Of a DNA stretch of 42,032 bases, positions 1 through 42,032 are shown piece by piece (position 1 is the first letter of the stretch; every line of letters begins with the position of its first letter). The stretch is from NCBI GenBank assembly GCA_026388985.1, contig JAPLIS010000009.1, forward strand, positions 1 to 42,032, in the 5' to 3' direction. A program made the translations under genes and the position numbers. The DNA comes from Candidatus Babelota bacterium (GTDB lineage Bacteria > Babelota > Babeliae > Babelales > Vermiphilaceae). A model generated the notes under the pieces. It did not search any database, was not told where the DNA came from, and saw only the letters and a list, made by a program, of their open reading frames with translations.

Positions 1-459
1 CGATTCTTGTTCTTGTTGCGCCTGTCTTGCGATACTTTCTTGATTTTCTTTATCTGCCTGTTTTAGATTGAATTCATGTATTTTATCGATTTCGCGCATT
101 CTGCTAGTTAGCGCTGCAGCATGAATAGCAGCTTGGCGATTTCTTTCATATTCATCACTCTCATCCTGTGTAGTGACTGGTGGTCTTGGTCTCGACAAAC
201 CAGTATTTAATGGCGGTGATCCAGCTGGGCGTTGACCACCCATTTGCGCTGCAGATGATGGCGTTGCTTCTGCGGGTGCTTCACCCGAACCCCATGGTAC
301 CCATGATGACAATGCTGGCAAACTTTGATATGCCCATTCACCCCATCCAAGAGCTTGCGCTTCTTGCGCTGGGCCTTGCTTTTCTGCTGCACAATATGAT
401 TGTCCGGTAAGGCTTAAGCTCAATAGAGCTATTGTGTGTAAAAAATGTACTTTTTTCAT
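1..459 (-). CDS. Secreted protein, family with shared signal peptide (partial, runs off the left edge)
   Basis: An open frame of 153 codons starts at 459 and is still open at base 1, so the C-terminus lies outside the window. The N-terminus MKKVHFLHTIALLSLSLTG is a classical signal peptide, probably cut near SYCAAE, and is nearly identical to the next two genes on this strand. The mature part begins with KQGPAQEAQALGWGEW, then a Pro/Ala-rich stretch containing PPLNTGLSRPRPP, then a charged, probably helical segment rich in Glu, Gln and Lys. The PLNTGL motif recurs near the C-terminus of the gene at 2035-2790. A Shine-Dalgarno AAAGGAC lies just before the ATG. No promoter of its own is seen: the upstream similarity to its paralogs stops at about 504, at the stop codon of the next gene, so co-transcription with it is likely. 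Function unknown. Confidence 0.8.
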   Translation of the reverse strand, partial: MKKVHFLHTIALLSLSLTGQSYCAAEKQGPAQEAQALGWGEWAYQSLPALSSWVPWGSGEAPAEATPSSAAQMGGQRPAGSPPLNTGLSRPRPPVTTQDESDEYERNRQAAIHAAALTSRMREIDKIHEFNLKQADKENQESIARQAQQEQES

Positions 460-501
460 ATTCTGTCCTTTTTTTGAAATGTTATAAGTAATAATACTCT
501 C

Positions 502-858
502 TTATTTTTCGAGATTTTTTTGACGTTCTCTTTCTTCTTTCTCTGCGATTTCTTTATCGATTGCGCGCATTCTTCGCTTTAGCATTGCAAATTCAAACTC
601 ATTCACTGAAGGTACATATTGTTTTGCTACAGGTTGCTCTGCTGGTGCAGGTGCTACTTGCTCTGCAGGTGCAGGTGCAGGTGCCGAACGCCATGATGGC
701 CATGATGGTAGCAAATTATATGCTGCATTAGCCGCACTGCTCACCCATCCACTGTTTGCTTCTTGCGCTGGGCCTTTGCTTTCTGCTGCGCAATATGATT
801 GTCCGGTAAGGCTTAAGCTCAATAGAGCTATTGTGTGTAAAAAATGTACTTTTTTCAT
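502..858 (-). CDS. Small secreted protein, shared signal-peptide family
   Basis: A 118-residue protein with the signal peptide MKKVHFLHTIALLSLSLTG and the following SYCAAE. I chose the ATG at 858 rather than the in-frame ATG at 882 because GGAG sits at proper spacing before 858 and the longer form would put charged residues ahead of the signal peptide. The mature part has an aromatic stretch (AYNLLPSWPSW), a low-complexity Pro-Ala-Glu region (PAPAPAEQVAPAPAEQP, about residues 58-75) and a highly charged C-terminal helix. A promoter with an extended -10 lies at 912-941. The charged tail resembles that of the partial gene to its left (both contain RMR.IDK). Envelope-facing or periplasmic, function unknown. 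Confidence 0.75.
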   Translation of the reverse strand: MKKVHFLHTIALLSLSLTGQSYCAAESKGPAQEANSGWVSSAANAAYNLLPSWPSWRSAPAPAPAEQVAPAPAEQPVAKQYVPSVNEFEFAMLKRRMRAIDKEIAEKEERERQKNLEK

Positions 859-1020
859 ATCAAGTACTCCTTTTTTTGACATGTTATAGATAATAATACT
901 CTCTTATTACTATCATAGCATATAATTCTATTAGAAATAAAGAGTTTTACTTTTTTCACCCCCGGCTAGCTTCACCAGATTATAAAATAAGAGCGGCATA
1001 CATGAATTACTCTGTATGCC
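765..1020. repeat. Direct repeat copy A (signal peptide, leader, promoter, upstream terminator)
   Basis: This block matches 1735-1990 at a constant offset of 970 with only scattered substitutions. It covers codons for the signal peptide, the ribosome binding site, the promoter and most of the preceding gene's terminator. A third, shorter copy is at 366-504. Confidence 0.8.
912..941 (-). promoter_or_regulatory. Sigma70-type promoter of the 502-858 gene
   Basis: Read on the minus strand, TTTATT (936-941) and TATGAT (912-917) are separated by 18 bases, and TGC directly before the -10 makes it an extended -10. The gene starts 54 bases downstream. The same arrangement is repeated upstream of the paralog at 1037-1828. 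Confidence 0.5.
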
Positions 1021-1038
1021 GCTCTTATTTTATAATCT
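977..1038 (-). terminator. Terminator after the 1037-1828 gene
   Basis: A perfect 26-bp inverted repeat (977-1002 and 1013-1038) with a 10-base loop. The stem core is AAGAGCGGCATACA, and AT-rich ends supply U-rich RNA in either direction. The stop codon of the minus-strand gene overlaps its first bases. Confidence 0.8.
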
Positions 1039-1828
1039 ATGGTATTTGATGATCCTTTTCTTTTTGTTCAGGAGCTTCTTTTTGTTCAGGAGCTTCTTTT
1101 TCTTCAGCGACAGCTTCGTTATAGTTGTTAATGATTTTACTTATTGCAAGATCTATGTGGTACATTAGAAAAAGAAGTACCTCTTTTGCGTTTATTTTGT
1201 CTTGATAACCTGGAAACAGATTGTTAAATGTTAATTCTTTAACTTTGTAAATCTCTTTATTTAATGCAGCTTTAACGTTGTTTTCAAGGTCTGCAATTTG
1301 CGGTGCAAGTTTTTCTAGTTTAAAGGCCCGTGTTTGATTGGCTAATGTTCTATAAAAATAGGTTAAAATATTAATTGATCTGTCATTAGCCCCGGTGCAG
1401 ATATTCTCTGCCGCATGGAATAGTGTTTGATTTTTGTTTGCTTTTTGTTTGATATACTCAATAGCTGCATAAATTCTTTTATTCCATACTTCAATTTCGT
1501 TAGGTTCTATTGTAACATTGCCTTTCTGATCTTGGATCTTTTTTAGACCTACCAAATTATAGATATCTTTTTCTTTTCTGATGTAAAAAATATTATCTTT
1601 TCCGAAAACTGTATTATAAGAAGAGACTATTCCGCCCATCCTTTCATTGGGTTCGCTAGTTTTTTTGGCAACCGCTGCTGATTTTTGGTAGGCCGCAAGC
1701 TCTTGTTTAGTCATGAGTCCCATAGGGTTATATGGCGCTGGGCCTTTGCGTTCTGCTGCGCAATATGATTTTCCGGTAAGGCTTAAGCTCAATAGAGCTA
1801 TTGTGTGTAAAAAATGTACTTTTTTCAT
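1037..1828 (-). CDS. Secreted protein, shared signal-peptide family (263 aa)
   Basis: The first 25 residues match the two genes to its left almost exactly, including MKKVHFLHTIALLSLSLTG, after which the sequence is unrelated. The mature part is predominantly helical and charged and carries four cysteines or fewer. Its C-terminal third (KEVLLFLMYHIDLAISKI) resembles the C-terminal helix of the gene at 2035-2790 (VLTTLILYLNTTIEKII), so these may be distant members of one fold. The tail holds a short duplication, KEAPEQKEAPEQKEK, from an 18-base repeat in the DNA. GGAG precedes the ATG. Promoter at 1882-1911, terminator at 977-1038. Function unknown. Confidence 0.85.
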   Translation of the reverse strand: MKKVHFLHTIALLSLSLTGKSYCAAERKGPAPYNPMGLMTKQELAAYQKSAAVAKKTSEPNERMGGIVSSYNTVFGKDNIFYIRKEKDIYNLVGLKKIQDQKGNVTIEPNEIEVWNKRIYAAIEYIKQKANKNQTLFHAAENICTGANDRSINILTYFYRTLANQTRAFKLEKLAPQIADLENNVKAALNKEIYKVKELTFNNLFPGYQDKINAKEVLLFLMYHIDLAISKIINNYNEAVAEEKEAPEQKEAPEQKEKDHQIP

Positions 1829-1990
1829 ATCAAGTACTCCTTTTTTTGAAATGTTATAGATAATAATACTCTCTTATTACTATCATAGCGCATAATTCTA
1901 TTAGAAATAAAGAGTTTTGCTTTTTCCGCCCCCGGTTAGCTTCACCAGATTATAAAATAAGAGCGGCATACATGAATTATTATGTATGCC
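1735..1990. repeat. Direct repeat copy B (signal peptide, leader, promoter, upstream terminator)
   Basis: Second copy of the block described at 765-1020, at a constant offset of 970 with no large gaps. Sharp loss of similarity inside the coding region just after the signal peptide marks this as a cassette duplication rather than a whole-gene duplication. Confidence 0.8.
1882..1911 (-). promoter_or_regulatory. Sigma70-type promoter of the 1037-1828 gene
   Basis: On the minus strand TTTATT (1906-1911) and TATGAT (1882-1887) are 18 bases apart. It is the duplicate of the promoter at 912-941, but the TG of the extended -10 is changed here. Confidence 0.45.
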
Positions 1991-2006
1991 ACTCTTATTT
2001 TTATCT
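1947..2006 (-). terminator. Terminator after the 2035-2790 gene
   Basis: An imperfect copy of the 977-1038 hairpin: left arm 1947-1972, right arm 1983-2006 with one G-to-A change in the stem and a small slip in the AT-rich end. It lies about 30 bases past the stop codon of the minus-strand gene. Confidence 0.7.
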
Positions 2007-2034
2007 ATGATAGTTGTTTGTTAAGGCTTATTTT

Positions 2035-2790
2035 TTACTGTGGTCTTGCAGGTGCTGTAAGGCCCGTATTTAGTTTCGGTGGGCCAACTGGTCGGGGTGT
2101 TCTTGCAGCAGGTTTTGCTTTAGATTTTTGTTGTGGTGCGAGTAAATTATAATCTTTAATAATTTTTTCGATTGTTGTATTTAAATAAAGAATTAAAGTA
2201 GTGAGCACATTATGTGCTGCTTGTTTTTCAGTCTTATTTTTCACAAAAAACCCAGTAAGTTTGTCTTCTTCAAGTGCAGTTCCGGCATTCTCTAAAGCAG
2301 TTTTAGTTTTTTTAAGGGCATCAATCTGTGGCTTAATGAGTGATAATTTTTCTGAAAGTGGTTTGCCTTCCATTCCTGATGAGTAGTAATAGCGTAACGG
2401 ACTGGTTATTGCATTATTTGCTGTTAAACTACTTCCCAGGGCTTTGATGATAGATTCAGTTTTAAATGCATTATCCGCAATATATTTTGCACTTTCATCA
2501 ATAACTATTTTCCATATTCCAAGTTCTCCATTTAGAAAAGTATTTAAGTCTTTTTTAAATTGTTCTTGTCGTGTCTTTTCTGCTTCAACATCCAGCATTT
2601 TTCTTTCATAATCTTTTACTGCAGTGAACAGGTTGTCTTTTGAAAAAGCAATGATATGTGCACTATTTATTTTACGCATTATTTCTGTTTTTTCATCTTC
2701 AATTTGAGCCGTTGTTTTTGCATATATTCCAATGCCGCTCATCAAAACCCCTAAGCTCAAAAAGAGCCCCTTTGATTTAAATATATTCAT
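2035..2790 (-). CDS. Secreted helical protein of unknown function (251 aa)
   Basis: The start at 2790 is chosen because GGA lies six bases before that ATG; an in-frame ATG at 2808 would itself contain this ribosome binding site. The protein has a signal peptide (NIFKSKGLFLSLGVLMSG, cut near YAKTT), a long charged helical body, and a C-terminal basic, Pro-rich tail (RTPRPVGPPKLNTGL). That tail resembles a segment of the partial gene at 1-459. The helix VLTTLILYLNTTIEKIIKDY near residue 210 resembles the C-terminal helix of the 1037-1828 product and of the relic at 41421-41570. A strong promoter lies at 2840-2869. No catalytic motif is recognisable. Confidence 0.8.
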   Translation of the reverse strand: MNIFKSKGLFLSLGVLMSGIGIYAKTTAQIEDEKTEIMRKINSAHIIAFSKDNLFTAVKDYERKMLDVEAEKTRQEQFKKDLNTFLNGELGIWKIVIDESAKYIADNAFKTESIIKALGSSLTANNAITSPLRYYYSSGMEGKPLSEKLSLIKPQIDALKKTKTALENAGTALEEDKLTGFFVKNKTEKQAAHNVLTTLILYLNTTIEKIIKDYNLLAPQQKSKAKPAARTPRPVGPPKLNTGLTAPARPQ

Positions 2791-2839
2791 ACGATATCCT
2801 TTGCACATAAAAATTTTAATATATATCTATACAGTTATT

Positions 2840-2869
2840 ATTATAGCAGACATATTTATCAAAAAACAA
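2840..2869 (-). promoter_or_regulatory. Promoter of the 2035-2790 gene
   Basis: On the minus strand TTGTTT (2864-2869) and a consensus TATAAT (2840-2845) are separated by 18 bases, with TGC ahead of the -10 (extended -10). Confidence 0.6.
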
Positions 2870-2889
2870 CAGTTTGAAATATTTTAAAA

Positions 2890-3852
2890 TTATCCAGTGA
2901 TTGAATCAAGTATTTTTATGTTGCCATTCAGGCTACTTAAGACAATAGATGAGTTTGGTTGGGGGGTGGTGCCCAATACACCATGAACCTCTTTTTTAAA
3001 GGTATTCCACGCATGTACATTGAGCCGTGTTTTGTGCGGCAGCAGGGTAATCAGGTGATCAGATGTTACGGTGCCGTGCGTTGTGTGCGCATTCACCGTA
3101 GCTTGGGTAGCGGCAGGAATATGCAGAGCGATGGCCCCCGTTTCAGTCTTGAGGTTGATGTACCCATGGTGTGGTAAAGCGGAACAGTGGGCATTTATTT
3201 TACCTTTGTGTGCACAGGCAGTAATGGTATCGGCCGCATCATGAATAGTGATTGTACCCTTTTTGGTGGATGCATAAATGGGCTTATATGCTTGTTCTAT
3301 GGTTATTGATCCGCTTTCTTTAACCTGTGCGGTAACGGTATGGTGGCTGTTAGAGCAGGTGATGGAGCCTTTAGAGCTGGTGGCGGTGAGCGCGCCGTGC
3401 GTATCTTCGGTGCAGATGTCACCTTTTTCTGTTTCTAAGATGAGGGTTAGTGTTGTGGGTACAATAAGGTGATAATCAACGGTGCCAGCATGGGAGGTTG
3501 GTGAATCGTTGGTGAAAATACGTAACGTTGATTGATCTATTAATGAACCAATACGTATCTCTTGGCAGAGCTCGTGTGTTTGTGCTTTTTTGGTAGCCTG
3601 CATAAAAATAGTAGCTTGTAGCGGGTCGGGAGAAGATTTTGTTACTATGGTTATTGATCCGGAGATATTTTTGATAATAAGAGTGGAGATTGATGATGCA
3701 TCATATTTTTTTTGTTCAACAATCTGGTGTGGTGTTACTTTTAAAAAGCTGGTGACTTTTTCCAAAGAAAAGGTACAGTGCAGTGGTGAGTTATGGAGGC
3801 TACATATGCTTATGAATACATAGAGGGAGGCGCGTTTGTGGTAAATAAACAT
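2890..3852 (-). CDS. Secreted beta-strand repeat protein, DUF4097-like
   Basis: A 320-residue protein with a hydrophobic N-terminus (residues 9-25) that is probably a signal peptide. The body is made of short repeated strand-turn units such as ESGSITI, KKGTITI, HKGKINA, ETGAIAL, THGTVTS and LNGNIKI. This is the pattern of the DUF4097 or adhesin-head type of right-handed beta solenoid, in which a Gly follows each turn. The family has no established enzymatic function; a structural or surface role is inferred. AAGGA lies six bases before the ATG at 3852. Its first 15 bases overlap the start of the divergent CCA-adding enzyme gene. No membrane anchor is visible at the C-terminus. Confidence 0.75.
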   Translation of the reverse strand: MFIYHKRASLYVFISICSLHNSPLHCTFSLEKVTSFLKVTPHQIVEQKKYDASSISTLIIKNISGSITIVTKSSPDPLQATIFMQATKKAQTHELCQEIRIGSLIDQSTLRIFTNDSPTSHAGTVDYHLIVPTTLTLILETEKGDICTEDTHGALTATSSKGSITCSNSHHTVTAQVKESGSITIEQAYKPIYASTKKGTITIHDAADTITACAHKGKINAHCSALPHHGYINLKTETGAIALHIPAATQATVNAHTTHGTVTSDHLITLLPHKTRLNVHAWNTFKKEVHGVLGTTPQPNSSIVLSSLNGNIKILDSITG

Positions 3853-5268
3853 ACTGATTCCTTATTTCAAGTAATGATACAAAGAAGGTTAGCATTAGTA
3901 TTAAACAAATATCCTTTAGTAATCAAGATTGCGCATGCTATTAATGCATTAGGTGGGCGGACATTGCTTGTGGGCGGAGCGCCCCGCGATCTTGTATTGG
4001 GAGTTGCCGTCAAAGATCTTGATATTGAGGTGCATGGCCTATCTATTGAGTCTGTTGAAACTGTTTTGCGTAGTTATGGGCCGGTAAGCACGGTGGGAAA
4101 ATCATTTGGAGTGTTACGTATTCATGGTCTTGATGTTGATTGGTCGTTACCGCGTAGTGATAACGCTGGCAGAAAGCCACAGGTTACTATTGATCCATCT
4201 ATGTCTTTAAAGCAAGCTTTTATGCGCCGAGATGTAACCATGAATGCAATGGGCATAGACGTACTTACTGTTGAATTTATTGATTTTTTTGGTGGCCTAC
4301 AAGATATACAAGATAAAGTGTTGCGAGTGCCCAATGAGCACCTTTTTAAAGAGGACCCCTTACGTTTTTATCGCGTTATGCACTTTGTTGGCCGTTTTGA
4401 AATGGTACCCGATGAACAGTTAAATCGCTTATGTGCTTCTATGGATATCAGCGCTGTTTCAGTGGAACGTATTGAACAAGAGTTTGAAAAATTATTGCTT
4501 AAATCTCGACGCCCATCGTTGGGTATACGGTGGTTGCAAGAGAGGGGTCGACTGGTTGATATTATACCTGAACTAGCCGTATTGCATGATGTGCCACAGG
4601 ACAAACAGTGGCATCCTGAAGGGAATGTCTTTGAACACTCTATGCAAGCGCTTGATGCGTGCGCACATATAGAAAGTGGTCATGATGATAATGACACGCA
4701 CAAAAAATTAATCAGTATGTATGCAGCTCTGTTGCATGATATCGGCAAAGCAACTACCACTCAATACAGCGATGGCAGATGGCGAAGTGTAGGGCATGAA
4801 CATGCAGGTGCTGTATTGGTTGGGCAGGTGTTACGCAGAATTACCTATAAAAAAGATCTGGTGACTGGTGTAAAGGTGTTGGTTAAGTATCATATGGTTC
4901 CTATGCAGCTTATTGCCAGCGATGCCCCCCAAGCGTCATACAAAAGATTGGCTGTGAAGTTGGCCCCTTATGCAACATTGCATATGCTTGGATTACTGTG
5001 TTTGGCTGATAAACGGGGTAGAAATCCAGTATGTCAGGAGCCATTAAAAGATGATGTTCCAGAAGTCACTCTTTTTGTGCAGTGTTGCCAAAAAGCTCAG
5101 GTTTTGATTGCGGTTGAAAAGCCACTTTTATTAGGCAGGGATCTAGTGGGCCTAGTTGCTTCAGGTCCAGAAATGGGTAGGTTGCTCAAATGTGCCTACA
5201 ATATACAGCTAGATGAAGGGGTTACTGATAAAGAATTGTTAAAGAAACGTGTATTAGCTCTTGTTTAA
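3838..5268 (+). CDS. cca: CCA-adding tRNA nucleotidyltransferase with HD domain
   Basis: The enzyme adds or repairs the 3' CCA of tRNAs from CTP and ATP. The nucleotidyltransferase head shows GGAPRD (about residues 46-51), the metal-binding pair in KDLDIEV, DVDWSLPRS, the RRDVTMNAMG motif (130-139) and EDPLRFYRV. An HD phosphohydrolase-type domain follows (LLHDIGKA, then GHEHAG), so this is the bacterial class II architecture. I place the start at the GTG at 3838, seven bases after GAGGGAGG; the ATG at 3793 lacks such a site and lies inside the divergent gene. The length of 476 residues is normal. A poly(A) polymerase is the main alternative in this superfamily. Confidence 0.85.
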   Translation: MVNKHTDSLFQVMIQRRLALVLNKYPLVIKIAHAINALGGRTLLVGGAPRDLVLGVAVKDLDIEVHGLSIESVETVLRSYGPVSTVGKSFGVLRIHGLDVDWSLPRSDNAGRKPQVTIDPSMSLKQAFMRRDVTMNAMGIDVLTVEFIDFFGGLQDIQDKVLRVPNEHLFKEDPLRFYRVMHFVGRFEMVPDEQLNRLCASMDISAVSVERIEQEFEKLLLKSRRPSLGIRWLQERGRLVDIIPELAVLHDVPQDKQWHPEGNVFEHSMQALDACAHIESGHDDNDTHKKLISMYAALLHDIGKATTTQYSDGRWRSVGHEHAGAVLVGQVLRRITYKKDLVTGVKVLVKYHMVPMQLIASDAPQASYKRLAVKLAPYATLHMLGLLCLADKRGRNPVCQEPLKDDVPEVTLFVQCCQKAQVLIAVEKPLLLGRDLVGLVASGPEMGRLLKCAYNIQLDEGVTDKELLKKRVLALV

Positions 5269-5414
5269 TCTAAGCAGTATGGGCTTTTTATTGCTTTTTA
5301 AGCTCTATTAAGAGTACACTATACCTGCTTTAATCAGTATTTTAGCTTACTTTTTTTTGAGTAATAGGTTTTATACTAGTTTTTATAGATAGAGTACATA
5401 AAAAGGGTTTACAT

Positions 5415-6152
5415 ATGGTTGCAGGAAATTCATTATGGCATTTAGTGGTACAAACGGATGCGATAAGTAAGAGTGTGTTAGTGTCATTATTGTTTATGTC
5501 GATACTTATTTGGACCGTTTTTTTATGTAAAGCGTTTTTGTTTTACCGTAAAAAACGAGATATACAAGCAATGATAGAAAAGCTCAGCTCTGTGCGTACG
5601 TTTAATGAGCTTATTGTTATGGCACAACAGAATAAAGACACTCTGCCAGGTTATTTTTTGGCGCAAAGCGTTGTTAGTATAGAGCGCGTGCTTGAACATG
5701 AGCAAAGTGGTTATCAGAGTAGTCGTGCAGAAATAAAAGAGCATATACGGGCTGCTTTAGAGCAAGAAATTGATCTGTTGGTGATATGGCAAGAGCAGTA
5801 TACGCCACTTCTTTCAACAAGTGCCGTAATATCACCGCTGCTTGGTCTGTTGGGTACGGTGTGGGGTTTGATTCATGCGTTTATGAGTATAAGTCAGACA
5901 CATACGGCAGATATTGCCACGGTTGCGCCAGGTATAGCAGAAGCGTTGACAACAACCTTAGCGGGTCTTATTGTTGCTATTCCTGCGGTTGTCATGGTGA
6001 ATTATGTAACAGCACAAATAGTTCACATAGAACAGCAGCTGGTACGCATTGCTGATTACGTTATGGTGGTTGTGCAGCGGTCAATTATACACAAAAAGGA
6101 GAATATATGCGTCGATTTAGCCGTAGGCGAACAAAAAGAAGTGCAGCAATAA
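5415..6152 (+). CDS. tolQ: TolQ/ExbB-type proton channel subunit
   Basis: A 245-residue inner-membrane protein of the MotA/TolQ/ExbB family, which with TolR uses the proton motive force to drive TolA. One helix lies at about residues 20-40 and two more in the C-terminal half (around 138-160 and 178-200). The conserved channel region is seen as LSTSAVISPLLGLLGTVWGL followed by IAEALTTTLAGLIVAIPAV. AAGGG precedes the ATG. The next gene starts inside its last 46 bases, so the two are translationally linked. First gene of a tolQ-R-A-B cluster; the TolB neighbour favours Tol over Exb. Confidence 0.9.
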   Translation: MVAGNSLWHLVVQTDAISKSVLVSLLFMSILIWTVFLCKAFLFYRKKRDIQAMIEKLSSVRTFNELIVMAQQNKDTLPGYFLAQSVVSIERVLEHEQSGYQSSRAEIKEHIRAALEQEIDLLVIWQEQYTPLLSTSAVISPLLGLLGTVWGLIHAFMSISQTHTADIATVAPGIAEALTTTLAGLIVAIPAVVMVNYVTAQIVHIEQQLVRIADYVMVVVQRSIIHKKENICVDLAVGEQKEVQQ

Positions 6153-6526
6153 CAGAAATTTCATTAACGCCCTTAATTGATACGGCATTAACATTGTTGG
6201 TTATTTTTATGGTTACTGCTCCCATGACGCATAATGCAATAAAAGTTACCTTGCCTTCAGGTCACGCAAAAGAGGATGTAGGTTTAGAGCAAGATATAGA
6301 AGTGTATGTTGATAAAAAAGGTGCTATTTTTTGCGATAATACTCAGCATACTATTAAAGATTTGGTAACAGTTCTTAAAAAAAAGATGGTTACTGGTAAA
6401 GAAAAAACTGTCTATGTGCATGCAGATACGGCAGTCTCTTATGGGTCTGTACTAGAATTGGTTGATCATATTAAAGTGGTTGGTGGTATTAATTATGTGG
6501 CATTGGCAACGCACAAACGTGTATAA
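6107..6526 (+). CDS. tolR: TolR/ExbD-type protein
   Basis: 139 residues. A basic N-terminus (RRFSRRRTKR) is followed by ITEISLTPLIDTALTLLVIFMV, in which the helix carries the essential membrane Asp of this family (LTPLID). A periplasmic domain then ends in VYVHADTAVSYGSVLELVDHIK, the typical ExbD/TolR C-terminal motif. AAGGAG lies five bases before the ATG. It overlaps tolQ upstream and the tolA-like gene downstream. Confidence 0.92.
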   Translation: MRRFSRRRTKRSAAITEISLTPLIDTALTLLVIFMVTAPMTHNAIKVTLPSGHAKEDVGLEQDIEVYVDKKGAIFCDNTQHTIKDLVTVLKKKMVTGKEKTVYVHADTAVSYGSVLELVDHIKVVGGINYVALATHKRV

Positions 6527-7427
6527 GAAGTATGCTCTGTGGGGTAAATTATTTTTTATTTCAGCAATAGGGCATATAAGTATTCTGGTATTCTTTTTTT
6601 TTATATATCATGAGCCCGCGTGCGCCATTACTATAATGGTGGTAAAAAAGTCAGAGCGGCATAAAGATACGGTTTTTGTCGGTGGTTCACCTGGTCGTGC
6701 GGTCAGAGGCAAGGGTAATGCGGGGGCACAAAAGCAGCAGTTAAAAGCAAAAAGCCCGGTCAGACCTACACAGAAAAAAGAGATTATAAAAAAAGAGATT
6801 ATAAAAAAAGCTAATACGAGTATTGATAAGAAAAAAGAAGCAGTAGTTCCCGGCAAGGGCACGCGTGTGCAAGAAGTCAAAAAGCCAGTTGCAAAAATAG
6901 ATAAGCCAGTAAAAAAAGTGCCAATAAAGTCAGTAAAAAAACTGCCCGTAAAGTCGGTAAAAAAAATTGAGCCAGTACAAAAAAAACAAGTATTGGCCGC
7001 GTTAGCAGAACCAGTAAAGAAAACAGAGTTGCCAAAGCCTGAACCAGAACAAAGCAAAGAGCTTGCGCAAGAAGCGGTGGCCAATCGCCAGAATAAGGAG
7101 GTGTTATCTGCTCATGATACAGAGCCTGAATCTGATCAGGGGTTACCTATTGTGATAGGAGGGGGTCTAGAAGATACTTACTATGATCAGCGACATGAAG
7201 CTTTACGGCAAGAATTAGGACACAGCTGGCAACAGCCTTTTGGCATTACCACGCAGTCAGCATGTATAGTGAAAGTATCTGTTGATATGCATGGTAAAAC
7301 CAATGGCATAGAAATGATTCAGGGGTCAGGGTTTTTAATGTTTGATATTTCTGTGCAATCAGTATGTCACGGATATCAGTGGCCACTATGGGTATGTAAC
7401 AGGTCTGTTACTATAGCTTTTAAGTAA
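6495..7427 (+). CDS. TolA/TonB-like energy transducer
   Basis: The protein should span the periplasm and couple TolQR to the outer envelope. It has one N-terminal membrane helix (LFFISAIGHISILVFFFFIY), a long Lys/Pro/Val-rich linker of about 150 residues with repeated units such as KKLPVKSVKK and KPVKKVPIK, and a C-terminal domain that resembles TonB/TolA C-domains (YYDQRHEALRQELGHSW, then IVKVSVDMHGKTNGIEM). The ATG at 6495 is preferred over a TTG at 6462; both lie inside tolR and neither has a strong ribosome binding site, so the exact start is unsure. About 310 residues. The linker and C-domain are recognised by composition and pattern rather than by strong identity. Confidence 0.75.
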   Translation: MWHWQRTNVYKKYALWGKLFFISAIGHISILVFFFFIYHEPACAITIMVVKKSERHKDTVFVGGSPGRAVRGKGNAGAQKQQLKAKSPVRPTQKKEIIKKEIIKKANTSIDKKKEAVVPGKGTRVQEVKKPVAKIDKPVKKVPIKSVKKLPVKSVKKIEPVQKKQVLAALAEPVKKTELPKPEPEQSKELAQEAVANRQNKEVLSAHDTEPESDQGLPIVIGGGLEDTYYDQRHEALRQELGHSWQQPFGITTQSACIVKVSVDMHGKTNGIEMIQGSGFLMFDISVQSVCHGYQWPLWVCNRSVTIAFK

Positions 7428-7493
7428 AGAACTCTCTTTTTTATATCTATTTTTATCTCTATTTTTATCTCTCTAATAAGTTTGGAAAATACT

Positions 7494-8819
7494 ATGAATA
7501 CAAAAAAACGTGTACATACGCAAAGCATATTCTGGCTACTGGTCACTATATATATGTTGTTTACTCATCCGTGTGAAGCCGTGACTGAACAGTCTGTGCC
7601 AGCTGATGTTACCGTAGAGGCACGGCAAAAAGCAAAAATTCCGTTAGTTATTTGCTTTCTTGCGCAAGAAGCGGGTACGGTTGCTCCTCTTATTCCCCTA
7701 TTAAAACGTGACTTTATGTTCAGTGGCCAGATAGAGGTTACTGACCGTACCATGGTTAATAAGCCCTCTAAAAAAGATATTCAACAGCTTTTTTCTGCTG
7801 GCTATCCATTAGCGCTGTTTATAACTCAAGGTCAAAAAAATAGTTTTGAATGGCGCTTGTTTGACACATTGCAAGGCACAATGGTCAATGGCAAAAGATA
7901 TATAAAGCGTGGCTATACTGTTGATGGGTGGGCGCATAACATTGCCGATTCAGTATGGCCAACATTAACCGGACAAGGAGCTTTTTTTTCAGCTAAAATT
8001 GCGTATTGTAAACAGGTAGATTTGGCCAAGGGTAAGCGGGCAAAGCATGTGTATATTGCTGATTATGATGGAGCATGTGAGCAGGTTTTGGTTGATCTGC
8101 CCACTATAAATGTTGCACCGCGGTGGAACAGTGATGTGATGAATCCTTTGCTTTTTTATTCTGAATATACTAATGAAAATATACGCCTTATGTCAGTAGA
8201 CATATATAAAAAGCGACGAATAGCTTCAAGCTTTGATGGGGTTAATATGTTGCCCGCATTTTCACGGGATGGTAAAAAGGTGGCCTATTGTGCTTCGCAT
8301 GGTAAAGGAAATTGTCAGGTATATTATGGTGATAAAGGCGTGTTTAAAAAAATAACAGATAACAAGGGAAATAATATCTCCCCGTCGCTTTTTGATGATG
8401 GCTCAGCGATAGTTTTTTGTTCAGATTTTCAGACAGGACAGCCGCAAATATATTTGTACACGGTTGCTAATGAATTAGTTGAGCGTGTTACTGAAGGAGG
8501 CTATTGCGCTTCTCCTCAGTATTGCGGTATACGTCATCAGATTGCCTATGGTAAAATAGATAAAGGGGTTATGCAGTTGTATGTGTATGATATAGGTACT
8601 AAGTCGCATACTCGTTTAACCACCGATGCAGGCAATAAAGAGGAATATTCATGGTCCCCCTGTGGTAACTATTTATTATTTTCAGTAGAGCAGGGTAAAT
8701 CAAGCAGGATTGCCGTGTTAAGTTTGCTTACCAAAGAGAGAAAGTATATTACGCCAGAAAACATATATTGTAGTTACCCATCATGGTCACCATTGTATAG
8801 TACCTATATGAGAGCTTAA
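7494..8819 (+). CDS. tolB: TolB-like periplasmic beta-propeller protein
   Basis: 441 residues from the ATG at 7494, which is eight bases after GGA. A signal peptide (FWLLVTIYMLFTHPCEA) leads to an N-terminal alpha/beta domain with KIPLVICFLAQEAGTVAPLI and a repeated-blade region with the TolB pattern: YIADYDGACEQ, LPAFSRDGKKVAYC, NISPSLFDDGSAIVF, EYSWSPCGNYLLFS and YPSWSPLYSTYMRA. It is the last gene of the Tol cluster. In the canonical system TolB binds Pal, but no pal gene follows; ftsH does. Confidence 0.88.
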   Translation: MNTKKRVHTQSIFWLLVTIYMLFTHPCEAVTEQSVPADVTVEARQKAKIPLVICFLAQEAGTVAPLIPLLKRDFMFSGQIEVTDRTMVNKPSKKDIQQLFSAGYPLALFITQGQKNSFEWRLFDTLQGTMVNGKRYIKRGYTVDGWAHNIADSVWPTLTGQGAFFSAKIAYCKQVDLAKGKRAKHVYIADYDGACEQVLVDLPTINVAPRWNSDVMNPLLFYSEYTNENIRLMSVDIYKKRRIASSFDGVNMLPAFSRDGKKVAYCASHGKGNCQVYYGDKGVFKKITDNKGNNISPSLFDDGSAIVFCSDFQTGQPQIYLYTVANELVERVTEGGYCASPQYCGIRHQIAYGKIDKGVMQLYVYDIGTKSHTRLTTDAGNKEEYSWSPCGNYLLFSVEQGKSSRIAVLSLLTKERKYITPENIYCSYPSWSPLYSTYMRA

Positions 8820-8934
8820 ATAGTGTGAGTAATAATCGACAACTTGTGGCTTGTTGAGTATAATAGGAGAGTAAAAAACGGTGTTGGTGTGCAAAAATAT
8901 ATAACCTATTTAAATGTAATGGTAGTTAGCATAT

Positions 8935-10755
8935 ATGAAAAAAAAGAATCGGTTCTTTATGGGTAATCAAAAAAATGCTTTTTGGGGTTTTGTTATTGTT
9001 ATGGTTGGGGTACTTTTTTTAAGTGCTCTTGTTGATCATAGGCGTTCTATTGAACGTATTTCTTATTCTGCTTTTTTAAAAAGAGTTGAACGTGGCGATG
9101 TAGCAAAAGTATCTATCTCTGGGCAAGATGTAACTGGCCATTTTAAAAATGGTACGCAATTTCAAACAGTTGTTGGTCAATTTACTTCAGATTGGTCGGT
9201 GCTTCGTGCTCATGGAGTTGAATTTTCTGTTGAAAATCAGGCGCATCAGATTCATTGGTGGTTTTTATTGCCTCTCCTTCTTTTGTGTGGCGCAATGGGT
9301 GGCATTGTTTGGTTTATAATCCGTCAAACACGAGGATCTGGTGGTGGTCAAGGAGGTAATGTCTTTATGATGGGCAAAAGTAAGGCGCGCATGTATGTGC
9401 CTTCAGCTATTAAAGATACCTTTGCGTCAGTAGCCGGTGCTCAGGAGGCAAAAGAAGAGTTGCAGGATATGGTTGAATTTTTAAAAGATCCTAAAAAATA
9501 TGAACGGCTTGGCGCCAAAGTGACGCGTGGCGTACTTTTGGTGGGTGAACCAGGTAATGGTAAAACGTTATTGGCCCGTGCTGTGGCGGGAGAAGCGCAC
9601 TGTACTTTTTTAAGTATAAGCGGCTCTGATTTTATAGAAGTGTTTGTAGGTGTAGGGGCAGCACGTGTGCGTGATTTATTTGCCCAAGCGCGTAAGCATG
9701 CACCATGTATTATTTTTATTGATGAAATAGATGCGGTTGGGCGTCATCGTGGCAGTGGTCAGGGTGGTGGCAATGATGAGCGTGAACAAACACTTAATCA
9801 GTTGTTAACTGAAATGGATGGTTTTCAGACTGGTGGAGGAACGGTGATTGTGATGGCAGCAACCAACCGTGCAGATGTTTTAGATAAGGCGCTCTTGCGA
9901 CCTGGGCGTTTTGATCGTCGCATAGAAGTTCCTTATCCTGATTTAAAAAGCAGAGAGCAGATTTTGACTCTGCATGCACAGACGGTAAAAATGGATCCAT
10001 CTGTTGATTTGCATAAAATAGCACGAGGAACGCCGGGTTTTTCTGGTGCCGATCTTGCTAATTTGATTAATGAAAGTGCTCTTATTGCCTCAAAAACTGA
10101 TCGCAAGACAATTATTGTAGATGATCTTGAGAATGCACGGGATAAAATGATGCTCGGTGCTGAAAGAAAAAGCTATATGATGACTGAAGAGGATCGTAAA
10201 ATTACTGCATATCATGAAGCAGGGCATGCATTAGCTATTTTATTAAGACCAACATATACAGACCCGTTGCATAAAGTAACCATTGCGCCTCGAGGCGCAG
10301 CTTTGGGGGTGACTCATTATATCCCTGAACGTGAAAAGTATTCCAAAACTAAAGAAGAATTTTTAGCTTCAATTACCTTGGCCCTTGGTGGGCGTGCGGC
10401 AGAAGAGTTGATATTCGGCCAAGTTACCAGTGGGGCGTATAGTGATTTTAAGGCAGCAACTCATGAGGCTCGCTCAATGGTGTGCCGTAATGGTATGTCT
10501 GACTTAGGATGTGTGGTATATGGTCAGCAGCAAGGTGATTTTAGTTATTCTCAGGCTACAGCTGAAAAAATTGATGAACAAGTACATAAAATAATTACTA
10601 CATGCTATCAAGATGTATGTGTGTTGTTGAGAGAAAATAAAGACAAACTTGATAGTTTGGCTCATGCTTTGCTTGAAAAAGAGACTTTGTATGCAGCTGA
10701 AATATATGAGTTGCTTGCTATTACACCACGTGTTGACCACCGCTTTAACGCATAG
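8935..10755 (+). CDS. ftsH: ATP-dependent zinc metalloprotease FtsH
   Basis: A membrane-bound AAA protease for membrane and regulatory proteins. Two helices flank a periplasmic domain (about 15-33 and 108-129). Then come Walker A GEPGNGKT (204-211), the pore loop FVGVGA, Walker B IIFIDEID (259-266), the second region of homology ending [10 protein letters not shown], and the zinc site HEAGH (427-431) with the third ligand Asp in [11 protein letters not shown]. Walker A departs from the usual GPPGTGKT at two places but keeps the Lys and Thr. At 606 residues it is of normal length. No clear Shine-Dalgarno is seen for 8935; an ATG at 8959 is an alternative. Confidence 0.95.
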
Positions 10756-10811
10756 GGTTGGTGTGAGTAGAGAGATAAGGAGAAATTTTAGAGAAATATA
10801 GTGATTTTAGG

Positions 10812-10839
10812 TTGAAAAACTGCGGTTTTTCACTATACT
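10812..10839 (+). promoter_or_regulatory. Probable promoter of rpmB-rpsT
   Basis: TTGAAA (10812-10817) and TATACT (10834-10839) are separated by 16 bases, and rpmB starts about 65 bases downstream. A small inverted repeat GAAAAAC-TGCG-GTTTTTC lies within the spacer. Confidence 0.5.
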
Positions 10840-10905
10840 TAAAAAAGAGCTTATAAGAATTTTTTGATAATAGATTAGAGATGTGATTGAAAGGGGCTTG
10901 AATCA

Positions 10906-11109
10906 ATGGCACGTATATGTGATATTTGTGGTAAAGGTCCGCAGGTTGCTAATTCAGTAAGTAATGCTAATAACCGTGTAAAGCGATGGGTATATCCGAA
11001 CGTACACTCAATACGTTATACATTAGCTTCTGCTAATGATGCATGTGTTAAGCGTGGCAAAGTGTGTACTAAGTGTGTTAAAGCAAAAAAAATACAAAAA
11101 ATTTTATAA
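10906..11109 (+). CDS. rpmB: Ribosomal protein bL28
   Basis: 67 residues with the bL28 pattern CDICGKGPQVANSVSNANN at the N-terminus, then RVKRWVYPNVHS. The cysteine pairs CDIC and CTKC mark the zinc-binding form of bL28. AAAGGGG lies upstream of the ATG. rpsT follows after 13 bases. Confidence 0.92.
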   Translation: MARICDICGKGPQVANSVSNANNRVKRWVYPNVHSIRYTLASANDACVKRGKVCTKCVKAKKIQKIL

Positions 11110-11122
11110 AACTGGGTGAAGT

Positions 11123-11398
11123 ATGCCAAAGATTAAATCGGCTAAAAAACGAGTGTTGCAAACTGAAAAAAAACGCGTACTTAATGTAGCTCGTAAATCT
11201 TCTATTAAAACTGCCGTTAAAAAGGTTTTAGTAGCAGTTGAAGAGTTAGATATGGTTAATGCAAAAGAATTGCTTAAAGATGCTGAATCAAAGCTTGCTC
11301 GCGCAAAAGGTAAAGGTGTATTGCATAGAAACACCGTTGCTCGCAAAGTAAGTCGTTTGGCTAAAGCGGTTGCAGCTGCAGATCGTGCTAAAGAGTAA
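11123..11398 (+). CDS. rpsT: Ribosomal protein bS20
   Basis: 91 residues, strongly basic and helical. It starts MPKIKSAKKRVLQTEKKR and has the conserved RNTVARKVSRLAKAV near the C-terminus, as in bS20, which binds 16S rRNA early in 30S assembly. Second gene of the rpmB-rpsT pair; a clear terminator follows. Confidence 0.92.
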   Translation: MPKIKSAKKRVLQTEKKRVLNVARKSSIKTAVKKVLVAVEELDMVNAKELLKDAESKLARAKGKGVLHRNTVARKVSRLAKAVAAADRAKE

Positions 11399-11428
11399 TA
11401 CACATTTGTGTATTTAAATCTGAATTAA

Positions 11429-11464
11429 TTAAAAAAGCTACTGGTAATAAGGTAGCTTTTTTAA
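11429..11464 (+). terminator. Terminator after rpsT
   Basis: A 13-bp perfect stem (11429-11441 with 11452-11464), core AAAGCTAC/GTAGCTTT, with a 10-base loop and T-rich 3' arm. Confidence 0.85.
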
Positions 11465-11711
11465 TGCCCATTTTTTATTGCTTGTGTGGGCTCCTTAGTC
11501 GAGGGTGGCGCAAAGCTACTAAAGTTCGTGCTTAGAAGTGCAAAGCTACTAATTTTCGTGCCTAGTTATTTTTATTGCTTTTGTGAGTAGCTTCTTCGTG
11601 GGGGTGTCGAAAAGCCACTCATTTTCATGTATGGTCAGCTGAAGACTAAAAGCAATCTTTTAGTAAAAGTTAGAATAAACAGTTGGTATTTAGAGAAGCG
11701 TGGATTTAATT
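11465..11711. other. Gene-free stretch with a short direct repeat
   Basis: No gene is supported here. A direct repeat GCAAAGCTACTAA..TTCGTGC occurs at about 11510 and 11538. The sequence then runs into the dispersed repeat copy at 11712. Confidence 0.5.
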
Positions 11712-11925
11712 GGGATATCGTGGGTTTATTTTCATAACGCATGTCCACGTAATATAATTAGTGCCTTCCCATCCGTCATCCTCGTGAAAACGGGGATCCA
11801 TCTTTTTCATGTTATTTGTCATTTAGGGAATCGCCTTTTATTGCAAAAATTACTATTAATCCCGTTCGTGGTGAGCTCCCAACTAAAAACGATATTTTTT
11901 AGTAAAATTTGAAACAAACAGTTGG
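11712..11925 (+). repeat. Dispersed repeat R1, near-complete copy
   Basis: R1 begins GGATATCGTGGGTTTA, contains ATGTCCACGTAATATAATTA, a GTCATCC...GGGGATCCATC palindromic core and ACTATTAATCCCGTTCGTGG, and ends near CAGTTGG. Other copies are at 32324-32538 and 33369-33536, with partial copies at 11932-12000, 13922-13990 and 32125-32277. No open frame is shared by the copies, so R1 is non-coding. Confidence 0.75.
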
Positions 11926-12076
11926 AATCAGGATATTGTGCGTTTATTTTTTTCAACATACATGTCCACGTAAAACTATGAGTGTCATTCTTACAATTAG
12001 CAAAAGATGCTCTCTCCCACGTCATTTGCTGCTTGGTAGGCAAGGCAGGCAGCCATTGGATAGAAAGAATGACTCT

Positions 12077-12570
12077 CTCCAACGTCATCCTCGCGAAGGC
12101 GGGGATCCATCTTTTTTGCTTATAAAGAAGATAAGTCTAGCCACTCGGGGTTACTTTTTTCAATAAGTTTAATTTTCCAAGATCTATTCCATTTTTTCAA
12201 CTGTTTCTCCCTGCTTATGGCATAACAAATCGAATCAAATTCTTCGTAATAAACCAGTCGGCAAACTGAGTATTTTGCGGTAAATCCTGGTACTATTTTA
12301 CTTGTATGCTCATCTATGCGCCTTGATATGTCGCTGGTAACGCCAATATAAAGGGTTCCATTTTTTTGAGAACATAGAATGTAAATGTAGAAAATTTTCA
12401 CAAAAAACAATTACTTTCACGCTTTAAATAATTATTTTAATCTATTTTATTATTAATAATAACTTCTTTTAAAGTATTTAATATTTTAATAGCTAGCTTT
12501 TTACAAGCCAACGTATTAATTTTCTGCACTAATAAGATGGATCCCCGCCTTCGCGAGGATGACGTTGGAG
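12077..12570 (-). mobile_element. Inverted-repeat unit carrying a GIY-YIG nuclease gene (copy 1)
   Basis: Perfect 37-bp inverted repeats (12077-12113 and 12534-12570; core ATCCTCGCGAAGGCGGGGAT) bound a 494-bp unit. It holds a single gene on the minus strand (12120-12401) and an AT-rich tail. The inverted repeat extends to about 43 bp with two mismatches (GAC..C.CTCC). The unit recurs at 32771-33296. Similarity between the two copies runs past the repeats to about 12045 and 12717, so the moving unit may be larger than the inverted repeats suggest. No target duplication is obvious. Confidence 0.6.
12120..12401 (-). CDS. Small GIY-YIG superfamily nuclease (copy 1)
   Basis: 93 residues forming a single GIY-YIG domain: YIYIL at the start, LYIGVTSDISRRIDEH with the YIG and the catalytic Arg region, then YYEEFDSICYAISREKQLKKW carrying the metal-binding Glu region. 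This is the stand-alone small type (UPF0213/YhbQ-like), with no DNA-binding domain. The start is taken at a GTG (12401); copy 2 has ATG at the same codon. No Shine-Dalgarno is visible. It differs from copy 2 at about four residues. It is likely the nuclease that acts on, or spreads, the flanking palindromic repeats, which is inference. Confidence 0.85.
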   Translation of the reverse strand: MKIFYIYILCSQKNGTLYIGVTSDISRRIDEHTSKIVPGFTAKYSVCRLVYYEEFDSICYAISREKQLKKWNRSWKIKLIEKSNPEWLDLSSL

Positions 12571-12770
12571 GGTGTCTATTTTTCTAACCGAGAATGATAC
12601 TGGAGAGATAGTATATCTCGTATATCTCGTATATCTCGTTGGCCAAAATGACGTAGGCAGGTGTCATAATTTCTAAAAAATAGTTACTTTGCAATCAATA
12701 TTCAGCGCTTAAAAACTTTCACGCAAGAGCATTGTTTATATGTTTAAAATTGATCACTTTATCGACTAAT
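12571..12770. repeat. Repeat flank with triplicated 9-mer
   Basis: A copy-1-specific insert lies between two near-identical 16-mers (12561-12576 and 12650-12665, GACGTWGG..GGTGTC). It holds TATATCTCG three times in tandem (12612-12638). Copy 2 at 33281-33296 has only one 16-mer and no insert. The following 50 bases, ending AATATTCAGCGCTTAAAA, match the copy 2 flank. Confidence 0.6.
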
Positions 12771-12983
12771 CAAAAGCTGTTCGTTAGAAGGTGCGAGTTT
12801 ACGAGCCTCGTTCAACCGCTTGCGCCGTAAGCGTAAGTGGCACCATCTACCTTTGAATTAGCAAAATATTATACTCTCTACATCCTCATCCTCGCAATTA
12901 GCAAAAGATGCTCTCTCACACGTTGTTAAACACGAAAACGGGCAACCAGGATTAACGATCTTTGTTTCTTCAAACCTAGCTTA
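12771..12983. repeat. Dispersed repeat R2 and neighbouring mosaic repeats
   Basis: R2 is recognised by AGGTGCGAG.....GAGCCTCG followed by CCATCTACCTT. Other copies are at 32590-32640, 32649-32721, 33530-33570 and 33590-33628. The tail GAATTAGCAAAATATTATAC and AGCAAAAGATGCTCTCTC also recurs at 33627-33690. No gene is supported. Confidence 0.6.
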
Positions 12984-13066
12984 CATGCAAAGCAAGAATG
13001 GTGAATGTGTTACGGGTGATTGAATGTAAACGCAAAAAAAAGGGACTTCAATTAAGAAGTCCCTCT
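12984..13066. repeat. Terminator-bearing repeat, copy 1
   Basis: This block, GCAAGAATGGTGAATGTGTT and onward to AGGGACTTC..GAAGTCCCT, is repeated at 14036-14122. Both copies lie directly after a minus-strand secreted-protein gene. Confidence 0.75.
13041..13064 (-). terminator. Terminator after the 13092-13691 gene
   Basis: A 9-bp stem AGGGACTTC/GAAGTCCCT with a 6-base loop, followed on the minus strand by a run of eight Ts. T-rich sequence on the other side could make it work in both directions. Confidence 0.85.
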
Positions 13067-13091
13067 TTCTTTTTTTTCTACAAGTAACCGC

Positions 13092-13691
13092 TTAACGGGA
13101 TTGAACAAGTACTGTTTTAGCTTGTTCTGGCTTTTGAGCAGTTTTAGTTTTTGAAGACTTAGCAGTCTTTGAACTAAAAAAATCAGCTATTGAGGTTACT
13201 GCATTGTTACCATATTTGTAGATAACGCCTACAGCAACTACTACAAGTCCAACTACGCCAACTGTTTTTCCTGTTGACCATGTTGCTCCTGCTGGTTGTT
13301 CATCAGCAGCGAATCTGCATTCGCATTGGCGAGCGCAACTACAAGCATCGCAGGGACGGTTTTCGCGATAGTTTCTACCTAGGAGTGCACCATCTCTGAA
13401 GTCTGATTCTCCTTCGTCAGAGTCATATAGTTCGGCACGGACAAAAGGAATGCCATCTCTGCCGAACCGATCAAAGCGAGCTTGTGCTGGCGCTGCGAAT
13501 GGTCTCCATCCGTGCGGCCGCATAAGATCCCTACCATCATCCATAGCATCATCGCTACCTCCCCTGGGTTCAAACGTATCATACGTACGATCAATACGAT
13601 TCCTATCATGCATAGCATGCATAGCATGCATAGCATGCATAGCTGGCATGCTGGATAAGAGCATACTTGATAATAATAATAATTTTTTCAT
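13092..13691 (-). CDS. Secreted or membrane-anchored Cys-cluster protein of unknown function
   Basis: 199 residues. An N-terminal signal sequence (MKKLLLLSSMLLSSMPAMHA) is followed by Met-His-Ala repeats encoded by four tandem 9-mers (13607-13642). The middle is Asp/Arg-rich, then a tight cysteine cluster CDACSCARQCEC (about residues 115-126), a single membrane helix (VGVVGLVVVAVGVIYKYG, about 148-165) and a basic Lys-rich tail. This suggests an exported domain held by a C-terminal anchor. GGAG precedes the ATG and an extended -10 lies at 13738-13743. No family is recognised; the cysteine cluster could bind metal or form disulfides. Confidence 0.75.
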   Translation of the reverse strand: MKKLLLLSSMLLSSMPAMHAMHAMHAMHDRNRIDRTYDTFEPRGGSDDAMDDGRDLMRPHGWRPFAAPAQARFDRFGRDGIPFVRAELYDSDEGESDFRDGALLGRNYRENRPCDACSCARQCECRFAADEQPAGATWSTGKTVGVVGLVVVAVGVIYKYGNNAVTSIADFFSSKTAKSSKTKTAQKPEQAKTVLVQSR

Positions 13692-13737
13692 AAAAACTCC
13701 TTCATTAAAGCATTTTTTATATTTTTAATTCAGACTT

Positions 13738-13746
13738 AGTATAGCA
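13738..13746 (-). promoter_or_regulatory. Extended -10 promoter element of the 13092-13691 gene
   Basis: On the minus strand TGCTATACT is an extended -10; no good -35 is seen at the expected distance. The gene starts about 47 bases downstream. Confidence 0.4.
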
Positions 13747-14035
13747 AAAGTGGCATTAATAGAAAGAGGCGGCGGGGATATTTGTAAAAAGCTGACAAAT
13801 AGTAACTTTTGATTCTGTTTAAGTGGCAAGATGGTGAGAGGAGATGTTAATTTCCGTGCGTAGTGATTTATTTTTTGTTCAATATTTAGCGCTTAAAAGT
13901 TTAATGTAGTGGATTTAATCAGGATATCGTGGGTTTATTTTCATAACGCATATCCACGTAATATAATTAGTGCCTTCCCATCCGTCATTCGCGGCGTAGG
14001 CGGGCTCAACAACCGCCATAGCGGCAACCAGGATT
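13747..14035. other. Gene-free stretch with a partial R1 copy
   Basis: No gene is supported. A partial R1 copy runs 13922-13990 and then joins a rearranged core, GCGGGCTCAACAACCGCCATA, which is also seen inside the left repeat of the GIY-YIG copy 2 unit. Confidence 0.55.
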
Positions 14036-14122
14036 CATGCAAAAGCAAGAATGGTGAATGTGTTACGGGTGATTGAATGTAAACGCAAAAGAAAGAGGGA
14101 CTTCAATTAAGAAGTCCCTCTG
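14036..14122 (-). terminator. Terminator-bearing repeat, copy 2, after the 14192-14638 gene
   Basis: The hairpin AGAGGGACTTC (14095-14105) pairs with GAAGTCCCTCT (14112-14122) and is followed on the minus strand by TTTCTTTTG. The preceding block is the second copy of the repeat at 12984-13066. Confidence 0.8.
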
Positions 14123-14191
14123 CAATTAATTTATCTATGTTCAAGATACTTGCGATATCTTGTTAGGAAATACTAGTTAATAGCAACTAAA

Positions 14192-14638
14192 TTATTTTCT
14201 AGAACCAAAACGAAGAGCTCTGCCTAGATAGTGTTTAGCTGAATCAAGAGAAAACTTAGATTCACCAGCTTTTCCATTGAACCATTCCATTTTATGAGCA
14301 GTTAGTGTTAAAGCACTTGCGCCAACACTTGTTACAAGTGAAGTTTTGTTTACTAAATCAGTAGAATCTTTTTTTGCTACATAGATACGAGCTGATTCGG
14401 TACCGATGAAGTTAGCTGCTGCAGCAACAACTTTAGCTGCTAATTTTAATTTGTTGTTTTTATGATCACCGATCAAAGCGTTAACGTTAGTGAAAATAAA
14501 AAGACGAGCAGTGTGAGTAGCTCCACCCAATACAACACCAGCAACAGCTTTACCAGCTTTAGTAGCATTGCTATCAGCAAAAGCAGAAGAAGCAACTAAA
14601 GACAAGGTAAGTAAACCTAATGCACGTATATTTTTCAT
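14192..14638 (-). CDS. Small secreted Ala-rich protein of unknown function
   Basis: 148 residues with a clear signal peptide (KNIRALGLLTLSLVASSAFA, cut before DSNATK). The mature protein has several hydrophobic or Ala-rich helices (AGKAVAGVVLGG, KLAAKVVAAAANFIG, SLVTSVGASALTLTA) and ends in a basic tail. It may be a small periplasmic or membrane-associated protein. AGGAG is well placed before the ATG, and one of the best promoters of the window lies upstream (14687-14714), so strong expression is likely. No family recognised. Confidence 0.75.
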   Translation of the reverse strand: MKNIRALGLLTLSLVASSAFADSNATKAGKAVAGVVLGGATHTARLFIFTNVNALIGDHKNNKLKLAAKVVAAAANFIGTESARIYVAKKDSTDLVNKTSLVTSVGASALTLTAHKMEWFNGKAGESKFSLDSAKHYLGRALRFGSRK

Positions 14639-14686
14639 AAGGACTCCTGAGAGATAAAAACGGTTTTTTAAATACTTCTACTCTCA

Positions 14687-14714
14687 AATATACCATTTAT
14701 TGCTTGTATGTAAA
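14687..14714 (-). promoter_or_regulatory. Promoter of the 14192-14638 gene
   Basis: On the minus strand TTTACA (14709-14714) and TATATT (14687-14692) are separated by 16 bases, about 50 bases before the ATG. Confidence 0.65.
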
Positions 14715-14883
14715 GAGGGGGTGCTTGTAAAAGCTTTACTATTTAGCTTCATAATCTTATTAGTAATTTTTAATTGCGCAAAGGGGCTGTAAAACACGGT
14801 TAATTAAGGGTAAAAAAGCTTGTGTCTAAAATAAAGCCTGGAAACTATAAGATAAAGCCTGAAAGCTATAAATAAAAAGAGTA

Positions 14884-16617
14884 TTATGGTGATGCGTCTT
14901 CAAGATCAATCTTTTTTTTGTAAGCAAGTAAAAAGTTTTTGGCAATGGTGGTTGCGGTTTTTGATGAACCACTATTTTCAGCAATAATCACCACCGTTAG
15001 CGGTGGGGTGTTTTTATATTGGATGTGAGAAGCAAACCAGCCATGCTCAAGATACCGTTTGCCAAGTGTCCGTTTATCTAGCGCACTCGTTTGAGCAGTA
15101 CTTGTTTTGGCATAAATACTATAATCTTTAATGGTGTTGACCTGCTTGCCCGTACCGGCTGTTACTACCAGCTTCATAGATTTTTGCAAAAAAGTACGTG
15201 TTTCAGGGGTAATGGCAAGAGGCTTACTTTGAATGGGTTCGGCCATTAACACGCGTGGCGTAGGAATTTTACCGGTAAAAATACTAGAAATCATGGCGGC
15301 AACTTGAATAGGAGTTACCAGCAAAAAGCTTTGCCCAATACTTACTGATAACGTTTCACCGGGCCACCATTTTTCACTTTTGGCAATTCGCTTCCATCCC
15401 TTGGTGGGCACAAGTCCGCTTTGTTCAGGAAATAAAATATGTGTTTTTTCTCCTAATCCAAAAAGACGTGCGTAGTGAGCCAAGATATCAACGTCAATTT
15501 TTTTGGCAATATCATAGCAGAGTATATTGCATGAGTGTGCTAATCCTTGAGCTGTTGAAATTCTGCCATGTCCATGTTTATTGTGGCACCAAATCTGGTG
15601 ATTGCCGAATGTAATAAAACCATTACATGTCCATTCTGATTCAGGAGTTATGATACTGTGTTCAAGGGCGGCACTGACGGTAATTAATTTAAAAATTGAT
15701 CCTGGAGGGTAGGAAGCGTTAAAAGCACGGTTTAAGAATGGTTTTTTTTCTTGTAGTTCATGCCATTGTTCAGCGGGAATGGGAGATAAAAACATATTCG
15801 GATCAAACGTGGGGCGTGAAATGACCGCTAAAATATCACCATTTGAAGGGTTCATGACTATCATGGCCCCTATGTACTCTTCTAAAAATATTTTTTCGCA
15901 TAATTGTTGCAAATCAATGTCAATGGTGGTTTGTATGTCTTTCCCCTCACGGGCAGCCGTTATTTCTTTTTGTGCCAGTTTTCTGCCAATAGAGTTAATG
16001 GTTGTTAGTAGCGAGCCTTGCTGCCCCCTGAGGCACCCTTCCAATACTTTTTCTAACCCCATTTGCCCATAGGGTTCAATATCTATGGAGCTACTCAGAT
16101 AACCTAAAATGTGGCTTGCTGAATGTGTGTAAGGGTACAGACGTTTAAAATCTGTTTTAATGCATATATTTGGGTGGTTGGGGAAGCATTCTTCAATTTT
16201 ACAGAGCTGTTCAAGGCTAATATCGCGTGCAAGTTCAGCTTCTTTGTAGTACCGTTCAGCATGTGTTATTTTTTTATAGTGATCAATATGGGTGAGGGGG
16301 CATGAAAGAATAGTTTCTATACTGCGTAATAGAGCGTTGTGCGCTTCAGTAAGAAAGTAGCTGCCGGTTCCTTGCCAATATACTTTGATTACCGGTATAT
16401 TGGTTGCTAGAAGTTTACCGGTACGATCTATAATGTTGCCTCGCGGTGACGACGTGCTTTCTATGCGCAAGCAATTTTGCGTGCTGCGATGAGCAAGGTG
16501 TGCGGTCAAATTCACCTGCAGGTAGAGCAAGCGCACAATAATAATGGTAAAGATGAGTGCCGTACCATATATAATCAGCTTAATTTTAGATGCAATGGGT
16601 GATGATTTACGTAGCAT
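14884..16617 (-). CDS. mrdA: Penicillin-binding protein 2 (peptidoglycan transpeptidase)
   Basis: 577 residues. A membrane helix (12-34) is followed by the dimerisation/pedestal region (SSPRGNIIDRTGKLLA at about 56-71) and a transpeptidase domain with SIFK (307-310), SCN (362-364) and KTST (504-507). PBP2 crosslinks peptidoglycan in the elongation machinery. The third motif has Ser where Gly is usual (KTG or KSG). The start codon lies three bases after the stop of the upstream recombinase and has no obvious Shine-Dalgarno, suggesting translational coupling. No rodA or mreB is present in the window. Confidence 0.88.
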   Translation of the reverse strand: MLRKSSPIASKIKLIIYGTALIFTIIIVRLLYLQVNLTAHLAHRSTQNCLRIESTSSPRGNIIDRTGKLLATNIPVIKVYWQGTGSYFLTEAHNALLRSIETILSCPLTHIDHYKKITHAERYYKEAELARDISLEQLCKIEECFPNHPNICIKTDFKRLYPYTHSASHILGYLSSSIDIEPYGQMGLEKVLEGCLRGQQGSLLTTINSIGRKLAQKEITAAREGKDIQTTIDIDLQQLCEKIFLEEYIGAMIVMNPSNGDILAVISRPTFDPNMFLSPIPAEQWHELQEKKPFLNRAFNASYPPGSIFKLITVSAALEHSIITPESEWTCNGFITFGNHQIWCHNKHGHGRISTAQGLAHSCNILCYDIAKKIDVDILAHYARLFGLGEKTHILFPEQSGLVPTKGWKRIAKSEKWWPGETLSVSIGQSFLLVTPIQVAAMISSIFTGKIPTPRVLMAEPIQSKPLAITPETRTFLQKSMKLVVTAGTGKQVNTIKDYSIYAKTSTAQTSALDKRTLGKRYLEHGWFASHIQYKNTPPLTVVIIAENSGSSKTATTIAKNFLLAYKKKIDLEDASP

Positions 16618-16620
16618 GTA

Positions 16621-17544
16621 CTAGATCTTTTTCTTCTGTAAGAGCGCATGTATTGGGTGAATATCGTTACACATTTTTGAAAGCTTTTCAAGAGATACAT
16701 GGGTATATTTTTCAGTACTTGAAAGTGATTGGTGGCCAAGCAATTCTTGCACAACGCGTAAATCTACGCCCTGATTAAGCATGTGTGTGGCAAAGGTGTG
16801 GCGTATTTTATGGGGAGAAATAGGCCTATCAACTTTTAAAAAATGACGAAACATTTGAATAATTCGTTGAATAGAGCGGCTGGTGAGCGGTTCGTGTCTA
16901 TAATTTAAAAAAAGTTGTTCATCGTATTCTTTTTGATGAGCGCGTTCTAACTGTAAGTAGTCAGCTAATTTTTTACTTGCTTGTGAACCAAAGAGTACGA
17001 TTCGTTCTTTTTTGCCTTTACCTTTTATGCGAATGGTCCGATTTAAGAGGTCAAGATCACAAAAACGTATGCCTATTAATTCTGAACAACGAATGCCTGT
17101 TGCATACAATAATTCTAAGATAGTTTTATCGCGGATAGGAAAACGGGAAGGCAGCTGAGAGTTTTCTATGGTGTCAAGAAGGTGGAGCATTTCTTCAACG
17201 CTTAAATAGACGGGTAATTTTTTATCAAGGCGAGGTCTTTTTAAGTTTAATGTAAGGTTGGTGTCGCTTGATTGTAAAAATTTTTCAAATGACTTAAAGC
17301 AAGATAGTTTGCGCGCTATGGAGCTTTTATCTATTTTTTTATAAAAAAGGCTTACCATATATCGTTCAATAATGTTTTTGATAGACAGCAACTCTTTTTC
17401 TTGTTGCGTCAGATTATCCCAAAATAAAACAAATTGATTTAAATCGCTTGAGTAGGCACGGATAGTATGCTCTGAAAGATTACGCTCTACTTTCATATGA
17501 GTACAAAATTCTGTCATTTTATGTTTAAAGTCTATCAATATCAT
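16621..17544 (-). CDS. XerC/XerD-type tyrosine recombinase
   Basis: 307 residues. The N-terminal core-binding SAM-like domain (VERNLSEHTIRAYSSDL) is followed by the catalytic domain with Arg152 (ATGIRCSEL), the Lys hairpin (IKGKGKKERIV), His245 and Arg248 (SPHKIRHTFATH), His271 (LLGHQSLSS) and the nucleophile Tyr280. Length and motifs fit the chromosomal dimer-resolution recombinases; whether it is C, D or the single Xer cannot be told. AAGGA lies seven bases before the ATG. It follows the signalling genes and precedes mrdA on the same strand. No dif-like site was identified. Confidence 0.9.
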   Translation of the reverse strand: MILIDFKHKMTEFCTHMKVERNLSEHTIRAYSSDLNQFVLFWDNLTQQEKELLSIKNIIERYMVSLFYKKIDKSSIARKLSCFKSFEKFLQSSDTNLTLNLKRPRLDKKLPVYLSVEEMLHLLDTIENSQLPSRFPIRDKTILELLYATGIRCSELIGIRFCDLDLLNRTIRIKGKGKKERIVLFGSQASKKLADYLQLERAHQKEYDEQLFLNYRHEPLTSRSIQRIIQMFRHFLKVDRPISPHKIRHTFATHMLNQGVDLRVVQELLGHQSLSSTEKYTHVSLEKLSKMCNDIHPIHALLQKKKI

Positions 17545-17576
17545 GGGTGGGTCCTTATTTTACGGTAATCCCTGTT

Positions 17577-20300
17577 TTATTCTAATCCCTGTTTTTTACA
17601 TTGTATGTGCACTGTTGAGGCATGTACACCTAAAAATCGCGCAATTGCGTGTTGACTGTGGAATGCTTGCCATAAGAGTCTCATTTTATCAGAATCTTTC
17701 AATGCTTTTTTACCTAATTGAGCAATCAGCATGAGATTTTCGCGATCAGTTTCTGTTAATGTGTCATTAAGGGTAGCACTTTTGCTGCTATTGCTCGTTG
17801 CTTTATTATGTATGATGGCATGAATTTTTTTGTGCAGAGCTTGCATGCTTTCCGGTGCGGCGTAATAAAGTGCGCGTTTGTTTTTATCGGTAATCGTTGC
17901 AAGATGATGTAATGGATTAAGGGTGAGGATCTTTTCTATGATTCCTTCTATCAAAAATAGGCATTCGTCAATAGGCCATGTTGCAACAGAAGGTATTGTT
18001 AATTTGTTATTTTTAATGCACTGATAGAGCTTTTTATCAAGCATTCCTGTATTGAGCATTTGTTGTACTGATCCACTTATGGTGACTATAATATGCGCGT
18101 TGCTCTGCTTTTTTTCTTCATCATCATTAAATGGGGTATAGATGCCAGATTCTATAAAGGCAGCCAGTTTTTGTTGCCCATCGCTATGCATGAATTGTAT
18201 GTTTTTTATGACAATAAGAGCATCTTTTTCACCCTTTTCTAGAAGGTTATGTCGCTGGCGCGTGGTATGCTTGGAAAGCCTATTGCCAAAAATAAGATGA
18301 GCGCTCTGGGGCGTTTTTTCTTTATGTTCAATAGGTATAACATGTATGGTTTTAGTAGTATAGAGCTGTTTTAAAAAAGATATGATATCTGCGCTATCAT
18401 CTTCATGAGCATTTATCAAAAGCCCGTGGGGTTTGAGTAATGCTTTAAGGATGTTGATTTTGAGATTGAGAGTGTATTCGCGCATGGAGGGTATGTAGCT
18501 GTTTAGCTGTATTCCTATCATGGTTGTTTGTAGAAAAAAGAGATAATGCCAGTCGGCCGGATTATACAACATATGGTCATGTGCCTGTAGTACCTGTGGT
18601 ATAGACGCATGGTGTAGCGTTATAAGGGCTGATTTTCTGTTTAGTTGCATTGAGCCAGATACTGCTATTAGCTGTTTATCATGAGGAGAATGGTAGAGTA
18701 AGGTCTGGGGTATCTGTGACAGCATACTCGTATGGGACATTTTTGTTATTTTTTTTACTAGCGGATGGCCTTTTTGATGATTAAGCGATAGGGGTAAAAG
18801 TTCTGATGCGTAGTGGTTGCCCGTGATAAAAAGATTATTGTGATAAAACAGTAAGCCACATTTTTGTTGTTGATGTGCGGGTATAAAGGGGCGCAAGCTT
18901 TCTTTAAAAAGGGCTATTTCTTGATTGGCACGGTATATTTTTTCATGCATATGATGCGTACGTTTAATGAGAGTATTAGTTTTATTTGTATGAACAAGGT
19001 TAATGCTGCTGCTCAAATAATGTGCAAACATAAGCATCGCATCTTGTTCTATTTTGCTATAAAAAGTGTGTGAGCTGCGGGCATTTTTTTTTATAATAAT
19101 AGAAGCGGACATATAATTGTTGCGGTAAAGTGGTAAAAAAACATCCGCATCTAGTATGTCAAGGCTATTCAAAAGTTCTTTGTTGAGTTGCGAGCTTGTA
19201 TGAAAATTGTTAAAGGCAATATCATCATACACAATAATGGGGAGCTGCTGTATATGATCAGTGCCGATCTCTCTGTTGGCATTGATCAGTGAATCAATAA
19301 TGATAGAGGGAGTTTTAAGGTGTTCGGCAGGGTGATTTTCTTGGGGGAAATGGAGTAGTACCTTGCCGGTCGCAAGAGAAAATGAACTGATAAAAAAATG
19401 TTCTGTTATATACTGCAATTCATGAATGGTATGTGCATGACTCAGCTGCTCAAGTATATTTTTAAAAAGAGTAGGATTTTTTTTGTAGCCTAAGCTTACT
19501 ATCTGGTCGGTCCAGTTCATAAAGCGCAACATAAGAAGATGTTTGAGTGCATAGTTCATGGTAATTATTAAAAGAAGAGTTGCCAAGCCGACAATAATAT
19601 AGAGGTTTTGTTCCAAGATGCTAAACGTGATTGCTAGCCCTTGCAAAAGTTCAATAGCAAGGTAAGGACACAAAAAGCAGAATATAAAAATGCGCAGCTG
19701 CTTGCGTACTATTTTAGGGAGTGTTGATGCGCGAGCATGGTGTAAGATAATAAAAGCCACCGGCACTATAAGTACAATAGCTAGATACAGAGTTACCATC
19801 CTGACCATAGCCACTTCAAGTGGTGGATTATAGAGTATTGTTTGCGCAAGCAGTTGGCTTTCTTTGGTAGTGAGGCTAATGCTAAAAAAAGCACAATAGG
19901 CAAAATAAAAGAGAAATATATAGGCGATGCCTGTCAGTACTGTTTGCACCACCCCTAAGGGAGCATTTTTTTTGATGAGCTTTTGAATAAAGAGAGCAAG
20001 GTATTGATGTTGCAATCCAATAGAAGCCCAGCCAATCCTAATAAAGAAAGTGACTATCGCATAACTAGCATTAGGGGTGATTGTTTTATGAAATAATTTT
20101 ACAGCCCAGGCACTATCGCTAAAAAGTGAAAAAAAGAGTGTGGCCATTAAATAGTAAGGGGCTGAGCTAGCCATAGAAGAGCGTGCTTTTTTGTAGCCGA
20201 TGGTCGCAATAAAAAATAATTTTATACAAAAAGAAGTAAGAACAATAAAGAATACTATATACGGGATACAGGCATAAAGATAAGAAAGTTGATAGTCCAT
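17577..20300 (-). CDS. 7TM sensor with degenerate NtrC-type AAA domain and Fis HTH (paralog 1, no peptide partner)
   Basis: 907 residues with the architecture of the two genes to its right but much more diverged. About seven hydrophobic helices fill the first 260 residues. Next come a GAF-like region (ILDADVFLPLYRNNYMSASI), a helical linker, a PAS-like region (KCGLLFYHNNLFITGNHYAS) and a sigma-54-activator-like segment. There the Walker A position reads NAHEDDSAD, Walker B reads DALIVIKNIQFMHS, and the usual Arg finger region reads DKKLYQCI. A Fis-type HTH ends the protein (AIARFLGVHASTVHIQCKK). Only 52 bases separate it from paralog 2, so the two are probably co-transcribed. Function inferred: membrane-bound transcription regulator. 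Confidence 0.75.
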   Translation of the reverse strand: MDYQLSYLYACIPYIVFFIVLTSFCIKLFFIATIGYKKARSSMASSAPYYLMATLFFSLFSDSAWAVKLFHKTITPNASYAIVTFFIRIGWASIGLQHQYLALFIQKLIKKNAPLGVVQTVLTGIAYIFLFYFAYCAFFSISLTTKESQLLAQTILYNPPLEVAMVRMVTLYLAIVLIVPVAFIILHHARASTLPKIVRKQLRIFIFCFLCPYLAIELLQGLAITFSILEQNLYIIVGLATLLLIITMNYALKHLLMLRFMNWTDQIVSLGYKKNPTLFKNILEQLSHAHTIHELQYITEHFFISSFSLATGKVLLHFPQENHPAEHLKTPSIIIDSLINANREIGTDHIQQLPIIVYDDIAFNNFHTSSQLNKELLNSLDILDADVFLPLYRNNYMSASIIIKKNARSSHTFYSKIEQDAMLMFAHYLSSSINLVHTNKTNTLIKRTHHMHEKIYRANQEIALFKESLRPFIPAHQQQKCGLLFYHNNLFITGNHYASELLPLSLNHQKGHPLVKKITKMSHTSMLSQIPQTLLYHSPHDKQLIAVSGSMQLNRKSALITLHHASIPQVLQAHDHMLYNPADWHYLFFLQTTMIGIQLNSYIPSMREYTLNLKINILKALLKPHGLLINAHEDDSADIISFLKQLYTTKTIHVIPIEHKEKTPQSAHLIFGNRLSKHTTRQRHNLLEKGEKDALIVIKNIQFMHSDGQQKLAAFIESGIYTPFNDDEEKKQSNAHIIVTISGSVQQMLNTGMLDKKLYQCIKNNKLTIPSVATWPIDECLFLIEGIIEKILTLNPLHHLATITDKNKRALYYAAPESMQALHKKIHAIIHNKATSNSSKSATLNDTLTETDRENLMLIAQLGKKALKDSDKMRLLWQAFHSQHAIARFLGVHASTVHIQCKKQGLE

Positions 20301-20352
20301 AAGTAGGAACCGCCAGACATGCGTATATAGTTAATAAATATACTGACCTACC

Positions 20353-23082
20353 CTAAGATATAATAAGATTATATGCTTTACAACGCCTATTTACCGATGA
20401 CCGGTTAACACCCAAAAAAGTAGCAATTTGATTCTGGTTTTTAAAGGTGCTCCATAGCAATGTCATGGCTTGTTGATTTTTTAATGCATTTTTGCCCAAG
20501 CGAGCAATGGCCGTAAGCTCTGCATTATGTTCACCGTACGCAGGATTAAATTGGGTTTGCGCATTGATTTCAGGATGCTGAGATTTGTGTTCAAGAATAT
20601 AACGCACCCTTTTTTGGAGCTCATGTAGGCTGGTGGGCCGTTGACTGTTAAGTTTACTTTTATCTTTATCAGTAAGGGTAAGAATGTCTTTGAATGTGCT
20701 TGATTTTAGTTCCTGTTGCGTAAAGCCTTGCGCCACAGATTCAAGCTCTTCTTGTGATAAGGTTGCTAGTGGCGGCATGGTGAGAGTTGTTGCTTTGAGT
20801 TGATTAAACAGTTCAAGAGAAAATAGCCCATCTTGCGCTAAAGATGCCAAGTTTTGATCTGTTGAACAGATAACACGTACATTGCTGCTTTCTTTACGGT
20901 CACCTTTAAAGGTGCGGAATAAGCCATAGCGAATAAATTCTGCCAAATATTTTTGCGTTTCATTGTCCAAAAAGTGAACATTTTTAATGAGTAAGGTGCC
21001 AGTATCATGCAACTGTTCCAGTAGGGGGCGTTCGATCGGGGTGACCCCAAAGATAGGGTTAATCCCAAATAGTTTAATGGCAACATCTACATTTTTACAC
21101 GGTGCTTGCAGCGTAATGGTATACAGTGTTTCACGTAGGCTGATATGGTGCAACAGTTCAACAGTGGCTGGTAAATCCTGTTCAGGCATAGAAAGCAGGA
21201 GAGCCTTTTTGCTTAACGCTGTTTTGAGCAGTTCTATTTTAAAATTAAGAAACAGTTCGCCTGCGCCGGGAATCAGTTGATTTATTAATTTTCCCGATTT
21301 TGTGGTTTCAAGGTAGAGCAAATAATCACGTTCAGAGGGGTCTTGTAGTTTTTCGATTTGATTTTTAAGGATATCGGAAATATCAGGGTAAGATATGGTG
21401 ATAATAATATTATTGCTTTCTAAATTGGGCACGCCTGAAAGTATAAGCATGTTGCCATCAGCATCAGTTGTTTTGCCGGTCTGCGGGGCTTTATATTCTT
21501 CTACCTGTTGGGCAAGCAGTTTGCAGGCACGGGCAACAGGGTGGCCCTGTTGTGTGTTGAGGTTAACTTTAAGCATCTCTTTTGCTGCCTGGTTACCAAA
21601 GGTAAAGAGGCGATTTTTGTAAAATAAAACCCCAATGTTTTTTTGTTGGGGGGAACGTACAAATGAACGAATACTTTCTTTGTACTGGTTTATTTCTTGA
21701 TGCTTACGGTACAGTTCTTCGTTAAGTTCTTTTTCTTGTGCAATAAGAGTGTCTATGTTTTGTTTTTTGAGTAAATTGATAATATTGCCTAAATAGCTGG
21801 CAAAAATGAGCATTTCATCATGTTCAATTTCTGAATAAAAGAGAGTAGGGCGTGCATCACGTTCAATAATAACATACGCTATCAGTTGCTCTTTTTCATA
21901 AATAGGTAAAAATATATCGGCGTTAATCATGTTTAAAAAATTAAGTATATAGGTGCGTGTTGGGTGCTGCTCATAAAAGTTACTAAAAGCAACTTCGTCA
22001 TAGATCATGATTTTATTAATACGTAGTTCTTGGCAGATGGTATCTTTATGGGTGGTCAAAAAAGTTTCAACCAGCGATATGATCTGATTTTGTGACGGTG
22101 TATACACTATTTTTTGATCAGATGGTTGGCTTGAACGCATATACAAGTTTATTTTGCTAAAAGGGACGTCAAACGTTTCTTTAAAGAACTCTTGTGAAAC
22201 ATGATTCAGTTCTTGTTCGTTAGAAATATGGCTCAGGCGGGTTAAAATAATTTTGAAGTTATCTATAAAGTTAATATCGATTGTCGACTGTATCTTGTCT
22301 TTGAGGTTCAAGAATCGCAGCCCCATTATTCTGCGCATAGAGTAAAAAACAGCATAGGTTATTAAGATATTTGATAGGTTTACAAAGATATAATTTGTAT
22401 TAATCCATTCTTCTAGGGGGGATATAAAGAGCGATATAATTTGAATAAAGTCAGAAGACCAGAGTGGTAATATGATGCCCAGAATAAAAAGCTTTATTTG
22501 TTTTTTTAAAATGCGCGGCATGCTGCTTGCGCGCAGTTTGTTAACGGTGATAAGCACGCTTGGGAGCATGAGAAAAAAAAGACAATAGATAGATGTTAAA
22601 GAACACAGGGTCATTTCAAGCCAATGTTTTTCAGAAAAGCTGGCACAATTAATATCAATTATGGCAATCATGATATAACAGGTAAAAAGTGCGCTACTTA
22701 TAGTTAAAAATATTTTTTGGCTTAAGGTAGTAAGGCTATTTTTTTGGCAGGTTAAGCTTTCAAGAAAAAGGGCGAGTGCTTGATAGAGCATAATGGTAAA
22801 TGCCCATGCAAGCCGTAAAAAGGTATTATAGAGGCGGAAATCTATATAGTGGCTGAATGGTGTTAGTAGCCATGCAATATCATAGACAAGTGATGATAAC
22901 AATACCAGTATAAGAAAATAAATAGGAAGCGGTGATGTTTCTGATTGTAATGTTCTGTGGGCAAGATAGGCAAGAAAGCCAACTTTAAGAGAAAAAGAAA
23001 TCATAAATACAATAAAAAGAAGCTGTGGGCTGCCAGCTATCAGTGCTAGTGTGTTAAAAAAATGAGTTATTGTATCTATCAT
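20353..23082 (-). CDS. 7TM peptide-receptor-like regulator with ATPase-dead NtrC domain (paralog 2)
   Basis: 909 residues. Seven hydrophobic segments lie at about 19-41, 53-75, 88-108, 122-143, 157-180, 197-220 and 230-250. A GAF-like domain (about 271-440), coiled coil (440-475) and PAS-like domain (476-575) follow. A bEBP AAA-like domain (590-790) is recognised by KLFGINPIFG, GTLLIKNVHFLD, NVRVICSTDQNLASLAQDG and TMPPLATL. Walker A is missing (SMPEQDLPAT), the Walker B acids DE are KN, GAFTGA is absent and the Arg-finger position is LELFNQL. The Fis-type HTH is QIATFLGVNRSSVNRRCK. From residue 254 on it differs from paralog 3 at only 21 positions. A 28-codon ORF is transcribed divergently upstream. 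It likely reads an external or peptide signal; this is inference. Confidence 0.8.
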   Translation of the reverse strand: MIDTITHFFNTLALIAGSPQLLFIVFMISFSLKVGFLAYLAHRTLQSETSPLPIYFLILVLLSSLVYDIAWLLTPFSHYIDFRLYNTFLRLAWAFTIMLYQALALFLESLTCQKNSLTTLSQKIFLTISSALFTCYIMIAIIDINCASFSEKHWLEMTLCSLTSIYCLFFLMLPSVLITVNKLRASSMPRILKKQIKLFILGIILPLWSSDFIQIISLFISPLEEWINTNYIFVNLSNILITYAVFYSMRRIMGLRFLNLKDKIQSTIDINFIDNFKIILTRLSHISNEQELNHVSQEFFKETFDVPFSKINLYMRSSQPSDQKIVYTPSQNQIISLVETFLTTHKDTICQELRINKIMIYDEVAFSNFYEQHPTRTYILNFLNMINADIFLPIYEKEQLIAYVIIERDARPTLFYSEIEHDEMLIFASYLGNIINLLKKQNIDTLIAQEKELNEELYRKHQEINQYKESIRSFVRSPQQKNIGVLFYKNRLFTFGNQAAKEMLKVNLNTQQGHPVARACKLLAQQVEEYKAPQTGKTTDADGNMLILSGVPNLESNNIIITISYPDISDILKNQIEKLQDPSERDYLLYLETTKSGKLINQLIPGAGELFLNFKIELLKTALSKKALLLSMPEQDLPATVELLHHISLRETLYTITLQAPCKNVDVAIKLFGINPIFGVTPIERPLLEQLHDTGTLLIKNVHFLDNETQKYLAEFIRYGLFRTFKGDRKESSNVRVICSTDQNLASLAQDGLFSLELFNQLKATTLTMPPLATLSQEELESVAQGFTQQELKSSTFKDILTLTDKDKSKLNSQRPTSLHELQKRVRYILEHKSQHPEINAQTQFNPAYGEHNAELTAIARLGKNALKNQQAMTLLWSTFKNQNQIATFLGVNRSSVNRRCKAYNLIIS

Positions 23083-23112
23083 TACTACGTTACTCTTGTT
23101 GAATGCATGGTA

Positions 23113-23141
23113 TTGCTATTTGGGCTGCAGCTCATTATACT
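23113..23141 (+). promoter_or_regulatory. Divergent promoter pair between paralog 2 and its small peptide ORF
   Basis: On the plus strand TTGCTA (23113-23118) and TATACT (23136-23141) are 17 bases apart and point to the small ORF at 23199. Read on the minus strand, a consensus TATAAT overlaps the same spot (23134-23139) and points to the receptor gene, so the two promoters face away from a shared -10 region. Both features are preserved at the second locus. Confidence 0.6.
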
Positions 23142-23198
23142 AATAGTGGTTTTTTGTTGGAATTATAAGGTTTAATACATATTTTTTAGGAATATTTT

Positions 23199-23285
23199 AT
23201 GGAAAAAGTGACGGCCTTGAGAACACTTGTTGTATCTGTTTATCCTGTTGAAACTACTCGGCCTCCGTTTCCTCCACATAACTAA
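23199..23285 (+). CDS. 28-residue peptide, divergent partner of receptor paralog 2
   Basis: A 28-codon ORF begins MEKVTALRTLVVSVYPVE and ends in the Pro-rich tail RPPFPPHN. AGGA lies seven bases before the ATG. The ORF at 26292 has exactly the same length, start (MEK), position and spacing. The two share M1, E2, K3, L10, S13, V17, E18, P22, F24 and P25 only. The coding part (about 59% of bases identical by my hand alignment) is less conserved than the 63 bases before it (53 of 63). No signal peptide is seen. I infer a secreted or processed signalling peptide; a leader peptide or chance ORF pair are the alternatives. Confidence 0.6.
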   Translation: MEKVTALRTLVVSVYPVETTRPPFPPHN

Positions 23286-23296
23286 TATAGTTAAAT

Positions 23297-23340
23297 TTCA
23301 TCCTACCACACTTTGTCTGGCAAAACAAATGCCGAAATTG
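23297..23340 (+). promoter_or_regulatory. Conserved box downstream of the peptide ORF (copy 1)
   Basis: TTCATCCTACCACACTTT, one variable base, then TCTGGCAAAACAAATGC recurs at 26394-26436 with very few changes, although it is non-coding. It contains a weak inverted repeat TTTGT/ACAAA. It could be a leftover of the duplication or a regulatory site. Confidence 0.4.
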
Positions 23341-23381
23341 ATTTTGGATGGGGGCAAGTAAAAATTTTATTTTAAAGACAG

Positions 23382-23417
23382 AAGGTCATATTAATTAATG
23401 TGACCTTATCTTTTTTT
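23382..23417 (+). terminator. Terminator between the peptide ORF and receptor paralog 3
   Basis: A stem AAGGTCA (23382-23388) and TGACCTT (23401-23407) with an AT-rich loop is followed by ATC and seven Ts on the plus strand. It would end the small-peptide transcript and could also serve the minus-strand receptor gene, whose stop is at 23455. TTATC-T(7-8)-AGATCT is duplicated just after it. Confidence 0.65.
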
Positions 23418-23454
23418 AGATCTCTTATCTTTTTTTTAGATCTATTGTGAGCCC

Positions 23455-26175
23455 CTAGGGCATCGTAAGATTATATGCCTGACACCGTCTATTTACCGAT
23501 GACCGGTTAACGCCCAAAAAAGTAGCAATTTGATTCTGATTTTTAAAGGTGCTCCATAGCAATGTCATGGCTTGTTGATTTTTTAATGCATTTTTGCCCA
23601 AGCGAGCAATTGCCGTAAGCTCTGCATTATGTTCCCCATAGGCAGGATTAAATTGAGTTTGCGCATTGATTTCAGGATGCTGAGATTTGTGTTCAAGAAT
23701 ATAACGCACCCTTTTTTGGAGCTCATGCAGGCTGGTGGGCCGTTGGCTGTTCAGTTTACTTTTATCTTTATCAGTGAGGGTAAGAATATCTTTGAACGTG
23801 CTTGATGTTAGTTCTTGTTGCGTAAAGCCTTGCGCCACAGATTCAAGCTCTTCTTGTGATAAGGTTGCTAGTGGCGGCATGGTGAGAGTTGTTGCTTTGA
23901 GTTGATTAAACAGTTCAAGAGAAAATAGCCCATCTTGTGCTAAAGATGCCAAGTTTTGATCTGTTGAACAGATAACACGTACATTGCTGCTTTCTTTACG
24001 GTCACCTTTAAAGGTACGGAATAAGCCATAGCGAATAAATTCTGCCAGGTATTTTTGTGTTTCATTGTCCAAAAAGTGAACATTTTTGATGAGTAAGGTG
24101 CCGGTATCATGCAACTGTTCCAGCAGGGGGCGTTCGATTGGGGTGACCCCAAAGATAGGGTTAATCCCAAATAGTTTAATGGCAACATCTATATTTTTGC
24201 ACGGTGCTTGCAGCGTAATGGTATACAGTGTTTCACGCAGGCTGATATGGTGCAACAGGTCTACCGTAGCTTGTAAGTCTTGTTCAGGCACAGAAAGCAG
24301 TAATGCCTTTTTGCTTAACGCTGTTTTGAGCAGTTCTATTTTAAAATTAAGAAACAGTTCGCCTGCGCCGGGAATCAGTTGATTTATTAATTTTCCAGAC
24401 TTGGTGGTTTCAAGGTACAGTAAGTAATCACGTTCAGAGGGGTCGTGTAGTTTTTCGATTTGATTTTTAAGAATATCGGAAATATCAGGGTAAGATATGG
24501 TGATAATAATATTATTGCTTTCTAAATTCGGCACACCTGAAAGTATAAGCATGTTGCCATCAGCATCAGTTGTTTTGCCGGTCTGCGGGGCTTTATATTC
24601 TTCTACCTGTTGGGCAAGTAGTTTGCAGGCACGGGCAATAGGGTGACCCTGTTGCGTGTTGAGGTTAACTTTAAGCATTTCTTTTGCTACCTGGTTACCA
24701 AACGTAAATAGGCGATTTTTATAAAATAAAACCCCAATGTTTTTTTGTTGTGGAGAACGTACAAATGAACGAATACTTTCTTTGTACTGGCTTATTTCTT
24801 GATGCTTACGATACAGTTCTTCGTTAAGCTCTTTTTCTTGTGCAATAAGAGTGTCTATGTTTTGTTTTTTGAGTAAATTGATAATATTGCCTAAATAGCT
24901 GGCAAAAATCAGCATTTCATCATGTTCAATTTCTGTGTAAAATAGGGTAGGGCGTGCATCACGTTCAATAATAACATACGCTATCAGTTGTTCTTTTTCA
25001 TAAATGGGTAAAAATATATCGGCATTAATCGTATTTAAAAAATTAAGTATATACGTGCGTGTTGGGTGCTGTTCATAAAAGTTACTAAAAGCAACTTCGT
25101 CATAGATCATAATTTTATTGGTACGTAGCTCTGTGCATATAGTATCTTTATGGGTGGTTAAAAAAGTTTCAACCAATGATATGATCTGATTTTGTGAGGG
25201 TGTATACGCTATTTTCTGATCAGATGGTTGGCTTGAGCGCATATACAAATTTATTTTGCTAAAAGGGACGTCAAACGTTTCTTTAAAGAATTCTTGAGAA
25301 ACATGATTTAGTTCGTGTTCGTTGGTGATATGGCTTAGGCGGTTTAAAATAATTTTGAAGTTATCTATAAAGTTAATATCGATTGTCGACTGTATTTTGT
25401 CTTTAAGGTTCAAGAATCGCAGCCCCATTATTCTGCGTATAGAGTAAAAAGCAGCATAGGTGATTAATGTGGTTGATAAACTCATGAACATATAATTTCT
25501 GTTTATCCAATGTTCAAGGGAAGATATAAAAAGCGATATGATTTGGATAAAGTCAGAAGACCAGAGTGGCGCTATTATGCCTAGAATAAAAAGCTTTATT
25601 TGTTTTTTTAGAATGCGGGGTATGCTATGTGCGCGAAGCTTATTAATAGCAATAAAGACGCTTGGCAGCATGAGTACAAAAAGAGTGTAAATAGAGGTAA
25701 GAAGGCCAAGGGTTGATGTAATTTTTTTATTATAATCGATACAGAGAAGGTCAAAGATACTGATACCCATATAACATAAAAAAAACAGACAGCTTGCGCT
25801 CAACACTATTTTTTGACGTAAGGTAAACGTATTTTTTTGATCGGTTAAGCTTTCAAGAAAAAGGGCAAGAGCTTGATAAAAGGTTATGGTAAATGCCCAT
25901 GCAATATGTACAAAAGTTTTATAGATATTAACGTTTATATAGCTTTTAAATGGTACAAGTAGGTAGTTAATATCGCAGATAAGTGATGCAAGTAGCACCA
26001 GCATAAAAAAATTAATAGGGCGAGGAGAGGTTTCAGTTTGCAGTGTTCTATGGGCAAGATAAGAAAGAAAGCCACATTTAAGAGAAAATGAGAAAACAAC
26101 AATAATAAAAAGAAGTTGCGGACTGCCGATTATCAGTGCTAGTGTGTGGACAAAGTGAGTTATTGAATGTACCAT
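23455..26175 (-). CDS. 7TM peptide-receptor-like regulator with ATPase-dead NtrC domain (paralog 3)
   Basis: 906 residues with the same domains as paralog 2. Residues 251-906 (23455-25425) align without gaps to the corresponding part of paralog 2 with 21 differences, none of which restores an ATPase motif. The N-terminal seven-helix region is only about two-thirds identical, with the largest differences around TM4 and its flanking loops (residues about 110-165). The divergent 28-codon ORF and the spacing to it are the same. The HTH (QIATFLGVNRSSVNRRCQ) is nearly unchanged, so both receptors probably bind the same DNA targets while sensing different inputs. That conclusion is inference. Confidence 0.8.
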   Translation of the reverse strand: MVHSITHFVHTLALIIGSPQLLFIIVVFSFSLKCGFLSYLAHRTLQTETSPRPINFFMLVLLASLICDINYLLVPFKSYINVNIYKTFVHIAWAFTITFYQALALFLESLTDQKNTFTLRQKIVLSASCLFFLCYMGISIFDLLCIDYNKKITSTLGLLTSIYTLFVLMLPSVFIAINKLRAHSIPRILKKQIKLFILGIIAPLWSSDFIQIISLFISSLEHWINRNYMFMSLSTTLITYAAFYSIRRIMGLRFLNLKDKIQSTIDINFIDNFKIILNRLSHITNEHELNHVSQEFFKETFDVPFSKINLYMRSSQPSDQKIAYTPSQNQIISLVETFLTTHKDTICTELRTNKIMIYDEVAFSNFYEQHPTRTYILNFLNTINADIFLPIYEKEQLIAYVIIERDARPTLFYTEIEHDEMLIFASYLGNIINLLKKQNIDTLIAQEKELNEELYRKHQEISQYKESIRSFVRSPQQKNIGVLFYKNRLFTFGNQVAKEMLKVNLNTQQGHPIARACKLLAQQVEEYKAPQTGKTTDADGNMLILSGVPNLESNNIIITISYPDISDILKNQIEKLHDPSERDYLLYLETTKSGKLINQLIPGAGELFLNFKIELLKTALSKKALLLSVPEQDLQATVDLLHHISLRETLYTITLQAPCKNIDVAIKLFGINPIFGVTPIERPLLEQLHDTGTLLIKNVHFLDNETQKYLAEFIRYGLFRTFKGDRKESSNVRVICSTDQNLASLAQDGLFSLELFNQLKATTLTMPPLATLSQEELESVAQGFTQQELTSSTFKDILTLTDKDKSKLNSQRPTSLHELQKRVRYILEHKSQHPEINAQTQFNPAYGEHNAELTAIARLGKNALKNQQAMTLLWSTFKNQNQIATFLGVNRSSVNRRCQAYNLTMP

Positions 26176-26205
26176 TGCTACTTTGCTCTTGTTAGATACA
26201 TACTA

Positions 26206-26234
26206 TTGCTATTTGTGCTTCAGGACATTATACT
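26206..26234 (+). promoter_or_regulatory. Divergent promoter pair between paralog 3 and its small peptide ORF
   Basis: TTGCTA (26206-26211) and TATACT (26229-26234), 17 bases apart, precede the small ORF at 26292. The distance from the -10 to the ATG is 63 bases including the -10, the same as at the first locus. An overlapping minus-strand TATAAT faces the receptor gene. Confidence 0.6.
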
Positions 26235-26291
26235 AATAGTGGTTTTTTGTGTGATTTATAAGGTTTAAGTCATAGTCTTTAGGAGTATCTC

Positions 26292-26378
26292 ATGGAAAAA
26301 ATGAACACTGTAATGCCACTTCTTTTATCTTTAGATACAGTAGAAAATGGAACTCCCGGCTTTCCGACTGAATATTAA
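26292..26378 (+). CDS. 28-residue peptide, divergent partner of receptor paralog 3
   Basis: A 28-codon ORF begins MEKMNTVMPLLLSLDTVE and ends GTPGFPTEY. AGGAG lies seven bases before the ATG, a better site than many genes here. It has the same start, length and C-terminal P.FP motif as the ORF at 23199 but little else in common. Its 3' flank keeps the box seen downstream of the first copy. It is 85 bases ahead of nth on the same strand, with no clear terminator in between. The divergent layout resembles the short-peptide/regulator pairs of Gram-positive bacteria such as rgg-shp; no sequence relation is claimed. Confidence 0.6.
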   Translation: MEKMNTVMPLLLSLDTVENGTPGFPTEY

Positions 26379-26393
26379 TTAATCTAGCTAAAA

Positions 26394-26436
26394 TTCATCC
26401 TACCACACTTTATCTGGCAAAACAAATGCAAAAATT
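26394..26436 (+). promoter_or_regulatory. Conserved box downstream of the peptide ORF (copy 2)
   Basis: Second copy of the box at 23297-23340. It lies between the peptide ORF and nth, so it is also in a position to affect nth. Confidence 0.4.
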
Positions 26437-26463
26437 GAGTGGGTAGCACGTAAGGGCAAGCTA

Positions 26464-27141
26464 ATGGTCAATATCTATCCAGATACACAATCACGAGCGT
26501 TAGCGATAATTGATGTGCTGCGTAAAGTAACCAAAGACATGCAAAAACCGGGGGCGGTTGAAATTATCAAGGTATATGGAAAAGATCCATTTTTAGTATT
26601 AGTGAGCTGCATATTGAGCCTGCGCACTAAAGACACCGTATCAGTATCTGCATCAAAAAGACTCTTTGAGCACGCAAGAAAGCCGCATGAATTAATGCGG
26701 CTTTCTCTTTTAGAAATACAAAAATTAATATATCCTGTCGGCTTTTATCGGCAAAAGGCTCAACAGTTAGTTGAGCTTTCAGCTCGCATAGTACATCACT
26801 TTAATGGCGTAGTACCTTGCGGCGAATCTGATTTACTTTCATTACCTGGTGTGGGCCGTAAAACCATGAATTTGGTTCAGGCAGAAGGCTTTGGCATGCC
26901 GGCATTGTGTGTTGATACGCATGTGCATCGCATTTCAAATAGACTGCGGCTTGTGCAAACAAGCACACCGCAAGAAACAGAATATGCGCTCAAAGCGTTA
27001 TTGCCACAAGCTTATTGGATAGAATATAGCCGCTTGCTGGTTACCTGGGGTCAAAATATATGCACACCTACGTTGCCACACTGTTCAGTGTGTCCCTTAG
27101 CGCCAGTATGCCCACAGATAGGTGTTATCCGTAAAAGATAA
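26464..27141 (+). CDS. nth: Endonuclease III (DNA glycosylase/AP lyase)
   Basis: 225 residues. It removes oxidised pyrimidines and cuts at abasic sites in base-excision repair. The helix-hairpin-helix LPGVGRKT carries the catalytic Lys133, and VDTHVHR carries the catalytic Asp151. The C-terminal [4Fe-4S] ligands are Cys200, 207, 210 and 216 in the standard C-x6-C-x2-C-x5-C spacing. The usual SAQ(T) segment reads LSLRTKD. The ATG at 26464 is weakly served by a ribosome binding site. Confidence 0.93.
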   Translation: MVNIYPDTQSRALAIIDVLRKVTKDMQKPGAVEIIKVYGKDPFLVLVSCILSLRTKDTVSVSASKRLFEHARKPHELMRLSLLEIQKLIYPVGFYRQKAQQLVELSARIVHHFNGVVPCGESDLLSLPGVGRKTMNLVQAEGFGMPALCVDTHVHRISNRLRLVQTSTPQETEYALKALLPQAYWIEYSRLLVTWGQNICTPTLPHCSVCPLAPVCPQIGVIRKR

Positions 27142-27164
27142 GGCCCGAGATGTTCCCGGGCCTT
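27140..27164. terminator. Shared terminator between nth and thrS
   Basis: AAGGCCCG (27140-27147) and CGGGCCTT (27157-27164) form an 8-bp stem between two convergent genes. Flanking sequence is only moderately T-rich on either side. Confidence 0.7.
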
Positions 27165-27170
27165 ACTTAT

Positions 27171-28874
27171 TTAAAGTTCGGCTGCTATTTTATCTTTTAA
27201 TTGTTCAAGAGTAAGGCCGAATTCCTGTTTGCCGTTTAAATACCGAAGCGTAATGGTGTTATGTTCAACCTCTTTGTTACCCAAAACAATCATCCAGGGG
27301 ATTTGCTGTAGTTGAGCACGTTTGATTTGTCCAGAAATAGGATCTCCTGATACATCTAACTCAGCATGTATACCCCAATTAGTCAACGTGTCGAGTATGG
27401 TTTTAGCATATTCAGTTTGCTGTTCAGTGATGGTGAGCACTTTTACCTGCAAAGGGGCAATCCAGAACGGCAGTTTGCCTTTATAGTGTTCAAGTAGTAT
27501 GCCCAAAAACCGTTCAAATGAACCCAATATAACGCGATGAACCATGACCGGGCGATCTTTAATGCCCTGTGACGTAATAAAATGGAGGTCAAAGTTTTCA
27601 GGTTGAAAGAAGTCTACCTGAATGGTGCCACATTGCCACGTGCGACCCATTGAATCTTCGATGTGAAATTCAATTTTGGGGCCATAAAACGCTCCCTCTC
27701 CTTCTAATACGGTATAAGGAGTATTTGATTTTTCTAGGCTGTTTTTTAATGCCTGAGTGGCATGTTCCCACAGCTCATCATTGCCAAGGGCAGTTTTAGG
27801 TCTGGTAGAAAGATACACAATGATGGTGCTAAAGGAGAATTTTTTCAGCACATCATAGGTCATGGTGATGTTGCTTAAAATTTCTTCTTCAAGTTGTTGT
27901 TTTGAACAGAAAATGTGAGCATCATCTTGTGTGAATGCGCGTACTCTAAATAAACCGTGTAATGCGCCAGAAAGTTCATAGCGATGCACTAGGCCAAATT
28001 CTGCCAAACGTAATGGCAACTCCCGGTATGAGTGAGGGCGTTGTTTAAACACAAGCATTGCGCCAGGACAGTTCATGGGCTTGATCGCATATTCCTGTTT
28101 TTCTATCTCACAGAAATACATATTATCTTTATAGTGCGCATAATGGCCTGATTGCTTCCACAGTTCTGCACTTAACATGGCTGGGGTTGCAATCTCTTGA
28201 TAATTGGCTTTATCTAACTTAGCACGCAAAAAGGAGGTTAAGGTGTTTAAAATACGTTTGCCGCGTGGATGAAAAAAGGGAAAGCCAACTCCTTCTTCTT
28301 GAAAAGAAAACAGATCTAGTTCTCTGCCAAGGCGACGATGATCGTATTTAATGGCTTCTTCTATCCGTGTTTCATACATGCGTAATTCTTTAGCCGTTAA
28401 AAAAGCGGTACCAGAAATACGTTGTAGTGCCTGTTTTTCCCGGTCAGCACGCCAATAGGCGCCAGAAATGCTTAACAGTTTAAAATGTTGTATGTCATGG
28501 GTGCTTTCAACATGGCCACCACGGCATAGGTCATAAAAAGAGCCTTGGCGGGCTATACCTACGGTGTCACCAGGAATTTGGTCAATCAGTTCAAGTTTAA
28601 AGGGATTATCTTTATACAGTTCACGTGCATACTCTTTTGATACCTGTTCATGAGTAAGAGGAAGTTTTTGTTGTGCAATTTCATGCATGCGTTGTTCTAT
28701 AATAGGTAAATCTTCATCTTTAAAATTACGTTCAGGTAAAAAGTCGTAAAAGAATCCGGTTTTGGTTGCAGGGCCGATGGTCAGTTGGGTGTTTTGAAAC
28801 AGTTCCGTAACCGCGTGTGCTAATAAGTGGGCAGCTGAGTGGCGAAGCACTTCTAATTTTTGTTCTTGTTTCAT
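27171..28874 (-). CDS. thrS: Threonyl-tRNA synthetase lacking the TGS domain
   Basis: 567 residues against about 640 in typical bacterial ThrRS. The N-terminus starts directly at the editing domain, with HSAAHLLAH (residues 12-20) and the CRGGH zinc/editing motif, so the N-terminal TGS domain is missing. The class II catalytic core shows MNCPGAM, the motif 2 loop RAFTQDDAHIF and IQVDFFQPENFDL, and the C-terminal anticodon-binding domain ends the protein. AGGA/AAGG lies just before the ATG at 28874, and no in-frame extension that resembles TGS is seen upstream. Confidence 0.93.
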   Translation of the reverse strand: MKQEQKLEVLRHSAAHLLAHAVTELFQNTQLTIGPATKTGFFYDFLPERNFKDEDLPIIEQRMHEIAQQKLPLTHEQVSKEYARELYKDNPFKLELIDQIPGDTVGIARQGSFYDLCRGGHVESTHDIQHFKLLSISGAYWRADREKQALQRISGTAFLTAKELRMYETRIEEAIKYDHRRLGRELDLFSFQEEGVGFPFFHPRGKRILNTLTSFLRAKLDKANYQEIATPAMLSAELWKQSGHYAHYKDNMYFCEIEKQEYAIKPMNCPGAMLVFKQRPHSYRELPLRLAEFGLVHRYELSGALHGLFRVRAFTQDDAHIFCSKQQLEEEILSNITMTYDVLKKFSFSTIIVYLSTRPKTALGNDELWEHATQALKNSLEKSNTPYTVLEGEGAFYGPKIEFHIEDSMGRTWQCGTIQVDFFQPENFDLHFITSQGIKDRPVMVHRVILGSFERFLGILLEHYKGKLPFWIAPLQVKVLTITEQQTEYAKTILDTLTNWGIHAELDVSGDPISGQIKRAQLQQIPWMIVLGNKEVEHNTITLRYLNGKQEFGLTLEQLKDKIAAEL

Positions 28875-29036
28875 AGACCTTTTTCCTAACCAATGTATTG
28901 TTATAAGATTATTTTATTATAATCCTGTGTATGTCTTCTTATGATAAATGGTAGTGTAAAAATAGAGATTTGACTAGACGCTTTGTAGTAATAGAAGTTG
29001 AGATATGAATAAAAATAGTATACAGGTAAAGAGTTG

Positions 29037-29171
29037 ATGCATGTGCTGACCGGCTATACTGATCCTATTTTTTCACCCGATGGTGCTCATATTGCACTCG
29101 TTTCAATAACAGGCGTGATGCATATCAATGATGTATATAATCTAAATCTTGAGTCTATTCTGTCTTTATAA
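29037..29171 (+). pseudogene. WD40-repeat relic
   Basis: A 44-codon open frame reads LTGYTDPIFSPDGAHIALVS and continues ITGVMHINDVYN. This is the signature of a single WD40 blade (H/YTD..FSPDG..IA..S..G.....D). One blade cannot form a propeller, there is no ribosome binding site of note, and the flanks show no continuing blades, so it is most likely the remains of a larger WD40-repeat gene. The rest of 28875-29279 holds no recognisable gene. Confidence 0.45.
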
Positions 29172-29218
29172 ACGCTGTCTGCACCTATTATTTAGAGATA
29201 TAAAGTCTAATATATTGT

Positions 29219-29247
29219 TTTTGATTATATAATCATGCTATTATAAT
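29219..29247 (+). promoter_or_regulatory. Possible promoter of the carbonic anhydrase gene
   Basis: A consensus TATAAT (29242-29247) lies 17 bases after a weak TTTTGA (29219-29224). Confidence 0.4.
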
Positions 29248-29312
29248 TACATGTAGTAATTTTAACTTAGAATAGTTGCATGATTAATAGTTTATTAAAA
29301 AAGGAGAGTTTC

Positions 29313-30209
29313 ATGAAAAAGAGTATAGTTATGGCGTTATTGTGTGTGCATATGGGTGGCTTATATGCCGCGTCAGCAAATCTTGGCGAAGGGGAAATGA
29401 AAGCTCTTGGCGAAGGGGAAATGAAAGCTCTTGTGCAGGGTGCTGAAAACCAACAGCAGCCATCTGAAAAACCATTACTTTTTGATGGTGGCGGATCAGA
29501 TGACAAAATATGGGTGAAAGCATTGCAAGGCTATCAAAGATTTAAAAAAAGATATCCCATAACATCACCTTTAATGAAAAAATTGGCTACAACGCAAAAG
29601 CCGCAAATAATGGTGGTTGCCTGTTCTGATTCTCGAGTTTCTCCTGAATTGGTATTAGGTTTAGAGCCAGGAGACTTATTTATGGTACGTAACGTGGCCA
29701 ATATTGTACCGTTTAATGAATCAGGCAAAGCTGGTTATCATGGGGTAAGTGCCGCGTTAGAGTATGGTATAAACTTTTTAAAAGTTAAGCATCTTATTGT
29801 ATTGGGACATAGTAGTTGTGGCGGGATTAAGGGTGTGTTGACCGGAGTTCCTAATAACGAATTTATAACGCCATGGATTTCACAGGTAAAAGGGGCTGAT
29901 GTTGTCACTAATCCAGAGCCAACTGATCAGCAGGTAAATGATTATGCCAAAATTGCTTTAAATAAATCATATGAAAACAGCATGAAGTTTCCATGGATTA
30001 AAGATAAGGTTGATAAAGGCGAATTGATTGTGCATGTTTGGTTTTTTGATATTCAGCAAGGGAAGATTTTTACCCGCTCAAAAGATGGGCAAACGTATCA
30101 ACCCCTGAATGAAGAAGAACTCAATATTTTTTTAACAAGTAAACGGAGATCTATAAGCAATAATCAGAAACCTAAAACAGTTGCAAAATTTTTAAAGAGT
30201 CAAGCATAA
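29313..30209 (+). CDS. Secreted beta-class carbonic anhydrase
   Basis: 298 residues from the ATG at 29313, which has AGGAG at proper spacing (the ATG at 29280 has none and would spoil the signal peptide). It interconverts CO2 and bicarbonate. A signal peptide (KKSIVMALLCVHMGGLYA) implies a periplasmic or secreted enzyme, which is uncommon for the beta class. Zinc ligands are Cys104, His166 and Cys169, with the Asp106-Arg108 dyad, in CSDSRVSPE and HSSCGGIKGV. Directly after the signal peptide an 8-residue unit (LGEGEMKA) is duplicated in tandem by a 24-base repeat (29381-29428). The C-terminal tail is basic. Confidence 0.92.
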   Translation: MKKSIVMALLCVHMGGLYAASANLGEGEMKALGEGEMKALVQGAENQQQPSEKPLLFDGGGSDDKIWVKALQGYQRFKKRYPITSPLMKKLATTQKPQIMVVACSDSRVSPELVLGLEPGDLFMVRNVANIVPFNESGKAGYHGVSAALEYGINFLKVKHLIVLGHSSCGGIKGVLTGVPNNEFITPWISQVKGADVVTNPEPTDQQVNDYAKIALNKSYENSMKFPWIKDKVDKGELIVHVWFFDIQQGKIFTRSKDGQTYQPLNEEELNIFLTSKRRSISNNQKPKTVAKFLKSQA

Positions 30210-30331
30210 GTAGAAAGCTGTTTTTTTTGTGCCTAAAGCAAGAGTTCTTTGAGTTGTTGGTTGGTGACATGATACGTTGAGGGAGTACAAGAAAAAAATA
30301 TATTTAAAACATATTAATAAAGGGCTGCATA

Positions 30332-31768
30332 ATGGTAGATAATGCTGAAAAGCCTTCGTTATTAAAAAAGATATATGTGCTTGATACCAACGTGTTATTG
30401 CATGATCCCAATGCTCTATTCAGTTTTGAAGGAATACCAATTGGTATTCCTTCAGTTGTTTTAGAAGAGATTGATAATTTCAAAAAAGAAGGCACTGATC
30501 GCGGGCGTAACTCGCGTGAAACCATTCGAATTTTGGACAGCCTCAGATCAAGAGGATCTCTCAAAGATGGAGTTCTTCTTGATAATGGAAGTACCGTGAA
30601 GGTTCTTTTTTTAGAAAATGTGATACCCTCTCTTCCCTTTCAGTTAAGTATTAAAGATAATGAGATTTTATTGCATGCATTGGTATTAAAAAATAATGGG
30701 TATGATGTTAAATTTATTTCTAAAGACTTAAATGCACGGGTTAAGGCTGATGCGCTTGGTTTAGAAACAGAAGATTATTTAAAAGAATATGTAACGCAAG
30801 AAGATTTTTATCAAGGGTGGGTGCGCGTTCAAGTGCCCATGGTGCAATTAAAAGGTGAGTTTCCTCCCGTATTACATGATCTTTTGGAAGAAAAAGCTTT
30901 AGCTTTGAATCAGTTTGTGCTTGTTGAAAATCAACATAATCCTCATAATTATAAAGTTTTTAGATATATCGGCGGTAAAAATTTTAAACCTGTATATGAG
31001 CCGCAAATCAAGTGGCCACTAAGAGCACGCAATCCTCAGCAGATTATGGCATTAGATTTATTGTTTGATGAAGATATCCAGTTTGTGACCCTTATGGGTC
31101 CAGCGGGTACCGGTAAAACATTTTTAGCATTGCTGGCCGGTTTATATAAAGTGTTAATTAAAAATAAGTATCAAAAAATACTTGTTTCTCGACCGGTTAT
31201 ACCGTTGGGAAAAGATGTTGGGTTTTTGCCTGGGGAATTAAAAGAAAAATTACATAATTGGATGCTACCCATTTATGATAATATGGAATTTATAGTGCAC
31301 TCAATAAAAATGAATAGGCATGAGCATGGGACAGATGCTGGCCATGAGCCTTATAATGCGTCTAAACCAAAAGGGAAGTATAAAGATCATCACAAAGAAC
31401 ATGGTGGCCAAGAGCATAAAGGGAATGGTTTAATGTCTCTTGATGAATTGATATATCGCGGGAAAATTAGTCTTGAAGCAATTACGTATATGCGAGGTAG
31501 GTCTATTCCTTATCAATTTATTTTAATCGATGAAGCGCAAAATTTGACGCCTCATGAAGTTAAGGCATTGGTGACTAGGGTTGGTGCGGGAAGTAAAATA
31601 GTTTTGACTGGTGATCCTTATCAGATTGATTCCCCTTATTTAGATTTTAGTAGTAATGGTTTAATTACGACGAGTGAAAAATTTAAAGGGCAAGGGTTAT
31701 TTGGGTCAGTGTATTTGCCGATCAGTGAGCGAGGCGAGTTGAGTAAGATTGCCGGTGAACTGCTATAA
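30332..31768 (+). CDS. PIN-PhoH fusion ATPase (PhoH2/YlaK type)
   Basis: 478 residues. An N-terminal PIN ribonuclease domain begins YVLDTNVLLHDP, with further acidic residues at EEID, SIKDNEIL and FISKDLN. A PhoH P-loop ATPase follows, with GPAGTGKT (256-263), SRPVIPLGKDVGFLPG, FILIDEAQN and LTGDPYQID. Such fusions are linked to RNA cleavage and unwinding. Between YDNMEFIV and MSLDELIYRGKI there is a His/Lys-rich insertion of about 40 residues (325-366) absent from the usual family layout. AAGGG precedes the ATG. A terminator follows at 31817. Confidence 0.9.
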   Translation: MVDNAEKPSLLKKIYVLDTNVLLHDPNALFSFEGIPIGIPSVVLEEIDNFKKEGTDRGRNSRETIRILDSLRSRGSLKDGVLLDNGSTVKVLFLENVIPSLPFQLSIKDNEILLHALVLKNNGYDVKFISKDLNARVKADALGLETEDYLKEYVTQEDFYQGWVRVQVPMVQLKGEFPPVLHDLLEEKALALNQFVLVENQHNPHNYKVFRYIGGKNFKPVYEPQIKWPLRARNPQQIMALDLLFDEDIQFVTLMGPAGTGKTFLALLAGLYKVLIKNKYQKILVSRPVIPLGKDVGFLPGELKEKLHNWMLPIYDNMEFIVHSIKMNRHEHGTDAGHEPYNASKPKGKYKDHHKEHGGQEHKGNGLMSLDELIYRGKISLEAITYMRGRSIPYQFILIDEAQNLTPHEVKALVTRVGAGSKIVLTGDPYQIDSPYLDFSSNGLITTSEKFKGQGLFGSVYLPISERGELSKIAGELL

Positions 31769-31816
31769 TTGGTAATGGCTGGTGAGATAGTTCTTGATAC
31801 TTTTATTATGTAATTG

Positions 31817-31864
31817 AAGAAGCACAATCAAACATACTATGATTTTTGATTGTGCTTCTTTTTG
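31817..31864 (+). terminator. Terminator after the PIN-PhoH gene
   Basis: A perfect 16-bp stem (31817-31832 with 31845-31860), core GCACAATCAAA, with a 12-base loop, ending in a T-rich run. Confidence 0.88.
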
Positions 31865-31891
31865 TTTGTATGAGTAGGTTTGCAATAAAAA

Positions 31892-32150
31892 GGGTTTTCT
31901 CCCTCGCCATCATTGTCCATACATGAAAAAGGCTTTCTTTCACGTCATCATTGTCCATACATGAAAATGGTTTTCTCCAACGTCGTCCTCGTGAAAAGGG
32001 CTTTCTCCAACATCGTTATTGTAGATTCATGAAAATGGCTTTCTCCAACGTGATTATTGTAGATTCGTGAAAAGGGCTTTTTTCCACGCCATCATTGTCC
32101 ATACATGAAAAGTGTTTTCTCCCAAGTCATCCGACACGAAGGCGGAGATT
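31892..32150. repeat. Degenerate tandem array, about 38-bp unit, six to seven copies
   Basis: Units start at 31892, 31931, 31969, 31998, 32037, 32074 and 32113. Each reads GGCTTTCTCCAACGTCATC..., followed by TTGTCCATACATGAAAA or TTGTAGATTCATGAAAA. The third unit is shorter (29 bp) and has TCCTCGTGAAAA, which links the array to the palindromic core of the GIY-YIG units. No open frame and no leader are seen. Confidence 0.75.
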
Positions 32151-32277
32151 CGTCTTTCCCGTGTTATTTGTCATTTAGAAAAGCGCTTTTTATTGTGAAA
32201 ATTACTATTAAACCCGTGCATGGTGAGCTCTCAACTAAAAACGATATTTTTTAGTAAAATTTGCAACAAACAGTTGG
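32125..32277 (+). repeat. Dispersed repeat R1, partial copy (3' part)
   Basis: This copy starts in the core (CATCCGACACGAAGGCGGAGA) and continues through GTGTTATTTGTCATTTAGAA and ACTAAAAACGATATTTTTTA to CAGTTGG. Confidence 0.65.
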
Positions 32278-32295
32278 CCATTAGAGAAGCGTGAA

Positions 32296-32538
32296 TTTAA
32301 TCAGGATATCGCGGGTTTAATAAGGATATCGCGGGTTTAATTGTTTAAAAATACATGTCCACGTAATATAATTAGTGCCTTTCCATCCGTCATCCGACAC
32401 GAAAACGGGGATCCATCTTTTCCATGTTATTTGTCATTTAGAAAGCCGCTTTTTGTTGAAAAAATTACCATTAATCCCGTTCGTGGTGAACTTCCAACTA
32501 AAAACAAGCTTTTAGCAAAATTTTAAACAAGCAGTTTG
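32296..32538 (+). repeat. Dispersed repeat R1, full copy with duplicated 20-bp head
   Basis: The head TTTAAT.AGGATATCGCGGG is present twice in tandem (32296-32315 and 32316-32335). The rest of R1 follows, with GTCATCCGACACGAAAACGG in the core and CAAGCAGTTTG at the end. A further short R1 tail is at 32539-32600. Confidence 0.7.
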
Positions 32539-32589
32539 TCATTTATAAAAGTACATTTATTAGAAAAAATTACTATTAATCCCGTTCGT

Positions 32590-32721
32590 GGTGAGGTGCG
32601 AGTGTAGCGATCCTCGAACCATCTACCTTCAAAAGCTGTTCGTTAGAAGGTAGATGGCACCCTCAGGTGGCAGTCTCGTTCAACCGCTTGCGCTGTAAGC
32701 GTAAGTGGCACCATCTACCTT
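32590..32721. repeat. Dispersed repeat R2, two copies, one with inverted ends
   Basis: One copy lies at 32590-32640. The second (32649-32721) is bounded by AAGGTAGATGG and its inverse CCATCTACCTT, giving a small element of about 70 bp with terminal inverted repeats. Its interior, GTTCAACCGCTTGCGC.GTAA, is also found at 12817-12840. Confidence 0.6.
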
Positions 32722-32770
32722 GTTTAAACGCATCTGTTCGGCAGACAGGAAGCCATTGGGCAGAAAGAAT

Positions 32771-33296
32771 GACCTTCTCCAACGTCATTCTCGCGAAGGC
32801 GGGCTCAACCGCCATAGCGGCATCCATCTTTTTTGGGCTTATAGAGAAGATAAATCTAGCCACTCGGGATTACTTTTTTCAATAAGTTTAATCTTCCAAG
32901 ATCTATTCCATTTTTTCAACTGTTTTTCCCTGCTTATGGCATAACAAATCGAATCAAATTCTTCGTAATAAACCAGTCGGCAAACTGAGTATTTTGCGGT
33001 AAACCCCGGTACCGTTTTACTTGTATGCTCATCTATGCGCCTTGATATGTCGCTGGTAACGCCAATATAAAGGGTTCCATTTTCTTGAGAACATAGAATG
33101 TAAACGTAGAAAATTTTCATAAAAAACAATTACTTTCACGCTTTAAATAATTATTTTAATCTATTTTATTATTAATAATAACTTGCTTTTAAAGTATTTA
33201 ATATTTTAATAGCTAACTTTTTACAAGCCAACGTATTAATTTTCTGCACTGATAAGATGGATTCCCGCCTTCGCGAGAATGACGTAGGAGGGTGTC
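32771..33296 (-). mobile_element. Inverted-repeat unit carrying a GIY-YIG nuclease gene (copy 2)
   Basis: The right end (33254-33296) and left end (32771-32830) are inverted repeats of the same family as copy 1, but the left end contains CTCAACCGCCATAGCGGC in place of two bases. The core here is ATTCTCGCGAAGGCGGG at both ends, whereas copy 1 has ATCCTCGCGAAGGCGGGGAT at both ends, so the ends changed in step within each copy. Similarity to copy 1 spans roughly 32745-33352. Confidence 0.6.
32839..33120 (-). CDS. Small GIY-YIG superfamily nuclease (copy 2)
   Basis: 93 residues from the ATG at 33120 (a TTG three codons earlier is less likely). It has the same single GIY-YIG domain as copy 1, with YVYIL, LYIGVTSDISRRIDEH and YYEEFDSICYAISREKQLKKW, and about four residue changes. 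The intact frame in both copies suggests recent duplication or continued selection. No ribosome binding site is evident, so expression may be low or driven from outside. Confidence 0.85.
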   Translation of the reverse strand: MKIFYVYILCSQENGTLYIGVTSDISRRIDEHTSKTVPGFTAKYSVCRLVYYEEFDSICYAISREKQLKKWNRSWKIKLIEKSNPEWLDLSSL

Positions 33297-33368
33297 ATAA
33301 TTCCTATGCAATAGTTACTTTGCAATCAATATTCAGCGCTTAAAAATTTGATATCGTGGATTTAATAA

Positions 33369-33536
33369 GGATATCGTGGGTTTGTTTTTTTGAAATACAT
33401 GTCCACGCAATATAATTATCGCCTTTCCATCCGTCATCCGACACGAAAACGGGGATCCATCTTTTTCATGTTATTTGTCATTTATAAAAGCGCTTTTTAT
33501 TATAAAAAATTACTATTAATCCCGTTCGTGGTGAGG
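33369..33536 (+). repeat. Dispersed repeat R1, copy next to the GIY-YIG copy 2 unit
   Basis: The copy runs from GGATATCGTGGGTTTG through ATGTCCACGCAATATAATTA and GTCATCCGACACGAAAACGG to CCCGTTCGTGGTGAG, where it merges into R2. Confidence 0.7.
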
Positions 33537-33733
33537 TGCGAGTGTAGCGAGCCTCGAACCATCTACCTTTGAAAAAGCTGTTCGTTAGAAGGTGCGAGTG
33601 TAGCGAGCCTCGAACTATCTACCTTTGAATTAGCAAAATATTATACTCTCTCCCGCGTCATCCTCGCAATTAGCAAAAGATGCTCTCTCCAACGTCATCC
33701 GACACGAAAGCGGGAAATGTGAAGCACGGGGGG
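33530..33733. repeat. R2 copies and mosaic repeats before yidD
   Basis: Two R2 copies (33530-33570 and 33590-33628) are followed by GAATTAGCAAAATATTATAC and GCAAAAGATGCTCTCTCC, as at 12856-12915, and a final core fragment GTCATCCGACACGAAAGCGGG. The repeats stop just before the stop codon of yidD. Confidence 0.6.
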
Positions 33734-33934
33734 TTAGAAGGGGCTACAGCAGGCAAGTAGCCGTTTGCCGATAGCCACAACGGCGTAAAAGAGGGGCTTT
33801 TCTTGTAGCTGGATAGTAGCGTAGCTGGTGCAGCCAAGAGCAAATTTACAGTTAATGGGGCCAAGGAGGGGTCTAATGCTGACGATAACAAAGTTTACAA
33901 GATTATTTATAATGCGTTTTTTTTGTACCGGCAT
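33734..33934 (-). CDS. yidD: Membrane protein insertion efficiency factor YidD
   Basis: 66 residues. NFVIVSIRPLLGPINCKFAL followed by GCTSYA matches the family signature (RF.SPLLG..CRF.P.CS.YA), and it continues to a region near KRLLACCSPF that fits the family's RLLRC.PF. The typical HPGG tail is absent. AGGG lies five bases before the ATG. Position after rnpA and rpmH on the same strand is the canonical rpmH-rnpA-yidD order. YidD aids YidC-dependent membrane insertion. An overlapping ORF on the same strand (33670-33891) is a shadow. Confidence 0.75.
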   Translation of the reverse strand: MPVQKKRIINNLVNFVIVSIRPLLGPINCKFALGCTSYATIQLQEKPLFYAVVAIGKRLLACCSPF

Positions 33935-34033
33935 ATATGCCCTATCTATGTTTGCTTTATAGGTATTTAAGAATAGTTTTGTGTGGCAGTATTATTTTTA
34001 GGAGTTGATTAGGCATGAATATACGTGAAGCCA

Positions 34034-34384
34034 TTAACTACTTTTTGAAGTCAAAGGGGACATAACGTGGGTAAGAAGATCTTGTAGTTTAGCAAATGGA
34101 ATCAGAGTGCTTTCTTTTTTTACAATAATCACACAGTCATGGCCATAAGCATAATACTGATTTTCATAATAAAGAGCTTTGAACTGTCTACGTATTTTGT
34201 TACGAGTAGGAGCATCGCCTACTTTGCGTGAAGTAATGACTAAAATACGTCCAAAGGCAGGGTTTTGTTGCGGTGCTATAAGAAAGACAAGTCCGCGATA
34301 CCTGAGCGCGCAGCGAGCATTTTTAAAAAAGGCATCAATTTCTTTTTGAGTAAACCGTGACAGTTTACCGGCAATAGTAGTCAT
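34034..34384 (-). CDS. rnpA: Ribonuclease P protein component
   Basis: 116 residues. The RNR motif region reads APTRNKIRRQFKALYYE, and the N-terminal FTQKEIDAFFKNAR and GRILVITSRKVGDA fit the family. The C-terminal half carries HDCVIIVKK. It supports the catalytic RNA in 5' maturation of tRNA. AAAAGG precedes the ATG; rpmH lies 20 bases upstream. Confidence 0.9.
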   Translation of the reverse strand: MTTIAGKLSRFTQKEIDAFFKNARCALRYRGLVFLIAPQQNPAFGRILVITSRKVGDAPTRNKIRRQFKALYYENQYYAYGHDCVIIVKKESTLIPFAKLQDLLTHVMSPLTSKSS

Positions 34385-34404
34385 TGATGCCTTTTTTAAT
34401 AGAG

Positions 34405-34551
34405 TTAGTACGAGCTTACTGCAAGACGTTTTCTACCTGATGCACGACGACGGTTCATTATTTTACGGCCATCTCTTGTTTGCATACGAGCACGAAAACC
34501 ATGCTTTCTAACACGCTTTTTTAAGCTTTTTTTAGCTAATGTGATTGACAT
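34405..34551 (-). CDS. rpmH: Ribosomal protein bL34
   Basis: 48 residues reading [20 protein letters not shown] and then [20 protein letters not shown], ending RLAVSSY. The HGFRARM and RRRA.GRKRL motifs are diagnostic for bL34. AGGG lies about seven bases before the ATG. First gene of rpmH-rnpA-yidD. No dnaA gene or DnaA-box cluster is seen next to it. Confidence 0.95.
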
Positions 34552-34694
34552 GAAAATTCCCTTAATTATTCAATAATTATATAGCAACTATCTAAACAGT
34601 AAAATTAGTATACGAGTAACATTATTATACGGCCAAAATAGGCTTTTTTCAACTTATTCTATCAAGCACCTTTATAAGGCGGTACCATACTTTG

Positions 34695-35624
34695 TTAAGA
34701 TTTAAGCGTTTCGCTTAAGTAACGCTCAGCATCAAGAGCAGCCATACAGCCACTTGCAGCCGATGTTATTGCCTGTTTGTAGCGGTAATCAAACACGTCC
34801 CCCGCTGCAAAAACTCCCTCAACAGATGTTCTTGTATTGTTTTCAACCTGAACATAACCCCATTTGTTAAGTGTTATTTGCCCTTCAAATGGTTTAGTGT
34901 TTGGTTTAAGGCCAATGGCTATAAAGATACCATCAGTCTCAACAGTTGTTTTTTCACCTGTTTTTTGATTTAAAATGGTAGCTCCCGTTACATGCTGTCC
35001 ATCGCCCTGTATGTCTGTGACGGTGCTATTATAAAGCACGGTGATATCTGGGTCATCGAGTATGCGTTGCTTCATGGCATGAGAGGCTGTTAGGGTATCC
35101 ATAATCTGGACAACGGTTATTTTTTTAGTGAATTTTTTTAAAAATGAGGCATCTTCCATCGCCGTATCGCCACCACCGACCACCAATACATTTTTATCAG
35201 GGTAGAAGGCCCCATCACATACAGCACAGGTGGTAACACCAGACCCCCAATAGGTATCCTCTCCAGGGCATCCAAGACGGTTAGGCACAGCTCCTGTGGC
35301 AATAATAACGCTATGAGCCTTGATTTCTTTGTTGCGTTCAGTCAAAATGGTGAATGGGCGCTGTGAAAAATCGACTGAAGTAACATTTTCTGAGATAAAC
35401 TGTGCGCCAAAATGCTTGGCGTGGTCACGCATATTCATCATAAGCTTAGGCCCCAAAATACTTTTTTCTCCTGGCCAATTTTCAACATAACTGGTGCCCA
35501 TCAACTGTCCACCTGGAGCGCTACCTTCAATAACAACTGGTTGTAAATTTGCTCGCGCCGCATATATAGCTGCGGTAAGTCCTGCAGGTCCAGATCCGAT
35601 GATTACAAGCTTTTGAATATCCAT
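34695..35624 (-). CDS. trxB: Thioredoxin reductase
   Basis: 309 residues. FAD-binding GSGPAGLTAA (10-20), the redox pair Cys133-Cys136 in CAVCDGAF, the NADPH-binding GGGDTA (149-154), and the C-terminal FAD motif GVFAAGDVFDY. It passes electrons from NADPH to thioredoxin. AGAAGG precedes the ATG. Eighteen bases separate it from the gene upstream, so the two may be co-transcribed. Confidence 0.95.
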   Translation of the reverse strand: MDIQKLVIIGSGPAGLTAAIYAARANLQPVVIEGSAPGGQLMGTSYVENWPGEKSILGPKLMMNMRDHAKHFGAQFISENVTSVDFSQRPFTILTERNKEIKAHSVIIATGAVPNRLGCPGEDTYWGSGVTTCAVCDGAFYPDKNVLVVGGGDTAMEDASFLKKFTKKITVVQIMDTLTASHAMKQRILDDPDITVLYNSTVTDIQGDGQHVTGATILNQKTGEKTTVETDGIFIAIGLKPNTKPFEGQITLNKWGYVQVENNTRTSVEGVFAAGDVFDYRYKQAITSAASGCMAALDAERYLSETLKS

Positions 35625-35641
35625 GAAGCACGCCTTCTATT

Positions 35642-36988
35642 TTATTTTTTAGTTAAATGGTAAATTGCATGATTAATTGCTTTTTCTCGCAAACAGATTC
35701 GTTTTATTTCTTCTGTAGGAACAGGAACTTCCTGCCCATGTATTGTAGATGAAGGAGCTTGAAAGTAAATAAATTCTTTAGTTCTTGGGCGATTAATAAG
35801 GTTTAAATAACCCTTTATATCTTCACGTGAAAGATCAATATTTTCATGGTAGGCAAAGCGATCAATAAAAATAGACTCACGAGTTTGTTTTTCAGCTAGT
35901 TTTTGAATAGTGTTCAGAAAACTTTTCTGCTTTCGATATACGTTATAGTCAGGGTTTAAGGAAACTTTTTCTAAGATCGCTTTTTGTTGCCGCAATGCAA
36001 GATGTTGTGGAATAGTAAATTGATGCTTGGCAAGAAGGATTTTAAAAGATTCTTCTACCATTGATCTACGCTGCGACATATCATCACGATAAGAAAAAAC
36101 TTCAATAAGCTTTTTATGAATATCTTTGTTTGTTTTAATTTTGAAATGATTTTTAAAATAATTCAAGCAAAAATAGGCATAAGGAAGAGTGTCGACTATT
36201 TCAATATGGAAATTATAGCTAGAAGCGAGCTGGTTGCTGAAAAAATCCTGAAATCCTTTATTGTCCGTATCAAAAATGTCCCCTGTTTTTTTACCTAAAA
36301 ATACATCGCACATGGGACTTTCCAGTTTTTCATTCCCGAGGCGAAACCAAAAATTTTGAGTTAATGTGGTAAGTTCAACATTTTTTTTGGCAGTATTGAT
36401 TGATATATTAAAATTAACCCAATCACCAATGTTTAACGCAGATGAAAAATATTCTTGCTGGAGAGCTTGTTCTGTTTTGATAAAGAGCTCAACTTGTCGG
36501 TCAAGGTCTTGATATTTTTTACGAATCGGTGATTTAAAAGGTAGATACTTCCATTCGTGAATAGGCAGATCGTTGCAGCTGGTAAATTCAAATGAAAAAA
36601 GAGCATCTTTGTCAGGCTCTAGTGCAATATCTAACAATCTTGGTTCGCCAGCAATAATTACTTTGTGTGCTCTAATTTCTTTATATAAAAAATTAATTAC
36701 ACAAAATTTAAACAAAAATTCTTTAAGATGTTCGGTAATATTTTTCTTAAAGTTGTTTTGAATATATTCAAGTGGTGCATTACCGCGAGCAAAACCTTTG
36801 GTATGAACATGCTGTTGCTGGTTTAATGAGACTTCGTGATACAGGGCAGATATTATTGAGGCAGGTATGGTTACCTTTGCTAAACAAAAATTATTTGTTG
36901 AGCAAGAAAGATCTAAGGTAAGCAATGATGATAGATTGTTTTCTGTAGATGCAGATGCACATGAACGATGAAGCAATTGGCTAGCCAT
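35642..36988 (-). CDS. tig: Divergent trigger factor-like chaperone
   Basis: 448 residues from the ATG at 36988, which has AAAGGAG at good spacing. Residues near 40-130 follow the trigger-factor N-domain pattern, VTIPASIISALYHEV, TKGFARGNAPLEYIQNNFKK, then EPRLLDIAL. The ribosome-binding segment usually GFRKGK.P is therefore GFARGN.P here. A segment with IGDWVNFNISI and FLGKKTGDIF looks like a degenerate FKBP-type domain, and a long helical C-terminal domain follows. Trigger factor binds nascent chains at the ribosome exit. The assignment rests on overall pattern; identity is low. Neighbours (tRNA, frr, tsf) are translation genes. Confidence 0.65.
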   Translation of the reverse strand: MASQLLHRSCASASTENNLSSLLTLDLSCSTNNFCLAKVTIPASIISALYHEVSLNQQQHVHTKGFARGNAPLEYIQNNFKKNITEHLKEFLFKFCVINFLYKEIRAHKVIIAGEPRLLDIALEPDKDALFSFEFTSCNDLPIHEWKYLPFKSPIRKKYQDLDRQVELFIKTEQALQQEYFSSALNIGDWVNFNISINTAKKNVELTTLTQNFWFRLGNEKLESPMCDVFLGKKTGDIFDTDNKGFQDFFSNQLASSYNFHIEIVDTLPYAYFCLNYFKNHFKIKTNKDIHKKLIEVFSYRDDMSQRRSMVEESFKILLAKHQFTIPQHLALRQQKAILEKVSLNPDYNVYRKQKSFLNTIQKLAEKQTRESIFIDRFAYHENIDLSREDIKGYLNLINRPRTKEFIYFQAPSSTIHGQEVPVPTEEIKRICLREKAINHAIYHLTKK

Positions 36989-37005
36989 AGTACTCTCCTT
37001 TGGTT

Positions 37006-37091
37006 TGGTGCAGGAGGAGGGACTTGAACCCCCACTCCTTCTCAGGAACTGGATCCTAAGTCCAGCGCGTCTACCATTCCGCCACTCCTGC
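37006..37091 (-). tRNA. tRNA-Leu (anticodon UAG)
   Basis: An 86-base class II tRNA. The acceptor stem GCAGGAG/CTCCTGC is followed by A and an encoded CCA. The anticodon stem-loop is CTGGA-CTTAGGA-TCCAG with anticodon TAG. The long variable arm is TTCCTGAGAAGGA, and the T arm contains GGGGGTTCAAGTCCCTC. A long ORF that reads through it is an artefact. Confidence 0.95.
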
Positions 37092-37246
37092 ACATTAACT
37101 TCAAAACTAATGTGAGCTGCATTGGAGTTTAACCAATAACCCACAGATTTTAAGAGTCTATTACCTTGCTATTTCATCTAGCAGCTCATATGTCAACATG
37201 AAAGAAAGTATACCAACAATTTAAATAAAATAAAGCATTAATTTAT

Positions 37247-37849
37247 TTAAATTGTATGAAGCTCTTCTTCTTTCTTTTTGCCCATTTGGTCAACACGTTT
37301 GGTAAAAGCATCAGTCACATTTTGCAATACATCTAAAAGACGAGTGTAGAAGTTTTCTGATATTGTTTTTTTTGTTTTGCCATCACGAATCAAGTTGTTA
37401 AAATCTTTACGTGTGTTGCGCATAGCAATTTTGCATTCTTCAGTTTTTTTACCCAACAATTTCACCAATTCGTCGCGGCGCTGAGAGCTCATTTGTGGTA
37501 CACGTAAGCGAATAATTTTACCATCATTAACCGGGCTAATGCCGATAGAAGAGGCGGCAAGCGCTTTTTCTATGTCAGCGATAGTGCTTGAATCCCATGG
37601 CTGAATAGTAATAAGATTTGCTTCTGGAGCAGCAATAGCCGCAACGCCTTTCATGGCAACCGGTGGTTGGCCGTAGATACTAACAGGGATACTATCAACC
37701 AATGAAGTGTGTGCTCTGCCCGTTCTGATTTTTATTAATTCACCTTCAAAGTGCTTAATAGCTTTCTGCATTTCAACTTCCATAGGAGATTGAAATGCTT
37801 TTATGTCATTTTCTACTAACGTTATACTTTTAGTAATATCATGTGACAT
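37247..37849 (-). CDS. frr: Ribosome recycling factor
   Basis: 200 residues, slightly longer than usual at the N-terminus. The family signatures GELIKIRTGRAHTSLVD, IQPWDSSTIADIEKA, GISPVNDGKIIRLRVP and RNTRKDFNN are all present. It splits post-termination ribosomes with EF-G. AAAGGA precedes the ATG. It lies downstream of tsf on the same strand; pyrH, often between them, is missing here. Confidence 0.95.
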   Translation of the reverse strand: MSHDITKSITLVENDIKAFQSPMEVEMQKAIKHFEGELIKIRTGRAHTSLVDSIPVSIYGQPPVAMKGVAAIAAPEANLITIQPWDSSTIADIEKALAASSIGISPVNDGKIIRLRVPQMSSQRRDELVKLLGKKTEECKIAMRNTRKDFNNLIRDGKTKKTISENFYTRLLDVLQNVTDAFTKRVDQMGKKKEEELHTI

Positions 37850-37878
37850 GACGTGTTTCCTTTATCTCTTTATTACTA

Positions 37879-38472
37879 TTATAAGCCGACTTCAAAGCGT
37901 GCAAAACGTTTGATTTTAATATTTTCACCTGTTTTTGCAATAAGCTCTTGAAGCGCCTGAGTAACAGTAAGTTGGTCGTTTTTTACAAATGTTTGGTTTA
38001 AAAGGCACACGTCAGAATACAGTTTTTGCACTTTGCCTTCAACGATTTGAGCAAGCATTTTTTCTGGTTTGCCAGAGTTTACCAATTGTTCATGCATAAT
38101 TTCTTTTTCATGCGCTAAGAATTTTGGGTCAACATCTTCAGGAGCCAAGTACAAAGGTTTAAGCGCAGTAATATGCAAGCAGATGTCTTGAGCAAATTGA
38201 CGAGTAGCTTCTGTGCGAGCAACAAAATCTGTTTCGCAGTTTAATTCAATCATAACGCCAATTTGGCTGCCAGGATGAATGTATGCATGAATAAGGCCTT
38301 GAGTTGTTTCTTTGCCAGCTCTTTTAGCAGCAACAGCAGCACCTTTTTTGCGTAACATTTCAATTGCTTTTGCAATATCACCATTAGTTTCTTCTAATGC
38401 TTTGCGGCAATCCATAAGGCCAAGTCCGGTAGCGTCACGTAGTTCTTGTATAAGTGTGCGATCAATCGCCAT
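37879..38472 (-). CDS. tsf: Elongation factor Ts
   Basis: 197 residues from the ATG at 38472, with AGGAG four to five bases upstream; the ATG at 38493 contains no such site and adds non-conserved residues. The signatures LRDATGLGLMDCRKALEE and IELNCETDFVAR mark the N-terminal and core domains, where TDFVA contacts EF-Tu. It is the short form, with a reduced core relative to the E. coli protein (283 aa). rpsB is not upstream in this window. Confidence 0.94.
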   Translation of the reverse strand: MAIDRTLIQELRDATGLGLMDCRKALEETNGDIAKAIEMLRKKGAAVAAKRAGKETTQGLIHAYIHPGSQIGVMIELNCETDFVARTEATRQFAQDICLHITALKPLYLAPEDVDPKFLAHEKEIMHEQLVNSGKPEKMLAQIVEGKVQKLYSDVCLLNQTFVKNDQLTVTQALQELIAKTGENIKIKRFARFEVGL

Positions 38473-38793
38473 AATGCTCCTAATAATACACATAAAATAG
38501 TTATAAAAGATAAAGTACTTCTTTAATATATCTTACTATTAAAAAATAATAAGCAGATATAAGTATATAATAGTGTGCCATAACAAGCTGTTTTGGCAAC
38601 TTCCAGCTATAAAACTCTTTTTTTTGATGGTGTCGCGTGTCTGGGTGGCTTTTTATATTTTCTAATAGAATAGATAGCGTGGAGGCGTTTTACAAAATAA
38701 AAGAGTAGTAGTATAGTATAAATAAGTGGAAAATAAGTGAGTGTAATAAATAGATGTAATAAATGGATCTATTACCAAGTTATGGAGGTTATT

Positions 38794-39507
38794 ATGAATT
38801 CTGTATTAAAAAAGATATGTTTAGGTGTACTTGTCGCCAGCTGTTCGACTACATTGCCCATGTTTCAAGGTGGCAGCAATGGGGGAATATCGGCAGATCA
38901 GCAGTTACTGTTAAATATGTTGCGTAGCATGTCATCTCAGAATAGCAATCAGCCTGCTCAACAGCCATTCGTGTCACCAGTTAAAGATTCGTTTCCAGCT
39001 GCTTTAAATAAGTTGCTTGCTGTGTATGTGTCGTTGCAAAATGCAAAAAAAGTTGCGGCTCATTTATCTGATGAAAAAGTATTGACCCAGCTTCCTACTG
39101 AAAATGATCTATCGTATTATTGGCGAGTAGGATCTAAGGTGTATGATGCGTGTTCTTTTTTGGTTACGGGCTATGAGCACTTTGGTGAGTGTAAGAAGTA
39201 TATGGAAGAAACGTTATTCGGTAAGAATTACGTAGCTGATATAGAAAAAAATGTTTTTATTGATGTTCCTAACTTATGGGCAAACAAAGAAGAAGTTGAG
39301 TCTGAAAAAAAAGCATTGCAAAAAGAACTCGCGGCATTTGTAGCATGTGAAAATAATTCAGAGGCTCTAGAAAACGGTAAGGCGCTTTTGACCAAATGGG
39401 ATAAAAGTAAAGCAGGAGATTCACGACAAAAATTTGCCCGTTTTGTTATATATAGAGACTTGATTGTAGCAAATCTTAGAGCAAAGGGCTTTAGGGTTAA
39501 CTCATAG
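38794..39507 (+). CDS. Putative lipoprotein of unknown function
   Basis: 237 residues from the ATG at 38794, five bases after GGAGG. The N-terminus NSVLKKICLGVLVASCSTT has a lipobox-like VASC, so processing to a lipoprotein is likely; a plain signal peptide is the alternative. The following region is low-complexity (GGSNGG, then SSQNSNQPAQQP), then a helical domain with three Cys. A terminator follows at 39569. No family recognised. Confidence 0.75.
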   Translation: MNSVLKKICLGVLVASCSTTLPMFQGGSNGGISADQQLLLNMLRSMSSQNSNQPAQQPFVSPVKDSFPAALNKLLAVYVSLQNAKKVAAHLSDEKVLTQLPTENDLSYYWRVGSKVYDACSFLVTGYEHFGECKKYMEETLFGKNYVADIEKNVFIDVPNLWANKEEVESEKKALQKELAAFVACENNSEALENGKALLTKWDKSKAGDSRQKFARFVIYRDLIVANLRAKGFRVNS

Positions 39508-39568
39508 ATAAGTTAATGATTAAAAAAGTTTATCGTTGTTATTAAAAATGTTTTCCTCCATTTATTAG

Positions 39569-39618
39569 GGTATGCACTCACAAAGTTGTAAAAAACTGTA
39601 TGGGTGCATACCTTTTTT
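39569..39618 (+). terminator. Terminator after the lipoprotein gene
   Basis: GGTATGCAC (39569-39577) pairs with GTGCATACC (39604-39612) around a 26-base loop, followed by six Ts. It also sits past the end of the convergent argS gene. Confidence 0.75.
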
Positions 39619-39636
39619 AGTGCTTATTTTATCTGC

Positions 39637-41283
39637 TTACATGCGCTCAGGTTGACTGATGCCTAATAAGTTAAAACATGTTTGTAGTGTGTTACGTATA
39701 AGTAACGTCATAAATAAACGGCCACGGCTACGGTTAATATCTTGCGGATCAATTACCTTATGTTTTGCATAATAACTGCTAAAAATCTGAGCAAGTTCAT
39801 GGGTATAATAGGCAAGTTGATGTGTCTGATGGGTACTGCTTATTGATTCAAGTAACTCTTTGAGAAGCACTATTTTTTTAAGTAAAAATGTTTCTTCTTT
39901 GCTAATAAAGCGTGCGTCATCAGTTGTTATGTTGCTAAAAGCAGCTATCGCCTGCGCTTTTTGCACTATACTTCCCGTTCTTACAAACGCATACTGTACA
40001 TAATACACCGGATTTTCTTCAGATTTTTTTAAGGCAAGATCAAGGTCAAACTCAAGTTGCGCATCAGCTTTGCGATTAAGATAGAAAAAGCGGGCAACAT
40101 CTTTACCCACTGTTTTAATCACGTCATCAAGAGAAATAATCCGTCCGGCACGTTTTGAAAGACGCACTTGTTGGCCATCTTCTTTAATTTTAACCAACTG
40201 ATATAAAATAACATGCAATGGTGGGGTAAGGTGCAACGCTTTACGGATACCCTGTAACCGTTCAACATAGCCATGGTGATCATGTCCCAAGGTCATAATC
40301 ATCTGATCGCATCCTCGACCAACTTTATTGATCATGTACGCAATATCAGCAGCAACATAGGTCAATTCTCCCGATGCTTTACGCACAACTCTATCTTTAT
40401 CGTCGCCAAAATTGGTTGATGCAAACCAGAGTGCCCCTTCTTTTTCATACAAGGTTCCCTGCTGTGCTAAAAACTCTAATGCTTTTTCAATGGCGCCAGA
40501 ATCATGTAATGTTTTTTCTGAAAACCAGACATCAAAATGAATGCCATACAGATTCAGGGTCTCTTTAATTTTTTCAAGTAAAATAGTTTTGGCATAGCTT
40601 TGAAAAAATTCATCAGGTTGGTCCAGGCGCTGTTTGCCTTCTTGTACCATAAAGTTTTGCGCAAGCTCTACTAAGTATTCACCTTGGTAGCCATCTTCGG
40701 GGATTTCAATATCCATGCCAGCCAATTGTTGACAGCGGATTTTAAATGATTCTCCCAATTTCACTATCTGATTTCCTGCATCATTAATATAAAATTCTTT
40801 GGTAACATGATGGCCCATAAAGGTTAAAATGGTGCCAAGGACATCGCCAATAATGCCGCCACGGCCATGGCCAAAGTGCAACGGGCCAGTGGGGTTTGCG
40901 CTGACAAATTCCACTGAAATTGATTGTTTTTGCAGGTTGGTTGGTTTGAAAAAGTTTTCACCCTGAGTGCGTAGCTGTTGGGATAAAAGGGTGATTGCAT
41001 GAGGTGAAAAATGTAAGTTTAAAAAGCCCGGGCCGGCTATTTCTATTTTTTCAATACACTCATGAGTGTAGGTGCTTATGATTTGTTGAGCTATTTCATG
41101 TGGTTTGCGTTTTAGCTGTTTTGATAAGATAAGCGCTATGTTTGAATTTAAATCACCAAACTCCTGTTTTGCCGGATCGCTATTTAAGGTCAAGCGGGCG
41201 GTGCTTGCTGTTTCTTTGTCTAATGAGAGAACGTTGACAATATGTTCTATAAAATGCTGTTGAATCTGTTCAATGATATTCAT
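39637..41283 (-). CDS. argS: Arginyl-tRNA synthetase
   Basis: 548 residues. The class I signature HIGH appears as HFGH (136-139) in VSANPTGPLHFGHGRGG; a KMSKS-like element appears as VRLSKRAGRIISLDDVI. The N-terminal Add1 domain (FGDLNSNIALILSKQL) and the C-terminal DALR domain (FVRTGSIVQKA, then SYYAKHKVI) are in place. AGGGAA lies eight bases before the ATG. Confidence 0.96.
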   Translation of the reverse strand: MNIIEQIQQHFIEHIVNVLSLDKETASTARLTLNSDPAKQEFGDLNSNIALILSKQLKRKPHEIAQQIISTYTHECIEKIEIAGPGFLNLHFSPHAITLLSQQLRTQGENFFKPTNLQKQSISVEFVSANPTGPLHFGHGRGGIIGDVLGTILTFMGHHVTKEFYINDAGNQIVKLGESFKIRCQQLAGMDIEIPEDGYQGEYLVELAQNFMVQEGKQRLDQPDEFFQSYAKTILLEKIKETLNLYGIHFDVWFSEKTLHDSGAIEKALEFLAQQGTLYEKEGALWFASTNFGDDKDRVVRKASGELTYVAADIAYMINKVGRGCDQMIMTLGHDHHGYVERLQGIRKALHLTPPLHVILYQLVKIKEDGQQVRLSKRAGRIISLDDVIKTVGKDVARFFYLNRKADAQLEFDLDLALKKSEENPVYYVQYAFVRTGSIVQKAQAIAAFSNITTDDARFISKEETFLLKKIVLLKELLESISSTHQTHQLAYYTHELAQIFSSYYAKHKVIDPQDINRSRGRLFMTLLIRNTLQTCFNLLGISQPERM

Positions 41284-41329
41284 GAAAAAAGTTCCCTGCT
41301 AGCATACATAAACTGTAGTGCATAATAAA

Positions 41330-41382
41330 TTAAGGTATGGTATAAGTTGTTCCCTTAAACCATACCTTAATCTGTTTTTTTT
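41330..41382 (+). terminator. Strong hairpin upstream of argS
   Basis: TTAAGGTATGGT (41330-41341) pairs perfectly with ACCATACCTTAA (41359-41370), followed by a run of eight Ts on the plus strand. It could end transcripts of the relic gene at 41421-41570 on the minus strand, though the better T run points the other way. Confidence 0.55.
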
Positions 41383-41420
41383 GTCATTAGCAAGGTTGTT
41401 GCATATCTATTTTGTAGTTC

Positions 41421-41570
41421 TTATTTAGAGGCTTGTATCATTCGTTGTGTAATCTTGTCTAACACTGTATTTAGAGATTCAACCACCTGCTTAGCAGCTC
41501 TTTTGCCCGCAGAAAGGGAGAATATTTCTCCGTTTAAAGCATTGATACTGTCTTTTTGTAATTCCTTATT
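41421..41570 (-). pseudogene. C-terminal relic of a secreted helical protein gene
   Basis: An open frame of 49 codons reads KELQKDSINALNGEIF, then SAGKRAAKQVVESLNTVLDK and ITQRMIQASK before its stop. It has no start codon and is closed upstream by two stop codons. The segment resembles the C-terminal helix of the 2035-2790 protein (KQAAHNVLTTLILYLNTTIE). It is best explained as the remains of a gene of that family. The G-rich stretch 41620-41700 upstream has no coding potential that I can see. Confidence 0.4.
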
Positions 41571-41705
41571 TTATTATTGTAGCATATTTAATTTTTAAAA
41601 ATCAACAAATAGAAATATTTAGCAGGGGGTGGGGGATCAAGGTGAGGGTGATTGAGGCTAGGCTAAAGGGTAAAGTGGGGGGGATAAAGTAGGGTGCTAA
41701 ATTAA

Positions 41706-41740
41706 AGAGGGTACTTGTATGTTATGTACAAATACCCTCT
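41706..41740 (-). terminator. Terminator after the partial gene at the right edge
   Basis: AGAGGGTACTTGTA (41706-41719) and TACAAATACCCTCT (41727-41740) pair along 14 bp with one mismatch, loop of seven. A T-rich stretch follows on the minus strand. Confidence 0.7.
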
Positions 41741-41777
41741 CTATTTTAATCAATTATTAACTGTTTAGTATCTTCTA

Positions 41778-42032
41778 TTATTTCCACGCTTTGAATGCTG
41801 GTCTGTTCGGGAAATGTAGTCTATTCAATCTGCTCCAAAAATCTTGAATTAATGTTTTTTGTTCTTCTGTTGCATTTTGTGTTAATGAATCAACCTGAGA
41901 TTTTATTGAGGCATATTTATCATTTAAATTTTGCCTGTCCCCAGGATTTAGATCGTTTATCGTTGCGTTTGAGGTATCCGTTAAGTGTGATGCGTTTTCC
42001 AACCCTTCAAGATGCAGCTTTCTGTATTCTTG
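41778..42032 (-). CDS. Partial gene, C-terminal part of an uncharacterised protein
   Basis: The frame is open from the right edge (42032) to a stop at 41778-41780, 84 codons. The visible part is hydrophilic and helical, with DLNPGDRQNLNDKYASIKSQ and ATEEQKTLIQDFWSRL. A TTG at 42002 could be a start, but the frame continues to the edge (EYRKLHLEGLENASH), so the true start is probably outside the window. Similar in style to the other helical exported proteins; no family recognised. Confidence 0.55.
   Translation of the reverse strand, partial: QEYRKLHLEGLENASHLTDTSNATINDLNPGDRQNLNDKYASIKSQVDSLTQNATEEQKTLIQDFWSRLNRLHFPNRPAFKAWK

Follow-up and report, generated by a model that had tools for sequence, protein, structure and literature searches.

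Pairs made up of a very small peptide, probably exported, and a DNA-binding receptor with seven transmembrane helices (7TM) look like an undescribed bacterial "pheromone" system of the Dependentiae, a phylum of bacteria living inside single-celled hosts. The pairs are described here starting from the window, a stretch of 42,032 nucleotides of a Candidatus Babelota bacterium (assembly GCA_026388985.1, contig JAPLIS010000009.1), whose genome assembly is 1.18 Mb in size and 94% complete. The exported peptide is probably sensed by a membrane-tethered one-component regulator that acts at the promoter of the peptide gene. No description of a peptide-7TM system in Dependentiae was found in the open-licence literature, which is weak evidence of absence.

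The window holds two such pairs, and their features are as follows.

17577 to 20300, minus strand: third receptor paralogue R1, 907 aa, with 31% identity to R3 and no peptide gene of its own
20353 to 23082, minus strand: receptor R2, 909 aa, with 7TM, GAF/PAS-like, degenerate AAA and Fis-type helix-turn-helix (HTH) parts predicted by homology to the R3 model
23113 to 23141, plus strand: promoter TTGCTATT-N15-TATACT of peptide gene 1, one of the 2 exact extended-motif sites in the genome
23188 to 23191, plus strand: ribosome-binding site AGGA of peptide gene 1
23199 to 23285, plus strand: peptide precursor gene 1, MEKVTALRTLVVSVYPVETTRPPFPPHN, cognate to R2, at a position that is homologous family-wide
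23455 to 26175, minus strand: receptor R3, 906 aa, with the same architecture as R2 in its predicted structure
23458 to 23625, minus strand: Fis-type HTH region of R3 (residues 851-906), where conservation across the receptor family is highest
25423 to 26121, minus strand: 7TM sensor domain of R3 (residues 19-251), diverged from R2
26206 to 26234, plus strand: promoter TTGCTATT-N15-TATACT of peptide gene 2, the second of the 2 exact extended-motif sites in the genome
26281 to 26285, plus strand: ribosome-binding site AGGAG of peptide gene 2
26292 to 26378, plus strand: peptide precursor gene 2, MEKMNTVMPLLLSLDTVENGTPGFPTEY, cognate to R3
26464 to 27141, plus strand: nth-like (endonuclease III) gene, 3' of peptide gene 2

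The original prediction had described two 28-codon ORFs, each with a Shine-Dalgarno sequence and a TTGCTA-17-TATACT promoter, and all of these are present at the coordinates listed above, with ribosome-binding sites of the AGGA type. Both ORFs start 116 nt from the start of the divergent receptor gene. Peptides 1 and 2 are identical at 10 of 28 residues and their C-terminal tails are as had been described. The flanking DNA is also better conserved than the small frame, which has 57% nucleotide identity with higher values on both sides. The leaders of both peptides are weakly hydrophobic (the best 12-residue mean hydrophobicity of the peptide 1 leader is 1.5). No Rfam family was matched at the window locus, and no Pfam family was matched by the 10 peptides tried. 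A GG-N10-GC motif 3' of both ORFs (TGGCAAAACAAATGC) was considered as a sigma-54 promoter and dropped, since the genome is without RpoN; the motif is part of the duplicated flank.

The peptide-receptor pattern is confirmed across relatives, where it occurs far beyond chance. A PP-tailed ORF, meaning a divergent ORF preceded by a ribosome site and with PP within its last 12 residues, is found at 59 of the 77 receptors of a first set. The corresponding figures are 1 of 77 on the other strand, 4 of 173 upstream of other genes and 0.7% in dinucleotide shuffles (enrichment at receptors, Fisher p about 5e-36). With starts corrected and more loci included, P[PG] lies within the last 14 residues at 74 of 98 receptors. 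Three further peptide ORFs were added by eye at L041 (13 aa), L046 and L078, and about 13 more receptors have a divergent secreted-type ORF without a P[PG] tail. Relatives were checked for small frames that are broken while the flanks stay conserved, which did not refute the original prediction: a divergent short ORF is kept at about 90 of the 98 receptors with the N-terminus present; about 8, R1 among these, have no recognisable peptide. The MEK start named in the original prediction is not conserved. The shared feature that is conserved is the C-terminal P[PG] tail.

To judge from substitution patterns, the small frames are translated and constrained, because, pooled over seven close pairs, pS is 0.59 and pN 0.28 (chi-square p about 1e-11). 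Exact non-overlapping repeats of at least 5 residues occur in 8 of 85 distinct precursors (0.14 expected). Among these repeats are D[DE]FPPMG (three copies), KPGPDVPSF (three copies) and SVFPPIS (two copies). RRNPPA pheromone precursors are known to carry their mature signal in tandem (PMC11343458). Most of the precursors contain a hydrophobic stretch of about 15-20 residues, and in several relatives long precursors resemble a classical signal peptide followed by a soluble proline-rich tail. In some clades the secreted products are long and lack a P[PG] tail, and Cys is missing from most peptide tails.

Receptor homologues, often in tandem, were matched in 71 of the 104 genomes searched (a few of these matches are weak and AAA-only) and in 29 of 29 genomes of the window's family. 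A profile search matched 80 of 101 genomes of the phylum, about 15 of them with weak AAA-only matches. An alignment and pattern scan of the GTDB species collection gave 60 loci, nearly all of them labelled as Dependentiae, Babeliales, TM6 or unclassified bacteria, and a few probably belong to mislabelled metagenome-assembled genomes (MAGs). The named relatives are Candidatus Dependentiae, Babeliales and TM6 genomes, and no receptor relatives were found in viral contigs. At locus L069 of the single-contig genome G073 (locus GC 27%), the peptide ORF MIHNKHIFKFLANTFYVTVLAFAYNINIQSNSDLLKELSAVENKNSFETETPRMSPPTPPDY comes with a promoter, a ribosome site and a terminator-like hairpin.

The window genome contains three receptor paralogues. 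The more distant R1 was overlooked in the original prediction; its start lies 52 nt past the end of R2. An AlphaFold2 model of R3 (74 homologues) has a mean pLDDT of 86. The predicted order is seven TM helices (residues 19-251), which agrees with the large 7TM regulator that had been claimed, then GAF-/PAS-like alpha/beta domains, an NtrC-type AAA fold and a C-terminal helix-turn-helix. The GAF-/PAS-like labels are our assignment from secondary structure, and these domains have no Pfam match. Loop charges place the N-terminus outside and the C-terminus inside. The AAA part of the model has Foldseek matches to NtrX, DmpR and PspF, and the order of AAA and Fis-type HTH is drawn from partial Pfam/NCBIfam matches together with Foldseek. 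The receptor had been called NtrC-like, which holds for its fold but not for the catalytic and sigma-54-contact motifs of the AAA part. Walker A, Walker B DE and GAFTGA were found in 0 of 92 receptor members, and RpoN (PF04552) has no match in the window genome, whereas control genomes do match. Because these motifs and RpoN are absent, the receptor is not a working sigma-54 activator and is instead most likely a membrane-tethered one-component regulator. No kinase domain was found in the Pfam scan or in the model of the receptor, and TPR repeats have no Pfam match in it.

When 70 members were scanned, the 7TM domain had no recurrent match to a Pfam family, known 7TM sensor families such as HisKA_7TM included, but only isolated weak hits from single members, and it has no sequence match in the PDB. 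It was modelled alone (pLDDT 92), as the Foldseek listing for the whole receptor contained AAA proteins only. The best Foldseek hits of this model are CXCR3 (E 7e-4) and the kappa opioid receptor (TM 0.60). The model shares an N-out 7TM bundle with class A peptide GPCRs, in fold only, at TM about 0.5-0.6, but identity is 8-15% and rmsd mostly 5-8 A; this likeness of a predicted structure is one of topology only and is evidence neither of homology nor of peptide binding.

The original prediction suggested that the peptide diversifies in step with its receptor, and the tails bear this out, covarying with the 7TM domain only. In 59 pairs, tail similarity follows 7TM identity after correction for the remaining four receptor regions (partial rho 0.27; p 0.001 by a permutation null that models shared ancestry incompletely), and it has no correlation with the GAF, PAS, AAA and HTH regions. 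The corresponding value for the hydrophobic leader is 0.14. Tails of the form [RKN][WYFM]PP, which belong mostly to second tandem copies, are clustered on the receptor tree. Tail type changes 6 times on this tree versus 11.5 times in shuffles (0 of 500 as low), and it tracks the receptor clade rather than the genome.

Differences between R2 and R3 are concentrated in the 7TM part, a point that had earlier been overlooked. Amino acid identity is 56% at residues 51-150 and 94-99% after residue 250, and dS is 0.7-1.1 in residues 1-250 versus 0.15-0.39. Because identity and dS step alike, the sequences imply that the output part was homogenised while the divergence of the sensor part was retained. 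A second genome is alike: its tandem receptors at locus L064 are 100% identical in the output part versus 71% in the 7TM part and have different peptides. In two genomes, identity between tandem receptors is 97-100% outside the 7TM domain and about 70% inside it, with peptides that differ.

A TTG-N-TATA[CA]T promoter lies ahead of 55 of 86 peptide genes, compared with 2 for the other strand and 2.2 for shuffles. The median distance between its -35 element and the receptor start codon is 6 nt. The extended motif, which is TTGCTATT or TTGATCTT followed by N14-16 and TATACT, is confined to peptide loci in those genomes that were scanned (window genome, 2 of 2 sites; four relatives, 6 of 6). Since it matches only there, it fits a promoter that is particular to the peptide-receptor system, and it is plausibly the receptor's own target. 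A regulon search allowing two mismatches gave 37 sites versus 22 in a reversed-pattern control, which is near chance, and yielded no further targets.

Several other explanations of these loci deserve consideration. The better conservation of the window flanks could mean that the small ORFs are not genes and that the flanks are a leftover of duplication. This is largely refuted by the order-wide occurrence of the ORFs, a pS well above pN, the in-frame tail repeats, and the ribosome sites and promoters. The ORF might instead encode a leader or ribosome-arrest peptide, with Pro-Pro near the stop, that controls the downstream gene. That gene is usually nth, a codirectional neighbour at 47 of 86 loci; ribosomes are slowed by PP, and a terminator-like hairpin follows 14 of 85 ORFs (0.2 in shuffles). 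The nth leader-peptide idea was rejected on the finding that for 28 of 86 peptide genes, most second tandem copies among them, the only downstream gene is convergent. Leader control would also leave the in-frame tail repeats, the variable distance from PP to stop and the covariation with the receptor unexplained, and we consider it very improbable.

The hydrophobic stretch of most precursors is what one would expect of a membrane-anchored subunit or regulator of a receptor in the same cell, with a signal that is never released, and covariation with the 7TM domain is also compatible with contact within the membrane. The tail covaries more strongly than the leader, however, and the tandem repeats of tails and the signal-peptide-like long precursors with soluble proline-rich tails also count against such a subunit, which we judge to be unlikely. 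We give somewhat less credence still to the peptide being an output, such as a host-directed effector, antimicrobial or toxin, with the divergent receptor sensing another ligand. These are intracellular organisms with secreted-type peptides, and divergent regulator-effector pairs are common, but the joint evolution of tail and 7TM domain would be unexpected if the 7TM ligand were unrelated. The precursors are also very short, with tails kept as 6-10-residue repeats.

The peptide-7TM system works like Agr, ComX/ComP and SHP/Rgg and is a member of none of these, because kinase, TPR, AgrB, ComQ and sigma-54 features were tested and are absent. As in pheromone systems, the precursor gene is genetically linked to the receptor, and peptide and sensor domain covary (by a null that models shared ancestry incompletely). 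Agr likewise has a precursor peptide encoded beside a polytopic membrane receptor, and its sensor domain equals the peptide in divergence beside a conserved output part, as is the case here (PMC5007282). AgrC is a histidine kinase with the response regulator AgrA, whereas here the HTH output is in the receptor itself. AgrB turns AgrD into a thiolactone, whereas here there is no AgrB-like neighbour and no universal Cys; the neighbours of peptide genes are nth or another receptor. ComQXPA has a short precursor, a polytopic sensor and a diversified specificity cassette, all of which are found here too. It relies on the histidine kinase ComP and on isoprenylation of ComX by ComQ, whereas neither a kinase nor a ComQ-type neighbour is found here, and the window locus has no ComQ-type gene. 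SHP/Rgg and other RRNPPA systems resemble the present one in that a tiny gene, divergent or adjacent, encodes a short hydrophobic precursor with the mature peptide at its C-terminus and that the transcription regulator is of the one-component kind, and some of their precursors carry tandem pheromone copies (PMC11343458). They differ in having cytoplasmic TPR receptors and a re-imported peptide, whereas here the receptor is a 7TM protein and the genome is without an OppA-type protein. NtrC-family proteins (PspF, NtrX, DmpR) have the same AAA fold followed by a Fis-type HTH but differ in Walker A, Walker B DE and GAFTGA, absent here from 92 of 92 members in a genome without RpoN.

On the explanation that we favour and consider probable, each module would be a self-contained peptide-signalling switch. 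The short gene would encode a precursor whose N-terminal leader is usually hydrophobic and whose short C-terminal tail is built around P[PG]. Export of this precursor would, at its simplest, run through Sec and signal peptidase; the window genome has both Sec and signal peptidase I. The export route of the window peptides is uncertain and is the weakest link of the scheme, because hydrophobicity is weak in the window leaders and weaker still in some type B leaders. The signal would be the processed tail of roughly 6-10 residues, in several tandem copies in some species. It would be bound by the 7TM domain of the divergent receptor at the outer side of the inner membrane; an OppA-type binding protein (SBP_bac_5) was not found in the 94% complete window genome, which argues against sensing after re-import. 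The state of the sensor may be relayed through the GAF/PAS-like domains and the catalytically dead NtrC-type AAA part to the Fis-type HTH, so that the receptor would act as a sigma-54-independent, membrane-tethered one-component transcription regulator. Nearest among its likely targets is the conserved promoter (TTGNTNTT...TATACT) beside the receptor start codon, which would put the peptide gene under feedback. Several private channels per genome, as in R2 and R3, may have arisen by tandem duplication in which peptide and 7TM domain diversified and the output was homogenised.

Well-studied peptide pheromones are mainly those of Gram-positive Firmicutes, which use kinases or cytoplasmic TPR receptors (PMC10075063). 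Quorum-sensing mechanisms were described as absent in a paper on a Dependentiae isolate (PMC6561590), and Babela massiliensis has five predicted transcription regulators (PMC4378268). We put forward only tentatively, at somewhat less than even chances, that the pairs represent a new class of cell-cell communication, old and widespread in Dependentiae, in which a 7TM sigma-54-independent factor reads Pro-Pro-tailed peptides. The bacteria might in this way sense their own numbers inside the host cell, over channels made private to a species or paralogue by diversification of peptide and 7TM domain with a homogenised output. If true, communication would come to light where none had been known, in intracellular bacteria of which few regulators are known, together with a kind of receptor that does without a kinase relay, and dozens of natural peptide-receptor pairs would become available for studies of specificity.

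The peptide ORFs are followed in the window by a strictly conserved block and, in one case, by a hairpin:

23300-23335 and 26392-26430, block TCATCCTACCACACTTTRTCTGGCAAAACAAATGC, one copy after each peptide ORF
23383-23418, hairpin GGTCATATTAATTAATGTGACC with a T run after it, in the stretch that separates peptide gene 1 from the end of the 7TM receptor gene R3

The block is probably a remnant of a duplication of the region upstream of nth, the endonuclease III-like gene. The hairpin, judged by eye, resembles a terminator. Elsewhere in the window (502-1828), two secreted-type ORFs have the leader MKKVHFLHTIALLSLSLTG in common and are possibly duplicated secreted proteins.

The window also contains a third receptor paralogue, R1 (17577-20300, minus strand), which is without any peptide gene. 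In the receptor tree it sits on a long branch adjoining L190, another peptide-less member, and it may be an orphan or a receptor in decay. Receptor copies that are truncated or incomplete are found at locus L083 (8268-9116) and on contigs 15, 16, 21, and 29 of genome G008. At L083, the peptide upstream of the truncated receptor is the same as that of the intact receptor. At L084 (genome G055), the ORF divergent from the receptor encodes a secreted, Gly/Ser-rich product in place of one with the P[PG] tail typical of the peptide precursors. Four loci (L065, L048, L074, and L189) have one receptor with two similar peptide genes adjacent in series, and hence the peptide gene also duplicates on its own.
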